A DNA stretch of 64,000 bases from Silvimonas iriomotensis (GTDB taxonomy: Bacteria > Pseudomonadota > Gammaproteobacteria > Burkholderiales > Chitinibacteraceae): contig NZ_BMLX01000003.1 of assembly GCF_014645535.1 (NCBI RefSeq), forward strand, positions 372,001-436,000. The letters run 5' to 3'. How positions within the stretch are numbered: position 1 is the first letter of the stretch; every line of letters starts with the position of its first letter. Below are positions 1 through 64,000 of the stretch, one piece after another. The translations under genes and the position numbers were made by a program. The notes under the pieces were generated by a model. That model was not told the DNA's origin and did not search any database. It saw only the letters and a program-made list of their open reading frames with translations.

Positions 1-572
1 TCAAGCAATTGTTCCGGCGTGGCAAAGGCGATGCCGCGCAGGGGGTGCTGCGGGCCAACGACCAGTACCTGTTCGTAGTCAAACACCGGTTCAAACTGCA
101 GCCCCGGTTTGTGCAGCGGGTCTGGTGTGACCAGCATGTCGATCTCGTAACCGAACAGGGCGCCGATCCCGCCGAACTGGAATTTCTGCTTCACGTCCAC
201 ATCCACCGCGGGCCAGGCGGTCAGATATGGGGCGACCACCTTGAGCAGCCACTGGTAACACGGGTGGCATTCCATGCCGATGCGCAATGCGCCGCGCTCG
301 CCCTTGGCAAACTGGCGGAGGCGCTCTTCCGCATGGCCCAGCTGGGGGATCAGCCGGTTGGCCACGGCAAGCAGGTACTCACCAGCCTGGGTGGGGCGCA
401 GGCTGCGTCCTTCACGATGCCAGACGTCAATGCCAAGCTGGTCTTCCAGTTTGCGCATGGTGTGGCTGAGCGCTGACTGGGTCAGGTTCAGTTGCTCTGC
501 GGCTGCGGTCAGTGAGCCACGCTGGTCGACTTCGCGCAGGATGGCAAGGTGGATACGTTCAAGAATGGGCAT
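1..572 (-). CDS. metR: MetR-like LysR-family regulator (3' end outside window)
   Basis: The reverse strand is open from an ATG at 572 to the window edge, giving about 190 residues. The N-terminus MPILERIHLAILREVDQRGSL is a LysR winged helix-turn-helix, with the recognition helix around residues 18-40 (AAEQLNLTQSALSHTMRKLE). The effector-binding domain starts near residue 90 and is cut off. The ATG has an AGGA motif about 5 bases upstream. The gene is divergent from metE with about 107 bp between them, the classic metR-metE arrangement. In MetR the effector is homocysteine and metE is the activated target. The family is certain from the sequence; the MetR name rests on resemblance and context. 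The C-terminal part is not visible. Confidence 0.88.
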   Translation of the reverse strand, partial: MPILERIHLAILREVDQRGSLTAAAEQLNLTQSALSHTMRKLEDQLGIDVWHREGRSLRPTQAGEYLLAVANRLIPQLGHAEERLRQFAKGERGALRIGMECHPCYQWLLKVVAPYLTAWPAVDVDVKQKFQFGGIGALFGYEIDMLVTPDPLHKPGLQFEPVFDYEQVLVVGPQHPLRGIAFATPEQLL

Positions 573-593
573 TGTCCTAATCCATGACGCAGG

Positions 594-629
594 TTCATTG
601 ATGGATGAAACAATACCATTTTTCTTCAT
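594..629. promoter_or_regulatory. Candidate MetR operator between metR and metE
   Basis: A perfect inverted repeat TTCAT-N6-ATGAA lies at 594-609, and a further TTCAT half-site lies at 625-629. LysR proteins bind interrupted dyads, and MetR recognises TGAA/TTCA half-sites, so this cluster in the divergent spacer is the likely operator. The half-site spacing is not the textbook TGAA-N5-TTCA, so the assignment is an inference. Confidence 0.4.
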
Positions 630-679
630 GGAGTATGCGCCGCTACGATGATGGCATCTGAATTCCATCACCAGGACGC

Positions 680-2980
680 ATGACCATGGCACGTACCCAC
701 AACCTGGGCTTTCCCCGCATCGGCGCGAAGCGTGAACTGAAGTTTGCGCTGGAGTCCTATTGGAAAGGCCAGTCATCCCGGGATGAACTTCAGGCCGTCG
801 GCGCGCAATTGCGGCAGCGCCATTGGCAAGACCAGGCCGGCCTTGATCTGGTGCCGGTTGGCGACTTTGCCTTCTACGATCAGGTGCTGGACATGAGTTT
901 CACCCTGGGTAACCTGCCGGAGCGGGTTCAGGGGTTTCATGGCGATGCGCTGGATAACTATTTTCGGGTGGCCCGCGGCCGTTCTGCGCAGTCTGCAGAG
1001 GACCACGCCCATTGCTGCGGCGGGGTAGCGGCCGGCGAAATGACCAAGTGGTTTGATACCAACTATCACTACATCGTCCCGGAGTTCAGCGCAGACACTG
1101 AATTCAAGCTCGATGCCTCGCGCTTGCTGGCGCAACTGGCGCAGGCGCAGGCCCTGGGCGTGCAGGCCAAGCCGGTCATCATCGGCCCGGTGACTTACCT
1201 GGCGATCGGCAAGGCCAAGGATCACTCCGACAAGCTGGCGCTGCTGCATCGCTTGCTACCCGCTTATGTGGAACTGCTGGCCACCCTGGCCGCACAGGGC
1301 GTGGAATGGGTGCAGATTGACGAGCCGATTCTGGTTACCGAGCTGGAACCCGGCTGGGCAACGGCGTTCGACAAGGCCTATCAGATCCTCAATACCGGCA
1401 AGGTTAAACTGTTGCTGGCCATGTACTTTGGCCAGTTGCAAAGCAATCTGCCGCTGGTGGCCAGGCTGGCGGTCCAGGGTGTGCATCTGGACGCGATCAA
1501 CGCCCGCGCTGAGGTGGCGGCACTGATCGACCAATTGCCGGCAGATCGCGTGGTTTCGCTGGGTGTGATCAATGGCCGCAACATCTGGAAAACCGACCTG
1601 AACGCCGTGCTGGACTGGCTGGCGCCGATCGCCGGGCGATTGGGTGATCGCCTGTGGATTGCCCCGTCTTGCTCGCTGCTGCACGTGCCGGTTGATCTGG
1701 AGAGCGAACAGGCGCTGGATGCCGAGATCAGATCGTGGCTGGCGTTTGCCAGACAAAAGCTGGATGAGTTGTCAGTACTGGCCAGCGCACTGAATCATGG
1801 GCGCGCTGCGGTGCAGGCCGCGCTGGATGCCAATCAGGCGGCCATTGCCACGCGTCGTGCCTCGCCGCGCGTGAACAACCCGGCGGTGAAGGCCGCGCTG
1901 GCCAGCATCACCGCCAGTCTGGGTCAGCGCAAAAGCCCGTATGCCGCACGTGCACTCAAGCAGGCCGCAGTGTTGAACCTGCCGAAATTCCCGACGACGA
2001 CCATCGGTTCTTTTCCGCAAACCGCAGAAATCCGCCAGGCGCGCAGCCAGCACAAGCGTGGCGAACTGGGCGCAACAGGCTATCTGACTGCCATGCGCGC
2101 CGAGATTGAGCGCAGCGTGCGCGAACAAGAGGCGCTGGGGCTGGATGTGCTGGTACACGGCGAGGCCGAGCGCAACGACATGGTGGAATACTTTGGCGAG
2201 CAACTGGATGGTTACGCGTTCAGCCAGTTCGGCTGGGTGCAGTCTTACGGCTCCCGCTGCGTGAAGCCGCCGATCCTGTTTGGTGATATCAGCCGCCCCA
2301 AAGCAATGACAGTGGAGTGGATCAAATACGCCCAGTCGCTGACCCGCAAACCCATGAAGGGCATGCTGACCGGCCCGGTGACGATCCTGAACTGGTCTTT
2401 TGTCCGTGACGACCAGCCGCGTTCCGTATCGTGCTACCAGCTTGCGCTGGCCATCCGCCAGGAAGTGCAAGACCTGGAAAAAGCCGGTGTCCGGGTGATC
2501 CAGATTGACGAAGCAGCCCTGCGTGAAGGCCTGCCGCTGCGCAAAGCCCAGTGGCAAGCGTATCTGGACTGGGCGGTGGCCGCGTTCCGGCTGACCGCGA
2601 ATGGCGTAGAGGACGACACGCAGATTCACACCCACATGTGCTATTCGGAATTCAACGACATCATCCAGGCGATTGCCGCCATGGATGCAGATGTGATCAC
2701 CATCGAGACCTCGCGTTCGGATATGGAGCTGCTCGATGCATTCGAGCACTTCCAGTACCCGAACGAGATCGGGCCGGGCGTGTATGACATCCACTCGCCA
2801 AATATCCCGAGCGAAGCGCACATGGTGCAACTGATGAAGAAAGCGGCGGAACGCGTGCCGGCTGAGCGCCTGTGGGTGAACCCGGACTGCGGCCTGAAGA
2901 CGCGCCAATGGCAAGAGGTGATCCCGGCGCTGACCAATATGGTCAACGCCGCCAGGACCTTGCGCGCAGAACTGGGCTAA
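680..2980 (+). CDS. metE: Cobalamin-independent methionine synthase MetE
   Basis: This cytosolic enzyme transfers the methyl group of 5-methyltetrahydropteroyl-triglutamate to homocysteine, the last step of methionine synthesis. The 766-residue length is normal for the family. The N-terminal motif [13 protein letters not shown] is typical of MetE. All four zinc ligands are present: H652, C654, E676 and C737, with the same spacing as E. coli H641/C643/E665/C726. There are two possible starts: ATG 680, three bases after AGGA (673-676), or ATG 686 with a better nine-base spacing. The second gives [11 protein letters not shown], closer to family N-termini. It is divergent from metR and probably activated by it. 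A hairpin terminator follows. Confidence 0.97.
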
Positions 2981-3006
2981 GCGCTGTTGCGTGGCGGCCT
3001 GGCTGA

Positions 3007-3034
3007 ACCCTGGTGCCCTGGCGCCAGGGTTTTT
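3007..3034 (+). terminator. Rho-independent terminator of metE
   Basis: An inverted repeat ACCCTGGTG / CGCCAGGGT, with one or two G-T pairs, is followed by TTTTTG. It lies 27 bases after the metE stop and separates metE from the mesX-mesD unit. Confidence 0.75.
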
Positions 3035-3113
3035 GTTTCTCAGGTGCTGCTGTGTGCTACGGCTGGTGTGTGAGTCATGAGCAAAAATAATCGTTCAATG
3101 AGATAAAATCACT

Positions 3114-3141
3114 TTTACTCATGGATTGGTCGTCATAAAAT
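3114..3141 (+). promoter_or_regulatory. Candidate sigma-70 promoter of mesX-mesD
   Basis: TTTACT (3114-3119) and TAAAAT (3136-3141) are separated by 16 bases, in an AT-rich stretch between the metE terminator and mesX. The -10 matches the consensus in 5 of 6 positions and the -35 in 4 of 6. It would give a leader of about 120 bases to the preferred mesX ATG. It suggests that the folate-independent pathway has its own promoter, separate from metE. Confidence 0.4.
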
Positions 3142-3268
3142 TTGCCTTGATTATCGTCAATATAAAGGCCGCTGATTTAAACAAATGCCTGAAAAGAAAA
3201 CAGAGCAGTGCAAAAGAAGCACGAAATCAGCGCAGGTTTTATCTCAGCAATCAGAGTGCCAGATCACC

Positions 3269-4252
3269 ATGACTCAAGAATTCACATTTTCCATCAAGCG
3301 CATTGGTTTTGATGAAGATTATCATCCTTCAGAAAACACGCGTGTTACCACCAATTTTGCGAACCTGGCCAGAGGCCCCAGCCGCCAGGAGAATTTACGC
3401 AAAACCTTCCGGATGATCGACAATCGTTTCAATGCGCTGGCGCATTGGGATAACCCGCAGGGTGATCGTTATGCGGTCAATCTTGAGATCATTTCTGTCG
3501 AGATGAATATGGGTGGCGCAACCAATGGCAATGCGCTGCCGTTGATCGAGATTCTGAAAACACACATTGTTGATCGCAAAACCGGTCAGCGCATTGAAGG
3601 CATTGTCGGCAACAATTTTTCATCCTACGTGCGCGATTATGATTTCAGCGTGCTCTTGCTGGAACACACCCGCAACCAGCCTGAATCTGGTCTGCCGGAT
3701 CATTTTGGTGAACTGCACGGCAAGCTGTTCAAGTGCTTTGTCAATTCAAGCGAATACAAAGCCAGCTTTAACAAGTTGCCGGTGATCTGTCTAAGCGTGT
3801 CCAGCAGCAAGATTTATCATCGCACTGAAAACCGGCACCCGGTACTGGGTGTTGAATACCAGCAGAATGAATACTCGCTGACAGATGAGTATTTCGGAAA
3901 AATGGGCTTGAAGGTCCGTTATTTCATGCCGCCCAATAGCGTTGCACCGCTGGCGTTTTATTTTTCTGGTGATTTGCTGAATGACTATACCGATCTGGAA
4001 TTGATCAGCACCATCAGCACCATGGATACCTTCCAGAAAATTTATCGGCCCGAAATTTACAATGCCAATTCGCCCGCCGGCAAACACTATCAACCCAGCC
4101 TGAAGTATCAGGATTTTTCCTTGACTCAAATTGTTTACGATCGGGAAGAGCGTAGCCGCCTGGCGGTTGAGCAAGGGAAATTTGTTGAAGAACATTTCAT
4201 CAAACCGTATCAGACCATGCTTGAGCAATGGTCTGCCAGTTACGCGCTTTAA
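3269..4252 (+). CDS. mesX: MesX (DUF1852), partner of methionine synthase MesD
   Basis: This 327-residue protein belongs to DUF1852, recognisable from MTQEFTFSIKRIGFDEDY and VTTNFANLARG. No signal peptide or membrane segment is seen. DUF1852 proteins (MesX) are encoded next to the MetE-core protein MesD and are required for its folate-independent, oxygen-dependent methionine synthesis; the chemistry of MesX is not settled. ATG 3269 is chosen because it gives the conserved N-terminus. An in-frame ATG at 3185 would add 28 polar residues that do not look like the family. The next gene starts 26 bases after the stop, so the two are probably co-transcribed. It lies just downstream of metE, which fits a methionine role. 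Confidence 0.88.
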   Translation: MTQEFTFSIKRIGFDEDYHPSENTRVTTNFANLARGPSRQENLRKTFRMIDNRFNALAHWDNPQGDRYAVNLEIISVEMNMGGATNGNALPLIEILKTHIVDRKTGQRIEGIVGNNFSSYVRDYDFSVLLLEHTRNQPESGLPDHFGELHGKLFKCFVNSSEYKASFNKLPVICLSVSSSKIYHRTENRHPVLGVEYQQNEYSLTDEYFGKMGLKVRYFMPPNSVAPLAFYFSGDLLNDYTDLELISTISTMDTFQKIYRPEIYNANSPAGKHYQPSLKYQDFSLTQIVYDREERSRLAVEQGKFVEEHFIKPYQTMLEQWSASYAL

Positions 4253-4278
4253 CCATTAAAAAAACCAGGTTATCCATT

Positions 4279-5313
4279 GTGAAAAAACTGCTACCCACTT
4301 CCACTGCCGGCAGCTTGCCCAAACCCGCCTGGCTGGCACAGCCCGAAACGCTCTGGTCGCCCTGGAAACTGCAAGGCGAAGAATTGCTTGAAGGCAAACA
4401 GGATGCATTGCTGTTGTCTTTGCAAGAACAATTGCACGCCGGCATTGATATCGTCAGTGATGGCGAACAGACCCGCCAGCACTTTGTCACCACGTTTATC
4501 GAACACCTCAGCGGGGTGGATTTTGCAAGACGTGAGGTCATCAAAATCCGCAATCGCTATGATGCGAGCGTACCCACCGTGGTGGGCGCCGTCTCACGCC
4601 CCAGGCCGGTGTTTGTTGACGATGCCAGGTTCTTGCGCCAGCAAACCACGCAGCCGATCAAGTGGGCGCTGCCAGGCCCGATGACGATGATCGACACGCT
4701 GTACGACAGCCACTACAGAAGCCGCGAAAAACTGGCCTGGGAATTTGCCAAAATCCTTAATCAGGAAGCGCGGGAGCTGGAAGCGGCGGGGGTCGATATC
4801 ATCCAGTTTGATGAACCCGCGTTCAACGTGTTCTTCAATGAAGTCAATGACTGGGGCGTCGCCGCCCTGGAGCGGGCCATTGAAGGGCTGAAGTGCGAAA
4901 CGGCCGTGCACATTTGCTATGGCTACGGCATCAAGGCCAATACTGAATGGAAAAAAACGCTGGGCTCGGAATGGCGGCAATATGAAGAAGCCTTCCCCAA
5001 ATTGCAAAAATCCAGTATTGATATCGTCTCTCTGGAATGTCATAACTCCCGGGTGCCCATGGATCTGATTGAACTGATCCGCGGTAAAAAAGTGATGGTG
5101 GGCGCCATCGACGTGGCCTCCAGCACCATTGAGACGCCAGAAGAAGTGGCCGATACGCTCCGCAAAGCGCTGCAGTTTGTCGATGCCGACAAGCTTTATC
5201 CGTCAACCAACTGCGGCATGGCCCCGCTGGCGCGTGGCGTGGCCAGAGGCAAATTGAACGCATTAAGTGCCGGCTCGGATATGGTTCGCAGAGAACTCTT
5301 GAACCAGTCCTGA
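4279..5313 (+). CDS. mesD: MesD, MetE-core folate-independent methionine synthase
   Basis: This 344-residue protein matches only the C-terminal catalytic barrel of MetE. It carries the zinc/homocysteine ligands H211, C213, E253 and C312 and lacks the N-terminal half that supports folate binding in full MetE. Such short MetE-core proteins paired with DUF1852 form the MesD family, which makes methionine from homocysteine without methyl-folate and needs MesX and O2; the natural methyl donor is uncertain. GTG 4279 is chosen: AGG lies at 4267-4269, nine bases upstream, and the N-terminus KKLLPTSTAGSLPKPAW is that of the family. An upstream ATG at 4228 would overlap mesX and add unrelated residues. 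Confidence 0.9.
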   Translation: MKKLLPTSTAGSLPKPAWLAQPETLWSPWKLQGEELLEGKQDALLLSLQEQLHAGIDIVSDGEQTRQHFVTTFIEHLSGVDFARREVIKIRNRYDASVPTVVGAVSRPRPVFVDDARFLRQQTTQPIKWALPGPMTMIDTLYDSHYRSREKLAWEFAKILNQEARELEAAGVDIIQFDEPAFNVFFNEVNDWGVAALERAIEGLKCETAVHICYGYGIKANTEWKKTLGSEWRQYEEAFPKLQKSSIDIVSLECHNSRVPMDLIELIRGKKVMVGAIDVASSTIETPEEVADTLRKALQFVDADKLYPSTNCGMAPLARGVARGKLNALSAGSDMVRRELLNQS

Positions 5314-5403
5314 GCCAAAAGCCCGAAGACCTTTGCTGGCGCTGGCCAAACCAGATTGCTGCAAGGGTTGGCGGGCCGGCCTGTATATTGATCCGCATTA
5401 GAA

Positions 5404-5420
5404 GGCGATGCCGTGCGCAT
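5404..5420 (+). other. Small hairpin in the leader of the flavin reductase gene
   Basis: CGATGC / GCATCG form a six-pair stem with a five-base loop, about 23 bases before the flavin reductase ATG, in the 129-base spacer after mesD. It has no U-tract, so it is not a terminator. It may affect translation, since no clear Shine-Dalgarno sequence is seen before the ATG. Confidence 0.35.
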
Positions 5421-5442
5421 CGGATGAAATCCAGTACCTGTC

Positions 5443-5952
5443 ATGTCACTTTCCAGTTCTGCTATCGAGCCATTGCGCTTTCGTGAAGCGCTTGGGCATT
5501 ACGCATCCGGTATCACGGTCATTACCTCACTTATTGATGGCGAGCTGATCGGCTTCACCTGCCAGTCGTTCTACAGCGTATCCATGAGCCCGCCGCTGGT
5601 GTCATTCAGCGTCATGTCCAGTTCTGCCAGTTACCCCAAAATCCGCCAGGCTGGCCGGTTTGCCGTCAATATCCTGTCGGATGAACAAGTGCGGATTTCC
5701 AACCAGTTTGCCCGGCGCGGTACGGACAAATGGCACCAGGTGGACTGGCAGTCCTCGCCTTTGGGCAACCCCATCATTGCCGGCAGCCTGCACTGGCTGG
5801 ATTGCGAAATTTACGCCGAACACGCCGCGGGCGATCACCTGATCGTGATTGGTGAAGTGAAAGCGCTGGACTTGCAAGAAGCGGCCACCACGCAGCCGCT
5901 GCTGTATTACAAAGGGCAGTATCGCAATATCGCTGAGCACGGCGCGGTGTGA
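5443..5952 (+). CDS. Flavin reductase-like FMN-binding protein
   Basis: This 169-residue protein has the flavin reductase split-barrel fold. FREALGHYASGITVITS (about residues 13-29), the FTCQSFYSVSMSPPLVSFSV flavin-binding segment and a C-terminal LLYYKGQYR are typical of the short-chain NAD(P)H:flavin oxidoreductases that feed reduced flavin to two-component monooxygenases. It follows mesD on the same strand after 129 bases. No monooxygenase gene is adjacent, so its most plausible client here is the oxygen-requiring MesX/MesD system. That partnership is inferred from position only. A strong terminator lies after the gene. Confidence 0.85.
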   Translation: MSLSSSAIEPLRFREALGHYASGITVITSLIDGELIGFTCQSFYSVSMSPPLVSFSVMSSSASYPKIRQAGRFAVNILSDEQVRISNQFARRGTDKWHQVDWQSSPLGNPIIAGSLHWLDCEIYAEHAAGDHLIVIGEVKALDLQEAATTQPLLYYKGQYRNIAEHGAV

Positions 5953-6021
5953 TCCGCCCTTAGCTCAAACGCAGCAGGTGTCCTGTATGCAAGGCCGGCA
6001 CCGGCGCGTTGACCAGTCAGG

Positions 6022-6048
6022 AAAAAGCCCTCGGAAGAGGGCTTTTTT
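6022..6048 (+). terminator. Strong Rho-independent terminator
   Basis: AAAAAGCCCTC and GAGGGCTTTTT form an 11-base-pair stem around a GGAA tetraloop, and the T run continues. It ends the mesX-mesD-flavin reductase transcription unit. Confidence 0.93.
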
Positions 6049-6182
6049 CATTTTGTCATTGCCGCGTTTTTGCCGGCGCCAGCGCATAAACCCGCTGGTC
6101 TGCCTAAGATAATTCATTGCCTTTGGCCCCGGTTTGTATCCGGGTGCCTTCACTTTGCAGTGATTTGACCAGGGAGACCGAT

Positions 6183-7691
6183 GTGGATCGACGCAATTTT
6201 CTGCTCGCCAGTGCCGCCACCGCCATGGCTGGCGCGGCAACACTTTCAGCGGGCGAGGCACAAGCAGATACAGAGCCCGTTGCACTGACGGGCGCGGCTG
6301 GCGCCAGGGGCGAGCCGTTGGGGGGCCAGCCGCCAGCCGGGGCCAGAACCTCAATGAAAGACTTCGATTACGAGGTCAAATACCACCGCGCGTTTGAAGC
6401 CGTGCTGTGGAACATGCCGGCTATTGCGATCTACACCTTCCGCCGCGCAGCATTTGAGACGCTGGGCCTGAAAGACAACGACATCATCACGTACTCAAAA
6501 CCAGCAACGCCGCTGCTGGAGGCCATTACCGCCAACAGCACCACGCCGTACATTTCGGCGTTTTCAGATTTGCGCCAGGGCCCGGTGGTGCTGGAGCTTC
6601 CTCCCGCCGGGCCGGATGGCAGCCTGTATGGGCAGGTGGTGGATGCCTGGCAATTCACCATTGCCGATGTCGGGCCGTCCGGGCTGGATAAAGGGCAGGG
6701 CGGCAAGATCCTGTTCACGCCGCCTGGCTACACCGGCACCGTGCCGTCGGGCTATATCCATGTGCCCTCGCCCAATTACCGCATTGCATTCGCTTTTCGC
6801 TCTGTCCCGGCGGCGGGCAAAACGACGGACGACGCGTATCACTACGCGCAAAAGCTGCGCATGTATTACTTGTCGCAGGCCGGCAGCCCGCCCCGGCAAA
6901 AGTTTGTTGACCCGGCCAACGTGCGTTATCCCACGCTGCCGTTCTACGACGAACGCCATTTTGAAGACATGCACGAGATCATGACGGTCGAGCCGGTGAA
7001 GGAGCAAGACAAGGTCATGATGGGGATGCTGACCTCGCTGGGCATTGAAAAAGGCAAGCCGTTCTCGCCGGATGACACCGCAAAGCGCGCCATGTGCCAG
7101 GCCGCGATTGATGCCTGGTTCTATCTGCAATGGTGGTTTGATACCGAAATGGTCAAGCGCGTGTTCTGGCCTGATCGGCATTACGTCTCGATTTTGCAGA
7201 CCGACCAGAACCACATGTTCACCTTCACTTACCCTGACCGCATCGACATTACCGAACGCGCCGCCGAGTATTTCTGGTGTACCTACATGCCCAAAGTGGT
7301 TGCCGACTCCCCGGCCAACCAGTACCTGGTGGCCATGAGCGACAAAAACGGCAAGTTGCTGGAAGCGGGCAAACTGTACAAGGTGGACGTGCCCAAAGAC
7401 ATGCCGGTGAAGCAGTTCTGGGCACTGACCGTCTACGACCGCGCCACGTTCTCGTTCATCTACAGCGAATCCAGTCGCACCACGCTTTCCACCTATGACG
7501 TGGAAAAGATGAAAAAGAATGCCGACGGCAGCGTCACCTTGTATGTCGGCCCCACCGCGCCAGCGGGGCTGGAGGCCAACTGGATTCCCACCAGCGGCAA
7601 ACGGCCTTTACCCACCTTCCGTTACTACGGCGCCAAAGATGAACTGAATCAGAAAGTTTTCAAAATGCCGGATTTTGAGCTGGTGGGCTGA
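6183..7691 (+). CDS. Tat-exported DUF1254/DUF1214 protein
   Basis: This 502-residue protein has an N-terminal DUF1254 region (AVLWNMPAIAIYTFRRAAFETLG near residues 65-90) and a C-terminal DUF1214 region (FWALTVYDRATFSFIYSE near 415-430). GTG 6183 is preferred: AGGGAG lies about 8 bases upstream, and the product begins MDRRNFLLASAATAMAGAA, a twin-arginine signal peptide with cleavage expected around GEAQA. An upstream ATG at 6117 would bury the signal. The family is secreted, often encoded as tandem copies, and its molecular function is not known. Here the second copy downstream is broken. Confidence 0.85.
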   Translation: MDRRNFLLASAATAMAGAATLSAGEAQADTEPVALTGAAGARGEPLGGQPPAGARTSMKDFDYEVKYHRAFEAVLWNMPAIAIYTFRRAAFETLGLKDNDIITYSKPATPLLEAITANSTTPYISAFSDLRQGPVVLELPPAGPDGSLYGQVVDAWQFTIADVGPSGLDKGQGGKILFTPPGYTGTVPSGYIHVPSPNYRIAFAFRSVPAAGKTTDDAYHYAQKLRMYYLSQAGSPPRQKFVDPANVRYPTLPFYDERHFEDMHEIMTVEPVKEQDKVMMGMLTSLGIEKGKPFSPDDTAKRAMCQAAIDAWFYLQWWFDTEMVKRVFWPDRHYVSILQTDQNHMFTFTYPDRIDITERAAEYFWCTYMPKVVADSPANQYLVAMSDKNGKLLEAGKLYKVDVPKDMPVKQFWALTVYDRATFSFIYSESSRTTLSTYDVEKMKKNADGSVTLYVGPTAPAGLEANWIPTSGKRPLPTFRYYGAKDELNQKVFKMPDFELVG

Positions 7692-7786
7692 GCGCCGCGT
7701 CTGACCGCACAACCATCATCCATTGCGGGCCGTGAATATCACGGCGCCGCCCTTGCTCCTGCCTGTTTTGCCGAGAGGGAAGTCTG

Positions 7787-8040
7787 ATGAAAGCGCAGTT
7801 CAAACGCATCACCGGATCAGCGTGTCTTGCCATGCTCATGACCTTGAGTGTGCCAGCGCTGGCCGCACCGGATGTCGATGTCGGCAGCAGTTTCAAACCG
7901 CAGTACAAGCTGGATGCGCCCACTGACGAAACTGCGCAGCGCATGTTTGATGAACTGGCCTACCAGCGCGCGGTGCAGGTTTACCTGTGGGGCTTGTCTG
8001 CCGTGGGCACGCAGCAATACCGGAAAGCCAATGGCGAGGC
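7787..8040 (+). pseudogene. 5' fragment of a second DUF1254 gene, truncated
   Basis: After a good start (ATG 7787, GAGGGAAG upstream) come a Sec signal peptide (MKAQFKRITGSACLAMLMTL, ending ALAA) and the beginning of a DUF1254 domain: MFDELAYQRAVQVYLWGLSAVGTQQYRKA. The similarity stops around residue 85. From about 8040 this reading frame becomes arginine- and tryptophan-rich nonsense and ends at 8176, while another frame takes up an unrelated glycosyltransferase. An intact gene would run several hundred codons more. It lies 95 bases after the complete DUF1254 gene, the usual tandem arrangement. The end coordinate is approximate (about 20 bases either way). Confidence 0.75.
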
Positions 8041-8997
8041 CAGGCGCATTGCCGGCTGGCACTGGGCGATATGGTCGAAGGCTGGCGATTGTACGAATGG
8101 CGCTGGCAAACCGCACAACTGGCGCCCACGCAATGGCGCAGCTCCCGGCCGCGCTGGACCGGGCAGACTGCGCTGACCGGGCAAACGCTGTTGCTTTGGG
8201 CCGAGCAAGGTCTGGGCGACACCCTGCAGTTTGCGCGATTCATCCCGCGGGTGGCCGACCTGGCCGGCAAGGTCATCGTGCAGGTGCCTGCTGCGCTGTG
8301 TCGCCTGCTGGCGTCGGTGGACCCACGGGTGACGGTCGTCAGTGACGATGCGCCGCCGTTGCCGCATGACTGCCATTGCCCCTTGATGAGCCTGCCGCTG
8401 GCGCTGGGCATTGATGGCGATGTCGGGTTTACCGGCAAGGCGTATCTGCATGCGGATGCCGCGCCAGCCGGGCAACTGCAGTTGCCAGCGGCCCCCGGCC
8501 CGTTGCGCATCGGCCTGGCCTGGGCTGGCCGCAAAGTGGGCGCGGGCAGCGCCTGCAACCCCGGCCGGGATATCGCGCTGGCGGCTTTGCTGCCGCTGAC
8601 CCGGCAGGGCGCCCAGCTCATCTGCCTGCAAAAAGAGATCACTCCCGCCGAAGCGGCCTTGCTGGCCGATCAACCCGGCATGGTATGCCTGCCTCAGGCG
8701 CTGGCGGATTTTGCCGATACCGCCATCGTGATCGAACAACTGGATCTGGTCATCAGTGTGGATACGGCCATCGCCCACCTTGCCGGCGCGCTGGGCAAAC
8801 CTTGCTGGTTATTGCTGCGACATGCCGGTGAATGGCGCTGGCAACGCACGCGGGAAGACTCGCCCTGGTATCCAGGCATGCGGCTGTTCCGGCAACAGCA
8901 AGAGGGCGATTGGGATGAAGTGATACAGCGGGTCAGCCACGCACTGGCCGAGCGGATGGCACAGACATGTGCCCCTGCACCCAGCGCCCCGGCGTGA
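8041..8997 (+). pseudogene. 3' fragment of a TPR / GT9-like glycosyltransferase gene
   Basis: The frame opening at ATG 7987 contains, from about 8041, the end of a TPR-rich glycosyltransferase: a final TPR helix (CRLALGDMVEGWRLYEWRW), then LLLWAEQGLGDTLQFARFIP, and near the C-terminus ISVDTAIAHLAGALGKPCW and SPWYPGMRLFRQ, which mark the GT9-like (heptosyltransferase-type) nucleotide-sugar domain. Intact members carry many TPR units before this, and these are missing. The fragment is in a different frame from the DUF1254 stub upstream. Such proteins act in polysaccharide or protein glycosylation, and it sits beside the polysaccharide operon. It may be unexpressed, or expressed from an internal start. 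Confidence 0.75.
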
Positions 8998-9131
8998 TAC
9001 AAGCCAGGTGCCTGTATCCAGTGTGCTGATCGCACGCTCTGGCGCTGCCGGAGAGGCTACAGTGATCATGCCAGGGCCGAAGAGGATAGCCTCCGGGCGT
9101 GGAAAATCTGGCTGCCGGCTTGCCCCGGTGA

Positions 9132-10805
9132 TTATTCATTACTGTTGGTGTGAGAGTGCACTCCCTGGTTGACGAGATCGCTAACAAGCGCGAGGCGGTC
9201 CGAGTTTTCCGGAATACAAAGCAGATTGATGAACCCCCCGGAGCTTGGCGAAATATCGGTCTCGAGGCGACGAGAGATCCGGTCAACAGAAATTGGTACC
9301 AGTTGAGGGTTATTTTCGAATACTTCGAACGTTTTGTACCCGAGGCAAACCAGTTGCTCCCAGAAGGTTAATGGATCATCGCCTGACTGGGTGAGTCCGA
9401 ACGGCCAGAATTCAAGAATCATGACTGGGCGCCAGCCGCTCGCAAACAGTTTCTGGGCGCCCATGAAGATTTTTGCCTCAGAGCCCTGTGTATCGGACTT
9501 CACAATATCCGGGAGCCTCGTATGCACGAGGGAAAAAAACACATCCAGGGTGGTAACACTGACGGAACTGGTCTGCCGGGATGATCCGTCTGAGAATAGT
9601 CGGTGATCACCAAGATTGGTCTCTGACCTGTAAAACAAAGCCTCGGATTCGCGTTCTCCAACGGCTCTGCGATAGATATCAATCACGCCATGAGCATCTG
9701 AAATGGCTGCATTCATCTCCAGTAGTCTGGCGTTGCGCTCATCGGGTTCAAATGCAAGTACACGACCCGCGTCGCCCACCAGACCCGCCGCAAGAACGGA
9801 GTACCAACCGATATTTGCACCCAGGTCCAGAACAATATCCTTCGGCTTGCATAGGCGGGAGAATACCTGTGTCTCGAACGGTTCCCATATGCCATCTCTT
9901 GCAATATCGCCAGAAATAAACTGGTCGACACCAATATGGATGGCGAAGTCAATGGTGATTGCCCCCTGTCGGGCGGGTACAAAGCGCGCCTGATCTACTT
10001 CGATATTTTCCAGAACCTGCTTTGCCCAGCATAACGTTGGGGCGTACGTTTGTGAGTGCTCCGGAAGCGCACAGCGATGTGGTTGGTAAAGCGACTCTGG
10101 TGAATAAAGCGTAAAGCTGTTCAGAAGATCATTTCTGACAAAGAAGGCGTGAACCCCAAAGAGACTGCAGCAAACTAGCGTATAACCCCGCGGTATCAAT
10201 TGATCTACCCAGGACTGCAGGGACGCTCCGAAATAGTCATTGTATGCTGAAGACAGATTCTCGTTATACCGCATGACAAGGCGGGTGGGCGGGGGAAATT
10301 TGGCGTTGTATTTAACACAAACCAGTTTAGGACTTAACTGCTCAAGCAATGTGGGAAGAATATGCCAATCATTACCATCAAGGTCGAACGATAAAAAATC
10401 AATCGACTCTTCTCCCAAAAATCTTTTGGCCCGCTGCCCGAGCAAATTCGCTGATCCTGATGCGATGATAGCATCGGTAATCCACAGCTTTTCGAAGACC
10501 GCTTGTCCCAACGCACCGGTCATTTCGAAAATCTTCTTTTTGTCACTATCAATCCAGATGCCGCGATACCCATCCAGAAGCAACAGATGCGTGTTGTTGG
10601 CAAGGCCATCAGCACAACCCGCTTCAAAAAACGTGTAAGACAATGGCACGTTGATGGAAATTCTGCGTAGACATTCGCGAATAATGCCATCTTCATCAGC
10701 GCAAGAATAAGCCGACCACCCCGATAAAGCCGGATTGTCTGGCATCTTGTCTTCCATGCTTGATTGCAAGCAATCAAGGTTCTTGAAAAGTGGCTTGTTT
10801 TTCAT
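9132..10805 (-). CDS. FkbM-family methyltransferase with extra N-terminal methyltransferase-like domain
   Basis: This 557-residue protein has two domains. The C-terminal half (about 320-530) is an FkbM SAM-dependent methyltransferase: DIVLDLGANIGWYSVLAAG at 323-341, then VLAFEPDERNARLL and DIVKSDTQGSEAKIF. The N-terminal half (about 35-230) resembles a second Rossmann methyltransferase: FFEAGCADGLANNTHLL at 59-75, IWIDSDKK, and IDFLSFDLDGNDWHIL at 135-150. Its glycine-rich motif is altered. No membrane segment is seen. It is the last gene of the polysaccharide operon, 27 bases after wzt, so it probably O-methylates a sugar or caps the glycan; the substrate is unknown. Confidence 0.8.
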   Translation of the reverse strand: MKNKPLFKNLDCLQSSMEDKMPDNPALSGWSAYSCADEDGIIRECLRRISINVPLSYTFFEAGCADGLANNTHLLLLDGYRGIWIDSDKKKIFEMTGALGQAVFEKLWITDAIIASGSANLLGQRAKRFLGEESIDFLSFDLDGNDWHILPTLLEQLSPKLVCVKYNAKFPPPTRLVMRYNENLSSAYNDYFGASLQSWVDQLIPRGYTLVCCSLFGVHAFFVRNDLLNSFTLYSPESLYQPHRCALPEHSQTYAPTLCWAKQVLENIEVDQARFVPARQGAITIDFAIHIGVDQFISGDIARDGIWEPFETQVFSRLCKPKDIVLDLGANIGWYSVLAAGLVGDAGRVLAFEPDERNARLLEMNAAISDAHGVIDIYRRAVGERESEALFYRSETNLGDHRLFSDGSSRQTSSVSVTTLDVFFSLVHTRLPDIVKSDTQGSEAKIFMGAQKLFASGWRPVMILEFWPFGLTQSGDDPLTFWEQLVCLGYKTFEVFENNPQLVPISVDRISRRLETDISPSSGGFINLLCIPENSDRLALVSDLVNQGVHSHTNSNE

Positions 10806-10832
10806 TGTTGGCGATGGAATCGAAGTGGCAGG

Positions 10833-12194
10833 TTAATCAAGAGTGAAATCAGATACGGAATATGGGATATGAACAAGTCCCCATAAATCGTACCCAGACT
10901 CATTCTGGGGAAAGCGGACAGAAAACCGGGATCCACCGACGCAATAGTCAATTACCTGTTCAACCAGACTTTGCCCATTGTTTATGGGGTTTCTTGAAAG
11001 AATTCCAATTCCGGCGATAAGTCCGTATTCCCCGGGGCAAAGTTGGTTGCAGAATTCGAATTCTATAAACCGAAGTGTGTGAGTGCCATTTCTGGAAATA
11101 AAAACACCCTGTGATGCTGAATTGAAGTGCAGCACCTGCCGGCCACTGCTATCGGTCACCCCAAGTGTCAAAGTGCATGGTTCAGAGACAGGACTTTCAA
11201 CCTGGTAAAAAACCCTCACGCGAAGTTTTGCATTGAATTCAACGCTATCTGTATCTGCTCCATCTGTATTCACCAGGGCGATATCCTGAATTCTTGCCTC
11301 CCCGCTCCCGGTACGCAGGGGTAAAACCCTGTCCTCGAAGGCCCGATGGCGCGCGTGATCAATCAACAATCCATGCTTCTCGCTACCTTCGGGATCAAGC
11401 GGCGTCATGGCGGTCTGGGTGTTGGTGACAAGGCCTGTATTTGCCATCCGGCGGAATACCTCCGCCTGGTAAGCGGCCCCCACTTCGGCTGAGGTACCTG
11501 AATGCCGGAGTTTCCCCCGCTCCATCCATATGCCCTCATTACACAGTGAGCGGATCGCATCCGCAGCGTGTGTCACATAAATAAACGTCGTACCCTCGTC
11601 CAGGAGCGACTTTATTTTGTGAAGGCATTTGTTTTGAAAATACGCATCACCGACACTGAGCGCTTCGTCAACAATCAGGATTTCGGGTTTGACGTAAACC
11701 GCGCAGGCAAAACCGAGTCGGACAGACATCCCGCTGCTGTAGGTCTTGACTGGATGATTAATGGCCTCTCTGAGTTCGCTAAATGAAATAATTTCAGGCA
11801 GCGCTTGTTCTATTTCATCTTTGTTCATGCCATGCAACATGCAGAACTGCTGGATGTTTTCGGCACCGGGTAACTCCGGGTTAAAACCAGCACCCAGTTC
11901 CAGCAATGCCGAGATGCGCCCTTTAACCTCCACCGTGCCTGAACTTGGCGTCAACACCCCGGCAAGAATTTTGAGCAATGTGCTTTTGCCGCTGCCGTTT
12001 TCACCGAGGATGCCCAGTCTGCCGCCTCGTTTGAGCGAAAAGGAAACATCATCAAGGGCTTTTGTTTCGTGGGCGTAATTGCGCTTGCCACCCGAAAGAA
12101 TCTCCAGCAGACGATGCCGGGGCGTCGAGTAGGTATGATAAATTTTTGAAACACCCGCAAACCTGATGGTCAGGTCATCATCATTTATGGTCAT
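10833..12194 (-). CDS. wzt: Wzt-type polysaccharide ABC exporter ATPase
   Basis: This 453-residue ATPase has Walker A GENGSGKST at 64-72, ABC signature YSSGMSVRLGF at 152-162 and Walker B ILIVDEAL at 172-179. It also has an extended C-terminal domain (about 270-453) of the beta-sandwich type that in Wzt proteins recognises the finished glycan. ATPases of this class drive export of undecaprenyl-linked O-antigen or capsule-like chains through Wzm. It sits 15 bases after wzm. The C-terminal domain implies a chain with a specific non-reducing-end cap, which fits the methyltransferases in the operon. Confidence 0.92.
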   Translation of the reverse strand: MTINDDDLTIRFAGVSKIYHTYSTPRHRLLEILSGGKRNYAHETKALDDVSFSLKRGGRLGILGENGSGKSTLLKILAGVLTPSSGTVEVKGRISALLELGAGFNPELPGAENIQQFCMLHGMNKDEIEQALPEIISFSELREAINHPVKTYSSGMSVRLGFACAVYVKPEILIVDEALSVGDAYFQNKCLHKIKSLLDEGTTFIYVTHAADAIRSLCNEGIWMERGKLRHSGTSAEVGAAYQAEVFRRMANTGLVTNTQTAMTPLDPEGSEKHGLLIDHARHRAFEDRVLPLRTGSGEARIQDIALVNTDGADTDSVEFNAKLRVRVFYQVESPVSEPCTLTLGVTDSSGRQVLHFNSASQGVFISRNGTHTLRFIEFEFCNQLCPGEYGLIAGIGILSRNPINNGQSLVEQVIDYCVGGSRFSVRFPQNESGYDLWGLVHIPYSVSDFTLD

Positions 12195-12209
12195 AGCTGA
12201 TCAATCTGT

Positions 12210-13016
12210 TTATATGACATCAGCGAAGCTTGGCTTGAGTTTATGAAACACGAATAGACCAAGGATTAAAGCCAGAAATGAAACCAGAGTGGTGGTGGTT
12301 AATGCCAACCACGAGATATGGGCTGTGCCAAATATGGCGTCTCGGGATAATTCAACAATATTAAAAAAAGGGTTGTAATCCATGATAAGTGAGCGTAACC
12401 ACAGCGCTCCGCCTTGTTCTACCAGTTTTGATGGATACAAGATCGGCGTGAGCCAGAACAGGATATTCACACCAACCGGGACGATCTGCGATAGATCGGG
12501 GATATAGACCGCAAGTGCCGAAATAGCGTAGGCAACGCCCACTGTCAGCAAAATGCAGACCAGCCAGACAAGGATATAAATGCCCGAAGTGCTTGCCGGC
12601 ACCAGACCATGGTATTTCATAAGTCCCGCGATAAAGATCAGCAGGACACCCTGGCTTAATAAAGCAGATGCAATCGGTATTAGCGGCAAAATCCAGAAGG
12701 GGAAGGCAATTTTGTTAATCAGGTAACTGTACTCTCGCAAAATACCTGTGCTGCGGATGACCACATCAGAAAAAAAAGCCCAGAGCGAGAGTGGGACAAA
12801 ATAAAAAAGAGAGAACGGCACGTCCCCATATCTTGCTCCCATCCGCCCACTCATCAGTATCGAAAACACGACCACGTTAATAATTGCATAAAGCAGCGGA
12901 ACACCGATGTTCCACGCCACGCCGGCGTAAGAACTCGCATATCGGTTCCGTAGATCGCGCGAGGCCAGGGCAAAGAGCAGGCGAAGGGATTCTTTGGCGT
13001 GAAATTGCTCAGGCAT
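12210..13016 (-). CDS. wzm: Wzm-type polysaccharide ABC exporter permease
   Basis: This 268-residue inner-membrane protein has about six hydrophobic segments in the ABC-2 arrangement, with an N-terminal amphipathic stretch (FALASRDLRNRYASSYAGVAWN) typical of Wzm/TagG. ATG 13016 is preferred: it follows GGGGAAAGG by three bases and overlaps the end of the upstream methyltransferase gene by 8 bases, suggesting translational coupling. A longer reading from 13070 would overlap the neighbour further and begin with non-family residues. It pairs with the Wzt ATPase immediately downstream. Confidence 0.9.
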   Translation of the reverse strand: MPEQFHAKESLRLLFALASRDLRNRYASSYAGVAWNIGVPLLYAIINVVVFSILMSGRMGARYGDVPFSLFYFVPLSLWAFFSDVVIRSTGILREYSYLINKIAFPFWILPLIPIASALLSQGVLLIFIAGLMKYHGLVPASTSGIYILVWLVCILLTVGVAYAISALAVYIPDLSQIVPVGVNILFWLTPILYPSKLVEQGGALWLRSLIMDYNPFFNIVELSRDAIFGTAHISWLALTTTTLVSFLALILGLFVFHKLKPSFADVI

Positions 13017-14415
13017 GTACCTTTCCCCTGATTTTCCTGATGGCTGACCGCAAGCGGCGGTAGGCCCCACTTTTATCAGGTAGTCCGGAATTGGTATTGA
13101 TTACCGGTGGAGGCGCCTGGACTGACGTCTGGGCGAGGGTGTATTTGAACGAAGGCTTGCCGCCGGTTGCAAGCAGCTCTTTCCATACCGATGATGCGCC
13201 AGCCTTGATTCCCCAGAAAGAGACCGCGCTGGCAATGGGCTTGAGCTGTTCGTAACTGACGTTCTCATCTATTTTCAGAAATAGTTGCCGCAACTGTTCC
13301 CGTTCTGCCGGACTAAGGCCCCCGCCCCCGCAGGCATTCAGATACCAGTCGACCGAGGCTGAAATCGGGCCAAACCATTCTGAAGTCTCCCCGGTCACAT
13401 CGGCGTCGCCGAATATGGCTTCGATGCCCCAGGTGGTCGTATTGAAAAAGTGATATGGCACTGCATGCAAGGGCTGCATAAAAGCAGATTCGACATAAAC
13501 TAGCCCACCAGGTTTGAGTACCCTGGCGATCTCCCTGGCAGCAAGGTATGGATTACGCATATGCTCCATAACCGCCTGACTGAATACAGCGTCAAATACG
13601 CCATCGGAAAAGGGCAACGCGTGGCCATCTCCAAACACATCCGGGAGTTCGAAAGGCATGTATTCAAACGAGACCACGCGTTGATCGGGGTATTTTCTGT
13701 CGCCCGATCCGCAGTCCAGTACTAACGCATCCGGGCCCGAATGATCAAGCACCCATTGATAAGCTGCCGGAAATCCGTTGCCCCGGTTTCCGCCAATGGC
13801 TGCCGGCCATCCCGAAAATACGGCATCCATGCCAAAAAAATAAATCTGTTCGCCCCGGGACAAGGGGTTGGCGGCTGCGGGCTTGATGGTGATCTTTTTT
13901 TGCCCCTGCAGATCGCGGTAGATCTCGTAGGCATTAACGCCGTTGGCCCCGGCACTATGAAGATCAATAATCGTTGCCGCACCATCGTTGACGGTGACGG
14001 CGACGCAGCCACTCCAGTCGTGTGAGAGAAATCTCAGGGAAAGATCTACAGCCTCTGTATCGATGTAGATTCGCCAATCCGGGGTTGACCCGGCTTGCAG
14101 GCAGCCGGTAAATCCTTCGGCGTTCCAGCCGACATCCACTTCATGGCAATGAAGCGCGGACACCGCTTCGTCACTCCATGGAATCCGCTTGTAATGGAAC
14201 TCGCCGCACAAGCTGGCGCCGGCAGGTGGGGTCAATGGTTCAATCCGGAGGAAGTCCACTTTGCCATGCCTGATGGTAGCAACGTCTTTTTCACATTGCT
14301 CGCAATAAAGAGAGCCTTGTTTGATGACGCCACTTGCAGTCTGTTGAGACACCTTGCGTGTCATTGTGGCCTTGCATGCAGGGCAGGCCAGTGCATCCAT
14401 GATCATCGTGTTCAA
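13009..14415 (-). CDS. SAM-dependent methyltransferase with N-terminal zinc ribbon
   Basis: The 468-residue protein begins with a zinc-ribbon-like segment: CPACK at about 11-15 and YCEQCEKD at about 37-44, followed by HGKVDFL as in Trm112-like modules. A middle region (about 60-210) is unassigned. A class I methyltransferase domain follows from about 230 (ALVLDCGSGDRKYP, then DAVFSQAVMEHMRNP and ARVLKPGGLVYVES). It lies 9 bases after the glycosyltransferase gene and overlaps wzm. Its target is probably a sugar of the exported glycan. The start could be any of three closely spaced ATG codons; the longest is given. Confidence 0.75.
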   Translation of the reverse strand: MNTMIMDALACPACKATMTRKVSQQTASGVIKQGSLYCEQCEKDVATIRHGKVDFLRIEPLTPPAGASLCGEFHYKRIPWSDEAVSALHCHEVDVGWNAEGFTGCLQAGSTPDWRIYIDTEAVDLSLRFLSHDWSGCVAVTVNDGAATIIDLHSAGANGVNAYEIYRDLQGQKKITIKPAAANPLSRGEQIYFFGMDAVFSGWPAAIGGNRGNGFPAAYQWVLDHSGPDALVLDCGSGDRKYPDQRVVSFEYMPFELPDVFGDGHALPFSDGVFDAVFSQAVMEHMRNPYLAAREIARVLKPGGLVYVESAFMQPLHAVPYHFFNTTTWGIEAIFGDADVTGETSEWFGPISASVDWYLNACGGGGLSPAEREQLRQLFLKIDENVSYEQLKPIASAVSFWGIKAGASSVWKELLATGGKPSFKYTLAQTSVQAPPPVINTNSGLPDKSGAYRRLRSAIRKIRGKVHA

Positions 14416-14424
14416 AATCTGCCC

Positions 14425-16626
14425 CTAGTTCTTCATCAAGACGCTTTGATACAGACCCACAGAGCAGTCGGCCATTCTGGAGTCCGAAAAGCGCTGTTCG
14501 TATTTCCGTCTTCCCGCAGAACCGTACTGCTGTCGCAAATCTGCATTGCTGACGAGCGTTTCCAGTGCCGCCTGAAGATGATCCCTGCTGTCTGGTGGAA
14601 CAAGCAGGCCGGTTACTTCATGGTCTACAACCTCCGGAATGCCCCCCACATCGCAGCCCACCAGGGGCTTGCCGAACATCATTGCTTCAACGTAAATCAG
14701 GCCAAAAGATTCGAATCGCGAAGGGGCTACAAAAATATCGCAATCGGCGTAACGGTTGCGCAGGCTGCGCTCGTCGATTTTTCCGTAGAAATTGACACGT
14801 GAGCCGCAAAGCTGCGGATATTTCAGTTCAAAATCCTGCCGGTAAGTGCGCCCCTTGGCGGAAGGGATGCTGTCGTCACCCACAATATGGAAATTGACTT
14901 GGGGGAAGTGCTGAACAATCGCGGGCGCAATCTCCAGCAGCAGATCAATTCCCTTTCTTTTCTCCAGTCGGCCAACAAAGAGGATGTCGATCGAAGGGGC
15001 CGCATGATGCTCCCTGATGCTGTGCAGACCGGACGCCCAGTCCGGCATGCCAAGGTGAGAGACATGCAGTCGCTCACGCCGGATCTGGATGTCGTAGGCC
15101 GCCTGAATTTCCCTGGCAATGCCCTGGCTAATCGCCAGGATCGCATCACTCTCGGAAATCAGGAATTTTTCCATGGCAACCAGCGGGTTGACAAAGGTCG
15201 ACATGGTTTCGGGGTTGCCTGTCAAATCGGGGCGGGAGGGGAGTGAGAGCTTGAGTGTTGTCATCAGACTAGTGACAACTGGATAGCGTCCCGACAACAA
15301 AGGGGCAATGCCCAGAATATTCCAGACTGGTCCTTCGACGATATCGATCTGGCGGTGCAGGGCAATGCGGTCGATTTCATCAAGAAAAGATCTGGACTGA
15401 TCCCAATGCGACTGGGGAATGTTGAGACCCACATGTTCGGCGGGGATACGATGTGTTGCAGGTACGATCCGGTGTACCCAGACGCCATCTTCAAAATCTA
15501 CCGTATTGTGAGTCTGGCCCCGCGCAATGACGTGTACTTTATGGCCAAGTCGTGCCAGCGCCGTTGCCTTGTCCTGAGTGAAGCGCGCAATTCCGCCCAG
15601 GAGATTGGGTGGGTAGTCTTCACATAGCAGCACGATTGTAATCGGCGACTTTGCTGCAGTTCTCGGCCCAAACGGCTTGAACCCACTCCGATGTCGATCA
15701 AGCAACTCCGCAGTAATGAATTTTGGAGGCATTGAAGCGGCTGCTTTACCAGCACGCAAAGCCATAGAGGCATGCTCTTCAAACTGTTTTAAATCTGCCT
15801 CGGTCAACCGCCCTGATTGTATACAGTGGATGACGTCGTTACGATGGTTTTGCATGAATGCCATATTATCGGCATCAATTTCCTGCTGTGAAAAATATGG
15901 GTGTGCATGCCTGTTGGAAAAATAGACTTTTGATTTGAGTACCGGATACCGATAAATGGCAGCATCTTTTTTCCGGATATATGATGGTGCATATTTGTGA
16001 TGTACATATGCGTTCGGAAGTTGCCTGATGACATATCCATGGTCAATCAAGCGCAGGCAGACCTCGGTTTCATCAAGATAATATGAAAATTCTTCATCAA
16101 ATCCACCAATTTCGATCAGTATCGATCGATTGAATGCGCTATTTGTTCCCTGTATATATGGAAATTCCAGGGATCCGGGAAAGCAATAATTTGGCGACGG
16201 CTCTGTTAGCGCACATCTTCCATGCCCAAGCCGGTCTGCATTTGCATATTGGTATTGATAATTATAGCCTGTGTGATCAAATACTTTTCCGCCCACGGCC
16301 GCAATTTCAGGTAATTCAAATCCCTCTATTATCTGGCCTAACCATTCTGGTTCAGGAACTGCATCGTCATCAATAAAAAGAACAATGTCACCACTTGACA
16401 TGGCAATGCCAATATTTCTTGACATGGACAGATTTGCTTCGGGGCAATACCCCACTTTTATCCTGTCCTTCCATTTATCGAGAACTTCTTCCGTTCCGTC
16501 GGTCGATGGCCCATTCACAACGATCACTTCAAATTCGGCGAAATCAAGATGAAGCAAGGAATTGAGCGCATTCGGCAACAATTGCGCACGATTGAGTGTG
16601 TTGATGATGACGGATGCAGTTGTCAT
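14425..16626 (-). CDS. Fused GT2-GT4 glycosyltransferase
   Basis: This 733-residue protein carries two glycosyltransferases. Residues 1-250 are a GT-A family 2 enzyme (SVIINTLNRAQLLPNALNSL, VLFIDDDAVPEP with the DDD metal site, and YYLDETEVCLRL). Residues about 330-730 are a GT-B family 4 enzyme (LCEDYPPNLLGGIARFTQDKA, IDILFVGRLEKRKGIDLLLE, and FVAPSRFESFGLIYVEAM with the EX7E motif). Fusions of this kind add successive sugars during polysaccharide assembly. Its ATG overlaps the preceding gene's stop (ATGA). The DNA is AT-rich compared with the flanks. Confidence 0.9.
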   Translation of the reverse strand: MTTASVIINTLNRAQLLPNALNSLLHLDFAEFEVIVVNGPSTDGTEEVLDKWKDRIKVGYCPEANLSMSRNIGIAMSSGDIVLFIDDDAVPEPEWLGQIIEGFELPEIAAVGGKVFDHTGYNYQYQYANADRLGHGRCALTEPSPNYCFPGSLEFPYIQGTNSAFNRSILIEIGGFDEEFSYYLDETEVCLRLIDHGYVIRQLPNAYVHHKYAPSYIRKKDAAIYRYPVLKSKVYFSNRHAHPYFSQQEIDADNMAFMQNHRNDVIHCIQSGRLTEADLKQFEEHASMALRAGKAAASMPPKFITAELLDRHRSGFKPFGPRTAAKSPITIVLLCEDYPPNLLGGIARFTQDKATALARLGHKVHVIARGQTHNTVDFEDGVWVHRIVPATHRIPAEHVGLNIPQSHWDQSRSFLDEIDRIALHRQIDIVEGPVWNILGIAPLLSGRYPVVTSLMTTLKLSLPSRPDLTGNPETMSTFVNPLVAMEKFLISESDAILAISQGIAREIQAAYDIQIRRERLHVSHLGMPDWASGLHSIREHHAAPSIDILFVGRLEKRKGIDLLLEIAPAIVQHFPQVNFHIVGDDSIPSAKGRTYRQDFELKYPQLCGSRVNFYGKIDERSLRNRYADCDIFVAPSRFESFGLIYVEAMMFGKPLVGCDVGGIPEVVDHEVTGLLVPPDSRDHLQAALETLVSNADLRQQYGSAGRRKYEQRFSDSRMADCSVGLYQSVLMKN

Positions 16627-17687
16627 TTCTTTGTCGCCTTGAATTCCATTTCATAACAGGCCCCGTTTTTCCGGCCTATGGCTTTCCATTCAACATCAGA
16701 AAGCCCTGCCTCTTGCAGTAGATCCTCCATCTGCTCAGGGACAAACATGTTGAAATGAAAATCGCCATCATAATCTTGGCCGCCAAAAGTGACTTCGCGT
16801 AGCGATGAGTAAGGATAAGTGCCATCGACGTATTCCTTGATCATTGAGTCGGCGTCGGGTACCACGGAACGGAAGACACCACCGGTTTTCAACAATTTGA
16901 TCCAGTATGGGAAGAGTTCCCGGCGAAGTTGTTCCTGCGGGAAGTGTTCCAGTAAATGTGCCGAAAATATTTCATCCACCTCGTTGGCGGCGAACGGTAA
17001 CTGATTGACTTCAGAGACAATATCAACACCAGGCAATGCCCTGCGATCAATGTTCAAATAGCCGTCGAGTGCGATATGCCCGCACCCCAGATTGACACGT
17101 AACTGTTCATTTCTGGCTGCTGCCAATTTTTGCGGATTGAGAATTTCAGCCCTGGTCCGGGCGGTTGTGTCGGTGTCAGCAAGTGGCGGTTTTCCGCCAT
17201 ATCGCATTTCGAACATTAATTCTTTCCGAACAAACTCAAGACGTTCGGTCAGCTGGTTTGCCCTGTTCGAGGCAGCATCCAGTTTCACGCGGATCTCGGT
17301 CAGGCATTGATCAGTAATGCTCGATGTTTTTTCAAGTTGATCAATGTAATCAGCGATTTTCTGGTTGACTGTTTTTGATATTGAATTTATTTGCTCGTGA
17401 ATTTCTATCAAATCCCGCGTGATCTTTCGCAAGGCGACAGGGCCGGATTTGATCAGGTTTTCTATGTCATGTTCGCTGGCTGTCTGCCGGTGATTCAGAT
17501 CAATAATTTTTCGGGAAAGATCTGGTAGTTGTTGTGTCTGAAATTCATGTTGCGAGCGAATCATATCAAGGTATTCAGCCCTGAATTCGGGGAGACGAAT
17601 TACGGCTACAATAATCCGTACGGGACGGCCAATTAAAGGCCAGTTAGCCATTTTCCGAACTATTTTTCTTAGGCTTTTTTTAATCAT
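16623..17687 (-). CDS. Coiled-coil SAM-dependent methyltransferase, first gene of polysaccharide operon
   Basis: The 354-residue protein begins with a basic segment, followed by a long coiled coil (about residues 50-165, for example TASEHDIENLIKSGPVALRK). A small methyltransferase domain follows from about 195: RVNLGCGHIALDGYLNIDRRALPGVD, then ANEVDEIFSAHLLEHFP and LLKTGGVFRSVVPD. The layout resembles WbdD-like chain-length/termination methyltransferases that cap O-antigens, where the coiled coil acts as a ruler; that comparison is inference. Its stop overlaps the next ATG (ATGA). It heads a six-gene unit running to 9132. Confidence 0.8.
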   Translation of the reverse strand: MIKKSLRKIVRKMANWPLIGRPVRIIVAVIRLPEFRAEYLDMIRSQHEFQTQQLPDLSRKIIDLNHRQTASEHDIENLIKSGPVALRKITRDLIEIHEQINSISKTVNQKIADYIDQLEKTSSITDQCLTEIRVKLDAASNRANQLTERLEFVRKELMFEMRYGGKPPLADTDTTARTRAEILNPQKLAAARNEQLRVNLGCGHIALDGYLNIDRRALPGVDIVSEVNQLPFAANEVDEIFSAHLLEHFPQEQLRRELFPYWIKLLKTGGVFRSVVPDADSMIKEYVDGTYPYSSLREVTFGGQDYDGDFHFNMFVPEQMEDLLQEAGLSDVEWKAIGRKNGACYEMEFKATKK

Positions 17688-18168
17688 TTCGTATTTACTC
17701 TACCTTTCAGGTTTTTTAACGTTTCCAGGATGAATAAAAAACCATCAAATGCGGGTGTTGCAATAAAATTGCCACATTCAGAAACTGAAACCCCTTGGCA
17801 GACCGTGCGTTGTGCATTGTTGAACGTTGCGATCACAACGCAAGTGAAAATGGCAAAACTTTCCGATGTTCGGATGCTTCAGAAAACACTGATGTGTTTG
17901 AAGCTCTTATGAACGTCTGACAATGGTTTTTAGTCATTGGCTGAAAGAAGAGAGGGGCGAGTGGCTCGATCAGGAAATCTGGTTCGATGTGAAGTTGCGC
18001 ATCGCCTTTGTACATCCGGGCACGATAGCCGGTGAGGGATTGGCCGCATTGATACTCGTGTCAACAAGGCTTTGCCACGCATGCCGACACTGACATCCGC
18101 AGCGGCGTGGGCTATGTTGATCAAGGAAAAAATTAAACAGATAGCCAACGCGACAAGGGGAGATTCAG
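17688..18168. other. Intergenic region upstream of the polysaccharide operon
   Basis: This 481-base spacer separates the start of the minus-strand polysaccharide operon from a plus-strand outer-membrane gene, so it must hold both promoters. The first 240 bases are AT-rich. Short open frames exist on both strands (for example 17930-18148 minus) but none shows a recognisable protein. No terminator, tRNA or repeat was recognised. Confidence 0.5.
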
Positions 18169-19125
18169 ATGAGGCAAAGGCATCGCCGGGCGGATTGCCC
18201 TGTCTTGCTTTTCCTTTACTGGAAACTCACCGGCTTGTCGGTGGCGCTGCTGTTATGGCCTGGCCTCAAGGCGCACGCGGCAGAGATTGAACCGCGCTCT
18301 TACACCAATGCGCCGATCGGGGTGAATTTCCTGATTGTGGGGCTGGCGCAGGCGGACGGCGGCATGTCGCTGGATCAGGCCATTCCGCTGGATGATGCCA
18401 AGCTGCGCGTGGATACCGCGGTGCTGGCCTTTGCGCATGTCTTTGCCCTGGGCGGGCAATCGGCGCGGTTCAGTGTCAGCTTGCCGTACTCCTCCATGCA
18501 GGGCACGGCCAGCTATGGCGGCCAGGCGGTGGGGCGCAATATCTCTGGCCCGGGGGACAGCAAGTTCCAGGTGTCGGCCAATTTCATCGGCGCGCCAGCG
18601 CTGAGCATGGCGGATTTTGCATCTTATGCCGAAGACTTTGTGGCCGGCGGCAGCGTGCTGGTCTCGGCACCCACCGGCCAGTACGACAGCAGCAAGCTGG
18701 TGAATGTCGGTACGCACCGCTGGTTTGTCAAACCGGAAGTCGGGTTTACCGAGCGGCTGGGCAACTGGTCGGTAGAGGGCTCGACTGGCGTGACGTTCTT
18801 CAGTACCAATCACGATTTCTTTGGCGGGCACGAGCGGGCACAAGCGCCCATCTATAGCGTGCAGCTCAATCTGGTGCGGTTTTTTCCGAATGGCATCTGG
18901 GCCGCGCTAACCGGCGCCTGGTTGCAAGGCGGCCGCACCACGGTCGATGACGTTCTCAAAAATGACCTGCAACAGAACTCCAGACTGGGCCTGACCATCG
19001 CCGCGCCGGTGAACCGCTATAACTCGGTCAAACTCAATTACAGCTCTGGCGTGGCGGTGCGGACCGGCACGGATTTCAACCAGTTCAGCCTGGCCTGGCA
19101 GGTACGCTGGGGCGGCGGTTTGTAA
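18169..19125 (+). CDS. Outer-membrane beta-barrel protein (phenol MetA-pathway transporter family)
   Basis: This 318-residue protein begins with a basic, hydrophobic signal peptide (cleavage near LKAHA-AEIEP). Then come alternating beta-strand segments with glycine and aromatic residues, ending in VRWGGGL. The pattern (YTNAPIGVNFLIVGLAQADGG near the start, SVSLPYSSMQG, and paired strands to the end) matches the PF13557-type outer-membrane family linked to uptake of aromatic or hydrophobic compounds. The start is supported by GGGGAG at 18157-18162. It stands alone, so its substrate is unknown. Confidence 0.75.
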   Translation: MRQRHRRADCPVLLFLYWKLTGLSVALLLWPGLKAHAAEIEPRSYTNAPIGVNFLIVGLAQADGGMSLDQAIPLDDAKLRVDTAVLAFAHVFALGGQSARFSVSLPYSSMQGTASYGGQAVGRNISGPGDSKFQVSANFIGAPALSMADFASYAEDFVAGGSVLVSAPTGQYDSSKLVNVGTHRWFVKPEVGFTERLGNWSVEGSTGVTFFSTNHDFFGGHERAQAPIYSVQLNLVRFFPNGIWAALTGAWLQGGRTTVDDVLKNDLQQNSRLGLTIAAPVNRYNSVKLNYSSGVAVRTGTDFNQFSLAWQVRWGGGL

Positions 19126-19202
19126 CGCGGCTTTGCGCCTGCCTGATCGCCCTGATCTGCGGTTAATATCTGATCAGGACAACCCGGCGAAAAGGACAAG
19201 GC

Positions 19203-19889
19203 CTGGACCAGCACATCATTGCCCTGGGCGGTGGCGGTTTCTCTACCGAGACCAACCAGATCGCAGACCGCTACATTCTGGCGGCAGCACGCACAACGCG
19301 GCCCCGTATCTGTTTTCTGGCCACCGCCAGTGGCGATACCGAGTCTTATATCGGCCGCTTCTACAGCAACTTTGAGCAGCTCGATTGCGTGCCATCCCAC
19401 TTGTCTTTGTTCCGCAATAACGTGGCGGATATCGAAGCGCATCTGCTGGCCCAGGACGTGATCTATGTCGGCGGCGGCAATACCAAAAGCATGCTGGCAG
19501 TCTGGCGGGAATGGGGTGTCGATCAACTTTTGCATACGGCTTTGCAGCGGGGTGTCGTGCTGGCCGGCACCAGCGCCGGGGCCATTTGCTGGTTTGAATG
19601 GGGCCTCACCGATTCTTTTCACGGCGCCTATCGGCCGCTGCCAGGCCTGGGCTGGCTGCCCGGCGCGGCCTGCCCGCATTTCTCCAACACCACAGAACGC
19701 CCGCGCGTGTTCAACGACTGTATCCAGACCGGGCAGATTCCGGCGGGTTACGGCCTGGATGACGGCGCCATGCTGCATTTCGTGAACGGCAAAGTGCAGT
19801 CGGTACTGGCCAGCAAGGAAGGCGCCGGCGTGTACTGGCACGAGCAGGGCCGGGCGCCAGCATTGCTGGCGGGCGCGGCAACGGCCTGA
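19203..19889 (+). CDS. Peptidase E (S51 dipeptidase), apparent CTG start
   Basis: This 228-residue S51-family serine peptidase hydrolyses dipeptides with N-terminal aspartate. The frame contains HIIALGGGGFSTETN at the N-terminus, VIYVGGGNTKSML (about 90-102) and AGTSAGAICW (about 121-130) with the nucleophilic serine in GTSAGA. The family N-terminus MDQ/xHIIALGGGGFS is reached only if translation starts at CTG 19203, which has AAAGGA about 8 bases upstream. No in-frame ATG, GTG or TTG occurs between the stop at 19164 and that point. The first GTG (19389) would delete the conserved N-terminal strand. It is a single gene with 77 bases before it. Confidence 0.85.
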   Translation: MDQHIIALGGGGFSTETNQIADRYILAAARTTRPRICFLATASGDTESYIGRFYSNFEQLDCVPSHLSLFRNNVADIEAHLLAQDVIYVGGGNTKSMLAVWREWGVDQLLHTALQRGVVLAGTSAGAICWFEWGLTDSFHGAYRPLPGLGWLPGAACPHFSNTTERPRVFNDCIQTGQIPAGYGLDDGAMLHFVNGKVQSVLASKEGAGVYWHEQGRAPALLAGAATA

Positions 19890-20027
19890 GTCAGTCGCTG
19901 GCTTTACGACACTGCGCCGGCGCAAAACCGTCAGGTCATCTGATGGTAATGCGGCTCATGCACTGTGACTGCGCGGCGACGCTGGCATTGTGCCGGTCTG
20001 GCCTGTTGCTCAACTAGGGGTATCTGG

Positions 20028-20648
20028 ATGACTCGTATCACGCATTGGTTCATGGCGGCGTTGCTGTGCTTGCCGGTTCTTGCTCTGGCCGTGCCGGCCG
20101 ATCCTGCTTCACCGGAAGCCATCGTGCGCGGGGTGAGCAAGGATGTGCTGGAAATCATCAACGCCAACGTGCAGGACCCGGTCAAGCAGCAAACCATGGC
20201 CGACGCCCGCCTGGTGCCGCTGGCCGACTTTGGCCGCATGACCGCGCTGGCGGTGGGCAAATACTGGCGCACCGCCACGCCGGAACAGCAACAAGCGCTG
20301 ACCACCGAGTTCCGGGCCATGCTGGTGCGGACCTGGGTTGCCGTGCTTAGCAACCATAAAGGCGCGCAGGTGGATGTCAAAGGCACGCGCCCGGGTGAGA
20401 CTGCGCAAGAACAGACTGTCCACAGCGTGGTGAATCAGCCGGGCCAGCAAGCAATCGCACTGGATCTGGATTTCGAAAACACCGCCGCGGGCTGGAAGGT
20501 GTACGACATCTCGATTGAAGGCATCAGCTTTATCAACAGTCACCGCAACCAGTTTGGCTCGGTCATCCAGAAAGACGGCGTGGATGGCCTGATCAAGCAG
20601 TTGTCGGCGGCCAATGCCAAAGCCGGCGTGCGCACGGCCACGAAATAA
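20028..20648 (+). CDS. MlaC-like phospholipid-binding periplasmic protein
   Basis: This 206-residue protein has a Sec signal peptide (MTRITHWFMAALLCLPVLALA) and then the MlaC/Ttg2D fold: VRGVSKDVLEIINAN, PLADFGRMTALAVGKYWRTATPEQQQALTTEF, and WKVYDISIEGISFINSHRNQF near the C-terminus. MlaC shuttles phospholipid between the outer-membrane MlaA complex and the inner-membrane MlaFEDB transporter. The start is supported by AGGGG ahead of ATG 20028. No mlaA, D, E or F gene is nearby, so this is an orphan copy. It may serve a transporter encoded elsewhere. Confidence 0.85.
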   Translation: MTRITHWFMAALLCLPVLALAVPADPASPEAIVRGVSKDVLEIINANVQDPVKQQTMADARLVPLADFGRMTALAVGKYWRTATPEQQQALTTEFRAMLVRTWVAVLSNHKGAQVDVKGTRPGETAQEQTVHSVVNQPGQQAIALDLDFENTAAGWKVYDISIEGISFINSHRNQFGSVIQKDGVDGLIKQLSAANAKAGVRTATK

Positions 20649-20698
20649 GCGGCGGTCATCTACCGCGCGAGTGCCTGCCGATGAGCTACAACAGGTGA

Positions 20699-21976
<1,278 letters not shown>

Positions 21977-21987
21977 AAGGGCGGGCG

Positions 21988-22818
21988 ATGGAACGCATAG
22001 AACATCGTGCCTGCTTTGAGGGCTGGCAGGACGTGTACCGGCATCAGTCAGCCACTCTGGGCTGCAGCATGAACTTTGCCATCTACCTGCCGCCGCAGGC
22101 TGCGCACGGGCCGGTGCCGGTGCTGTACTGGTTGTCCGGGCTGACTTGCACCGAGCAGAACTTCATCAGCAAAGCGGGCGCGCAGCGCTATGCCGCAGAA
22201 CACGGCATTGCCATTGTCGCGCCGGATACCAGCCCGCGCGGGGACGACGTTGCAGATGACGCCGCCTACGATCTGGGCAAGGGCGCCGGGTTTTACCTCA
22301 ACGCAACGCAAGCACCGTGGGCGGCGCATTACCGCATGCACGACTACGTGGCCGAAGAATTGCCGGCGCTGATCGAGGCGCATTTTCCGGTGACCAGCGC
22401 CCGCGCCATCAGCGGGCACTCCATGGGCGGCCATGGCGCGCTGACGCTGGCGCTGCGCAACCCGGGCCGTTACCGCAGTGTGTCGGCGTTCTCTCCCATC
22501 GTCGCGCCCAGCCAGGTGCCATGGGGCGAGAAAGCCTTCACCGCCTATCTGGGACCGGACCAGGCAGCGTGGCAAGCGTGGGATGCCGTCGCACTGATGG
22601 CCAATGTCGCGGAGCGTTTGCCGCTGCGGGTGGAACAAGGTGTGGGCGACGAGTTCCTGGAAAAACAACTGCGCCCGGAACTGCTGCAAGCCGCATGTGA
22701 CGCTGTGGGCTACCCGCTGCAACTGAACCTGCAGCCGGGCTACGACCACAGCTACTACTTCATTGCCAGCTTCATTGGCGAGCACGTGGCCTGGCACGCG
22801 CAGTATCTGCACGCCTGA
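21988..22818 (+). CDS. frmB: S-formylglutathione hydrolase
   Basis: This 276-residue alpha/beta-hydrolase of the esterase D family cleaves S-formylglutathione to formate and glutathione, the second step after Frm[17 protein letters not shown] (about 147-162) holds the catalytic serine. [20 protein letters not shown] near the C-terminus holds the catalytic histidine. The oxyanion motif [12 protein letters not shown] is present near residue 48. It is co-transcribed with frmA and followed by a clear terminator. Confidence 0.96.
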
Positions 22819-22836
22819 AACCAGGCTGCGCAGACC

Positions 22837-22867
22837 ACGGCCGGCATCTGAATATGCCGGCCGTTTT
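22837..22867 (+). terminator. Terminator of frmA-frmB
   Basis: ACGGCCGGCAT and ATGCCGGCCGT form an 11-base-pair stem with a short loop, and TTTT follows. It lies 18 bases after the frmB stop. Confidence 0.85.
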
Positions 22868-23036
22868 CATTGGCGTGCCGCCTGGCGGGACGCAATCAGG
22901 CTTGTTGACGCACCGCAAGCGCGCAGCGGATGGGCGGGATCAACATCGGAGGTTCTCAAATTATCAATTTACGCGCGGCTTGATGTCATTGATCGTAATG
23001 GCCGGGGTTGATGACACAGCTGCCAGGACACCGCAT

Positions 23037-23906
23037 ATGCCGCTCAAATCCTCCCTCTTTTTCCTTGCCGCCGCGCTGGCCATGCCCGCCATGGCCGGTA
23101 CGCTGGAACAGATATCCAGCAATGGTGAAGTGCGCATCGGCTATCGCCAGTCATCCATGCCGCTGTCCTGGGCAGACAACGAAAAGCCCACGGGCTTTAT
23201 GGTGTCGCTGTGCGAGAAGATTGTGGCAGAGCAGATCGCCCCGGCGGTTCACAACAAGAATCTGCGCATCCAGTATGTGCCGGTCACCGCGCAGAACCGG
23301 TTTGAGCTACTTGCCAGCGGCAAGATTGATATGGAATGCGGCTCGACCACGGTCACGCGGGAGCGGCTGAAACAGGCAGATTTCTCCATCGTGACCTACA
23401 TTACCGAATCCCGGCTGGTCAGCCTGAAAAGCGGCGGGCCGCAATCGCTCTCGACGATCTCCGGCAAGACGCTGGCGGTACAAACCGGCTCATCCCAGGC
23501 GGCGCTGATTGCCCGCGTGGCCAGCGGCGTCAAAGTACTGGCGGTGCCCGACGCCGCACATGGCATTGCTGCCGTCAGCCAGGGCAAGGCACATGCGTAT
23601 GTTGATGGTGAAATCCTGAGTCAGAGCGCCATCCGCAAATCCGGGCTGCCAGATGCACGCTTTGTCTATGGCGCGCCGATTTCGGTCGAGCCCTTCGCCA
23701 TCATGACCCGCAAGGGCGACAGCGATTTCGGGCAACTGGTCGATACCGGCCTGCGCAAGATTTTCGCCCGGCCCAATGAATCGCTGGCGCTGCTCAAGGG
23801 CTATAGCGACCAGATGGGCGCCGATATCAACCTGATGACGCGCGAAGCACTGCGCAACCCCGCCAAAGGCCGCGAATGCAGCGTGCTGGAGGCGGCCAGT
23901 TGCTGA
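23037..23906 (+). CDS. Periplasmic amino-acid-binding protein (family 3, glutamate/aspartate type)
   Basis: This 289-residue solute-binding protein has a signal peptide (MPLKSSLFFLAAALAMPAMA). It has the family 3 pattern: VRIGYRQSSMPLSW, GFMVSLCEKIVAEQ, ASGKIDMECGSTTVTRERLKQADFS and GKTLAVQTGSSQAALI. The CGSTTVT segment is typical of glutamate/aspartate binders. ATG 23037 is chosen because AGGA lies 8 bases upstream and it gives the signal peptide; a longer frame from 22854 adds unrelated residues. No permease or ATPase gene is adjacent, so it is an orphan binding protein. Confidence 0.87.
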   Translation: MPLKSSLFFLAAALAMPAMAGTLEQISSNGEVRIGYRQSSMPLSWADNEKPTGFMVSLCEKIVAEQIAPAVHNKNLRIQYVPVTAQNRFELLASGKIDMECGSTTVTRERLKQADFSIVTYITESRLVSLKSGGPQSLSTISGKTLAVQTGSSQAALIARVASGVKVLAVPDAAHGIAAVSQGKAHAYVDGEILSQSAIRKSGLPDARFVYGAPISVEPFAIMTRKGDSDFGQLVDTGLRKIFARPNESLALLKGYSDQMGADINLMTREALRNPAKGRECSVLEAASC

Positions 23907-24013
23907 GCGCTTCCGCTGCACGGTTGATTGACGCCACGATATCGAGCCGGTAAAAACGGCGGGCCCGTCCGCAGGGCGGGTCTTGCCTGTTTTACTTTCT
24001 GGAGGAGGTCATT

Positions 24014-24415
24014 GTGGGCGCTTGGGGTACCCGGTTTTTCGAAAATGATGACGCGTCGGACTGGGTCTACGACCTGGCCCCATCCGGTGAGCTTGCGCCG
24101 GTTGCAGACGCACTGGCGGCGGTGGACGTGGATTACCTGGAAAGTCCGGAAGGCGCTGTCGCACTTTGTGCTGCGGCTGCAGTAGCGGTGTCGCAAGGTC
24201 TGCCGGTAGCGGAACTGCCGGATTCTTTGACCGCGTGGAAAGTGCAGGTTGATGTGACTGCCGCGAAGGCTTTGGTGCCTGATGCCATTGCCGCGATCGA
24301 GCGCGTCCTGGCGAACGGTAGCGAGCTCAAAGAACTCTGGCAGGAGAATGAAGAGGATTACCCGGCCTGGGAGAAAGAGGCCGCCTCGCTGCGGGATCAG
24401 TTGCGCACACTGTGA
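24014..24415 (+). CDS. DUF4259 family protein
   Basis: This 133-residue acidic cytosolic protein has the DUF4259 N-terminal motif MGAWGTRFFENDDASDWVYDL and alanine-rich helices in the middle. The function of the family is not known. The GTG start at 24014 is well supported by GGAGGAGG five bases upstream. It is a single gene convergent with the MFS gene, with a shared terminator between them. Confidence 0.82.
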   Translation: MGAWGTRFFENDDASDWVYDLAPSGELAPVADALAAVDVDYLESPEGAVALCAAAAVAVSQGLPVAELPDSLTAWKVQVDVTAAKALVPDAIAAIERVLANGSELKELWQENEEDYPAWEKEAASLRDQLRTL

Positions 24416-24431
24416 GGCACAATCGATCATG

Positions 24432-24462
24432 AAAAATGGCGCCACTGGCGCCGTTTCTTTTT
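24432..24462. terminator. Bidirectional terminator between DUF4259 and MFS genes
   Basis: GGCGCC-ACT-GGCGCC is flanked by A-rich sequence on the left and TTTCTTTTT on the right, so it can act for both converging genes. Confidence 0.7.
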
Positions 24463-25699
24463 ACGTAGCGGCTGACTCCGCCGCCGCCGAGGCGCTGATG
24501 TTCTTGCGCGCCGCCAGCGCGACTGCTGCGGCGGCAAAGCCGGAGGCTGCGCCGACGGCCATGGCCCAGCGCGGGCCGTACACGTTGGCCACCCAACCCA
24601 CAATCGGCGCGCCGATGGGAGTGCTGCCGACGGCAACGCCAAGGCGCAAGGCCATCACGCGGCCCCGCATGGCCGGTTCGGTTGCCAGTTGCATCAGGCT
24701 GTTGGTGGTGTTGGTAAAGGTAAGTGCCGCAATGCCGATGACCACAAGGGCGGCGGCAAACAGCCAGTAATCCGGGGCGATGGCGGCCAGCGCGCAACCC
24801 AGGCCAAAGACGGCAGCGCCGGTCAGCAAGGTACCGAACTCGGGTTTTTCACGCCCGGCGGCCATCAGTGCGCCGGCCACCGTGCCTACTGCCATGATCG
24901 AGGACAACAAGCCAAATGCCTTGGCATCGGCATGAAATGCGCCGACCGCCATGGTCGAGATAAAAATGGGGAAGTTCAGCCCGAATGTGCCGATCAGGAA
25001 CAGCATGATCAGTGTGGCGCGCAAATCAGGCCGCGCCCAGGTGTAACGCAGGCCGACCATGATGCCGCCACGGGTGCTGGTGGCGCGCGCGTTGGGGTGC
25101 AGTTCAGACACGCGCAGCATCAGCAGTGATACCAGCACGGCGATGAATGAAATCCCGTTCAGCAAGAACGCCCAGCCCGTGCCGACGACCGCAATCACAA
25201 GGCCTGCCACGCCCGGGCCGATCATTCTGGCGGCGTTAAATGAAGTCGAGTTGAGCGCCACCGCGTTGGGCAGATCTTTGTCGCCCACCAGTTCAGTGAC
25301 AAAAATCTGCCGTACCGGCGCATCAAACGCTGACGCGCAGCCGAACAGAAAGGCGAACACATACACCTGCCATAACTGCACCACGCCCAGCACGGTCATC
25401 AGGCCCAGCGCCAGGGCCAGCACGCCCATGATGGCCTGCGTGACCAGCAACAGCTTGCGCTGGTTGAAGTAATCGGCGGCGGCGCCGGTCCAGGGCATCA
25501 GCAACAGTTGCGGGCCAAACTGCAAGGCCATGACGGTGCCGACGGCCGAGGCGTCGTGATGGGTCAGTTGCGTGAGCACCAGCCAGTCTTGCGCGGTGCG
25601 CTGCATCCAGGTGCCGACGTTGGACACCAGCGAGCCCACAGTCCACAGCCGGAAATTGAAATTGTGCATGGCCCGGAACAGGCCGGCGCGTTGTTTCAT
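24461..25699 (-). CDS. Major facilitator exporter (EntS/MFS_3-like)
   Basis: This 412-residue inner-membrane protein has about 12 hydrophobic segments. FRLWTVGSLVSNVGTWMQRTAQDWLVL at the N-terminus and the repeat-like GRVMALRLGVAVGSTPIGAPIVGW near residue 340 are typical of the drug/siderophore exporter branch of the major facilitator family. A MarR regulator gene lies 89 bases upstream on the same strand and probably controls it. The substrate cannot be read from sequence. The start ATG 25699 is the longest possible; a second ATG lies at residue 11. Confidence 0.88.
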   Translation of the reverse strand: MKQRAGLFRAMHNFNFRLWTVGSLVSNVGTWMQRTAQDWLVLTQLTHHDASAVGTVMALQFGPQLLLMPWTGAAADYFNQRKLLLVTQAIMGVLALALGLMTVLGVVQLWQVYVFAFLFGCASAFDAPVRQIFVTELVGDKDLPNAVALNSTSFNAARMIGPGVAGLVIAVVGTGWAFLLNGISFIAVLVSLLMLRVSELHPNARATSTRGGIMVGLRYTWARPDLRATLIMLFLIGTFGLNFPIFISTMAVGAFHADAKAFGLLSSIMAVGTVAGALMAAGREKPEFGTLLTGAAVFGLGCALAAIAPDYWLFAAALVVIGIAALTFTNTTNSLMQLATEPAMRGRVMALRLGVAVGSTPIGAPIVGWVANVYGPRWAMAVGAASGFAAAAVALAARKNISASAAAESAAT

Positions 25700-25788
25700 G
25701 CGACGGCCTCCAGGTTGGGGCGGGGTAAAAACGCAATCACGAACATGATGTATCCAGCAATCTTGTACACCGGCGCAAAGCAGCCGGG

Positions 25789-26244
25789 TTAGTCCTCTAC
25801 CAGCCGGGTCAGCAGATCAAGCGCGTGGGCAAATTTGGCGCGTTCTGCGGCCGTCAGGCGTTCTTCAATACGGTGGCTCAACCAGTCCTGGCGGGCGCTG
25901 CGGCCGGTTTCCAGCCAGCCGCGCCCGGCCTCGGTCAAGGCCAGTACGGTTTTGCGGCCATCCACCTCATCGGGTGTGCCGGCAACGAAACCGGCCTTGA
26001 TCAGGCTGGCGACGATGGGGCTCATCGATTGCGCGCGCATGTGCTCGGCCCGGGCCAGTTCAGACACCGTGGCGCCGGATTTTTCCAGCAGCAACACCAC
26101 AGAGATTTGCGACTGTGTCAGCGTGGCGTGGTTGGAGTGCTCGCGCAGCTGGCGGCGCAATTTGCCCATCAGTGAGCGGGTATTGCTGGCCAGGGCAGCG
26201 GCTTGCGCCGGTGCAGCATCGGATGAATATGAGTCCATGCTCAT
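25789..26244 (-). CDS. MarR-family regulator
   Basis: This 151-residue winged-helix dimeric regulator has ATLTQSQISVVLLLEKSGATVSELARAEHMRAQSMSPIVASLIKAGFV (about 42-90) as its DNA-binding part, and a wing GTPDEVDGRKTVLALTEAGR typical of MarR. It precedes the MFS exporter gene on the same strand, a common repressor/efflux pump pair that responds to phenolic or drug ligands. The start is ATG 26244, with a possible alternative two codons later. Confidence 0.9.
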   Translation of the reverse strand: MSMDSYSSDAAPAQAAALASNTRSLMGKLRRQLREHSNHATLTQSQISVVLLLEKSGATVSELARAEHMRAQSMSPIVASLIKAGFVAGTPDEVDGRKTVLALTEAGRGWLETGRSARQDWLSHRIEERLTAAERAKFAHALDLLTRLVED

Positions 26245-26358
26245 AAACTAGCATATATGAAGGTAAACTACCAAGTTTTCCTGATGATTTGCCGGTGGTG
26301 CTGGCGGCACGGCCGGATGACAATAACGGCATCTGTCGTCCTTACCAGGAAACCTGCC

Positions 26359-27024
26359 ATGCAAGACGCCTTGATCATCCAGCAACCGGCCGATGTCGCC
26401 GCCAGTGACCGCGAACTCTGGCTGTTTTTTCATGGCGTTGGCTCCCGCGCAGAGGACCTCGTCCCGCTGGGTGAAGCGCTGGCGCCGCTGTTGCCCAAGG
26501 CCTGGATTGTCAGCGTGCGCTCGCCTGATCCGTCTGACTTTGGCCAGGGCTGGCAATGGTTTTCCGTGCAGGGGGTGACCGAAGCATCCCGCCCCGTGCG
26601 CATTGCCGGCGCCATGCCCCGGTTTGTCGAGGTGGTGCGCCACTGGCAGCAGCAAACCGGCGTGCACCCGGTTGCCACCACGCTGGCCGGGTTCTCGCAA
26701 GGGGCGATCATGGCGCTGGAATCCACCAGTCAGCCGCAAGCCCTGGCAAAGCGGGTGATTTCATTGGCAGGCCGCTTTGCCACGCTGCCCACCGTGGCCC
26801 CGCAAGAGACGGCCATCCACTTTTTGCATGGCCAGAATGACCAGGTGATCAACCCGCAATTTGCCGTGGATGCCTGGCGCCAGTTGCAGGTGCTGGGGGC
26901 GCATGTCAGCTGCGATCTCTTCCCCAATCTGGGTCATGGGCTGGATGGCCGGGTGGTGCAGCGCATTGCGCAACTGATTGCGACCGACCAGGGCGAGGCC
27001 GCCACCACTGTAAACAAAAATTAG
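26359..27024 (+). CDS. Phospholipase/carboxylesterase family hydrolase (YpfH-like)
   Basis: This 221-residue alpha/beta-hydrolase has WLFFHGVGSRAEDLVPLGEAL near the N-terminus (oxyanion region), TTLAGFSQGAIMALES with the catalytic serine near residue 114, the aspartate in FLHGQNDQVINP and the histidine in FPNLGHGLDGRVV. It resembles E. coli YpfH, a serine esterase acting on short acyl esters. ATG 26359 has AGGA ten bases upstream. The longer frame from 26257 overlaps the promoter region of the divergent MarR gene and is less likely. Confidence 0.87.
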   Translation: MQDALIIQQPADVAASDRELWLFFHGVGSRAEDLVPLGEALAPLLPKAWIVSVRSPDPSDFGQGWQWFSVQGVTEASRPVRIAGAMPRFVEVVRHWQQQTGVHPVATTLAGFSQGAIMALESTSQPQALAKRVISLAGRFATLPTVAPQETAIHFLHGQNDQVINPQFAVDAWRQLQVLGAHVSCDLFPNLGHGLDGRVVQRIAQLIATDQGEAATTVNKN

Positions 27025-27136
27025 CCCGCGTTTGCCAGAATGCCCCAGTCTTGAGTTTGTCCACCGCCCGCACCTTGCGGGCGTTGTTGTATGCGCGGGT
27101 CAGGGCCCGCGTTCCGCAGGTCTCGATAACCAGAAC

Positions 27137-28165
27137 ATGAAGAGCAAAAAAATGAGCAAACACTTCCGGATTGCCGCAGTGGGTACGCTGGCTTTGGCCG
27201 CGACCTTGCTGGGTGGCTGCGCCGCCCCCGTCGTTAAAACCTATGGCATGGATGAACACTTTTCCAATAGCGAGATCATGTCTGGCTCCACCGCCACGGC
27301 GGACCAGTGTGGCCGTACACCCAATGCCGTGTGGGTAGAAGCGGGCCAGTATCATGAGTGCGTGGTGTATTTCCCGTCGCCCGCGTTTGCGGCTGGCGCG
27401 CCGATTGATCAGACCATTGTGTTCATGGAAGGTGACCGGCTGGATGGCAAGCAAATGGCAGAGCCGCAGTACGAGAAAAGCTCGCCGCGTGCGCTGACCC
27501 GTATGGCCGAGCGCGAACAGCAACACAGCGGTTTTCCCTATCTGGTGCTGGGCCGCCCGGGGACCGACGGCAGTAGCGGCAACCAGCGCGTGCGGCGGAC
27601 GCAGTATGAAACGCTGGTGGTCAATGGGGCGCTGGACCAGATCAAGCGCAAATACCAGATCAAACAGTTTGGCGTGGTCGGCCAGTCTGGCGGCGGCGGG
27701 CTTGTGGGCGCGCTGATTTCAGAGCGCCAGGACATCCTGTGTGGCGTGGCGTCATCCGGCGTGACGGCGGTGAAATACCGCATCCAGGAAAAGGGCTGGA
27801 CGGCGGACATCACCGGGATTGGCACCGCAGAAGTGTGGGACCCGGTTGATCAGTTGCCGCGCGCGCGGCCCATGCCCGGGTTCCGCCTGTTTGCGACCAG
27901 CGACCGGCTGGATGGCGACGTGCCGTTTGATTCGCAGCAGTATTTTATCCAGAAGGCACAGGCTGCCGGCTTGCCCGCTGTGCAGATCACGGTGCATGGT
28001 GGCGGCAGCGTGCATCACCAGACTTACCCGATTGGCAACAAGGTGATGGCCGATTGCATGAAGGGCGTGCCGACCGACACCATCGTCGCGCGCTATTCCG
28101 GTCACTATGTCGATCAGAAAGAAGAAGCCAAAGCTTTCCCGGCGCAGGCCAGAGCCGAGCAATAA
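27137..28165 (+). CDS. Lipoprotein of alpha/beta-hydrolase type, function unknown
   Basis: This 342-residue protein has a lipoprotein signal (TLALAATLLGGCAAP, lipobox LGGC), so it should be membrane-anchored. The mature part looks like an alpha/beta-hydrolase: FPYLVLGRPGTDGSSG, FGVVGQSGGGGLVGALISER with a GQSGGG nucleophile elbow near residue 195, and a histidine-rich VHGGGSVHHQTYP towards the end. No specific family is recognised. The start may be ATG 27137 or 27152; both keep the signal. It is followed by a strong terminator shared with the convergent rlhA. Confidence 0.7.
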   Translation: MKSKKMSKHFRIAAVGTLALAATLLGGCAAPVVKTYGMDEHFSNSEIMSGSTATADQCGRTPNAVWVEAGQYHECVVYFPSPAFAAGAPIDQTIVFMEGDRLDGKQMAEPQYEKSSPRALTRMAEREQQHSGFPYLVLGRPGTDGSSGNQRVRRTQYETLVVNGALDQIKRKYQIKQFGVVGQSGGGGLVGALISERQDILCGVASSGVTAVKYRIQEKGWTADITGIGTAEVWDPVDQLPRARPMPGFRLFATSDRLDGDVPFDSQQYFIQKAQAAGLPAVQITVHGGGSVHHQTYPIGNKVMADCMKGVPTDTIVARYSGHYVDQKEEAKAFPAQARAEQ

Positions 28166-28181
28166 CGTATACGCCAGCCAC

Positions 28182-28218
28182 AAAAAAACCGGTCAGCCCA
28201 GGCGACCGGTTTTTTTTT
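28182..28218. terminator. Bidirectional terminator
   Basis: AAAAAACCGGTC and GACCGGTTTTTT flank a short loop, with A and T runs on both sides. It serves the lipoprotein gene on the left and rlhA converging from the right. Confidence 0.92.
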
Positions 28219-28241
28219 CCAGCAAGGGCTATTCGCCGCCC

Positions 28242-30236
28242 TTAGCCCTTGCGCCCGCCAATACCGGCCGGTGCGCTCTTGTGGAACTGGATGGTCTGCA
28301 GCGGCACAGAAGAGGGCGGCGGTTCTTTGAAGATGTGGTTCTTCATCTTGCCCACCACGTGCATCTCACAGGGTTTGCAGTCAAAGCGCAGGGTGTAGGT
28401 GTCGTTGCCGGTTTTCAGGGTCATCGGCTCGGCCCGCACCTGGCCTTGCACGCCCTTCACGCCCTTGGCCTGCTTGGGGCACAAGTTGTAAGAGAAACGC
28501 AGGCAGTGCTTGGTGATCATCAACGAGACTTCGCCCGGTTCCTCGTGCGATTCGTACGCTGCGGCGATCAGTTGCACGCCATGGCGGGTGTAAAAGGCGC
28601 GGGCCGCATCGTTGTAGACGTTGGCCAGGTAAGACAGCGACGTCTCCGGGTAGGCCACGGGCGGCTGTACTTCTGCCTTGCGTTCCGGGCGCTGCCAGGC
28701 GGCGACGCGGGCGGTTTCCAGTGCGGCAATGGCATCGCGGCGCAGCGCGTTGATGGCGCCAGCCGGTACAAACCAGGTTTCCCGCGTGGCAATGCTGACG
28801 TCGACCGGATTGAAAATAGTGTTGCCCAGCTTGGCCAGGTTCTCGCGCAGGGTGGCCTGGGCTTTCTCTACGTTCTGCGCCACCTGCAGTTCCAGCGGCG
28901 CGTGCACGCTGGCGCTGCAGCCGTCTTCATCGGTAATGGTCAGCGTCAGGCCGGCGGCGTCGTCGGTCAGCTTGAGCCAGGCGTCAATCTTGCGCTCGGC
29001 CGACTTGCGGGTCAGCGCCTGTTCCCAGTCGTGATCGCGGTTGCGGTTGATGGTCAGGCCGGGTTTCAGGCCTTCCAGCTCGCTCATGTATTCGTTGGGG
29101 TGCACGCGCCAGATCTCGCCACGTTCGCCCGTGCCCATGCGTTCAACCACGTTGGCTTGCAGGCCGACCACTTCACGTTTTTTCATGAAGTTCAGGCCGT
29201 CGCCGTTGGCCAGCGAGGCGGCGGTGTCGATCTCGAACCAGGTCTTGCCCAGCCGGGTGACGGTGCCGATTTCCACGCCCACATACTTGGGCGAATCAAA
29301 CGCGCCAATATCATCCAGCCGCCCGTTTACAAAGTAATCGGTATGGCCGCGATGGAAATTCTTGTCCACATCCGGCGTAAAGAAGATATCGGTGCGGCCG
29401 CTGGCGGCACGCGCCAGTTCCGGACGACGGGTGAGGATTTCATCAAGCAGCAAGCGGTAATGGGCAGTGATGTTCTTGACGTAGCCCATGTCCTTGTAGC
29501 GGCCTTCGATCTTGAACGAGCGCACGCCGGCGTCGATCAGCGCTTCCAGGTTGGCGCTCTGGTCGTTGTCTTTCATCGACAACAAGTGTTTGTCGAACGC
29601 CACCACGCCGCCCTTGGTATCGGTCAGGGTGTACGGCAAGCGACAGGCTTGCGAGCAGTCGCCGCGGTTGGCACTGCGGCCGGTGTCGGCATGGCTGATG
29701 AAGCACTGGCCGGAATACGCCACGCACAAGGCCCCGTGGATGAAGAACTCGACGGTGGTATCGGTCGGCAACGCATCACGCACCGCGCGGATTTTTTCCA
29801 GCGTCAGTTCGCGCGCCAGCACCACTTGCGAGAACCCGCTGTCTGCCAGGAAACGCGCTTTCTCCGGCGTGCGGATATCGCACTGGGTAGAGGCGTGCAG
29901 CTGCAGCGGTGGCAAGTCGAGTTCTGCAATGCCCATGTCCTGGACGATCAGTGCATCGACGCCTGCATCATAAAGTTGATGAATCAGCTGACGCGCCGGT
30001 TCCAGTTCGGCGTCATGCAAGATGGTGTTGAGCGTGACAAAAATGCGGCTGTGAAAGCGGTGGGCAAATTCCACCAGCCCGGCGATTTCGCTCACGGTAT
30101 TGCTGGCGTTATGCCGCGCGCCAAAAGACGGGCCGCCGATATACACCGCATCTGCGCCATGCAGGATCGCTTCCCGGCCAATTTCAACGGTCTTGGCGGG
30201 GGAGAGAAGTTCCAGTTGGTGCGGCAAGAGGCTCAT
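28242..30236 (-). CDS. rlhA: RlhA, 23S rRNA C2501 hydroxylase (U32 peptidase-like)
   Basis: This 664-residue protein of the U32 family closely follows E. coli RlhA, which makes 5-hydroxycytidine at position 2501 of 23S rRNA. It shows LELLSPAKTVEIGREAILHGADAVYIGG, FGARHNASNT, IFVTLNTILHDAELEPA, FIHGALCVAYSGQCFIS, NRGDCSQACRLPYTL with cluster cysteines, and a C-terminal CLRFSYNLCPKQAKG and FDCKPCEMHV. These conserved cysteines are consistent with an iron-sulphur centre. ATG 30236 gives the usual N-terminus; an in-frame ATG 21 bases upstream adds seven residues. It is monocistronic. Confidence 0.93.
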   Translation of the reverse strand: MSLLPHQLELLSPAKTVEIGREAILHGADAVYIGGPSFGARHNASNTVSEIAGLVEFAHRFHSRIFVTLNTILHDAELEPARQLIHQLYDAGVDALIVQDMGIAELDLPPLQLHASTQCDIRTPEKARFLADSGFSQVVLARELTLEKIRAVRDALPTDTTVEFFIHGALCVAYSGQCFISHADTGRSANRGDCSQACRLPYTLTDTKGGVVAFDKHLLSMKDNDQSANLEALIDAGVRSFKIEGRYKDMGYVKNITAHYRLLLDEILTRRPELARAASGRTDIFFTPDVDKNFHRGHTDYFVNGRLDDIGAFDSPKYVGVEIGTVTRLGKTWFEIDTAASLANGDGLNFMKKREVVGLQANVVERMGTGERGEIWRVHPNEYMSELEGLKPGLTINRNRDHDWEQALTRKSAERKIDAWLKLTDDAAGLTLTITDEDGCSASVHAPLELQVAQNVEKAQATLRENLAKLGNTIFNPVDVSIATRETWFVPAGAINALRRDAIAALETARVAAWQRPERKAEVQPPVAYPETSLSYLANVYNDAARAFYTRHGVQLIAAAYESHEEPGEVSLMITKHCLRFSYNLCPKQAKGVKGVQGQVRAEPMTLKTGNDTYTLRFDCKPCEMHVVGKMKNHIFKEPPPSSVPLQTIQFHKSAPAGIGGRKG

Positions 30237-30257
30237 GGGTATATCCGGGCAAGGCAA

Positions 30258-30725
30258 ACAAGGCTGCGAACTATAACAGAATCAAAGCCTTGGCGCGCCC
30301 TTGCGTAAAGTGCCAGATGCCGGACGGTGCCGCATCACGGCGGCCTTTTGTTGCCCTTGTCAAAGGTTCAATCCGCCCGGCGGCGCTGAATGGACTGACA
30401 ACGATTTAGCAATTTCTGATATATTACAACGGCATACAAAAACAGAATGCCCGGCGTTGCGATATGCCCCATGGCATACCGGTCAACCGACGGGCCTGGT
30501 TGTTCTGGCAACGGGTAGAGCCTGCCTCCCCCTTGCCGCCCCATCCGGTGCTGGCGCTGCATAAAGCCGGCGTGATCCGCTTGATTACCCTGTTACCCCG
30601 TCTGTGCCGCTTGCGGCATGGGTCAACCGTTGTATTTCCCCAGACCGACCCGTCTACTCGCGCGGGTCATGGCCCGGGGACACTTGTTATCGTTAACACC
30701 ATTCACGACTAACTCTGGAGACATA
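30258..30725. other. Promoter region between rlhA and a binding-protein gene
   Basis: This 468-base divergent spacer has an AT-rich patch at 30400-30440 (CTGACA, then TATATT after 19 bases), which could hold a promoter for the downstream binding-protein gene. The rest is GC-rich, without a recognisable gene. The last 15 bases hold the GGAG ribosome site of the binding protein. Confidence 0.4.
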
Positions 30726-31859
30726 ATGAAGTCGTTGCGTTCGGGCCTGCTGGCCGCCCTGTCTTTTGCCGCCGTACTGGCGCACGCCGAAACCGGCGTC
30801 ACCGATAACGAAATCGTGATCGGTCAATCTGCCGCACTTTCCGGCCCGGCCGGTGAACTGGGCAAGGGCGTGAACCGTGGCGCCAAGGCGTATTTCGACT
30901 GGGTTAACCAGCATGGTGGCGTGAATGGCCGCAAGATCCGCCTGGTGGCGCTGGATGACGGCTACGAGCCGGATCGCACCGCCGCCAACACGCAAAAGCT
31001 GATCAAGGATCAGGGCGTGTTCGCGCTGTTTGGTTATGTCGGCACCCCGACCTCCAACGCTGCGCTGCCGCTGATCAACCAGAGCGGCATCCCGTTTGTG
31101 GCCCCGTTTACCGGCGCCGAAGGCCTGCGCAGCCCGGTGAACCGCAACGTGTTCAACATCCGCGCCAGCTATCGTGATGAAGCCGAAGAAATTGCCGGCT
31201 CCATGAAAAAGATGGGCATGCAAAGCATCAACGTGTTCTACCAGAACGACGCTTACGGTCAGGCCGGTCTGAAGGCCATGCAAGAGGCCGCCGCCAAGAA
31301 CGGCATCAAGATCAACGCCACTGCCACTGTGCAGCGTAACAGCGCAGACGTGAAAAAGGCCGTGGATGAACTGGTCGTGAAAAAGCCGGCCAGCGCCGTG
31401 TTCATGGTGACGGCGTATACCTCCAGCGCCGCGTTCATCAACGCTTCCCGCGCCCAGAACTTCATCGGCCCGTTCTACAACGTGTCGTTTGTAGGTACTG
31501 AAGCCCTGATTACCGCGCTCAAGAACGACGGCTCTGGCGTGATCGTGTCGCAAGTCATGCCTTCGCCGTACAACCCGATCAAGCCGGTGACCATCGACTA
31601 TGTGAAGGCGCTGAAAGCCAGCGGTATCGACAATGTGGATTACCCCAGCCTGGAAGGCTACATCGGCGCCCGCGTGCTGGTGGAAGGCCTGAAGCGTTCG
31701 GGCAAGGCGCTGACCCGCGAGAAGCTGATCTCTTCGCTGGAAGAACTGCGTGACTACGACCTGGGCGGCTTCCGGGTGAAGTTCACCTCCGGCAACCACG
31801 AGGGCTCCAGCTTTGTTGATCTGACCGTGATCGACAAAGACGGCCACGTGCACAGCTAA
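30726..31859 (+). CDS. Branched-chain-type periplasmic binding protein (orphan)
   Basis: This 377-residue protein has a signal peptide (MKSLRSGLLAALSFAAVLAHA) and the type I periplasmic binding fold of the LivJ family. ETGVTDNEIVIGQSAALSGPAGELG, GGVNGRKIRLVALDDGYEPDRT, FALFGYVGTPTSNAALP and YDLGGFRVKF mark it. GGAG lies 9 bases before ATG 30726. No liv permease or ATPase genes follow; a terminator does. It is a paralogue of the gene at 59252. Such orphan proteins may feed a distant transporter or a signalling receptor. The ligand is unknown. Confidence 0.88.
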   Translation: MKSLRSGLLAALSFAAVLAHAETGVTDNEIVIGQSAALSGPAGELGKGVNRGAKAYFDWVNQHGGVNGRKIRLVALDDGYEPDRTAANTQKLIKDQGVFALFGYVGTPTSNAALPLINQSGIPFVAPFTGAEGLRSPVNRNVFNIRASYRDEAEEIAGSMKKMGMQSINVFYQNDAYGQAGLKAMQEAAAKNGIKINATATVQRNSADVKKAVDELVVKKPASAVFMVTAYTSSAAFINASRAQNFIGPFYNVSFVGTEALITALKNDGSGVIVSQVMPSPYNPIKPVTIDYVKALKASGIDNVDYPSLEGYIGARVLVEGLKRSGKALTREKLISSLEELRDYDLGGFRVKFTSGNHEGSSFVDLTVIDKDGHVHS

Positions 31860-31875
31860 GACGGCTGACCGGACA

Positions 31876-31909
31876 TAAAAAAACGGCACCTGCGGGTGCC
31901 GTTTTTTTT
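31876..31909 (+). terminator. Strong Rho-independent terminator
   Basis: AAAAAACGGCACC and GGTGCCGTTTTTT surround a short loop. It ends the binding-protein gene and could also act for the minus-strand AraC gene. Confidence 0.93.
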
Positions 31910-32022
31910 GGGGCGCCAATTCGCATACCAGGGCGGCAGGATGTCGTGGCGGTTGTAGTGGCGGCTGGCCGGCGTTGTCGGTGCGTCTGGCCTTTTTGGG
32001 TTATGGCACAGGCATTCAGCCC

Positions 32023-32799
32023 TCAAAGATAAAACGCCGATGGCGCCACGCCGAAGTGGCGCTTGAACATGGCGGTAAAGGCGCTCTGGCTGGTGTAGCC
32101 GTGATCCAGCGCCACCGTGACGATTTTCTCGCCATGCGCCAGCCGTTCCAGCGCCAGCAACAGGCGCGCGTGCTGGCGCCAGCGGCCGGGCGTCATGCCG
32201 GTTTCCCGCTGGAACGCCCGGTGCAGCGTGCGCGTGGCCATGCCCAGCGTGGCAGCCCAGTCGGCGCTGGCGTGGTCTTCGTGCGGGTGGGAGAGGATGG
32301 CATCGCACAAGCGGCGCAGGCGGGTATCTTGCGGCCACGGCAAATACAGCGGCAGGCGTTCAATGGCGGCCAGTTCTGCCAGCAACAATTGCATCACAAG
32401 GTCATCGCGGCTGCCGGGCGTGTAATCGAACGGGATATTCACTGCCGCCAGAATCAGTTCCCGCAGCAAGGGCTGGACCTCTACCACGCAGCTGCCCTGC
32501 GGCAAGTGCGCCACCGTGCCGGGTTCGACAAACACGGTGCGCATGCGCACATGGCCGCTCATACGCACCGAGTGTTCCAGCCCGGCATCCAGCCAGACGC
32601 CGCGCGTGGGCGGCACCACCCAGCGACCGCTGGCCGCTTCAATCAGCATCACGCCCTCGACCGCATACAACAATTGCGCGCGGCGATGCCGGTGTGGGGC
32701 AACAAAGGCGCCGTTGGGGTAATCGGCCGCCAGTACCGCCACCGGCATGGGCGTGTCTTCATGCTGGATATGCACATCAGGCGAGGGCGTGGCGATCAT
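32023..32799 (-). CDS. AraC-family regulator with cupin sensor
   Basis: This 258-residue regulator has an N-terminal cupin (GAFVAPHRHRRAQLLYAVEGVMLIE, PPTRGVWLDAGLEHSV) and a C-terminal double helix-turn-helix (DWAATLGMATRTLHRAFQRETGMTPGRWRQ and VALDHGYTSQSAFTAMFKRHFGVAPSAF). It is divergent from a drug/metabolite exporter gene only about 97 bases away, the usual arrangement in which it controls that exporter. The inducer is unknown. Confidence 0.92.
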   Translation of the reverse strand: MIATPSPDVHIQHEDTPMPVAVLAADYPNGAFVAPHRHRRAQLLYAVEGVMLIEAASGRWVVPPTRGVWLDAGLEHSVRMSGHVRMRTVFVEPGTVAHLPQGSCVVEVQPLLRELILAAVNIPFDYTPGSRDDLVMQLLLAELAAIERLPLYLPWPQDTRLRRLCDAILSHPHEDHASADWAATLGMATRTLHRAFQRETGMTPGRWRQHARLLLALERLAHGEKIVTVALDHGYTSQSAFTAMFKRHFGVAPSAFYL

Positions 32800-32896
32800 G
32801 GATGGCAGTTTTGCGATAGATATTGCCAGTTTAGCGTGAGACGGCCGCTTGTTGCGGCGGCAGCATCAGCATTCCACTCCAGAAGGGCTGATTGTC

Positions 32897-33802
32897 ATGT
32901 CTGCTTTTGCGTTTTTGTTTCCGCTGTTTGCCATCTTGCTGTGGGCCGGCAATGTCATGGTCTCGCGCTTGTCGGCCCATACCATCGACCCCTTTGCCAT
33001 CACCTTCTGGCGACTGGTGCTGGCGGTGGCGTTGATGAGTACCTTTGTCCTGAAGCCGGCCTGGCGCAACCGCGCGCTGATCCGCGCGCACTGGCCCCGG
33101 CTGGCCTGCCTGGGTTTGCTGGCCATGGCGTTGTTCCAGTGTTTGTCTTACCAGGCGGCGCACACCACCACTGCCACCAATATGGCCATCATGACTGCGC
33201 TGGTGCCGCTGCTGACCATGCTGTGGTCGGTGCTGTTGCTGGGCGAGTCCCCCACGCTGGGCATGCTGGCCGGTGGCGCGATCTCGTTTGGCGGGCTGGT
33301 TTATCTGATCACCGCAGGACAGCCGTTTTTGCTGATCTCCGGCGGCGTGCATAGCGGCGATATGTTGATGCTGGTCGCGGCTTTGTCTTATGCGCTGTAT
33401 GGCGTGCTGTTGCGCCGCTGGCAGACGGGTTTGCCGTCCTGGCAATCGACCTATATCCAGGCCATCTGCGCCATGTTGTTCATGCTGGTGGTGGTGCTGC
33501 GCTTGCCGCCCGGCGCGGCCCTGCCCAATCGGGCCAGCCTGCCGCTGATTGCCTATGCCGGGACACTGGCCAGCGTGATCCTGCCGTTTTTCTGGATGCA
33601 GGGCGTCAAACTGCTGGGGCCCAATCGCTGTGCCATGTTCATGAATCTGTTGCCGGTCGCGACAGCGGCGATTGCCGTGGGCTGGTTTGGCGAGCAACTG
33701 CACACCTGGCATCTGGTCGGCGGCGGCATAGCGCTGGCGGGGGTGGCCCTGGCGCAAACCTGGCGCCAGCCGCTGTTTGCGCCAGGCCGCGCGGCCGCAT
33801 GA
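32897..33802 (+). CDS. EamA/DMT-family exporter
   Basis: This 301-residue inner-membrane protein has ten hydrophobic segments in two EamA repeats. LLWAGNVMVSRLSAHTIDPFAITFWRLVLA is in the first, and AGTLASVILPFFWMQGVKLLGPNRCAMFMNLLPV in the second. ATG 32897 is chosen because a longer frame from 32849 adds hydrophilic residues outside the family. It exports small metabolites such as amino acids or toxic intermediates. The substrate is not readable. It is probably controlled by the divergent AraC gene. Confidence 0.9.
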   Translation: MSAFAFLFPLFAILLWAGNVMVSRLSAHTIDPFAITFWRLVLAVALMSTFVLKPAWRNRALIRAHWPRLACLGLLAMALFQCLSYQAAHTTTATNMAIMTALVPLLTMLWSVLLLGESPTLGMLAGGAISFGGLVYLITAGQPFLLISGGVHSGDMLMLVAALSYALYGVLLRRWQTGLPSWQSTYIQAICAMLFMLVVVLRLPPGAALPNRASLPLIAYAGTLASVILPFFWMQGVKLLGPNRCAMFMNLLPVATAAIAVGWFGEQLHTWHLVGGGIALAGVALAQTWRQPLFAPGRAAA

Positions 33803-33903
33803 TGTGTTGTGGGTACCGTCTGTGCCGCTGAATGCCCTCTGACTGACAGGCCAGGCGCCGGCAAAGGTATACGGTGAAACCATGCACCACCGGAGTACCC
33901 ATC

Positions 33904-34068
33904 ATGAGGCACGATCCAGACGGCAAGGATGCCCACAATCCGCTTGAACCGCGTTTGCAGGCGCAACGGCAATTGCGCCAGAACGCCATCGCCATCGATC
34001 GCCACAACCATGTGCCGCACAAACAGACGCCGCCGCCCCTGCATGGGCGGGGCGGCAAGGCGTCCTGA
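33904..34068 (+). CDS. Small hypothetical protein (54 aa)
   Basis: This short open frame has GGAG about 11 bases before ATG 33904. It encodes a hydrophilic, asparagine-, histidine- and glutamine-rich peptide (MRHDPDGKDAHNPLEPRLQ...). It has no signal or membrane segment and no recognised family. The composition looks like a real small protein rather than a shadow frame, but no homologue comes to mind. It ends 27 bases before the converging chemoreceptor gene. Confidence 0.45.
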   Translation: MRHDPDGKDAHNPLEPRLQAQRQLRQNAIAIDRHNHVPHKQTPPPLHGRGGKAS

Positions 34069-34094
34069 TGGCGCAGGCTACGGCGTGAGCGGCT

Positions 34095-35420
34095 TCAGCC
34101 GGCCACTTGCAACTGGCTGGAGAAACGCCCGACCGCGCTGACCACGCGCTGTGCGCCGTCCTGGATGTCGATGATCACATCGCCTGCTTCACCGGCCAGT
34201 TGCAGGCCGCGTTCAGCTTGCTGTTTGCCGGTATCGATCACCTGTACGGCGTGTTCTGCCAGCGCCTGGTTTTTCTGCACCACGCCGACGATCTCTTGCG
34301 TGGCTTCGGTGGTGCGTGAGGCCAGCTTGCGCACTTCGTCCGCCACCACCGCAAAACCGCGTCCCTGTTCACCGGCCCGGGCGGCTTCAATGGCGGCGTT
34401 CAGGGCCAGCAGATTGGTTTGCGCGGCGATATCGGTAATGCTGTTGACGATGGTGCCAATGACTTGCGATTGCTTGCTCAGCGCCTCGATCCGGTCTGCG
34501 GCATCGCGCATCTGTTCGGCCAGATCACGCATGACATCAACCGTTTCTTTGACCACGCCCGCGCCGCGCTTGGAGACTTCATCGGTCTGGCGCGAGGTCT
34601 CGAACGCAATGGTCGCGGCCTCGGCCACGGCTTGCTCGCGGTTCACTTGCTCGGTAATCACCGTGGCAAATTTCACCACCTTGTACAGATTGCCGTGCGA
34701 GTCGGTGATCGGGTTGTAGGACGCCTCCAGCCACACCAGATTGCCATGGGCATCCACCCGCCGGAACCGGCCGTTGACGTACTCGCCACGGCGCAGTTTT
34801 TCCCAGAACGCCCGGTACTCGGCCGAGTTGTATTCTTCCGGCTCGCAAAACATGCGGTGATGCTTGCCCTGGATTTGCTCCAGCGTATAACCCATGGGCC
34901 GCAGAAAATGGGCATTGGCGGTAATCACGATGCCATCGAGCGTGAACTCGATCACGGCGGTCGAACGCTGCAGCGCCTTGATCAGGTTCTCGTGCTCGCA
35001 AGAGGCCTCAATGGTGCGGGTCAGATCGTTGGCGTAGATCGAATAGCGCTGCAGCACTTTTTTGCCGGTGAAGATTGGCTGCAGGATCACGCGCAGCCAG
35101 GCTTCTTCGCCATTGGCGCGCAGCAAACGCACAGCGCCGCTGAAATGCTCTTTATGACTGATTGCATCAGCAAGGCGGGTATAGAACTCGGTGTTGCGCA
35201 ATTCGGACGGTACCAGCTCCAGCAAGGGCCGGCCTTTCAGATCAGACTCGCGATACCCCATTTCTTGCTGGAACATGGCATTGGCCAGTTCAATGCGCCC
35301 CTGCGGGTCCAGGAAGACCGCCAGCATTTCGTCGCTCAGGCTCTGCCTGACTTGCTCGACACTGAGTAGTTCTTCCCGCAGTGCTTCCAGTTCTTCTTTC
35401 ATTGCCTTGTTGTTGAACAT
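34095..35420 (-). CDS. Soluble PAS-PAS chemoreceptor
   Basis: This 441-residue methyl-accepting protein lacks any transmembrane segment. It has two PAS domains (about 20-135, with [27 protein letters not shown]; and 145-265, with [34 protein letters not shown]) and then a short signalling domain ending at the C-terminus. The conserved hairpin tip [40 protein letters not shown] is present. The layout resembles BdlA- and Aer-like cytoplasmic receptors that sense redox or oxygen. [10 protein letters not shown] is typical of such PAS domains. The start could be ATG 35432 or 35420; the latter gives [10 protein letters not shown]. Confidence 0.9.
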
Positions 35421-35516
35421 GCGCGCCCCCACCCGTGGAAAAGGCCCGGTATGGCCTTGATTAACTGCTATAGCACACTGGACGGGGCCAGCGCATTGTC
35501 ATGTTCTGCGGGTCAC

Positions 35517-36302
35517 TTATCCGAAACACACCAGTTGTCTTTCGGGGGCGTGCGGGTGTGGCGTGACGGTGGCATTGATCTGATACACGGCGCGCAGATG
35601 CCCGGGTGTCAGCACGGCTTGCGGCGTACCCAGCGCGGCTACCGCGCCGTCGGCCAGCAGCAACAGGCGGTCACACCACCAGGCGGCCAGGTTCACATCG
35701 TGCAGGATCACCAGCACCGCCAGTTGTTGTTCGCGGGCCAGTTGCGCCACGGTTTGCAGCAACAGCAACTGGTGACGCGGATCAAGACTGGCAGTGGGCT
35801 CATCCAGCAGCAAGGCGCGGTATTCGCCGCTGGCCCGCTGCGCCAGCGCCTGGGTCAGCACGCGCGCAAACTGCACGCGCTGCTGCTCGCCGCCAGACAA
35901 GGTGGTGTAGCGGCGCGTGGTGAACGCTGCGGCATCGGCCAGACTGAGCGTGCGCTCCAGCAGCGCGTCCAGATCAGGCGGCGAGAGTTCCGGGAAGGGA
36001 TACGCCCCGGTGGCCGCCACGGCGCGCACGCCCAGTTCAAACGCCAGTGACGGCGTTTGCGGCAGCACCGCCCGGCAGCGGGCCTGTTGGTGCGCCGACT
36101 GGATGGCCAGCGGTGCGCCGTTGAGTGTCAACGTGCCGGCCAGCGGCGGCAATTCACCCGCCAGGGTCGCCAGCAGGGTGGATTTGCCCGCGCCGTTGGC
36201 GCCCAGCACGCCCAGCACCTCGCCCGGGTTCAGTTGCAGCGATACCCCGCTCAGCACGGCTTTGCCATGCCGGCCACAACAAAGCTGGTCTGCGATCAGC
36301 AT
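35517..36302 (-). CDS. hmuV: Haem ABC transporter ATPase HmuV
   Basis: This 261-residue ATPase energises haem import across the inner membrane with HmuU. Walker A GANGAGKST (about 38-46), signature LSGGEQQRVQFARVL (about 142-156) and Walker B ALLLDEPTASLD (about 172-183) are all visible. The gene starts with the ATG overlapping the hmuU stop by one base (TAATG), showing coupling. It is the last gene of the haem operon; no terminator was recognised after it. Confidence 0.95.
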   Translation of the reverse strand: MLIADQLCCGRHGKAVLSGVSLQLNPGEVLGVLGANGAGKSTLLATLAGELPPLAGTLTLNGAPLAIQSAHQQARCRAVLPQTPSLAFELGVRAVAATGAYPFPELSPPDLDALLERTLSLADAAAFTTRRYTTLSGGEQQRVQFARVLTQALAQRASGEYRALLLDEPTASLDPRHQLLLLQTVAQLAREQQLAVLVILHDVNLAAWWCDRLLLLADGAVAALGTPQAVLTPGHLRAVYQINATVTPHPHAPERQLVCFG

Positions 36303-37336
36303 TAGCGCATCCTCCGCGTCAGCATCCACAAAAAGAACGGCCCGCCGATCAGGCTGGTGACCATGCCGATGGGCAATTCGGCCGGGATGACCACCATGCG
36401 GGCCAGCCAGTCGGCCAGCGACAGCGCAATGGCGCCAGCGACCACCGTATTGGGCAGCAACCAGCGGTGATCCGCGCCCAGCGACAAGCGCACCAGATGC
36501 GGTACCACCAGGCCGACAAAGCCGATCACGCCGGTGGCCGCCACCAGCGGGCCGACGATGAGCGCGACCAGCACCACCAGGCGCCGGCGCAACGGTTCAA
36601 TGGCAAAACCCAGATGACGCGCTTCGCGCTCGCCCAGCAACAGCGCGTTCAGGCCGCGCCATTCGCGCAGCAACAACAGGCACAAGATCAGCGTCCACGG
36701 CCCCAGCAGGGTCAGTTGTTGCCAGGTGGCCCCGGCCAGGCTGCCCATGTTCCAGAAAGTCAGGCTGCGCAGTTGGGTGTCGGTCGCCATATATGTAAAC
36801 AGGCCGATCAGGCTGCCGCAGATGACGTTGATCGCCACCCCGGCCAGCAACAGACTGCTCATGCCCGGATGGCGCCGGCCCAGCGCGTAACACGCCGCCG
36901 TGGCAAGCAGGCTGCCGGCAAAAGCGGCGGGCGCCAGCCAGAACAAAGTGGGTGCGCCCAGCACAATCGCCGCGACAGCGCCGAGCGCGCCGCCGGAAGA
37001 AATGCCGATCAGCCCCGGCTCGGCCAGCGGGTTGCGGAACAGCGCCTGCATGACGGTGCCCGTGACCGTCAGCCCCGCGCCGGCCACCACGGCCAGCAAT
37101 ACCCGCGGCAGCCGGACCTCCATCAGCACATTGCGCCAGAGTGTTTCTTCATCCGATAACAGATCACCGAACAGTAAGTCCGGCACTTCGGTCACCGGAA
37201 TGCGCACGGCGCCCTGGCTGCTGGAAACCAGCACCAGCACGATCAGCACAGCGCAGAGCGCCAGAAAGACACAAAGCGCTTTGTTCACGGTGACGTCGCG
37301 GGCCGGGGTGTCGGCAAGGGCGGCACCGCGGCTCAT
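36302..37336 (-). CDS. hmuU: Haem ABC transporter permease HmuU
   Basis: This 344-residue FecCD/BtuC-type permease has about ten membrane segments. LRLPRVLLAVVAGAGLTVTGTVMQALFRNPLAEPGLIGISSGGALG (about 73-120) is the family's core signature, and GFVGLVVPHLVRLSLGADHRWLLP lies near residue 270. It forms the channel of the HmuTUV importer. The ATG overlaps the hmuT stop (ATGA), and the stop overlaps hmuV. Confidence 0.95.
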   Translation of the reverse strand: MSRGAALADTPARDVTVNKALCVFLALCAVLIVLVLVSSSQGAVRIPVTEVPDLLFGDLLSDEETLWRNVLMEVRLPRVLLAVVAGAGLTVTGTVMQALFRNPLAEPGLIGISSGGALGAVAAIVLGAPTLFWLAPAAFAGSLLATAACYALGRRHPGMSSLLLAGVAINVICGSLIGLFTYMATDTQLRSLTFWNMGSLAGATWQQLTLLGPWTLILCLLLLREWRGLNALLLGEREARHLGFAIEPLRRRLVVLVALIVGPLVAATGVIGFVGLVVPHLVRLSLGADHRWLLPNTVVAGAIALSLADWLARMVVIPAELPIGMVTSLIGGPFFLWMLTRRMR

Positions 37337-38163
37337 GACGCGGGCGCCAGCAGGCCGTTTTGCAGCGTGCGCAGGCCTTCCGGCAGACGCGGGCCAAAGC
37401 CCAGCAGCAACAGGTCATCCATCACCACCACCCGGTGTGCCCTGGCCGCCGGCGTGCCGGCCACGCCTGGCAAGGCCAGGAAGGCGTCCAGCCCGCCAGA
37501 GGCGGTAATCGACATACTGGTGGTGACAATGGCTTGCGGGGCCAGCAACAAGGCCGCTTCTGCCGACAAGGGCTTGTAGCCTTTCTGCGTGGCCAGCACA
37601 TTCCTGGCGCCGGCCAGTTGCAGCATGGCGTCGGCCGTGGTGTCGGTACCGGCGCCTTCCAGCTTGCCGGTGCGGTTCATGACCAGCAGCGTTTTCAGAC
37701 CGCCAGCCTTGCCTTGCAGCGGGGCGATCTGCTGGCGGATCTGCGCCACCATCTTGCCGCCATCGTCTTTGAGCCCCAGCGCCTGGGCCACGCCATGAAC
37801 GCGTTGTTCCAGCGCATCCAGCGTGGCGTCGCCCGGCAGCACAATCACGCGCTTGCCCAGGCTTTGCAGTTGCTTGAGCGCGGCTGGCGGGCCGGCCTGG
37901 TCGGTGGCCAGGATCAGGTCCGGGTTAAGCGCGGCGACGCCTTCCACCGAAAACGCGCGGTAGTAGCCCACTTGCGGCAGCCGGGTGGCGGCAGGCGGGT
38001 ACAGGCTGGACGCGTCCACGCCGACCAGTCGGTCTCCCGCGTTCAGGGCGTAGATGATTTCCGTCAGCGGTCCACCCAGGCTGACGACGCGTCTGGGCGC
38101 GTCTGCCGCGTGCGTCAGGGTGGCGACAAGGCCCAGCCACAGGGCGCAGAAAAGTCGTTTCAT
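37333..38163 (-). CDS. hmuT: Periplasmic haem-binding protein HmuT
   Basis: This 276-residue class III binding protein has a signal peptide (MKRLFCALWLGLVATLTHA). APRRVVSLGGPLTEIIYALNAGDRLVGVDASSLYPPAA and LPQVGYYRAFSVEGVAALNPDLIL are typical of HmuT/ShuT, and a tyrosine in the GYYRAFS segment is a likely haem ligand. ATG 38163 gives the signal peptide; a longer frame begins 39 bases upstream inside hmuS. It delivers haem to HmuUV and is translationally coupled to hmuU. Confidence 0.94.
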   Translation of the reverse strand: MKRLFCALWLGLVATLTHAADAPRRVVSLGGPLTEIIYALNAGDRLVGVDASSLYPPAATRLPQVGYYRAFSVEGVAALNPDLILATDQAGPPAALKQLQSLGKRVIVLPGDATLDALEQRVHGVAQALGLKDDGGKMVAQIRQQIAPLQGKAGGLKTLLVMNRTGKLEGAGTDTTADAMLQLAGARNVLATQKGYKPLSAEAALLLAPQAIVTTSMSITASGGLDAFLALPGVAGTPAARAHRVVVMDDLLLLGFGPRLPEGLRTLQNGLLAPAS

Positions 38164-38177
38164 GATGATGTCCCGCC

Positions 38178-39233
38178 TCAGGCAGCCAGGGGTTCCTGGC
38201 ACAGATCAACCAGCAATTCGCGCCAGGCCGGCAGTTCGGGCTTGCCTGGTTTGCGTTCGCCAAAAAACTGCACGATCAGATCGCCCGCAGCGTTGTAGAC
38301 CTCCAGCGAGGTGACCCAGCCATCACGCGTGGGCTTGTTGACCACCCAGGTGCTGTCAATGGCGCTGGTCAGCAAATGCAGGTTGAAACGCGGGTCCAGC
38401 ACGTTGAACCACGGGCCGGTGTCGACCAGTTTGTGCACCGGGCCGGTGTGGATCTGCACCATGCCGCGGTTGCCGACAAAACACATGATCGACAACCCGG
38501 TGGCGGCGGCACGCTGCAACAGTGTCTGGACGGCGTCCGTGGCGACGCGCTGGGCCAGATCCGGGCCGGCGGCATACAGTGCGCCCAGGCGTGAGACCTT
38601 GAACTTGCGCAGCATGGGAAAGAAGGCGTGGGTGTCGTCCAGTGCCAGCCAGGCGGCCCGCAACGCTGCCGGGTCTTCGGCGCGGGCGGATTCAGCCTGC
38701 GGGGCAATGGTCTCAAATTGCGGAACGGTTCTGGCCGGGCGCGCAAAGGCGGCGACAAAGGTCTGCCATGCGGCGGCGTCAGTGTGTTCAGTGCGGTAGA
38801 CCTTGTGCACGGCAATGCCTTCGGCATCAAAGAACTGGATGCTGTCGCGGCCGTTCTCAGTGACGGCAAAGGCAAAACGCCAGTGGCTGAAGAACATGCG
38901 CAGATCAATATCCGGGCCCAGCACCATGCCGACCGGGCCGTCGGCGTGAATGTCTTCGTACCGGCCGTGGCGTTCGTGCACGCACCAGTCGTTGCGGCTG
39001 AGCGCCATCACCTCGCCCAGCGTACCAAGCTGGCGGAACAACTCTTGCGGCGTGCCGGAGAGTTCGTGCGAGGTCACGCCGCAGCCGGCGGCCACCAGCG
39101 CGGCTTCGCTTGCGCCAAGGCGGCTGGCGCGTTCGCGGATGCGCAGCTTGGGCTCGGCCGCCATCAATGCGGCATGGCGCTGTTGCAGGTCGGTGGCGAA
39201 ATCGTCGAAAGATGAAAACAGAGCCTGGCTCAT
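38178..39233 (-). CDS. hmuS: Haem-degrading/haem-handling factor HmuS
   Basis: This 351-residue cytosolic protein has two tandem HemS/ChuX-like domains. The first covers about 20-165 (RASRLGASEAALVAAGCG, ALSRNDWCVHERHGRYEDI) and the second about 190-340 (MCFVGNRGMVQIHTGPVHKL, FNLHLLTSAIDSTWVVNKPT). HemS/HmuS proteins bind incoming haem and, in several species, open the ring to release iron. It lies 14 bases upstream of hmuT, and a terminator-like hairpin lies between hmuR and its start. Confidence 0.93.
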   Translation of the reverse strand: MSQALFSSFDDFATDLQQRHAALMAAEPKLRIRERASRLGASEAALVAAGCGVTSHELSGTPQELFRQLGTLGEVMALSRNDWCVHERHGRYEDIHADGPVGMVLGPDIDLRMFFSHWRFAFAVTENGRDSIQFFDAEGIAVHKVYRTEHTDAAAWQTFVAAFARPARTVPQFETIAPQAESARAEDPAALRAAWLALDDTHAFFPMLRKFKVSRLGALYAAGPDLAQRVATDAVQTLLQRAAATGLSIMCFVGNRGMVQIHTGPVHKLVDTGPWFNVLDPRFNLHLLTSAIDSTWVVNKPTRDGWVTSLEVYNAAGDLIVQFFGERKPGKPELPAWRELLVDLCQEPLAA

Positions 39234-39258
39234 GTCGGTCCTCTTCTTGGTTAAACAG

Positions 39259-39296
39259 AAAAAACCGCCTGACCACCCCTACGGGTGTGGCCAGGC
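39259..39296 (-). terminator. Terminator or attenuator between hmuR and hmuS
   Basis: Read on the minus strand, GCCTGGCCACACCC and GGGGTGGTCAGGC pair around a GTAG loop, followed by GG and six T. It sits in the 284-base spacer only about 26 bases before hmuS. It would separate hemP-hmuR from hmuSTUV, or allow partial read-through. Confidence 0.7.
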
Positions 39297-39517
39297 CGGA
39301 AAAAAGCAGTGCTGCTGTCGCGACTGCTGCGTGGATAAGACGTGCTCTGCTACGCGTGGGGAAACCCTGAACCGGTTTCTTGCGGGGCAGGCTCGCTTCA
39401 GGTGAGCTGCTTTGCGGTCAAGCCGCGCGGTAGTGCAACTCCGCCTGCGGTGTACGCATTGCATCTGTGCCTGAAGCCAGAGCGCCGGATCGCCAGGAAA
39501 ACCGGTTCAGTGCGTCC

Positions 39518-41746
39518 TTAAAACAAGTAGCTGGCAGCAACCCGGAAGTTGCGGCCCGGCTGGGTGTAACGGTCGATCGCCACGTTGTCGGCCTGCAGCA
39601 AGGTGCCCGGGCCGCCGTTGGAGGACTGCTTGTCCTGGCTGTTCCAGTACTTGTGATCGAACAGGTTGAACACGCCGGCGGACAGGCGCAGGTCTTTCAT
39701 CGGCTTGTACCAGCCGGTGAAATCGACCACGCCGTAACCGGGCGCTTCAAACAAGGTGTCGCTGGACACATGGCGCTTGGCGGTTGCGGCGGTCACGGTG
39801 CCATCCACGCCCCATTGCTCACGTGCATAGCCGGTGCTGAGAATGGCTTTGAGTGGTGCGACGGAATCCAGCCAGGTGTGATCGGTTTCGTTCACGCCCA
39901 CGGCATAGGCCAGCGAGGCATTGCTGTGCCAGTTGGGCAGGAACTGCCAGTGGCCGGTGGCTTCCGCGCCGTAAATGCGGGCGTGGTCGATGTTGATGTT
40001 CTGGAACACGCCCGCCGGGTAACCGGCGATCCAGCCGGCATCGCCTTGCTTCAAGGTGACTTGTTCAATGAAGTTGCGATAACGGTTGTCGTACACGGTT
40101 GCCGTGCCGCCCAGCTGATCGGTACCAAAACGCGCGCCGAATTCATAGCCGGAGCTGGTTTCAGGCTTCAGGTCGGGGTTGGGAACCAGCGTGTAGCCGA
40201 AGGCGGCGTTGGTGAATTCGCCATTGACCTCAACCACGCTCGGCGCCCGGAAACCCTGGGCGTACTGGCCGTAGACGGTCAGCTGGTCCATGACTTTCCA
40301 GGTGGCCAGCAGCTTGGGCGAGAATTTGCTGTCGCTCTGATCCTTGGGGGCCACTGCGGTGCCGGCGGCAATCTGGGCGGCCAGCACGCTGTCGATTTCC
40401 GGGTCCTGGCGGTAGTTGTCGTAACGGATACCCGGTGTCAGGCTGAAACGGCCGCCATCAAAGCCGATTTCATCCTGCGCAAACAGACCGTACTGCGTGA
40501 CATTGGTGATTGGCACCGTGCGCACGTTGATGGTGCTGGAGGCCGGTTTGCCGGCAGCGAACTCGGTCGTGCGCGATTGCCACCACTCGCCACCCACCAC
40601 CCATTCCTGGCTGACCGGGCCGTCAAACTTCTTCACCAGCTGGCCGTTGGTGCCCTTCATGTTTTCGTAGTACTGGCCATCGCGCTGGTAGTCGGCGGCG
40701 GTGGTGCGTACCTGATAGCGGTGCTGGTCGCTTTGCAGCGTTTGCCAGTACACGCGGGCGGTGGCGGAGTCGATCCACTGGTTGGTATCCGGCGCGGTGT
40801 AGTCGTAATCCAGCGAAAGGCGCTTGCGGGTTTGCTCGTCGGTAGCGCGGCTGGATTTAACCGAACTGCTGAGGTCCTCCAGCAGATTGGTGTCGGTCGT
40901 GGTGTTGCGGTATTCGCCGGTCACGCCCAGCTTGTGGCCGCCTTCAAAATAGTGCTGCAACTTGCCCAGCGCGTTGCGGCTTTCGGTGTTTTGCGGATCG
41001 GGTTCGGTGCGATTGGCGCCGGTGCCGCCGGTTTCGCCCTTGTTGTCCAGCTCGTTCCCCTTGCGCCCGCCCACTTGGGCCAGCCAGAACGTGCCGGGCG
41101 CCATTTCGCCGGCCACCGAGGCACGGGCGCCGTAGCTGCTGTCGGCGCTGTCGTAATCGGCATCGACACGGCCGCCCAGTTGTTTGCCGCCGCGCAACAG
41201 GTCAGACGGGTCCAGCGTGCGCAGACCGACAATCCCGCCCAGCGCGGACGAGCCATACAGCGTGGAACCCGGCCCGCGCACGATATCAATCGCCGCCAGC
41301 GAGCCAAAATCCACCATGTCCTGGCCGATAAAGGTATCGCGGCCCGAGAAACTGAAGGTGTCGGGCAAGCGGATGCCATCGACCAGCATCAGGATGCGGT
41401 TGCCTTCAAGGCCCCGGATATTGATGTTGGTGCCGCCATAGCGCGGCTGGCGCGTCATGGTCACACCGGGCTCGGCGCGGTCGCCCAGGTCGGTGAAATC
41501 GCGGATGAAGTTGTCATCAAGCGTGCTGCGGTCGGTCGTGGTGACTGACGGCGGCAGTTCATCAATGGTTTTTTCGGTGCGGGTTGCCGTGACCACCACG
41601 GGCGACAAGGCGGCCGTGCTGCTGGCGGTGGCAGCGGCCGGTCTGGTGGTGGTCGTGGTCGATTGCGAAGGCGCATCTGCGGCAAAAGCAGAGTGCAGCG
41701 CGCAGGCCATCAGGCTCAGCGCAAGCGTGTGCTGGGTGCGGTTCAT
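39518..41746 (-). CDS. hmuR: TonB-dependent haem receptor HmuR
   Basis: This 742-residue outer-membrane receptor has a signal peptide (MNRTQHTLALSLMACALHSAFA), a TonB box region (PVVVTATRTEKTIDELP, about 50-66), a plug domain (GGTNINIRGLEGNRILMLVDGIRLPDTFSF) and a 22-strand barrel ending in a C-terminal phenylalanine (VAASYLF). The extracellular FRAPSVVEVN and NPDLKPETS elements are the FRAP/NPDL box of haem and haemoglobin receptors. The gene is transcribed with hemP upstream. Confidence 0.95.
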   Translation of the reverse strand: MNRTQHTLALSLMACALHSAFAADAPSQSTTTTTRPAAATASSTAALSPVVVTATRTEKTIDELPPSVTTTDRSTLDDNFIRDFTDLGDRAEPGVTMTRQPRYGGTNINIRGLEGNRILMLVDGIRLPDTFSFSGRDTFIGQDMVDFGSLAAIDIVRGPGSTLYGSSALGGIVGLRTLDPSDLLRGGKQLGGRVDADYDSADSSYGARASVAGEMAPGTFWLAQVGGRKGNELDNKGETGGTGANRTEPDPQNTESRNALGKLQHYFEGGHKLGVTGEYRNTTTDTNLLEDLSSSVKSSRATDEQTRKRLSLDYDYTAPDTNQWIDSATARVYWQTLQSDQHRYQVRTTAADYQRDGQYYENMKGTNGQLVKKFDGPVSQEWVVGGEWWQSRTTEFAAGKPASSTINVRTVPITNVTQYGLFAQDEIGFDGGRFSLTPGIRYDNYRQDPEIDSVLAAQIAAGTAVAPKDQSDSKFSPKLLATWKVMDQLTVYGQYAQGFRAPSVVEVNGEFTNAAFGYTLVPNPDLKPETSSGYEFGARFGTDQLGGTATVYDNRYRNFIEQVTLKQGDAGWIAGYPAGVFQNINIDHARIYGAEATGHWQFLPNWHSNASLAYAVGVNETDHTWLDSVAPLKAILSTGYAREQWGVDGTVTAATAKRHVSSDTLFEAPGYGVVDFTGWYKPMKDLRLSAGVFNLFDHKYWNSQDKQSSNGGPGTLLQADNVAIDRYTQPGRNFRVAASYLF

Positions 41747-41926
41747 GCCAGTTCCTTGGAAATGGAACCTGCCGGATGAGCGGGCCGGACAGATTCAGGG
41801 CCTGCGTGCGGCCATCAGGCGGCACACGGCCCGGCGCGGCTGGCTGCCCGGGGGCGTCTGTGGGGCAGACGCAGGCGCGGGTCCGGCTGGCATGCGCGGT
41901 GGTTGTGATTGTTGTGTGTGGACCGG

Positions 41927-42097
41927 TTACTTGGTCAGGATCAACTTGCCCTGGCGTGTTTCACGCAAGGTGTAATGCACGCCGTTGTGCTTGATCACCA
42001 CCGATTGGCCGGGCTGCAACAGCGTGCGGCTATCGACCACCTGCGGGGCGCTGGCGGCGGTGGAGATACTGGCAAGAGGGCGTTGTCGTCGATCCAT
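41927..42097 (-). CDS. hemP: HemP/HmuP small haem-regulation protein (56 aa)
   Basis: This 56-residue protein is encoded just upstream of hmuR, and its length fits the family. The C-terminal SVVIKHNGVHYTLRETRQGK and final LILTK are the HemP domain. HemP/HmuP is known in several proteobacteria as an activator needed for transcription of the haem receptor gene. The N-terminal MDRRQRPLAS is basic. It carries a strong Fur box upstream, so its expression should rise when iron is low. No good Shine-Dalgarno sequence is seen before the ATG. Confidence 0.92.
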   Translation of the reverse strand: MDRRQRPLASISTAASAPQVVDSRTLLQPGQSVVIKHNGVHYTLRETRQGKLILTK

Positions 42098-42112
42098 TTC
42101 GCAATGTTAATC

Positions 42113-42131
42113 GATAATGATTCTCATTAAC
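42113..42131. promoter_or_regulatory. Fur box upstream of hemP
   Basis: GATAATGATTCTCATTAAC matches the 19-base Fur consensus in 16 positions. It begins 16 bases before the hemP start, where it would block transcription under iron-replete conditions. Confidence 0.85.
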
Positions 42132-42294
42132 AAGATGGTGTGGCGAGAATATATGTCCGGATGTACCCGGCATGCGCCTGCGCCGGTCAGCGGGGCGGGG
42201 CCGTGATGATGTCTGCGCCTGCACGCGGGCGCGGCCCGCACAGGCGGGCCGTTGTCATTGACAGCGCGGGTGGCGCGGGGTGGTGACGCGGGTC

Positions 42295-42597
42295 TTAACC
42301 GGCCAGTTTGGCGGCCAGTACATCCACTTTGTGAATGGCGGGCGGGCCGTCCAGCAACTCGCTGGCCTGGGCCATCAACGCGGCGGCAATCGGCCCCTGC
42401 AGGTGCGCATTGCGGGCGTCTTCATCAGGAAAGGCATCAAAAATGCCATAGATATCAGGGGCCAGTTTGAGGGCAAACCAGACCGTGGTGCCGGTTTCCT
42501 GGTTGGCCAGCGGCAAGGCACTTTTCAGAAAAGCTTCTACTTCTGCGGCTTTGCCGGGTTTGGCTTTCAGTTCGGCATAGATGGCGAAATCGACCAT
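42295..42597 (-). CDS. ABM-domain quinol monooxygenase-like protein
   Basis: This 100-residue small dimeric ferredoxin-like protein has the antibiotic-biosynthesis-monooxygenase pattern: FAIYAELKAKPGKAAEVEAFL at the N-terminus, WFALKLAPDIYGIFDAFPDEDARNAHL in the middle and LLDGPPAIHKVDVLAAKL at the end. Proteins of this type act as cofactor-free monooxygenases or as haem-related monooxygenases. It lies between hemP and the siderophore-interacting reductase, 91 bases downstream of the latter, so a link to iron is possible but unproven. Confidence 0.8.
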   Translation of the reverse strand: MVDFAIYAELKAKPGKAAEVEAFLKSALPLANQETGTTVWFALKLAPDIYGIFDAFPDEDARNAHLQGPIAAALMAQASELLDGPPAIHKVDVLAAKLAG

Positions 42598-42688
42598 GGG
42601 GCGGGACTCCCGTACTGGTTAACGGAAGTCCCATTCTAGAAAACACACACGCCGTCACAGGCGCATACCGGCAGGCGGCAGGACGGGT

Positions 42689-43429
42689 TTATGCGTCCAG
42701 GTTCTCGTGAAAATCGGCCGAGCCCGGTTTCCAGTACGCGGCAATGCGCATCAGTTCTTTGGGCAACTGTTTTTCAGAGACCAGCAGTTCACGCAGGGTG
42801 CGCATTACCGCCAGTTCCCCGGCGGCCCAGACAAAGCCTTCACCTGCAGGCAGCGGCAAGGCACGGATGGCGGCAAACAATTCATCAGGATTGCCCACCC
42901 GTTGTTGCGAGACCGTGGCGTGCGTGCTGGCCAGGACACCATCGGCAGCGTCGGTCAGCATGCTGATCACCATCACTTTTGTACCCGCCGGCAGTTCTTC
43001 AACGCGGCGACGAATGGCCGGCATGCCGCTGCCATCAGCAATCAGCAAGTGCCAGTCAAAATCAGCCGGAATGATCATGGAGCCGCGCGGGCCGGCGATC
43101 ACGGCCTGGCTGCCGACTTCTGCCGCTTTGGCCCAGCTGGCGGCCTTGCCCTCATGCGAGAGATCAAACTCGATAGTCAGCTCACCAGTCTGGCGATTAA
43201 AGTAGCGGGGTGTGTAATCCCGGCGCAGTTGCTCGCCGTTTTCATCTGCAAAAATAAACTTGATGTGATCATCAAACGACGCCGAAACAAAGTCGGCCAG
43301 GGCATCGCCCCCAAACGTGATGGCGACAAAATGCTTGCCCACCGGCGTGACCTGGCGAACGGTCGCCGGACGCATCTTGATTTCATGGCGAACGCGTTCA
43401 ACGCGGCGGGATGGCTTTGTGGATTCCAT
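42689..43429 (-). CDS. Siderophore-interacting protein (ferric-siderophore reductase, ViuB/YqjH-like)
   Basis: This 246-residue flavin-dependent ferric reductase of the SIP family has an FAD-binding domain (FVAITFGGDALADFVSASFDDHIKF, YTPRYFNRQTGELTIEFDLSHE, AVIAGPRGSM) and a C-terminal NAD(P)H-binding part (LLIADGSGMPAIRRRVEELP, FVWAAGELAVMRTLRELL, YWKPGSADFHEN). It releases iron from siderophores by reduction. It is divergent from a MarR gene 33 bases away, which probably regulates it. Confidence 0.92.
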   Translation of the reverse strand: MESTKPSRRVERVRHEIKMRPATVRQVTPVGKHFVAITFGGDALADFVSASFDDHIKFIFADENGEQLRRDYTPRYFNRQTGELTIEFDLSHEGKAASWAKAAEVGSQAVIAGPRGSMIIPADFDWHLLIADGSGMPAIRRRVEELPAGTKVMVISMLTDAADGVLASTHATVSQQRVGNPDELFAAIRALPLPAGEGFVWAAGELAVMRTLRELLVSEKQLPKELMRIAAYWKPGSADFHENLDA

Positions 43430-43442
43430 GGCATGACCTTTT

Positions 43443-43487
43443 AGTTGATAATGTCACCCATCATGCAAAATACAGTTGATAATGTCA
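43443..43487. repeat. 14-base direct repeat across the MarR/SIP start region
   Basis: AGTTGATAATGTCA occurs at 43443-43456 and again at 43474-43487, a start-to-start distance of 31 bases (about three helical turns). The first copy lies in the tiny divergent spacer; the second lies inside the first codons of the MarR gene. The arrangement suits a regulator that blocks both genes. GATAATG also resembles half of a Fur box. Confidence 0.6.
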
Positions 43488-43939
43488 ACCGTCACGACGC
43501 CGATCAGGCCGAGGCGGTATTCGAAGCCATCCATACCGTGATGCATCTTTACCGCTCGCGCCAGTACCGGGCCATGCGCGATGACGCGCAGGAACTCACG
43601 CATATGGAACACAAGGCCATGGGTTTTTTTGCGCGGCATCCAGACGCCACGCAAAGCGATCTTGTCGCCCATTCCGGGCGCGACAAGGCGCAACTGGCGC
43701 GGTTGATCAAAGGCTTGAAAGACCGTGGCCTGCTGGATGCCACGCCAGACCCGAGCGACCGGCGCAATGTGCGTTTGCGCTTGTCTGCTGCCGGCGAGCA
43801 ATTGTTTGCCGCCGCCCGCGAACACGCGCGTGAAGTGGCCGATCACGGCGTAGCGGGTCTGTCTGCCGGTCAATGCGCGCAATTGCTGGCGTCTCTTGCG
43901 GTACTGCGCGACAACCTGGAAGCCGATCGGCAAGCCTGA
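43463..43939 (+). CDS. MarR-family regulator, divergent from SIP gene
   Basis: This 158-residue regulator has a long N-terminal helix (AEAVFEAIHTVMHLYRSRQYRAM), then the winged helix: HMEHKAMGFFARHPDATQSDLVAHSGRDKAQLARLIKGLKDRGLL and wing PDPSDRRNVRLRLSAAGEQL. Starts at TTG 43445, ATG 43451 and ATG 43463 are all in frame and none has a clear Shine-Dalgarno sequence; ATG 43463 is chosen for its separation from the SIP start. It is likely to repress the divergent SIP gene, and itself, through the repeat. Confidence 0.88.
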   Translation: MQNTVDNVNRHDADQAEAVFEAIHTVMHLYRSRQYRAMRDDAQELTHMEHKAMGFFARHPDATQSDLVAHSGRDKAQLARLIKGLKDRGLLDATPDPSDRRNVRLRLSAAGEQLFAAAREHAREVADHGVAGLSAGQCAQLLASLAVLRDNLEADRQA

Positions 43940-43984
43940 TTTTTGCCCCACCCATTCCTGGCTGGCGTCGCCGGCCACCTTGCC

Positions 43985-44019
43985 AGCCCGGCAGCGCAAT
44001 GCGCTGGCCGGGCTTTTTT
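43985..44019 (+). terminator. Terminator after MarR gene
   Basis: AGCCCGG and CCGGGCT, with AGCGC and GCGCT nested inside and AAT as the loop, form a long hairpin followed by TTTTTT. Confidence 0.88.
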
Positions 44020-44580
44020 ACATGCACTGCCGTTGTGCAACAGGCGTGCTGATGATCCTGTATTGGTGCTTACAGCAACGATGCGTGCGGCAGATGAACG
44101 GCATGTTGTAAAGCCATGCTGCCGCTTGTCTGGAAATCTTCTGGCGCCCGGTGTTTGTTTTTTATCGTAAGAAATAGATAAGGCTTAAAAATAAGCGCAT
44201 GCTGATTTTCCCCTGAAACCCTCAATTTCCCTCGTTATTTTCGCATTTCTTACGGCAATTAATACAAGTTTGTTTTATTTTGCCGCTGGTCTTGTTGGCA
44301 TTTTATGCAAACTACATAAGCATTCCGTTATTTTACTTACAAAAGATTTCTAATTAAATTTTGTTTTAAGAAATGCTGATAAAAGTTTTTTCCTTACAAA
44401 TTAAAGGAAAAAAACCGCCAAGCAGCATCACGGGCTACGCCAGATATGCAAGCCAGAATCCACCGAGGGGAAGGCCGGACAGTCCTTGCCGGCCAGCAAT
44501 GGCAAGAAGAAACAACACAACGCAAAAACAGGGCCTGCCTATGCCGGGCGGGTCAGAGTCAATCAATTCAGGGGTTATCC
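44020..44580. other. AT-rich region upstream of a PEP-CTERM gene
   Basis: These 561 bases hold no gene. About 44155-44410 is strikingly AT-rich in an otherwise GC-rich window. It contains TAAGAAAT at 44168-44175 and 44367-44374, with the complement ATTTCTTA at 44245-44252. CGTAAGAAAT (44166-44175) and ATTTCTTACG (44245-44254) form a perfect 10-base inverted repeat. It probably holds the regulated promoter of the secreted protein gene; no consensus sigma-54 site was found. Confidence 0.5.
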
Positions 44581-45156
44581 ATGCAAATCCGTCAACTCGT
44601 CGCCGGCGTCGCGCTGGCGCTGGCTGCCACCAGCGCCTTCGCCAAGCAACAGCCAGCACCGCTGCAGCCGCTGCCTGCCACCAGCAGCAACGAGCATGTC
44701 CTGGACACCATTCAGGCACCTAACGACTTCTTCATCAGTTACAACGTGGGCAGCATGGCGTTTGATGATGTCATCAAGTTCACCGTCAACCCGACCTCCT
44801 ACGCAGAAGAGGTGTACTTCAGCCAGTTCCAGGTTGGCCCGCTGCATGACATCGCCTGGGCCACGCTCTCGCTGTGGGATGACACGACGCACACTTTCTT
44901 CGGCACCGTGAACATCAATGAGCCCGTGTTTGATGCGGCAGAGATTTTCTTCTCTGGCCATCAGTACCGGCTGGAGGTGATCGGGGCGCTGACGACAGGC
45001 TCACGCGGTGGCACTTATGGCCTGAGCGGCATGCTCACGCCTGTGCCGGAGCCGGAAACCTGGGCGCTGCTTGGCCTGGGGATGGTGTCGCTGGTGGCGG
45101 CTCGCGCCCGTGCACGCAAGCGGGCCAGCGGCCGGCTTGAGGCCGGCGTGGCCTGA
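44581..45156 (+). CDS. PEP-CTERM sorted exported protein
   Basis: This 191-residue protein has a signal peptide (MQIRQLVAGVALALAATSAFA) and a C-terminal PEP-CTERM sorting tag: PVPEPETWALLGLGMVSLVAA and a basic tail RARARKR. The middle contains FISYNVGSMAFDDVIKF, resembling the FxDxF-type subset of PEP-CTERM proteins. Such proteins are cut and anchored or released by exosortase and are often matrix components. The start is supported by AGGGG before ATG 44581. No exosortase gene is in this window. Confidence 0.88.
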   Translation: MQIRQLVAGVALALAATSAFAKQQPAPLQPLPATSSNEHVLDTIQAPNDFFISYNVGSMAFDDVIKFTVNPTSYAEEVYFSQFQVGPLHDIAWATLSLWDDTTHTFFGTVNINEPVFDAAEIFFSGHQYRLEVIGALTTGSRGGTYGLSGMLTPVPEPETWALLGLGMVSLVAARARARKRASGRLEAGVA

Positions 45157-45178
45157 GTCAGCAGATTGCAGGTAGCAA

Positions 45179-45212
45179 AACAACAAGGCCCGCATCTGCG
45201 GGCCTTGTTGTT
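45179..45212. terminator. Strong bidirectional terminator
   Basis: AACAACAAGGCCCGC and GCGGGCCTTGTTGTT form a perfect 15-base-pair stem with an ATCT loop between the PEP-CTERM gene and the converging OmpA-like gene. There is only a short T run. Confidence 0.8.
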
Positions 45213-45240
45213 GGCGGCCACCAGCGCCGCTTGCGGTACC

Positions 45241-46296
45241 TTACTGCGCTGCCGGCTGGGTTTCTTCGTGGATGCCGCTCACGTCCACTTCCACGCGGCG
45301 ATCCGGCGCCAGACACTCGATCAGCTTCTTGCGGTTCTTGACCTTGGCGCAGGTATCACCGGTCACCGGATCAGCCTTGCCCTTGCTCTGTGCTTCGACC
45401 TTGTCGGCCGGCGCACCCTGGGCGACCAGATAATCCGCTACAGCCTGGGCCCGGCGCTGGCCGAGGTCCTGGTTGTATTTGTCGCTACCCAGACGGTCGG
45501 TGTAACCCACAATGATGGCCTTGCCTTCCTTCGGATCCATGGCCTTGACCTGTTGATACAGCTGGTCAAGGGCATCCTTGCCTTCAGGCTTGAGCGTGGC
45601 CTTGTCGAACGGGAACAGCACGTCGGTCTTGAGCGTGAAATGCTTGGTCACGACTTGCGGTGGTGCCGGCATCGGCTCCGGTGCCGGTGCAGGCGCCGGT
45701 GCCGGGGCTTCTACCACCGGGGCTGGTGGCGGGGTCGGCGTGCCGAAGTAGTAATTCAGGTTCAGCGTAAAGCTGTTGCTCTGGAACTTGGTGCCGTTGC
45801 TGGACGGCGCCATGGCGGTCCATTCGCCGGCCAGACCCCAGTGCGGTGCCAGCTTGTATTCCAGACCTGCGCCACCGTGCAGGCCGTTGGCAGCAAAATC
45901 ATTACTCTGGCCCGAACCGCTCAGCCGCCCGAACCCCAGCTTGAGGTACGGCAGCCAGTTGTTCATCTGATAGCCCAGTTTGACATCGGCACCGCCCAGG
46001 TTGGCACCATACTTGGACTGCTCGCCGTTGATGGGGCCATCATGGTCGCTCTTGGCGATGCCATCAAAAAAGCCGGACAAGCCAAGCAACCAGGTGCTAT
46101 CCCACTGGGCGTTGTAACCGAATTCGGCGCCGCCGGTGTAGGTGCTGCTGCTACCCGTGCTGAAGTCACCCTTGGTCTTGGACGTGTTGATCCCGCTATT
46201 GAGGCCAAAAAAGAAACCAGAAAAATCATCGGCGCACAAGGCCTGCGCGCTGATCAGACTCGCCAGTAAAGTCAGACCAAAACGAACTTTCTTCAT
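45241..46296 (-). CDS. OmpA-family outer-membrane protein
   Basis: This 351-residue protein has a signal peptide ([21 protein letters not shown]), an eight-stranded barrel (about 25-190, ending [11 protein letters not shown]), a proline/alanine-rich linker ([21 protein letters not shown]) and a C-terminal peptidoglycan-binding OmpA domain ([47 protein letters not shown], and [10 protein letters not shown]). Two cysteines near [17 protein letters not shown] are typical of OmpA. ATG 46296 with AAGGAG gives this start; the longer frame from 46587 lacks any family match. It anchors the outer membrane to the cell wall. Confidence 0.93.
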
Positions 46297-46798
46297 TGCG
46301 TACTCCTTGTCATTGTTTTTGTGGTGTACCGCATTGGCTACCCATTGGCAGCATTGCGGACCCAGCGACCCAGGATTGCGTTTGTAACGACAATCTCTGC
46401 GACTATAGGATTGGCGTTCAGCCAGCGATAAATGACAGTTGGATATCAGCAGACGTACGGTAAGAGAAAGCTCGGCTGCGAGGTTTTTGCAACACTTTTT
46501 CAGCTTCATGCAAAGCAGATAGGACCAGTGGGCCAGAGCCATCCTGAGCGGCTCAGAATCAGCCACAGCAAGCCTTGCAGCGATCACGGCATCGGAGAAT
46601 TGGCCGGTGATGACGTGGCCCGTTTTGCCCGGCTAATACCACTTTGTTGCAGGCAGACGACAAGGTTTCGGGCCCTTTTCAAGTCTGATCAGACCCCGTT
46701 CGTGGGCTGTATCTCACCGCTAATGCATCGTCTGTTGCCACCGGGTCAGCGCATCTCTTTATAAGATGCAGGCATTGATCCACGCCTTGAGGTGCTCC
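46297..46798. other. Spacer between ompA-like and ammonia-lyase genes
   Basis: This 502-base divergent spacer should hold the promoters of both genes. Open frames on both strands (for example 46432-46764 plus) do not look like proteins: they are rich in cysteine, histidine and arginine and match nothing known. No RNA gene or repeat was recognised. Confidence 0.45.
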
Positions 46799-47767
46799 AT
46801 GACGCTCGCTCTGCCCACTTTTCACGATGTGCTTGCCGCCACAGACCGCATTGCCGGGCATGCGCACCGCACGCCGGTGCTGACTTCGCGCACGCTCAAT
46901 GACGAACTGGGTGCCGAAGTGTTTTTCAAATGCGAAAACTTCCAGCGGATGGGCGCGTTCAAGTTCCGCGGCGCGTTCAATGCCTTGTCGCGGTTTGATG
47001 CCGACCAGCGCCGGCGCGGGGTGATCGCGTTTTCCTCCGGCAATCACGCACAGGCCATTGCGCTGGCGGCGCGCCTGATGGGTATGCCGGCCACCATCCT
47101 GATGCCGCAGGACGCGCCCGCGGCCAAGGTCGCGGCCACCCGGGGTTATGGCGGCAATGTGGTGTTTTTTGATCGATACCATGATGACCGCGAGGCGCTG
47201 GGCCGCAGCCTGGCCGAGCGTGACGGGCTGACGCTGATTCCGCCGTTTGATCATCCGGACATCATTGCCGGGCAGGGCACAGCGGCGCTGGAGCTGTTTG
47301 AAGAGACAGGCCCGCTGGATGCGTTGTTCGTGCCTATGGGCGGCGGCGGTTTGTTGTCCGGTACGGCGCTGACCACCCGGGTTGAGTCGCCAGCCTGCAC
47401 CTTGTACGGGGTGGAGCCTGAAGCCGGCAACGACGGGCAGCAATCTTTCAGAAGCGGGCAGATCGTGCGCATTGCCACGCCCAGAACCATTGCCGATGGC
47501 GCGCAGACGAGCTATCTGGGCGCGCTTACTTTTTCGATCATTCGCGACAAGGTCAATGACATTCTCACCGTCACGGACGCCCAACTGATCGAGTGCATGC
47601 AGTTTGCCGCCAGCCGCATGAAGCTGGTGATCGAACCCACGGGCTGCCTGGGTTTTGCCGCAGCGCGTGCCATGGGGCGGCAGCTGCAAGGGCAGCGCGT
47701 CGGCGTGATCATCAGCGGCGGGAATGTTGATCTGGCTGATCTGGCGCGGTATTTCGCGCCGGCCTGA
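46799..47767 (+). CDS. PLP-dependent ammonia-lyase (threonine/threo-3-hydroxyaspartate dehydratase family)
   Basis: This 322-residue fold-type II PLP enzyme has the PLP lysine in MGAFKFRGAFNALSRF (about 50-65), the phosphate-binding SSGNHAQAIALAARLMG and GGGGLLSGTA, and a C-terminal IEPTGCLGFAA. Its N-terminus (MTLALPTFHDVLAATDRIAGHAHRTPVLTS) is close to threo-3-hydroxy-L-aspartate ammonia-lyases and serine racemase-like dehydratases, which lack the regulatory ACT domain of biosynthetic IlvA. ATG 46799 is chosen over 46766 for this N-terminus. Substrate is inferred, not proven. Confidence 0.85.
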   Translation: MTLALPTFHDVLAATDRIAGHAHRTPVLTSRTLNDELGAEVFFKCENFQRMGAFKFRGAFNALSRFDADQRRRGVIAFSSGNHAQAIALAARLMGMPATILMPQDAPAAKVAATRGYGGNVVFFDRYHDDREALGRSLAERDGLTLIPPFDHPDIIAGQGTAALELFEETGPLDALFVPMGGGGLLSGTALTTRVESPACTLYGVEPEAGNDGQQSFRSGQIVRIATPRTIADGAQTSYLGALTFSIIRDKVNDILTVTDAQLIECMQFAASRMKLVIEPTGCLGFAAARAMGRQLQGQRVGVIISGGNVDLADLARYFAPA

Positions 47768-47930
47768 GGTGTATGACCGGCACGTGAATTATCTGTTTCA
47801 GAAAGCTGTGCGTCATATTTGAGTCATGTTTTCGGGGCTACCATGCGCCGCAGAACCGTCGCCAGAGCGGTTTTCAGGCCCGGCGCAGGCCCGCCCGCCG
47901 GCATCTCTTGATTAGCCCGGAACCGATGAC

Positions 47931-49640
47931 ATGTCTGACAAACCTTTGGTGGACGACGCGTCCACGCCCGCCGCGACAACCGTGACGCGCCGCGGCTTTC
48001 TGAAACTGGCTGGTGTCTCTGGCGTGGCGACCGCCACCGGTGGTCTTGTGCTGGCCGGCAAGGCCGCTGCGGCCGCGCCGGATGGCACGCCGGAGCAAAT
48101 CCACCTGACCTGGGGCAATGATCCCTGTTGCGAGGTGGTGATTTCCTGGGCGTCGCTGGCCGCCGCCGTCAACCCGCGCGTGCATGTGGCGGGCGGCAAT
48201 CATGGCCGCGCCAGCGTGCATGCCGTGCAACGCACCTACACCGATGGGTTGAATGGCGAGGTGGTGTTCACCTATCACGCCCGTCTGCATGATCTGCGCC
48301 CCGGCACCACTTACCAGTACGAAGTCACCGCCGACAACGACAGCAACGCCGCGCACCCGTTTGCCGCCAGTTTCAGCACCGCGCCGCGCGGGCGCGCACC
48401 GTTCCGGTTTACCAGTTACGGTGATCTGGCCACGCCTAACACCAACTGGGTGCTGTCCTCGCCGCAGAGCAAGTTTGCCGTGCAGGCGGTGGAGCGCTTT
48501 GCGCCGCTGTTCCATTTGCTTAACGGTGATCTGTGCTACGCCAATCTGAACCCGACCCATCAGCCAGACGTCTGGCGCGACTTTGGCAACAACAACCAGA
48601 CCTCCGCCGCGCTGCGGCCCTGGATGCCGTGCCCGGGTAATCACGAGGTAGAGTTCCACAATGGCCAGCAGGGTTTTGAATCTTACCTGACCCGCTACGC
48701 GCTGCCGGATAACGGCACCCGTTTCCCGGGGCGCTGGTACAGCTTCAAGGTCAGTTCGGTGCTGTTTGTCTCGCTGGATGCCGATGACGTCGTGCTGCAA
48801 GATGGCGCGGCGTTTGTCGCCGGCCCAGCCGCACTGGTGCCGGCTGCCAGCACTGGCAACCCGCCCATCGAACCGGGGACTTCTTTTTATATCAACGGTT
48901 ACAGCAACGGCGAGCAGACCCGCTGGCTGGAACACACCCTGCGCGCTGCCGAGCATGATCCGGATATCGACTGGATTGTGGTGCAGATGCACCAGGACGC
49001 GCTCAGTTCATCCAAAGGCGGCAACGGCTCTGACAAGGGCCTGCGTGCTGAATGGCTGCCGTTGTTTGATCGGTACGGCGTTGATCTGGTGCTGTGCGGG
49101 CACGATCACGATTACGAACGCAGCTACCCGGTACGCGGCTGCAATCACAACGTCGGCACAGATGCCAGCACGGGGCAGGTGGTCGATACCCTGCAACCCC
49201 GGCCAGTCATGCTGGCGCAGACCGGCAGCAGCACCTTTGATACCAGCCACGGCACCATCCACCTGATCCTGGGTGGCGGCGGGACCAGTTCTCCGGCCGA
49301 CAGTTACGGGCTGGATACCGGCACGGGCAACCCGCAAGCCAAGGTGATCACCAAGCCGAACCGCCCGGTGCCAGGCACGACCGCAGGCACGTTTGTGCGC
49401 CACCCGGCCGATGCGCTGGAAGACGCCATCTGGTCCGCCCTGCGCGATACCGGTACCGGTTACGGCATTGCCGTGTTTGATCACGATCCGGGCCAGCCCG
49501 GCGGCAAAACCACCATCACCATGAACTATTATCACGCCGCCGGGGCAGACCAGACTGCCAATGCCGAGTACACGCTGTTCGAGACCATTGTGCTGTCCAA
49601 AGACCGCCAGCCCGACGGGCACGGGCATCATCACGACTGA
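47931..49640 (+). CDS. Tat-exported metallophosphoesterase (purple acid phosphatase-like)
   Basis: This 569-residue protein starts with a twin-arginine signal (VTRRGFLKLAGVSGVATATGG). It then has a purple-acid-phosphatase N-terminal fibronectin-like domain (IHLTWGNDPCCEVVISWASL to YQYEVTADNDSNA) and a calcineurin-like metallophosphoesterase domain: FTSYGDLATPN, LLNGDLCYAN, PCPGNHEVEF, WIVVQMHQD and LVLCGHDHDYERSYPV. These carry the usual metal-ligand order. It probably dephosphorylates substrates in the periplasm, perhaps for phosphate supply. No pho box was identified. Confidence 0.9.
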   Translation: MSDKPLVDDASTPAATTVTRRGFLKLAGVSGVATATGGLVLAGKAAAAAPDGTPEQIHLTWGNDPCCEVVISWASLAAAVNPRVHVAGGNHGRASVHAVQRTYTDGLNGEVVFTYHARLHDLRPGTTYQYEVTADNDSNAAHPFAASFSTAPRGRAPFRFTSYGDLATPNTNWVLSSPQSKFAVQAVERFAPLFHLLNGDLCYANLNPTHQPDVWRDFGNNNQTSAALRPWMPCPGNHEVEFHNGQQGFESYLTRYALPDNGTRFPGRWYSFKVSSVLFVSLDADDVVLQDGAAFVAGPAALVPAASTGNPPIEPGTSFYINGYSNGEQTRWLEHTLRAAEHDPDIDWIVVQMHQDALSSSKGGNGSDKGLRAEWLPLFDRYGVDLVLCGHDHDYERSYPVRGCNHNVGTDASTGQVVDTLQPRPVMLAQTGSSTFDTSHGTIHLILGGGGTSSPADSYGLDTGTGNPQAKVITKPNRPVPGTTAGTFVRHPADALEDAIWSALRDTGTGYGIAVFDHDPGQPGGKTTITMNYYHAAGADQTANAEYTLFETIVLSKDRQPDGHGHHHD

Positions 49641-49667
49641 CGAGACCGGCGCCCAGGCCTTGAGCCA

Positions 49668-49695
49668 ACGGCCAGCCAGTGTGCTGGCCGTTTTT
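49668..49695. terminator. Bidirectional terminator
   Basis: ACGGCCAGC and GCTGGCCGT form a nine-base-pair stem with a six-base loop, followed by TTTTT. It lies between the phosphoesterase gene and the converging small gene at 49711. Confidence 0.85.
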
Positions 49696-49710
49696 CATGC
49701 GGCGCAACGC

Positions 49711-50043
49711 TCAGTGCAAGGCGCCCAGCATCTTCAGGCCAGCGCCGGTGCCCAGCAACTGCGGCGCATCCTCAACCAGCGCCACGCGGGCAATGCCGGA
49801 CAACTGCCAGGCATTGGCCAGCACCGGCAATTGTTCGGGCTGGCAATAAAAGCTGATCTCGCTGTGCTTGCCCGGGTTGAGTGCGTAGTGCGCGCTGTAC
49901 AGCACGGTGCCCTGGACTGCGGCGGGAACCTTGTCGGCCCAGCCCAGCCCCAGGTGGCGCATATGGCCCCGGATGGCAAAGGCGCTGCACAAGATGAACA
50001 GCGGTTTATGGCTGGCAGGGTCGGGAATCTGATAGATGTTCAT
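49711..50043 (-). CDS. Hypothetical protein (110 aa)
   Basis: This 110-residue protein starts at ATG 50043, with GGAG upstream. It has no signal or membrane segment. The text reads as real coding sequence (HKPLFILCSAFAIRGHMRHLGLGWADKVP, GKHSEISFYCQPEQLPVLANAWQL), with alternating hydrophobic strands and no repeats. No family is recognised. A longer frame to 50316 is rich in cysteine and is probably not coding. It is monocistronic. Confidence 0.6.
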   Translation of the reverse strand: MNIYQIPDPASHKPLFILCSAFAIRGHMRHLGLGWADKVPAAVQGTVLYSAHYALNPGKHSEISFYCQPEQLPVLANAWQLSGIARVALVEDAPQLLGTGAGLKMLGALH

Positions 50044-50236
50044 GGCGGATACTCCATGTAACCGGTCGGTAGCAACGCGTTCTGCGTCGTTGTGACCAGT
50101 ATCCGCACAAGGCCGGCCGCAATCTGCCTGACGGGCGCTGTTTGCGCTGTCAGTGAGTCTGGCTGCGGGTGTGAGTGATGTGCTGAGTGCCAGGTCTGCC
50201 AGCTGGCAGGGTATGCAGGATATATCCCACAGACCG

Positions 50237-50851
50237 CTACAGTTTGCGCAGCAGGTCCAGGTCATCGACGTCCCGGCGCAGATGATCTTGCAGCAGGCGG
50301 GTGATGTCCTCTGCATGGTTGCCCCGGTCCAGCTCTAACTGGCCTTCGCGGATCAGGATGATTTTCATGGCGGCTTGATCCACAACGCTGGCAAAGCTCA
50401 GATGTTCATCGCCAATTTGCAACGGCACGGCGCGCTGGCGGATTTCATCGTAGTTCTGGCCGTCGCGCACGGTGAACAGCCGGTAAAGATAAGGCCGTTG
50501 CTGCGGCACATTGAGCACGCCGCCTGGGCTTGCCATCTGCTTGAGGAATGCCTCGGTTTTTTCCGGCGGCACCGCAAACGCTTCCACCAGTTTTTTCAGG
50601 TTCTCTGTTCGCTGATCAATCAACAGATTCAGGTCTTGCGCCTCCCGCTGCGCCCCCAGTAGCTGCATGGCCTTGCTGCCCACCAGCAAAAAGGAGACGT
50701 GGTACCGCAACAGCTGGGTGAGCAGATCGCGTTCTATGCGAGAGAGCGTGAACATGGGCCGGTTACCTGGGGACCACAAGGGTTTGAAATCCATCTTAGG
50801 ACAGTCGCCTTGCCACGTCAGCTTTGGCAGTGGCCGGGCGGTGTCAGTCAT
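50237..50851 (-). CDS. Nucleotidyltransferase-like protein with altered catalytic motif
   Basis: This 204-residue protein resembles stand-alone nucleotidyltransferase-fold proteins: LLVGSKAMQLLGAQREAQDLNLLID (about 56-80) matches the GS-x10-DxD pattern but has DLN in place of the second aspartate, and there are helices with DEHLSFASVVDQAAMKIILIREG in the second half. No partner gene of the HEPN or AbiE type is adjacent. It could be an inactive relative or belong to an unnamed family. The start is uncertain; an ATG at residue 20 is also possible. Confidence 0.6.
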   Translation of the reverse strand: MTDTARPLPKLTWQGDCPKMDFKPLWSPGNRPMFTLSRIERDLLTQLLRYHVSFLLVGSKAMQLLGAQREAQDLNLLIDQRTENLKKLVEAFAVPPEKTEAFLKQMASPGGVLNVPQQRPYLYRLFTVRDGQNYDEIRQRAVPLQIGDEHLSFASVVDQAAMKIILIREGQLELDRGNHAEDITRLLQDHLRRDVDDLDLLRKL

Positions 50852-51316
50852 GGTTGTGTGGAAAGTTGATAACTTTCTTTAACATTACATGGCAAACCCG
50901 CGCCGATGCTGGCTGTAAGTTGGCTCTGACGGGGTCTGGCGCCGGATAAACGGTCTGAAACCTGAAACACTTACGCTTGTAGCCATTGCCTGAAAAGCCG
51001 GTTTTTTGCAGCGAATTGCATCAGTGTTCTCTGATAAATCAATGAAATACAAGCATTTAATGATATGTGTCAGGCCTTTGTCCTGGCTGCTTCCAGGCCG
51101 GCCTGGCCCGCGCTTTTCTGCTGCGCTACCGTCATCAGGTGTGTGCTGTATGGGTGCTGTCTGTAGGTGCGTACTTACGTTTGCTCTTTGCCGTTCGTCG
51201 TTTTTGTGATTCTTTTTCTTACCATAAAAGACAGTAAGTATTGTTTTTGTCTACAGCAAGCGTTAGCGTATGTACGTCAGATTCAATAACAGTAGTCAGT
51301 CAGTCCGGGGGGTAGC
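50852..51316. other. Spacer upstream of second PEP-CTERM gene
   Basis: This 465-base spacer holds no recognised gene. The last 110 bases are AT-rich and contain CTTAC and GTAAG (51218-51222 and, after 11 bases, 51234-51238) as an inverted pair, in a sequence TTTTTCTTACCATAAAAG similar to motifs in the AT-rich region before the other PEP-CTERM gene. GGGGGG precedes the ATG. Confidence 0.4.
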
Positions 51317-51961
51317 ATGAACATCAAGATGAAGGCGGCAGGTCTTGCCGTCATGTTGGCGGTGAGCGCGGGTGCGCAAGCCCGGCATTACGATTTCGGG
51401 CATCTCATTGCAGGTGACGGCCCGTCATTTGCTGATTTCGCCAGTCTGAAAATCACCCAGAGCAATACGTCGACCTGGTTGTTCTCGCTCACGCTTGATT
51501 CAGACTTCACATCGCTCTTTGGCACCGGCGCCTTTATCGGGTCCATGGCGGTGGATCTGGGCGGGCCGTTCACGCATGAAATCGTCAGCGGCGTCAGTGG
51601 CACCGGTCCCTGGTCCCCATCGGTAACGCGTGCCAATGGTGGCGGCCCGACTGGCATTTATGATTTCCGCTTCAACTTTGGCGGTGGCTCCAACAAGTTC
51701 AAGGTGGGCGATACGGTCAGTTGGGCAGTGACTTTTGAAGGCACGAACAACAAGCTGATCGTGCCGGATGTCTATGCCAACTCGTTTGCCTTGCACGTCC
51801 AGAACACCAAGTTCTGTGATGACAGTGCCTGGTATGCCAGCTTCCCGGTGACCCCCGTCCCCGAGCCGGAAACCTGGGCGCTGCTGGGGCTGGGCCTGAC
51901 TGCCGTCACGGCCACCCGCTGGCGTGCCATGCGCAAGGATCGCAAGGCCGTCGCCGCCTGA
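51317..51961 (+). CDS. PEP-CTERM sorted exported protein
   Basis: This 214-residue protein has a signal peptide (MNIKMKAAGLAVMLAVSAGAQA) and a C-terminal PEP-CTERM tag (PVPEPETWALLGLGLTAVTA, then a basic tail RWRAMRKDRK). Its YDFGHLIAGDGPSFADFASL and glycine-rich middle are typical of the FxDxF type. Its tag is almost the same as that of the protein at 44581, so both are likely substrates of one exosortase encoded elsewhere. The role is probably in the cell surface or matrix. Confidence 0.88.
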   Translation: MNIKMKAAGLAVMLAVSAGAQARHYDFGHLIAGDGPSFADFASLKITQSNTSTWLFSLTLDSDFTSLFGTGAFIGSMAVDLGGPFTHEIVSGVSGTGPWSPSVTRANGGGPTGIYDFRFNFGGGSNKFKVGDTVSWAVTFEGTNNKLIVPDVYANSFALHVQNTKFCDDSAWYASFPVTPVPEPETWALLGLGLTAVTATRWRAMRKDRKAVAA

Positions 51962-52017
51962 TCTGGCAAGTCCGGCTATGATGGGGTGTTCTTGAACCCG
52001 ACACGGGACACCCCCTC

Positions 52018-52446
52018 ATGCATACCAGCGCACGCAACCAGTTTGCCGGCACCGTCACCGCCATCGCTCAAGGTGCGGTGAACGATGAAATTGAAATGAC
52101 CTTGCCTGGCGGCGAAGTCATCGTCGCCGTCATCACCCGTCACAGCACCCAGTCTCTTGGCCTGAAAACCGGCAGCCCGGCCTTTGCCCTGATCAAGGCC
52201 TCGTGGGTTATCCTGGCGCGGCCGCAAGCGGGTATCCGTCTGTCTACGCGCAATCGCCTTGAAGGCACGGTCAAGGCCGTCAAGCCCGGCGCGGTCAATG
52301 CCGAGGTCGAGATCGCCCTGCCGGGTGGCAATACGCTGGCGGCCATTGTCACCATGGAAAGCGTCGCCGCGCTGGGTCTGGCGGCGGGTGAAGCGGTTGT
52401 GGCTTTCTTCAAGGCATCGCAAGTGATCGTCGGCGTCTCTGGCTGA
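52018..52446 (+). CDS. Tandem Mop-domain molybdate-binding protein
   Basis: This 142-residue cytosolic protein consists of two TOBE/Mop repeats: TSARNQFAGTVTAIAQGAVNDEIEMTLPGG (about 3-32) and STRNRLEGTVKAVKPGAVNAEVEIALPGG (about 76-104), each ending in a FALIKASWVILA or FFKASQVIVGV strand. Such di-Mop proteins (ModG-like molbindins) bind and store molybdate. No molybdate transporter gene is adjacent. The start is ATG 52018, 56 bases after the PEP-CTERM gene. Confidence 0.92.
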   Translation: MHTSARNQFAGTVTAIAQGAVNDEIEMTLPGGEVIVAVITRHSTQSLGLKTGSPAFALIKASWVILARPQAGIRLSTRNRLEGTVKAVKPGAVNAEVEIALPGGNTLAAIVTMESVAALGLAAGEAVVAFFKASQVIVGVSG

Positions 52447-52557
52447 TCGGCTGACCTGCCAGTTCTGGCAGGACCCCCGTACCTGATACCAGTCGCCCGC
52501 CCCCCGTGGTTCAGGTCTACAAACAAGGTATCCGGACCTATTTCGTGGCGGGGTGGC

Positions 52558-54816
52558 ATGTTCTCTCTGGTGCGATGGTTGCCGCAGCGGGTGGGAACAC
52601 GGCTGCTTGCTGTGGTGATCTTTGCCATTGGCGCTTCTTTGGCGCTGGCGTTGCTGGCGGCATGGCTGGTGTATCGCGATGCCCAGAACGCCTCGCGCGT
52701 GCTGGCGCGGCAAGCGGCAGAGAATCTGGTGGTCCAGGTGGCGGCGCAGTTTGGCGAGGACGACGATCTGGACCCGCCGCGCCCGTTTGAGCGCTACAAC
52801 CTGCAGCGCACCGTCGATTACGCCCATCAGGCCAAAGGGCGCGATATCCGCGTGTTCAATCTCAGGCAACAGATCGTGGTCGATACCGACCATGAAGACA
52901 TCGGCGTGCCGGTGCCGGCGGGGTGGCAACGCTATATCTCGGCCGCCACGCAGGAGGGCTCGCCGGTATTTTTTGAAGAATGCATCGAGGCCGGTGGCGA
53001 TGTGCGCCAGATTTTTGTCACGCCCCTGCGCAACCGCGCCGGGCGGCTGGTGGGCGGGCTGGCGATGGATTACACCCACCTGGCCGATGAACTCACCGGC
53101 ACTGCGCGCAACACGCTGTTGATCCTGTCGGTGGCGGGCGCCTTTGCGCTGGTGCTGACCGTGCTGTTTGGCCAGGCCATTGTGCGGCCGATTGCGCTGG
53201 CGGTGCGCCGCCTCTATGGCGCCACGCGGGCGCTGGCCGCGGGTTTGCCGCTGCGTCCGGTGGCGCTTGGCGGGCATGACGAGTTTGCCGAGCTGGGCCG
53301 CGCGTTTGACGATATGAGCGCCCAGCTGGGCCGCTCCCGCACGGTGCTGGAACAAGAAGTGGCCGAGCGCCGCGCCGCCCAGGTGGCGCTGCAAGAAGCC
53401 AATGTCCGGCTGGAAGAGCGCGTGGCCGAGCGCACCGCCGCGTTGCAATCGGCCAACCGGCAACTGGAAATCGAACTGGCCAATGGCAAGGAAATGGCGC
53501 GGCAGATGGAACAACTGGCGCGTTTTGATTCGCTCACTGGCCTGCCCAACCGCGCCATGTTCCTGGCTTGCCTTGATGTGGCGGTCAAACGCGCGATCCG
53601 CATGAAAACGCTGGGCGCGCTGATGTTTATTGATCTGGATCGCTTCAAATCGATCAATGATTCGCTGGGGCATGCCACGGGCGATGAGGTATTGCGTCAG
53701 GCCGCGCAACGGCTGGCGGCAACCTTGCGTAGCTGCGATATGGTCTCGCGCATTGGCGGCGATGAATTTACGGTGATTCTGGAAGATCTGGGTGGCGAAA
53801 ACGCCGCCCGCGCGGTGGCCGGCAAGATCGTGGCGGCGTTTTTGCCGCCGTTCAACATTGAAGGCAAAGAGCTGTTTTTGTCTTCCAGCGTCGGGCTGGC
53901 CTTGTTTCCCAAAGACAGTGCCGACCCGGGAGACCTGATGAAACAGGCGGACTTTGCCATGTATGAGGCCAAGTCCGCCGGCCGCAACCGGTTTGCGCTG
54001 CATTCTGAACACATGGCGCAAGCGGCCAGCCAGCGCCTGGTGATGGAAAGCGCCCTGCATCACGCCATTGAACGCAGCGAGTTCTATCTGGCCTACCAGA
54101 TCCGGGTCTCCGCCCTGGATGGCACGCCGACCGGCACTGAGGCCCTGCTGCGCTGGCGTAGCCCGGAACTGGGCGAGGTCACGCCCGTCGAGTTCATCCC
54201 CGTGGCCGAACACAGCGGCCAGATTCTGGAGATCGGGCTATGGGTGTTGCGTCAGGCCTGCCGCCAGCACAGCGCCTGGCGGGCGCAGGGGCTGCAACCG
54301 GGGTTGATGGCGGTGAATATCTCGGCGGTGCAGTTTCGCCAGGCCGGCTTTGTCGATCAGGTGGCGGCCATTCTGGACGAAACCGGCATGAAGCCGCATG
54401 AGCTGGAACTGGAACTGACCGAAAGCATGCTGATGGCCAATCCGGAAAGCGCCGTAATGGTCATGCATGCCCTGCGTGAACTGGGTGTGGGGCTGGCGAT
54501 TGATGACTTTGGCACCGGGTATTCCAGCCTGAGTTATCTCAAGCGCTTTCCGGCTTCACGCATCAAGATCGACAAGAGCTTTGTGCGCGATATCGACATC
54601 AATCAGGAAGATGCCGCCATCGCCGCCGCCATTGTGGCGCTGGCGCGCAGCCTGAATATCGAAGTCACCGCCGAAGGCGTTGAAACGGATGAACAACTGG
54701 CGCATCTGAACCGGCTCGATTGCGCCGATTATCAGGGCTACTACTTTGCCCAGCCGCTGGCGGCCGAGGATATCCGCTTTGCGCTCACCGCCACGCTGGT
54801 GGTGCAACCGGGCTGA
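52558..54816 (+). CDS. Membrane GGDEF-EAL c-di-GMP enzyme
   Basis: This 752-residue inner-membrane protein has an N-terminal membrane helix (about 15-40), a periplasmic sensor (about 41-185), a second membrane helix (about 182-205), a HAMP domain, a coiled coil, then GGDEF (GGDEF at 400-404) and EAL (EALLRW from 528) domains. Both active-site motifs are intact, so it could make or break cyclic di-GMP. The EAL also shows NISAVQFRQ, ELTES and DDFGTGYSSL. The cue is unknown. It converges with the RsbQ-like hydrolase gene, with only 7 bases between. Confidence 0.93.
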   Translation: MFSLVRWLPQRVGTRLLAVVIFAIGASLALALLAAWLVYRDAQNASRVLARQAAENLVVQVAAQFGEDDDLDPPRPFERYNLQRTVDYAHQAKGRDIRVFNLRQQIVVDTDHEDIGVPVPAGWQRYISAATQEGSPVFFEECIEAGGDVRQIFVTPLRNRAGRLVGGLAMDYTHLADELTGTARNTLLILSVAGAFALVLTVLFGQAIVRPIALAVRRLYGATRALAAGLPLRPVALGGHDEFAELGRAFDDMSAQLGRSRTVLEQEVAERRAAQVALQEANVRLEERVAERTAALQSANRQLEIELANGKEMARQMEQLARFDSLTGLPNRAMFLACLDVAVKRAIRMKTLGALMFIDLDRFKSINDSLGHATGDEVLRQAAQRLAATLRSCDMVSRIGGDEFTVILEDLGGENAARAVAGKIVAAFLPPFNIEGKELFLSSSVGLALFPKDSADPGDLMKQADFAMYEAKSAGRNRFALHSEHMAQAASQRLVMESALHHAIERSEFYLAYQIRVSALDGTPTGTEALLRWRSPELGEVTPVEFIPVAEHSGQILEIGLWVLRQACRQHSAWRAQGLQPGLMAVNISAVQFRQAGFVDQVAAILDETGMKPHELELELTESMLMANPESAVMVMHALRELGVGLAIDDFGTGYSSLSYLKRFPASRIKIDKSFVRDIDINQEDAAIAAAIVALARSLNIEVTAEGVETDEQLAHLNRLDCADYQGYYFAQPLAAEDIRFALTATLVVQPG

Positions 54817-54823
54817 TCGCCAC

Positions 54824-55621
54824 TTATTGCACAAAATTGCGGATCAGGCTGGCCACTTGCGGCGCGTTGGCCAGTTGCGGCAAATGCCCGCGCACGGTCA
54901 TGACATGCAGGCGCGCAGCATGCATGGCGCGCTCCATCCACTGACCCACATTCACCGGGGCAATCGGATCATCCGAGCACTGGACGATCAGCGTCGGCAG
55001 TGCAAAGGCCTGCACCTGATCGCGCAAATCAGACAGGAAAATCGCGTGCGCAAAACGGCTGGCCAGGGTTGGGTCCAGCGCAAACAGGCGGTGGCGCATT
55101 TCCGTGTTGATCGGGCCGGCGCTTTCTTCCAGAGACGCAATCTGCGCCAGTTGTTCTGCCCATGCCTGGTAGTTGTGGTCCATGGCTTTGAGCATTTCAT
55201 CAATGGTGCTGCGCTCAAACCCGCCGACGTAGTTGTCTTGTGGATGATTGATATAACAGGGGGAGGGCGCCAGCATGACCATGCGTTCGATCCGCCGTGG
55301 CGCCAGCTTGCTGGCCAGCAAACCGATCATGCCGCTGACCGAATGCCCGACATACACCACATTCCACAGGTCCAGCGCTTCGAGCACCGCCACGACATCC
55401 TCGGCATAGCCATCCAGCGTGGCGTGCCGTTCGGTGTCAAACGCATCGGCCATGCCGTGGCCAGCGTGATCAAACAAGATCAGCCGGTAACCGGACGACA
55501 ACTCTGGCACCACCTTGCGCCAGATGGTCTGGTCACAGGCAAAGCCATGCGCCAGCACCAGGGTGATCGGGCCGTCGCCCACGATCTGCACATGATGACG
55601 TTGCAATACGGAAGCCGGCAT
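54824..55621 (-). CDS. RsbQ-like alpha/beta-hydrolase
   Basis: This 265-residue protein belongs to the RsbQ/KAI2/D14 branch of alpha/beta-hydrolases. It shows VLAHGFACDQTIWRKVVPEL, VYVGHSVSGMIGLLASKLAPRRIERMVMLAPSPCYINHP and QDNYVGGFERSTIDEML, with the catalytic triad S (GHSVSG), D (CSDDPIAP) and H (RGHLPQL). RsbQ in Bacillus hydrolyses or binds a small ligand for the stress sensor RsbP; relatives near bacterial sensory genes may serve as ligand processors. It faces the GGDEF-EAL gene tail to tail. ATG 55621 (MPASVLQ) and an in-frame ATG at 55630 are both possible. Confidence 0.85.
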   Translation of the reverse strand: MPASVLQRHHVQIVGDGPITLVLAHGFACDQTIWRKVVPELSSGYRLILFDHAGHGMADAFDTERHATLDGYAEDVVAVLEALDLWNVVYVGHSVSGMIGLLASKLAPRRIERMVMLAPSPCYINHPQDNYVGGFERSTIDEMLKAMDHNYQAWAEQLAQIASLEESAGPINTEMRHRLFALDPTLASRFAHAIFLSDLRDQVQAFALPTLIVQCSDDPIAPVNVGQWMERAMHAARLHVMTVRGHLPQLANAPQVASLIRNFVQ

Positions 55622-55739
55622 CTTTACCACCCTGGGTTATGGACAGGTTTCACCATAGGATCGCCCGGTGTTGTTCGCACTTGGCAAAAACGGCAATGCC
55701 AGCGGCCGCTGGTGGCATTGGCTGCGCGAAGCGCCGGCC

Positions 55740-56813
55740 TTAATGCGGCCCGCGCAACAACTGCTGGATCTGCAAGAGGCAGGTGACTTCTGCCATGCGC
55801 CGGCGGGTGAGGGCGGCGGCCTGGCTGAACGGGCCTTTGCGGCCAAGGATGGCGGCAAGGCAGTGGTCGTAGATCGGGCCGGGCAGCGACCAGCTACTGC
55901 TGTGCGCGCCGTGCGTTACGGTCAGGACATCCAGATTGCCTTGCCGATCCTGGCGGATCACCCGGCCGTCGCGCAGATGGATCGCCAGCCCCTTTTGCCC
56001 GCCTGCCGGGCCGGCATATTTGTTCAGCCAGATGTCGGTGCTGATACCGCCAATCCGCCCATGCAGATGGGCTTGTCCTTCTGCGGTGACCAGATCGGTG
56101 CGCACAATCGGCTGGCCCAGACGGTCTTTGGCATGCGCCAGCTGCAACTGCAGCGTGTCCTCGCCGCCCAGGGCGTGGATCAATTCGCGGATCAGTGCCA
56201 GCACGTGGGTGCCGGTATCCAGAATGACGCCGTCGGGGTGGCGCAGCTGGCGGGTGTCCGGCTCGCCGGTGGCAAAATTAAGGGCAATGGGCTCGCCCGC
56301 GGCGTTAAACCCACTGGGTTCTTGCAGGAAGCCTTCCAGCCGCGTGATATCAGACAGCGCCAGTGAGACTGACAGACTGGCCTCGTCGTTAGCCTGCCAC
56401 CGCGGATTGATGTCCGCGCCAGGGTGCGTGGCCAGCCAGCTGGTGCGGGCCATCCAGTGATCCAGCGCCAGAACGCGTCGGGCGTGGGCCGGCTCTGCGA
56501 TCAAGGCGTTGAGCCGGGCCATTTGCGCCAGGCTGGCGACGACGGGTTTCTCGACACAAATGCGCGGCACGGCGCTGGCCAGCGCCTCTTGCAGCACGGG
56601 CAGGTGGCTGGTGCTTGATGTGGTAATGAACAGGATATCCAGCGGCTGCGCCAGCAACGCCGCCAGGCTGTCGCAGCGCGTGACCCCGGCGGGCGCGCGG
56701 GCCGGATCGGTATCAAATCCGTAACAGGGTGTATCGGCCATGCCCAGCCGTTGCAACGCTGGCAAGTAAGCGGTCTGAACCACCGCGCCCAATCCGGCAA
56801 ACCCGATCTGCAT
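55740..56813 (-). CDS. Gfo/Idh/MocA-family oxidoreductase
   Basis: This 357-residue NAD(P)-dependent oxidoreductase has the N-terminal Rossmann motif GFAGLGAVVQTAYLPALQRLG (about 4-24) and FITTSSTSHLPVLQEALASAVPRICVEKPVVAS with the conserved EKP motif near residue 95. It also has DTGTHVLALIRELIH typical of the C-terminal domain. Such enzymes act on sugars, inositols or related compounds. The adjacent gene at 57045 is divergent; both may belong to carbohydrate modification, but the substrate is not known. Confidence 0.87.
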   Translation of the reverse strand: MQIGFAGLGAVVQTAYLPALQRLGMADTPCYGFDTDPARAPAGVTRCDSLAALLAQPLDILFITTSSTSHLPVLQEALASAVPRICVEKPVVASLAQMARLNALIAEPAHARRVLALDHWMARTSWLATHPGADINPRWQANDEASLSVSLALSDITRLEGFLQEPSGFNAAGEPIALNFATGEPDTRQLRHPDGVILDTGTHVLALIRELIHALGGEDTLQLQLAHAKDRLGQPIVRTDLVTAEGQAHLHGRIGGISTDIWLNKYAGPAGGQKGLAIHLRDGRVIRQDRQGNLDVLTVTHGAHSSSWSLPGPIYDHCLAAILGRKGPFSQAAALTRRRMAEVTCLLQIQQLLRGPH

Positions 56814-57044
56814 ATGTTTTTCCTGTGTGTCGGCAACATGTAACGCACTGCGTCTGACGATACCTGAGGGTACAAAATTCTGCCGGCGCAGCCATCCACA
56901 AGCGCCCTGTATTTATTGATCATATCGCCGGTTGCACCGGCATGCCGCAGACAAAATGCACACCCGCCCCGGTTTGTACGGCGCAATGGCGCGCTGCGTT
57001 GCACGCCACCCGTTCCGTCACCCGTCATCGCGTGGAGTCTGGTT

Positions 57045-58022
57045 GTGGTTCTGCCCGGCAAGAATACGCACATCTTTTATGTGCATAGCCCCGTTACGTG
57101 GTCACTGGCCCAGGCCGTGATCGCCCGGCTGGACCGGGCAGACGTGCGCGTGATTGGCGCGCGCGGCATGATCGGGCCGGGTGTTGATCTGGCGGTGACC
57201 GACGATGGCGGGGTCTCTATTGACGAGACCTGCAGCTATCTGCAGCAGTTGCTGGGCGTGTGCCAGCCTGGACGCGGCCTGGTGTTGTATCTGCCGCATT
57301 CGGTGTTTCTGGCCGGACAATTGCTGCGCTTCAGCGCCCGGGTGCAGCAGATTTTCTATCTGGAAGAAGGGCAGACCAGCACCTGTCCGGCGCGTCTTGC
57401 CCACATCCCGCCCTTGCTGGCCGATGCCGTGCCACTCTTGCATGCCTTGCACCAGCACGGGCTGCTGGATGCCCTGCAACTGGACCCGGCCGACGTATTG
57501 CGTCTGCCAGTGACACCGGGCGTCGGGTTTGATTGGCAGCACCCCGGCTACGGCGGCTGTTTTGCCTGTTCTGCCGATGCATTTGCCGGTCTGCCTAGCG
57601 TCACCTTGCTGGATCTGCCCCGGCATCCGCAGTTGCAGGCGGCACAGCTGGTGAGTTTTGCCAGCATCCTGAACGGGCTGGTACCCGCCGGTGCGGCCTG
57701 GCAAGACCAGGTGAGCGCGCGCTGCGCCCGGTTGTTGTCTATGGCAGAAGCGCTGGACCGGCAGCGCGACATGGCCCACGCCCTCTTGTTCCGGCTGCAC
57801 CCGCGCGACGCGCACGGTCTGCCGCGCTGGTTTTACGACGCCTGGCAACGTTACGCACGGACGTATCCGTGCTGGTGTGAACTGCACGGCCTTGATGTAC
57901 TGGCCGAGCCGGCATTGCATAACTTTGCCCACTATCATGTCATTGGCCCCAGCGCGCAGAGCAAATACGTCAGCGCCTGGTGGGGCGCAGCGCGCCTGAC
58001 GCAGGCGCCGGCAGTCCTCTGA
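57045..58022 (+). CDS. Uncharacterised protein, possibly glycosyltransferase-like
   Basis: This 325-residue protein starts best at GTG 57045, with GGAG seven bases upstream; a frame from 56916 would overlap the divergent promoter region. No signal peptide or membrane segment is clear. The N-terminus VVLPGKNTHIFYVHSPVTWSLAQAVIARL and the closing VLFRLHPRD-like and NFAHYHVIGPSAQSKYVSAWWGA segments resemble glycan-biosynthesis proteins in tone (sialyltransferase/GT-B style), but no family can be named. It is divergent from the Gfo/Idh gene. Confidence 0.6.
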   Translation: MVLPGKNTHIFYVHSPVTWSLAQAVIARLDRADVRVIGARGMIGPGVDLAVTDDGGVSIDETCSYLQQLLGVCQPGRGLVLYLPHSVFLAGQLLRFSARVQQIFYLEEGQTSTCPARLAHIPPLLADAVPLLHALHQHGLLDALQLDPADVLRLPVTPGVGFDWQHPGYGGCFACSADAFAGLPSVTLLDLPRHPQLQAAQLVSFASILNGLVPAGAAWQDQVSARCARLLSMAEALDRQRDMAHALLFRLHPRDAHGLPRWFYDAWQRYARTYPCWCELHGLDVLAEPALHNFAHYHVIGPSAQSKYVSAWWGAARLTQAPAVL

Positions 58023-58695
58023 ACCCCGGTTTGCCGTGCACCAGACCTGTTTCTGGTGACCAGCTGCAATCACATGGCCCAGATGGGTAATACCACTTTG
58101 TGTCGCGGTGACTGGAAACGGGCTGTCATCCTCTCTGGCGCTTGCGCCGCGCTTTCTGGCAAATGCTGTCAATTGTAGAAAGCATTCTGGCTCGCGTGCA
58201 GATGGCAAAACAGCGCGCCGATTGCGCTTTTCCTGCAACACTTGTTTTTTGCCGTTCGTCGGCAATCCGGCCCGGTAACGAAAGCCTGTAACGTGCACCT
58301 GGCTTGTGCGTGGTATCAGCCATGATTTGGTGCAAGTGGCGGTAATTGCTAGGTTTTATGCCATTCAAGACGGCGTTTTTGTGCGCCGCGACGAGGCACG
58401 CAAAAGGCGGTGGCTGCTATGGGCAGGCGCGCTTGTCGCAAGGGCGATACAGGTCGTCACCGGATTTTTTGCGCCAACCCGAATTGACAGTTTGAGCGCC
58501 ATGTCGCGTAATTGAGTCAAACAAAAAGGCGAGACGACGACGACTTGCTGGCAGGACGGGGGAGGCGCCAGCAAGTCGTTGCGCTAAAAATGCAGTAAAA
58601 AATATAAGACCACTTGGCCGCTTCATATAAATCAACTCAAAGGCCAGGGGTTGATCTCCCGTAAAGGGAAATGCTGATCCAGACAGAGGGCGGCG
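58023..58695. other. 673-base gap with a long inverted repeat
   Basis: No gene is recognised here. A frame at 58306-58515 reads like weak coding sequence but matches nothing. A perfect 13-base inverted repeat lies at 58540-58579. The last 100 bases are AT-rich and may hold the promoter of the membrane protein at 58696. Confidence 0.45.
58540..58579. terminator. Perfect 13-bp hairpin
   Basis: ACGACTTGCTGGC and GCCAGCAAGTCGT are separated by 14 bases. On the minus strand it is followed after about ten bases by a T-rich run, so it may end a minus-strand transcript; on the plus strand there is no T run. It may instead be a protein-binding or RNA-stability element. Confidence 0.4.
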
Positions 58696-59145
58696 ATGGA
58701 ACTGAAACTGCAAGACGGGCTATACCGGGGCGTGCTGGCACTGTTGGCTGGCGTGTTTTTTCTCTCTTTTGCGTTCTGGCTGATGGTGGTGTGTCGTATC
58801 GACATGCCACTGGTGCTGGCCGCCCTGGGTACTTGCGCCATCGGCTTTGCCGTGTGGGCGCTGGGCTGGTTGTCCGCCGCGGACACCTTTCCGTTCTTGC
58901 TGGCGGCGCTCAGCATCGTCTGCAGTGCGCTCATGCCGGTGTTTTGTGTGTTGTTGCAACGTCATGGTCACCCCGGCCAGCCCTGGCCGGATGAAACCAT
59001 CCACTGGCAATTGATGCTGTTGATTCCGGTGCTGGGCATGGCCTTGCGTGATCTTTGGCTGGCGTACCAACGGCGTGCGCCAGCACCTGCAACCAGACCG
59101 CGTTACGGCACCGCCGCAGGTGCGGGCTGGAGCATGTCGCTCTGA
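58696..59145 (+). CDS. Hypothetical four-helix membrane protein
   Basis: This 149-residue protein has four hydrophobic segments: GVLALLAGVFFLSFAFWLMVV, PLVLAALGTCAIGFAVWALGW, PFLLAALSIVCSALMPVFCVL and QLMLLIPVLGMALRDLWLA. It ends in a basic, alanine-rich tail. No family is recognised. It precedes the binding-protein gene by about 106 bases on the same strand, so co-transcription is possible but not shown. Confidence 0.65.
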   Translation: MELKLQDGLYRGVLALLAGVFFLSFAFWLMVVCRIDMPLVLAALGTCAIGFAVWALGWLSAADTFPFLLAALSIVCSALMPVFCVLLQRHGHPGQPWPDETIHWQLMLLIPVLGMALRDLWLAYQRRAPAPATRPRYGTAAGAGWSMSL

Positions 59146-59251
59146 CATCCTGATTTTCTGGTTTCCCGTTGTTTTGCAATGCAGCCTCCGGCCCGTTCCA
59201 CGGCCGGGTAGCCCTTGTTTTGCCCTTCATCTGCCGCAGGAGACCCAAGCC

Positions 59252-60370
59252 ATGAAGCGACTGATGTGCGCAATTCTTGCCACGCTGGCCCTGAATGCCC
59301 GTGCGGATATCAATATTGGCGAATCGGTGCCGACCACGGGTCTGGCCAGTGTCACCGGCAAGGCGCTGGCGGTCGGCGCGTCGATCTACTTCGGCCGCGT
59401 CAACGCCCAGGGCGGGATCAATGGCGAGCCAGTCAATCTGATCACCCGTGACGACGCGTACGATCCGACGCGGACCATGGCCAATACCCGCGAGTTGATC
59501 GACAAGGAAAACGTGGTTGCGCTTGTGGGCTATTACGGCACGGCACCGCTGCAGCAATTGTTGCAATCCAAAGCGCTGGAAAACGCGGGCGTACCGCTGG
59601 TGGGGGCGTATACCGGCGCCGAGAGCGTGCGCAATCCGGGTAGCCCGTATTTCTTCCAGACCCGCGCCGGTTACAGCCAGGAAGTCGAGAAAATTGTGGT
59701 GCTGCTGCACCGCTCGCTGGGGATCAAGCGCATTGCCGTGCTGGCGCAAAAAGACAGTTTTGGCGAGGCCGGTTACAACGCCATCAAGGCAGAACTGGCC
59801 CGCCACAATATGCAACTGGCCGGTGAAGCCTGGTATGACCGCAATACCGGTGATACGGCGGCGGCGGCCATTGAACTGGCCAAAATGAATCCGGAAGCGG
59901 TGATCATGGTGGCGATCTCCAAACCGGCGGCGACGTTTACCAAACAGTTCAAGGCGGCTGGCGGCACCTCGCAGTTGTATGGTCTGTCGGCCATCCAGTT
60001 TGATGAAGTCACCCGGCAAGCGGGCCTGAATGTGGCGCACGGGCTGGGCTTGTCGCAAGTGTTCCCGGCGCCCACCAACGCGCAACTGAAGATTGTGCGT
60101 GACTTCCAGCAAGACGCCGACGCGTTTCTCAAGTCGGGTGAGTACCCCAGCTACGCGCTGCTGGAGGGGTATATCTCTGCCCGTATCCTGACCGAAGCAT
60201 TGCGCCGTGCCGGCAAGAACCCCACGCGTGCCACGGTCTACCAGGCGCTCAACGACATGAAGCGCTATGACCTGGGCGGCTATGTGGTGGACTTCAGCGA
60301 TAAAAAGCGGCTGGGTTCGGGCTTTGTTGAACTGACCATGATTTCTGCCACGGGTACGCTCACGCGTTAG
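59252..60370 (+). CDS. Branched-chain-type periplasmic binding protein (orphan)
   Basis: This 372-residue protein has a signal peptide (MKRLMCAILATLALNARA) and the LivJ-like fold: INIGESVPTTGLASVTGKAL, GGINGEPVNLITRDDAYDPTRT, VALVGYYGTAPLQQLLQ and YDLGGYVVDFSD. AGGAG lies ten bases before ATG 59252. It is a paralogue of the gene at 30726 (same spacing and YDLGG ending) but not a recent copy. There is no transporter gene beside it. A GGDEF-EAL gene converges with it. The ligand is unknown. Confidence 0.87.
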   Translation: MKRLMCAILATLALNARADINIGESVPTTGLASVTGKALAVGASIYFGRVNAQGGINGEPVNLITRDDAYDPTRTMANTRELIDKENVVALVGYYGTAPLQQLLQSKALENAGVPLVGAYTGAESVRNPGSPYFFQTRAGYSQEVEKIVVLLHRSLGIKRIAVLAQKDSFGEAGYNAIKAELARHNMQLAGEAWYDRNTGDTAAAAIELAKMNPEAVIMVAISKPAATFTKQFKAAGGTSQLYGLSAIQFDEVTRQAGLNVAHGLGLSQVFPAPTNAQLKIVRDFQQDADAFLKSGEYPSYALLEGYISARILTEALRRAGKNPTRATVYQALNDMKRYDLGGYVVDFSDKKRLGSGFVELTMISATGTLTR

Positions 60371-60453
60371 GCCAGGTTTCGCCGTCAACCTTGTTGTATG
60401 CGTTGTAGAAGTAGAAGTGCATTTGCTCTGACTCCCAACAATGCAGTCACTCC

Positions 60454-60478
60454 GGCCCGCCTTGCGCGGGCCATTTTT
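60454..60478 (+). terminator. Terminator of binding-protein gene
   Basis: GGCCCGC and GCGGGCC form a seven-base-pair stem with a CTTGC loop, followed by ATTTTT. It lies between the binding-protein gene and the converging GGDEF-EAL gene. Confidence 0.8.
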
Positions 60479-60500
60479 CTTGCCGGGTCAGGCGGATCGC

Positions 60501-63224
60501 TCAGCCGGCCTGCGCATCCTGGTGCTGCCAGTCATGCCAGGCGCGTTGCCAGTCACGCATGGGCACCGGCCGCCCCAGCAAATAGCCCTGAAACGCGCGG
60601 CAATCCATGCTGGTCAGATACACCATCTGATCCTGCGTTTCCACGCCTTCGGCAATCACCTGCAAACCCAGCGAGCGGCCGATGGCGATAATGGCGCGCA
60701 CAATGGCGGCGTCGTTGCCGCTGCTGATCAGGTCGCGCACAAAGCTCTGGTCGATCTTGATCTGGTCCAGCGGCAATTGCTTGAGATAAGACAGTGACGA
60801 GAAACCGGTGCCGAAATCATCCAGCGAGAACGTCACCCCCAGCTGCCGGATCTGCTGCATGCGTTCGACCACTTCGCCCACTTTTTCCAGCACCACGCTT
60901 TCGGTTAGTTCCAGTTGCAACCGGGCCGGGTTGGCGCCGGTGGCTTCCAGCGCGCTGCGCACCCGCGCCGCAAAGTCGGGCCGGTGGAACTGGCGGGCGC
61001 TGACGTTGATGGCAATTTTCAGATCACGCGTTTGCGGTTGCTGCGCCCAGCGCACCAGTTGCTCACAGGCGGTATGCAACACCCATTGCCCCAGGCGCAG
61101 GATCAGGCCGGTTTCTTCCGCAACCGGGATAAACACCGCGGGCGACACCGCCGGGTGATGTTCCGGCGTCCAGCGCAGCAGGGCTTCAGCGCCCAGCAAG
61201 CCGTGATCCAGGCTGAATTGCGGTTGATAGTACAACTGGAATTCGGCCCGGTTCAGCCCGCCGCGCAAGGCCGATTCCAGCGAAGAACGGGTATCGATCA
61301 CATCCTGCAGCGCCGGGCTGAACAGGCAAAAGGCGTTGCGCCCGGCGGCCTTGGCCTGGTAGAGCGCGACATCCGCTTGCTTGAGCAAGGTGCGGATCTC
61401 GGTATCCTGGCCCTGGAACAGCGTGACGCCAATGCTGGAGGTGCTGTGAAACGGCAGGTCGTCATCCTGCAAGGGCCAGGTCTGATCAAGCGCGGCGCGG
61501 ATGATCTCGGTGCGGGTTTCGGCGTGGTGCAGCGCCACCGTGCGCTCGTGCCCCAGGTTTTCCAGGATCACCACGTATTCGTCTCCGCCCAGCCGGCAGA
61601 CCATGCCGGCGGGTTCGGCCGTCTGCATCAGCCGTTGCGCCACCGCCAGCAGCAGGCGATCACCGATCTCATGACCGCGTGTGTCGTTGAGCAGCTTGAA
61701 GTTATCCAGGTCCAGGATCATCAGTGCGCCAAACTGGCCAGACTGCCCGCTGGCCTTGAGCGCCTGATCCAGTTTGTCCATCAACAGGCGCCGGTTGGGC
61801 AAGCCGGTGAGCGAGTCAAAATACGCCAGATGCCGGATCTGTTCTTCCGCCGCTTTGCGGTCGCTGATGTCATGCACCACCATCTGCAACAGCGGATGAC
61901 CATCAAGGATAAGGCCGGTCATCAGCACTTCCACCGGGAACGATTCGCCGTTATCCAGGCGCTTGTACACCCACTCGACGCGGATATTGCCGTCCCGCCG
62001 CAACTGCGCCAGACACTCATCACGCTTGACCGTGGAGAGCGTGCCATCGGGCTGGACCGGCGGCCACAGATCATCCGGCGCGGTCTGCATCAACTCGGCG
62101 CGTGACCGTGCGCCCATCAGCCGGATCGCCGCCGGGTTGCAGTCGATCATGTGGAAGTCTTTGTCACGCAGCCACACGGCATCAATGGTGGCGTCATGCA
62201 GGGTGCGAAATCTTGTTTCAGAGCGCAGCAATTCTTCGCGGCTATTGCTCAGGGCTTCGATTGATTCCAGCTCCGCCAGCCGGGTGCGGTAGGCGTGCCG
62301 GGTAATTGCAATGCTGATGATGGAGAAAATCAGCAACACCAGCGCGGCCGCCATGACCTCTTGCCGCCATGAGGCCAGATAATCCTCGGTGGCCTGGCCG
62401 ACAAAAATGAACAGCGGCTGGCCATCGATCGGCCGGAAAGACATGCGCCGGCGCGTGTTATCCAGCTTGACCACAGTTTCGTAGGTCGCGCCTTCGGGGT
62501 GGTTATGCACGTAATCGCTGGTGGTTTGCGACACAATGGCTTTGCCATCCGGTGTGTTCATGGCCGGGCTGGGCGGCAGCCGGAACCAGGCGCGCAAGTC
62601 TTTGTCGCGCATGGAAATCATGCCGTGCGGGCCCAGATCAAACGGGTGATAAAGACTGTTGAACCAGTCCAGCGGCAACAGCGCGTAGGCCATGCCGGCA
62701 AACGAGCCATCGGGCGCGGTAATGCGCCGGCCAATGGCCATGGACCACGCGCCGGTAACCCGGCTGACCCCCAGATCGGAAATCTGCGCTTCCCGCGTGT
62801 TGTTGGCCGCCAGGCGCTTGAACAGGTCGCGGTCAGACACATTGCGCGCCGGGCCTGCCGGCACTTTGTCGCCATACAGCACGTGACCGTGCGCATCGGC
62901 AATGCGCAAGCCTTCAACTTCCGGGATCAGCTGATGCTGGGCGTAGATAAACCGGTTGATGGATTCCTCATCAATGCCGCCGCGCGCCAGTTGGCGCTCT
63001 GATTCGGTAGCGATCGAGAACAAGCCGACATCGATTTTCTTGAGGGTGCCAGAGACATTGATGGCCAGGGATTGCGCCAGGTTCTGCGTGGCCTGGATCG
63101 CCTGACGTTCATATTGCTGATGGCTTTGCCATAGCGCCGCGGCCACCAGGACATAGACAAACGCATTCAACAGCACGAGGGCGGCGACGAGTCTGCTGAC
63201 CAACGGGCTCCTGGGAGCGGTCAT
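60501..63224 (-). CDS. Cache-PAS-GGDEF-EAL c-di-GMP enzyme
   Basis: This 907-residue inner-membrane protein has a membrane helix at about 8-30, a periplasmic dCache-like sensor (about 31-290), a second helix (about 290-312), a PAS domain (about 335-460, with WLRDKDFHMIDCNPAAIRLMG), a GGDEF domain (GGDEY at 546-550) and an EAL domain (EALLRW from 680, with ELTES and DDFGTGFSSL). The cyclase and phosphodiesterase motifs look intact. It probably links an external small-molecule signal to c-di-GMP. The neighbouring binding-protein gene converges with it. Confidence 0.94.
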   Translation of the reverse strand: MTAPRSPLVSRLVAALVLLNAFVYVLVAAALWQSHQQYERQAIQATQNLAQSLAINVSGTLKKIDVGLFSIATESERQLARGGIDEESINRFIYAQHQLIPEVEGLRIADAHGHVLYGDKVPAGPARNVSDRDLFKRLAANNTREAQISDLGVSRVTGAWSMAIGRRITAPDGSFAGMAYALLPLDWFNSLYHPFDLGPHGMISMRDKDLRAWFRLPPSPAMNTPDGKAIVSQTTSDYVHNHPEGATYETVVKLDNTRRRMSFRPIDGQPLFIFVGQATEDYLASWRQEVMAAALVLLIFSIISIAITRHAYRTRLAELESIEALSNSREELLRSETRFRTLHDATIDAVWLRDKDFHMIDCNPAAIRLMGARSRAELMQTAPDDLWPPVQPDGTLSTVKRDECLAQLRRDGNIRVEWVYKRLDNGESFPVEVLMTGLILDGHPLLQMVVHDISDRKAAEEQIRHLAYFDSLTGLPNRRLLMDKLDQALKASGQSGQFGALMILDLDNFKLLNDTRGHEIGDRLLLAVAQRLMQTAEPAGMVCRLGGDEYVVILENLGHERTVALHHAETRTEIIRAALDQTWPLQDDDLPFHSTSSIGVTLFQGQDTEIRTLLKQADVALYQAKAAGRNAFCLFSPALQDVIDTRSSLESALRGGLNRAEFQLYYQPQFSLDHGLLGAEALLRWTPEHHPAVSPAVFIPVAEETGLILRLGQWVLHTACEQLVRWAQQPQTRDLKIAINVSARQFHRPDFAARVRSALEATGANPARLQLELTESVVLEKVGEVVERMQQIRQLGVTFSLDDFGTGFSSLSYLKQLPLDQIKIDQSFVRDLISSGNDAAIVRAIIAIGRSLGLQVIAEGVETQDQMVYLTSMDCRAFQGYLLGRPVPMRDWQRAWHDWQHQDAQAG

Positions 63225-63456
63225 GGCGGGCGCTTTCTGTTTGTGGCTCAGAGAAGGTGGGCCTGAACCTGTTATAGCACAGCGCCTGGCGGGGCGCGGA
63301 TACCCGGTTTGACCGCATCCAGGGCAAGTCGCAGCGCCCGACCCAAAGGCCCGCAGGCGGTGTTTTGCCCACGGGCCTTCGTACGCCAGGTCTTTCTGTC
63401 ACGCCGGGAAATCTGTTATCAATGAGATAGATAGCAGTGTTATGTGACAAAACGGC

Positions 63457-64000
63457 TCAAGAAGCCAGCCGATACCGCCCGATTTCCGACGTCAGGCGGG
63501 ACACAATCTGTTGCAGCGCATCGGCCGAGCGCGCAGTGCTCTGCGCCGACTCACTATTGTGTTCGGTCATCTGCGCCACGTTTTCTACCTGGTTGGCGAT
63601 CACATTGCTGGCTGCGCTTTGTTCGGCAATGGCGCTGGTGATCTGCCCGACGAGTTCCACCGCCGTGCTGGAGGACTGGCGGATGGTCGAGATCGACGTC
63701 TCGGCCTGCGCCGCGCGCTCGACTGCGCCACGGGCGATCTCCACTGCGTTGACCATCTGGCTGTTGGCGTCATGGCTGGTCGATTGCATCTGCTGCACGA
63801 TGGTCCGGATCTCGATAGCCGACGACGCGGTGCGCTCGGCCAGCTTGCGCACTTCATCCGCCACCACGGCAAAACCGCGGCCGGCATCCCCGGCGCGTGC
63901 CGCTTCAATGGCGGCATTCAGGGCCAGCAGATTGGTCTGGTCCGCCACTTCCTTGATCACCTGCAGCACCGAGTCGACTTGCTGGCTGCTGCTCTGCACT
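63457..64000 (-). CDS. Methyl-accepting chemotaxis protein, C-terminal part (5' end outside window)
   Basis: The reverse strand is open from the window edge to a stop at 63457, giving about 180 residues of chemoreceptor signalling domain. The kinase-contact hairpin [41 protein letters not shown] is visible, followed by methylation-helix residues ([20 protein letters not shown]) and a C-terminus RYRLAS without an obvious CheR-tethering pentapeptide. The sensor part is outside the window. The downstream neighbour on the same strand is the GGDEF-EAL gene, 232 bases away. Confidence 0.93.

Follow-up and report, generated by a model that had tools for sequence, protein, structure and literature searches.

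A mesX-mesD-flavin reductase locus beside a xenologous metE in Silvimonas iriomotensis, with one operator-like motif ahead of both

In S. iriomotensis, the genes mesX, mesD and a flavin reductase lie directly after a metR-metE pair that is not the genus' own, and one operator-like motif stands ahead of metE as well as of mesX. None of the parts is of a new kind; what is new here is their arrangement and their foreign origin, in particular the non-native metR/metE and the motif shared by metE and mesX. Our preferred reading, held with moderate confidence, is that this is an acquired locus under MetR-type control, in which MesX is probably a flavin-dependent oxygenase and the reductase a replaceable helper, and that the native metE-metR has been replaced.

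The locus and its genes

The features below were located in a stretch of 64,000 nucleotides (the window), with positions counted from its first letter.

1..572, continuing left to about -327, - strand: MetR-like LysR regulator, N-terminal part (PF00126 and PF03466)
605..629: operator-like ATGAAACAATACCATTTTTCTTCAT, between regulator and metE, exact ATGAR-N15-YTCAT
680..2980, + strand: metE, folate-dependent cobalamin-independent methionine synthase, xenologous (TIGR01371, 1107 bits, cut-off 930)
3005..3032, + strand: terminator-like hairpin after metE, 12-pair stem with T tail
3098..3122: operator-like ATGAGATAAAATCACTTTTACTCAT, upstream of mesX, ATGAR-N15-YTCAT motif
3114..3141, + strand: weak sigma-70-like promoter match (9 of 12 positions), overlapping the operator
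3269..4252, + strand: mesX (PF08908, DUF1852; 618 bits, cut-off 25), alternative start 3185
4279..5313, + strand: mesD, MetE-core methionine synthase, GTG start (NF006589, 695 bits, cut-off 392)
5443..5952, + strand: flavin reductase (PF01613, 151 bits, cut-off 27), nearest to HsaB-type reductases of two-component monooxygenases
6020..6049, + strand: terminator-like hairpin after the reductase, 13-pair stem with T tail

The gene identities proposed by the first-pass annotation (a DUF1852 gene, a MetE-core gene and a flavin reductase behind a full-length metE) are borne out by these scores: PF08908 is named 'Putative oxygenase MesX', MetE has both of its domains, and MesD (344 aa) carries PF01717 only, so that it has the catalytic core of MetE and lacks the folate domain at the N-terminus. 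The closest solved chain to MesD is 3RPD. All four proposed zinc ligands (H211, C213, E253 and C312, numbered from the GTG at 4279) are in place, as are the substrate residues S12, E63 and D178; among 139 aligned MesD sequences the first three ligands are invariant and C312 differs once. For mesX, the start at 3269 is more likely than that at 3185, because the Pfam model begins at 3269 and upstream in-frame stops occur elsewhere (101 of 139 mesX loci have one inside the 28 codons before the equivalent start); starts in the MesX alignment were picked by length, so that alignment gives no support for the choice. Only 26 bp separate the mesX stop from the mesD start, and in each of the 131 loci outside the window that have a full mesX, mesD comes after it in the same orientation.

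That MesD and MesX make methionine without methyl-folate and need O2, as the annotation stated, is a known system, treated in the relevant passages of Price, Deutschbauer and Arkin 2021 (PMC7857596). There MesD requires MesX and O2, E. coli metE and metF mutants are restored by mesD plus mesX alone, the methyl supply to MesD by MesX is a prediction, and the methyl donor was unknown as of 2021. The same passages note a nearby flavin reductase and already put in print the idea that it may serve MesX; they give no count of its adjacency. The published system and the window share the two families, the zinc and substrate residues, the nearby flavin reductase and co-occurrence with MetE and MetH, whereas the window adds a xenologous metE alongside, a common operator motif and an HsaB-like PF01613 reductase. 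Among the open-licence PMC papers listed, none is a later one on MesX biochemistry.

Regulator, operators and origin of the two halves

The LysR gene had been called a complete metR. It is complete in the genome (299 aa) but leaves the window at the left edge, and it scores 222 bits against the NCBIfam MetR model NF011950 (cut-off 382); a congener's MetR also stays below this cut-off, with 247 bits. Though below the cut-off, the protein may work like MetR, since it is divergent to metE and has ATGAR/YTCAT half-sites nearby. Its subfamily stands apart from the congeners' MetR and is found in 16 of 44 mesX genomes versus 15 of 354 others (at most five candidates scored per genome; Fisher's test, which ignores relatedness). 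In 8 of the 14 other regulator-bearing mesX genomes examined, neither metE nor mesXD lies within 1.5 kb of the regulator.

The 25-bp motif ATGAR-N15-YTCAT occurs exactly at two sites in the window versus 0.18 expected, and a stricter pattern fitted to both sites, with up to two mismatches, matches only these two places in the 4.59-Mb genome (its reversed control has 0 matches). The wide motif was derived from these same data; it precedes mesX in 42 of 138 loci, as compared to 0 and 2 of 138 in control sets (one of the 139 loci, with fewer than 200 bases upstream, was excluded). Among 15 LysR-metE loci including this one, the motif is exact in eight and present with at most one mismatch in 13; at the same tolerance, 9 of the 30 loci with a LysR gene near mesX lack it ahead of that gene. 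The presence of the motif before both genes, with its stricter form nowhere else in the genome, suggests that one MetR-like LysR protein controls both metE and mesX through these candidate operators. MetR control of metE and of PF08908-metE2 was predicted in the regulon described by Leyn et al. 2014 (PMC4239095), with half-sites ATGAA/TTCAT. The spacing there is 5 bp versus 15 bp here, where NYCAY resembles a middle half-site, and, unlike that regulon, the window has a LysR subfamily distinct from the congeners' MetR. The published narrow MetR box has no exact match before metE or mesX here.

The set had also been credited with its own promoter and terminator. Hairpins do stand before and after it, with by far the longest stems among the region's seven terminator-like sites, a count that proves nothing alone because 4.1 +/- 2.2 are expected; the promoter match is one of 3 such sites where 2.8 +/- 1.7 are expected, so that by number it does not stand out from chance. 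The order of hairpin, operator and closing hairpin is consistent with mesX-mesD-reductase forming its own transcription unit, and co-transcription of mesD with the reductase is uncertain because 129 bp separate them. Riboswitch control was rejected, there being no Rfam match at gathering scores within the window.

The locus might instead combine the genus' ordinary native metR-metE pair with an independent backup, mesXD-reductase, adjacent by chance. In line with this, a metE of more than 400 bits is seldom near mesX (2 of 132 loci, the window among them, within the examined stretches), and GC differs between the halves. We nevertheless consider this explanation very improbable, and reject the window metE as a native gene: its product is just 58-59% identical to the MetE of three congeners (82.7% to a second MetE of genome G411), and the site holding metE-metR in the congeners lacks these genes in S. 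iriomotensis. Synteny shows that the genus' own metE-metR was deleted and that the window pair stands in for it. The operator motif common to metE and mesX also argues against a chance neighbourhood, as does Paraburkholderia oxyphila (locus L034), where LysR-metE and mesXD-reductase lie in one stretch with both motifs present. The annotation was right that metE offers a second route in the same cell (MetH is a third), but the metR-metE pair here replaces a deleted native one and has its operator motif in common with mesX. The mesXD locus itself was probably acquired horizontally, to judge from the absence of mesX in all three congeners, low GC (mesX 0.471, mesD 0.555, reductase 0.567; window 0.595) and nearest MesX sequences in Herbaspirillum, Burkholderia, Achromobacter and Paraburkholderia, outside the family. 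Since LysR-metE has a GC of about 0.615 versus 0.47-0.56 for mesXD, the two halves may have arrived separately.

The flavin reductase and the MesX step

The window reductase agrees in family and size with HsaB-type reductases, and its 183 bits to their equivalog model NF045630 are below the cut-off of 230; the partner of HsaB is HsaA, and here it would be MesX. Of the 80 closest loci, 70 have a PF01613 reductase next to mesXD, as do 8 of 8 family relatives. In an even sample of the phylum, 6 of 43 pairs have a PF01613 or PF03358 reductase adjoining (PF03358 among the matches listed), three of them from one genus, versus about 0.47 expected by chance; the chance figure was computed for both strands and up to 3 kb to each side, a rule by which genome G375, whose PF03358 gene sits 2.1 kb downstream in the opposite orientation, raises the count seen from 6 to 7. 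Around the other 37 pairs, including that of G375, 147 genes lying within 2 kb were scanned (from 163 called by a simple caller that erred in a GC-rich locus, after dropping 16 under 390 bases; proteins of at least 700 aa were left out). The 25 most frequent of their 212 families include no flavin reductase, in a list that omits families of one or two loci, such as that of the scanned G375 gene. Locus L060 was entered as lacking a reductase because tblastn found nothing, despite a 26-bit match.

Clustering of all open frames was noisy; from it we retained some leads and a cluster of MsuE/SsuE-type FMN reductases (PF03358), a family unrelated to PF01613. These occupy the reductase's place beside mesX in six loci (L141, L143 and L144, of one genus; L171 and L177, on plasmids; and L161), either upstream of mesX or, in L161, between mesX and mesD. 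The supported branches of a MesX tree force only one origin of this type (85 of 139 MesX, near-copies left out, with 4 of the 8 family relatives and 4 of the 6 MsuE loci). Because unrelated reductases fill the same place, the reductase looks like a lineage-specific, exchangeable accessory. The proposed three-part system is only partly supported, the reductase being common in the closest loci and infrequent in the even phylum sample; as an obligatory third part it is rejected, since 37 of 43 phylum-sample pairs have none adjoining (PF03358 among the matches listed) and mesD with mesX alone works in E. coli.

Could the reductase be a bystander or a general housekeeping gene, kept next to mesXD in one clade without serving MesX, for which any cellular reductant would do? 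The 37 pairs without it (PF03358 among the matches listed) fit this, and mesDX suffice in E. coli according to the complementation passages of PMC7857596. Reductase presence also tracks MesX clades, as in hitch-hiking. E. coli possesses flavin reductases of its own, which qualifies the result with mesDX alone. We find the bystander explanation unlikely, as adjacency exceeds chance (with the one-genus caveat above), unrelated reductase families occupy the same place, and, in the expression values of PMC12892962 for these genes, B12 represses both the DUF1852 gene of A. baumannii (log2 -8.33) and, two locus tags from it, the flavin reductase ABUW_3196 (log2 -2.52). On the same grounds, with the 70 of 80 and 8 of 8 counts, the PF01613 reductase likely supplies reduced flavin to the MesX step, as first proposed. 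It is quite unlikely, in our estimate, that MesX uses O2 or H2O2 without flavin (e.g. with a metal or a CoA-type ligand), the reductase keeping iron or another cofactor reduced. In its favour, the AF2 model of MesX is confident (pLDDT 85, pTM 0.88) yet without a significant solved match, a new observation here: no PDB flavoenzyme matches at a significant level among the matches listed (known flavin-monooxygenase folds reach at best Foldseek E 0.18 and Z 3.9), and a sequence search returned no solved relative, only a single row at E 1.3. For residues 1-240, 13 of the first 14 weak structural rows are acetyl- or acyltransferases (in the comparison with the GNAT fold, Z is at best 4.7, over 119 aligned residues at rmsd 4.9), and the invariant H150, C174, H190 and E196 could hold a metal. 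Against this, rows with Z below 5 and a Foldseek E no better than 0.15 count for little, MHC class I rows also appear (Z 3.2), and, even with E allowed up to 10, PF08908 is the only Pfam family matched by more than 2 of 79 MesX members.

In the mechanism that we prefer, with a flavin-dependent MesX, the MetR-like LysR protein would be a homocysteine-responsive activator acting at the two similar operators, switching on metE and, 2.5 kb further, mesX-mesD-reductase. MesD would hold homocysteine as a zinc thiolate, by analogy with MetE, the 3RPD structure and the conserved residues. MesX, probably a flavin-dependent oxygenase receiving reduced flavin from the downstream reductase, would use O2 (a need shown by others for the family) to make or deliver the methyl group. 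The reductase would be a replaceable, lineage-specific helper rather than an obligatory third part, and the locus would take the place of the metE-metR whose deletion synteny shows. A further-reaching and rather doubtful version makes MesX a reduced-flavin/O2 enzyme on a scaffold without a solved relative, perhaps with a distantly GNAT-like core that binds acyl-CoA; the enzyme would take its methyl from a central metabolite, any flavin reductase could be plugged in, and the MetR-like regulator would exchange this module for metE or join the two in a single cobalamin-independent methionine regulon.

Implications

The occurrence of unrelated reductases beside mesX above chance argues independently for a flavin-dependent step, and this pattern makes a direct assay of that step obvious. 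With its two candidate operators, the locus is a compact natural case where a single regulator may govern both a folate-dependent and a folate-independent methionine synthase; with the two synthases in one strain, the choice of route and its timing would become measurable.

Composition of the locus

The first-pass annotation had placed a DUF1852 gene (mesX), a MetE-core methionine synthase gene (mesD) and a flavin reductase gene beside metE, and this gene set was confirmed, with all four family scores over their cut-offs.

Features of the locus
572 to beyond the left window edge, minus strand: LysR regulator, read leftwards
605-629, strand not given: operator-like wide site, exact match, before metE
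680-2980, plus strand: metE (TIGR01371, 1107 bits, over the NCBIfam cut-off)
3098-3122, strand not given: operator-like wide site, exact match, before mesX
3269-4252, plus strand: mesX (a start at 3185 is less likely; PF08908, 618 bits, over the Pfam cut-off)
4279-5313, plus strand: mesD (NF006589, 695 bits, over the NCBIfam cut-off)
5443-5952, plus strand: flavin reductase (PF01613, 151 bits, over the Pfam cut-off)

All four zinc ligands named earlier for mesD (H211, C213, E253, C312) are present, and its substrate residues S12, E63 and D178 are the three known from 3RPD (as given in PMC7857596); among 139 aligned MesD sequences, six of these seven residues are invariant, and C312 varies once. 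The set had also been credited with its own promoter and terminator. T-tailed hairpins are found 3' of metE and 3' of the reductase gene; terminator-like sites in the region (7 seen vs 4.1 +/- 2.2 expected) are not clearly above chance, but the stems of these two hairpins (12 and 13 pairs, vs 5-6 in the other terminator-like sites) are far longer. For the promoter, the count of sites like the one at 3114 is not above chance, but this site overlaps the operator-like site at 3098-3122. The stretch just 5' of the mesX start (3185-3268) is partly alike in close relatives, although the matching stretch contains an in-frame stop in 101 of 139 loci; it may therefore be non-coding, a conserved leader. 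A DUF1254/DUF1214 protein gene (6117-7691) adjoins the locus; the same genome has a further copy (80% DNA identity), the congener G437 has copies (69-82%) and G439 has a partial one.

The AF2 model of MesX (79 relatives) has a mean pLDDT of 85 and a pTM of 0.88. Foldseek searches against PDB gave weak best E-values (0.18 for whole MesX, 0.15 for residues 1-240), and a second structural comparison gave Z of at most 3.9 and 4.7, respectively. For the N-terminal part, acetyl-/acyltransferases (GNAT and related) occupy 13 of the first 14 rows, and the full model has the element order strand-helix-helix-three strands-helix, which is that of the GNAT fold. A GNAT-like N-terminal part is only a lead, because MHC class I rows follow closely; the searches with this predicted model do not establish that MesX has a new fold.

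Putative operators and the LysR subfamily

PF08908-metE2 is described as a well-conserved member of the MetR regulon (Leyn et al. 2014, PMC4239095). A dyad search on mesX upstream regions (138 loci, two control sets) found the known MetR box, TGAA-N5-TTCA, exactly in 55 regions (controls: 0 and 2), and a wide site, ATGAR-N15-YTCAT, in 42 (controls: 0 and 2). No exact narrow box precedes metE or mesX in the window, which contains two exact wide sites (vs 0.18 expected; two were reached in 1 of 100 shuffles); a stricter pattern fitted to both sites, allowing up to two mismatches, matches only these two in the 4.59 Mb genome. Among 15 LysR-metE loci (this genome counted), 8 carry the wide site exactly and 13 carry it within one mismatch; the Paraburkholderia oxyphila locus has it at both places. 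Upstream of mesX, it is found in 18 of 30 loci with a window-kind LysR near, vs 23 of 107 without. From these sites we infer that LysR-metE and mesXD would form one MetR-like regulon of two operons.

The window LysR scores 198-227 bits against LysR of native metE loci, a subfamily apart, vs 461-512 bits against most LysR of its kind near mesXD (exceptions: 382 and 393 bits in two, and 274 bits for one truncated at the end of its locus). Within the fetched stretch, mesX is accompanied by a LysR of this kind in 21 of 80 close, 6 of 43 phylum, 0 of 8 family and 3 of 7 plasmid loci; the LysR present in another 10 loci is closer to the MetR of the congeners. This kind is found at 299.8 bits or more in 31 of 398 genomes (next score below: 263.6), and 16 of these 31 carry mesX, vs 28 of the 367 others (odds ratio 12.9, kinship ignored). 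In 14 of the 15 carriers without mesX it stands beside metE; of 14 other mesX carriers examined, 6 have it no more than 1.5 kb from mesX or mesD, and in the remaining 8 it is next to neither.

The flavin reductase as a likely partner of mesXD

According to Price et al. 2021 (PMC7857596), MesD requires MesX and oxygen, and neither methyl-folate nor cobalamin; mesD and mesX alone suffice in E. coli, and flavin use by MesX is a prediction. The current Pfam name of PF08908 is 'Putative oxygenase MesX', and no MesX biochemistry was found among the open-licence PMC papers listed. In A. baumannii, the DUF1852 gene ABUW_3198 and the flavin reductase gene ABUW_3196, neighbors judging by their locus tags, are reported to be lowered by B12 (log2 -8.33 and -2.52, respectively; 2026 mBio, PMC12892962).

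The count proposed earlier, of the reductase beside mesX-mesD in other genomes, differs between close kin and an even sample. Among the 80 closest mesX loci in genome_contigs (L060 counted as lacking a reductase), 70 have a PF01613 gene just 3' of mesD, 56 HsaB-like as in the window and 14 of a second type. The window's family has mesX in 9 of 43 genomes (its own included), and all 8 relatives have PF01613 beside mesD (7 of the second type, 1 of the window's); both sets are close kin. In an even sample of the phylum, 44 of 398 genomes have mesX. With the own genome excluded, PF01613 adjoins in 2 of 43 (about 0.13 expected by chance) and, among the matches listed, a same-strand PF03358 (MsuE-type) gene in at least 4 (about 0.34 expected; one genus supplies three of the four), and neither adjoins in 37. 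One of these 37, G375, does have PF03358 on the opposite strand, 2.1 kb past mesD. Plasmid records with a mesX match number 209 (74 typed mobilizable or conjugative); in the seven loci read, an MsuE-type gene lies directly 5' of mesX in 2, PF01613 is found in 1, and neither in 4. Reductase presence is clustered on the MesX tree, which covers 85 of 139 sequences: 28 of its 29 HsaB-type cases fall in one 42-row clade with a support of 98.

The first-pass annotation had proposed a three-part system in which the reductase may supply reduced flavin. What is left of this is a probable helper role: unrelated reductases take the place of the PF01613 one, which supports a need for reduced flavin; a fixed third part is disfavored, because most pairs in the even sample lack an adjoining reductase and mesDX work alone in E. 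coli. These counts and the clustering suggest that the reductase is an exchangeable helper tied to a clade.

Other arrangements were seen. In L161 (G082:C1:2594368-2607333), mesX, an MsuE-type reductase gene, mesD and a gene that we take to be queH-like follow in that order, with a copy of one and the same transposase-like frame on either side, an arrangement that resembles a composite transposon; the genome also has another mesX copy, a broken one, at a different place (L162, G082:C1:2169963-2182446). L161 belongs to a divergent MesD subgroup (with L138, L155, L171 and L177) at 412-437 bits to the window MesD, vs more than 500 for all others among 139 rows; 3 of these 5 loci have an MsuE-type reductase and 3 of 5 a MetR-like LysR nearby. 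Genes of the TauE/SafE sulfite exporter family were met repeatedly in the neighborhood of mesXD: PF01925 matches 9 of 147 neighboring genes, and a cluster of 17 loci (including L017, L124, L125, L132, L135, L136 and L150) resembles TauE/SafE. The Acinetobacter lwoffii plasmid locus L173 reads mesX-mesD-reductase-TauE (the last annotated TauE/SafE), and just 5' of it are two IS5 transposase genes, a QueH gene and one encoding a protein with a methylenetetrahydrofolate-reductase C-terminal domain.

Probable replacement of the native metE pair

Against MetE of three congeners, the window MetE shows 58.3, 59.2 and 58.6% identity, but it reaches 82.7% against a second MetE of G411, a member of the same family, and 79% against the P. 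oxyphila MetE. In the congeners, metE is divergent from another LysR gene, nearer to MetR than the window's, and mesX is absent from all three examined. The native site in the window's genome is syntenic with G437 on both sides; metE is absent there and about 110 bases of its regulator are left. The window copy is the sole MetE over cut-off in this genome, which also encodes MetH. The GC contents of mesX, mesD and the reductase gene are 0.471, 0.555 and 0.567, vs 0.595 for the window. On the MesX tree, the rows nearest to the window's are from Herbaspirillum, Burkholderia, Achromobacter and Paraburkholderia. Of the family relatives, three that carry the second reductase type group with Acinetobacter, although the support is modest (82), and a fourth is placed elsewhere.

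The simplest history is that the native metE-regulator pair was lost and the metR-metE/mesXD locus gained. LysR-metE and mesXD may have come together or separately; in P. oxyphila (L034), LysR-metE lies about 3 kb upstream of mesXD-reductase. What is new here, beside the MesD/MesX system as already known, stays within a known kind: the paired putative operators, the reductase exchange as counted here and the disappearance of the native pair.
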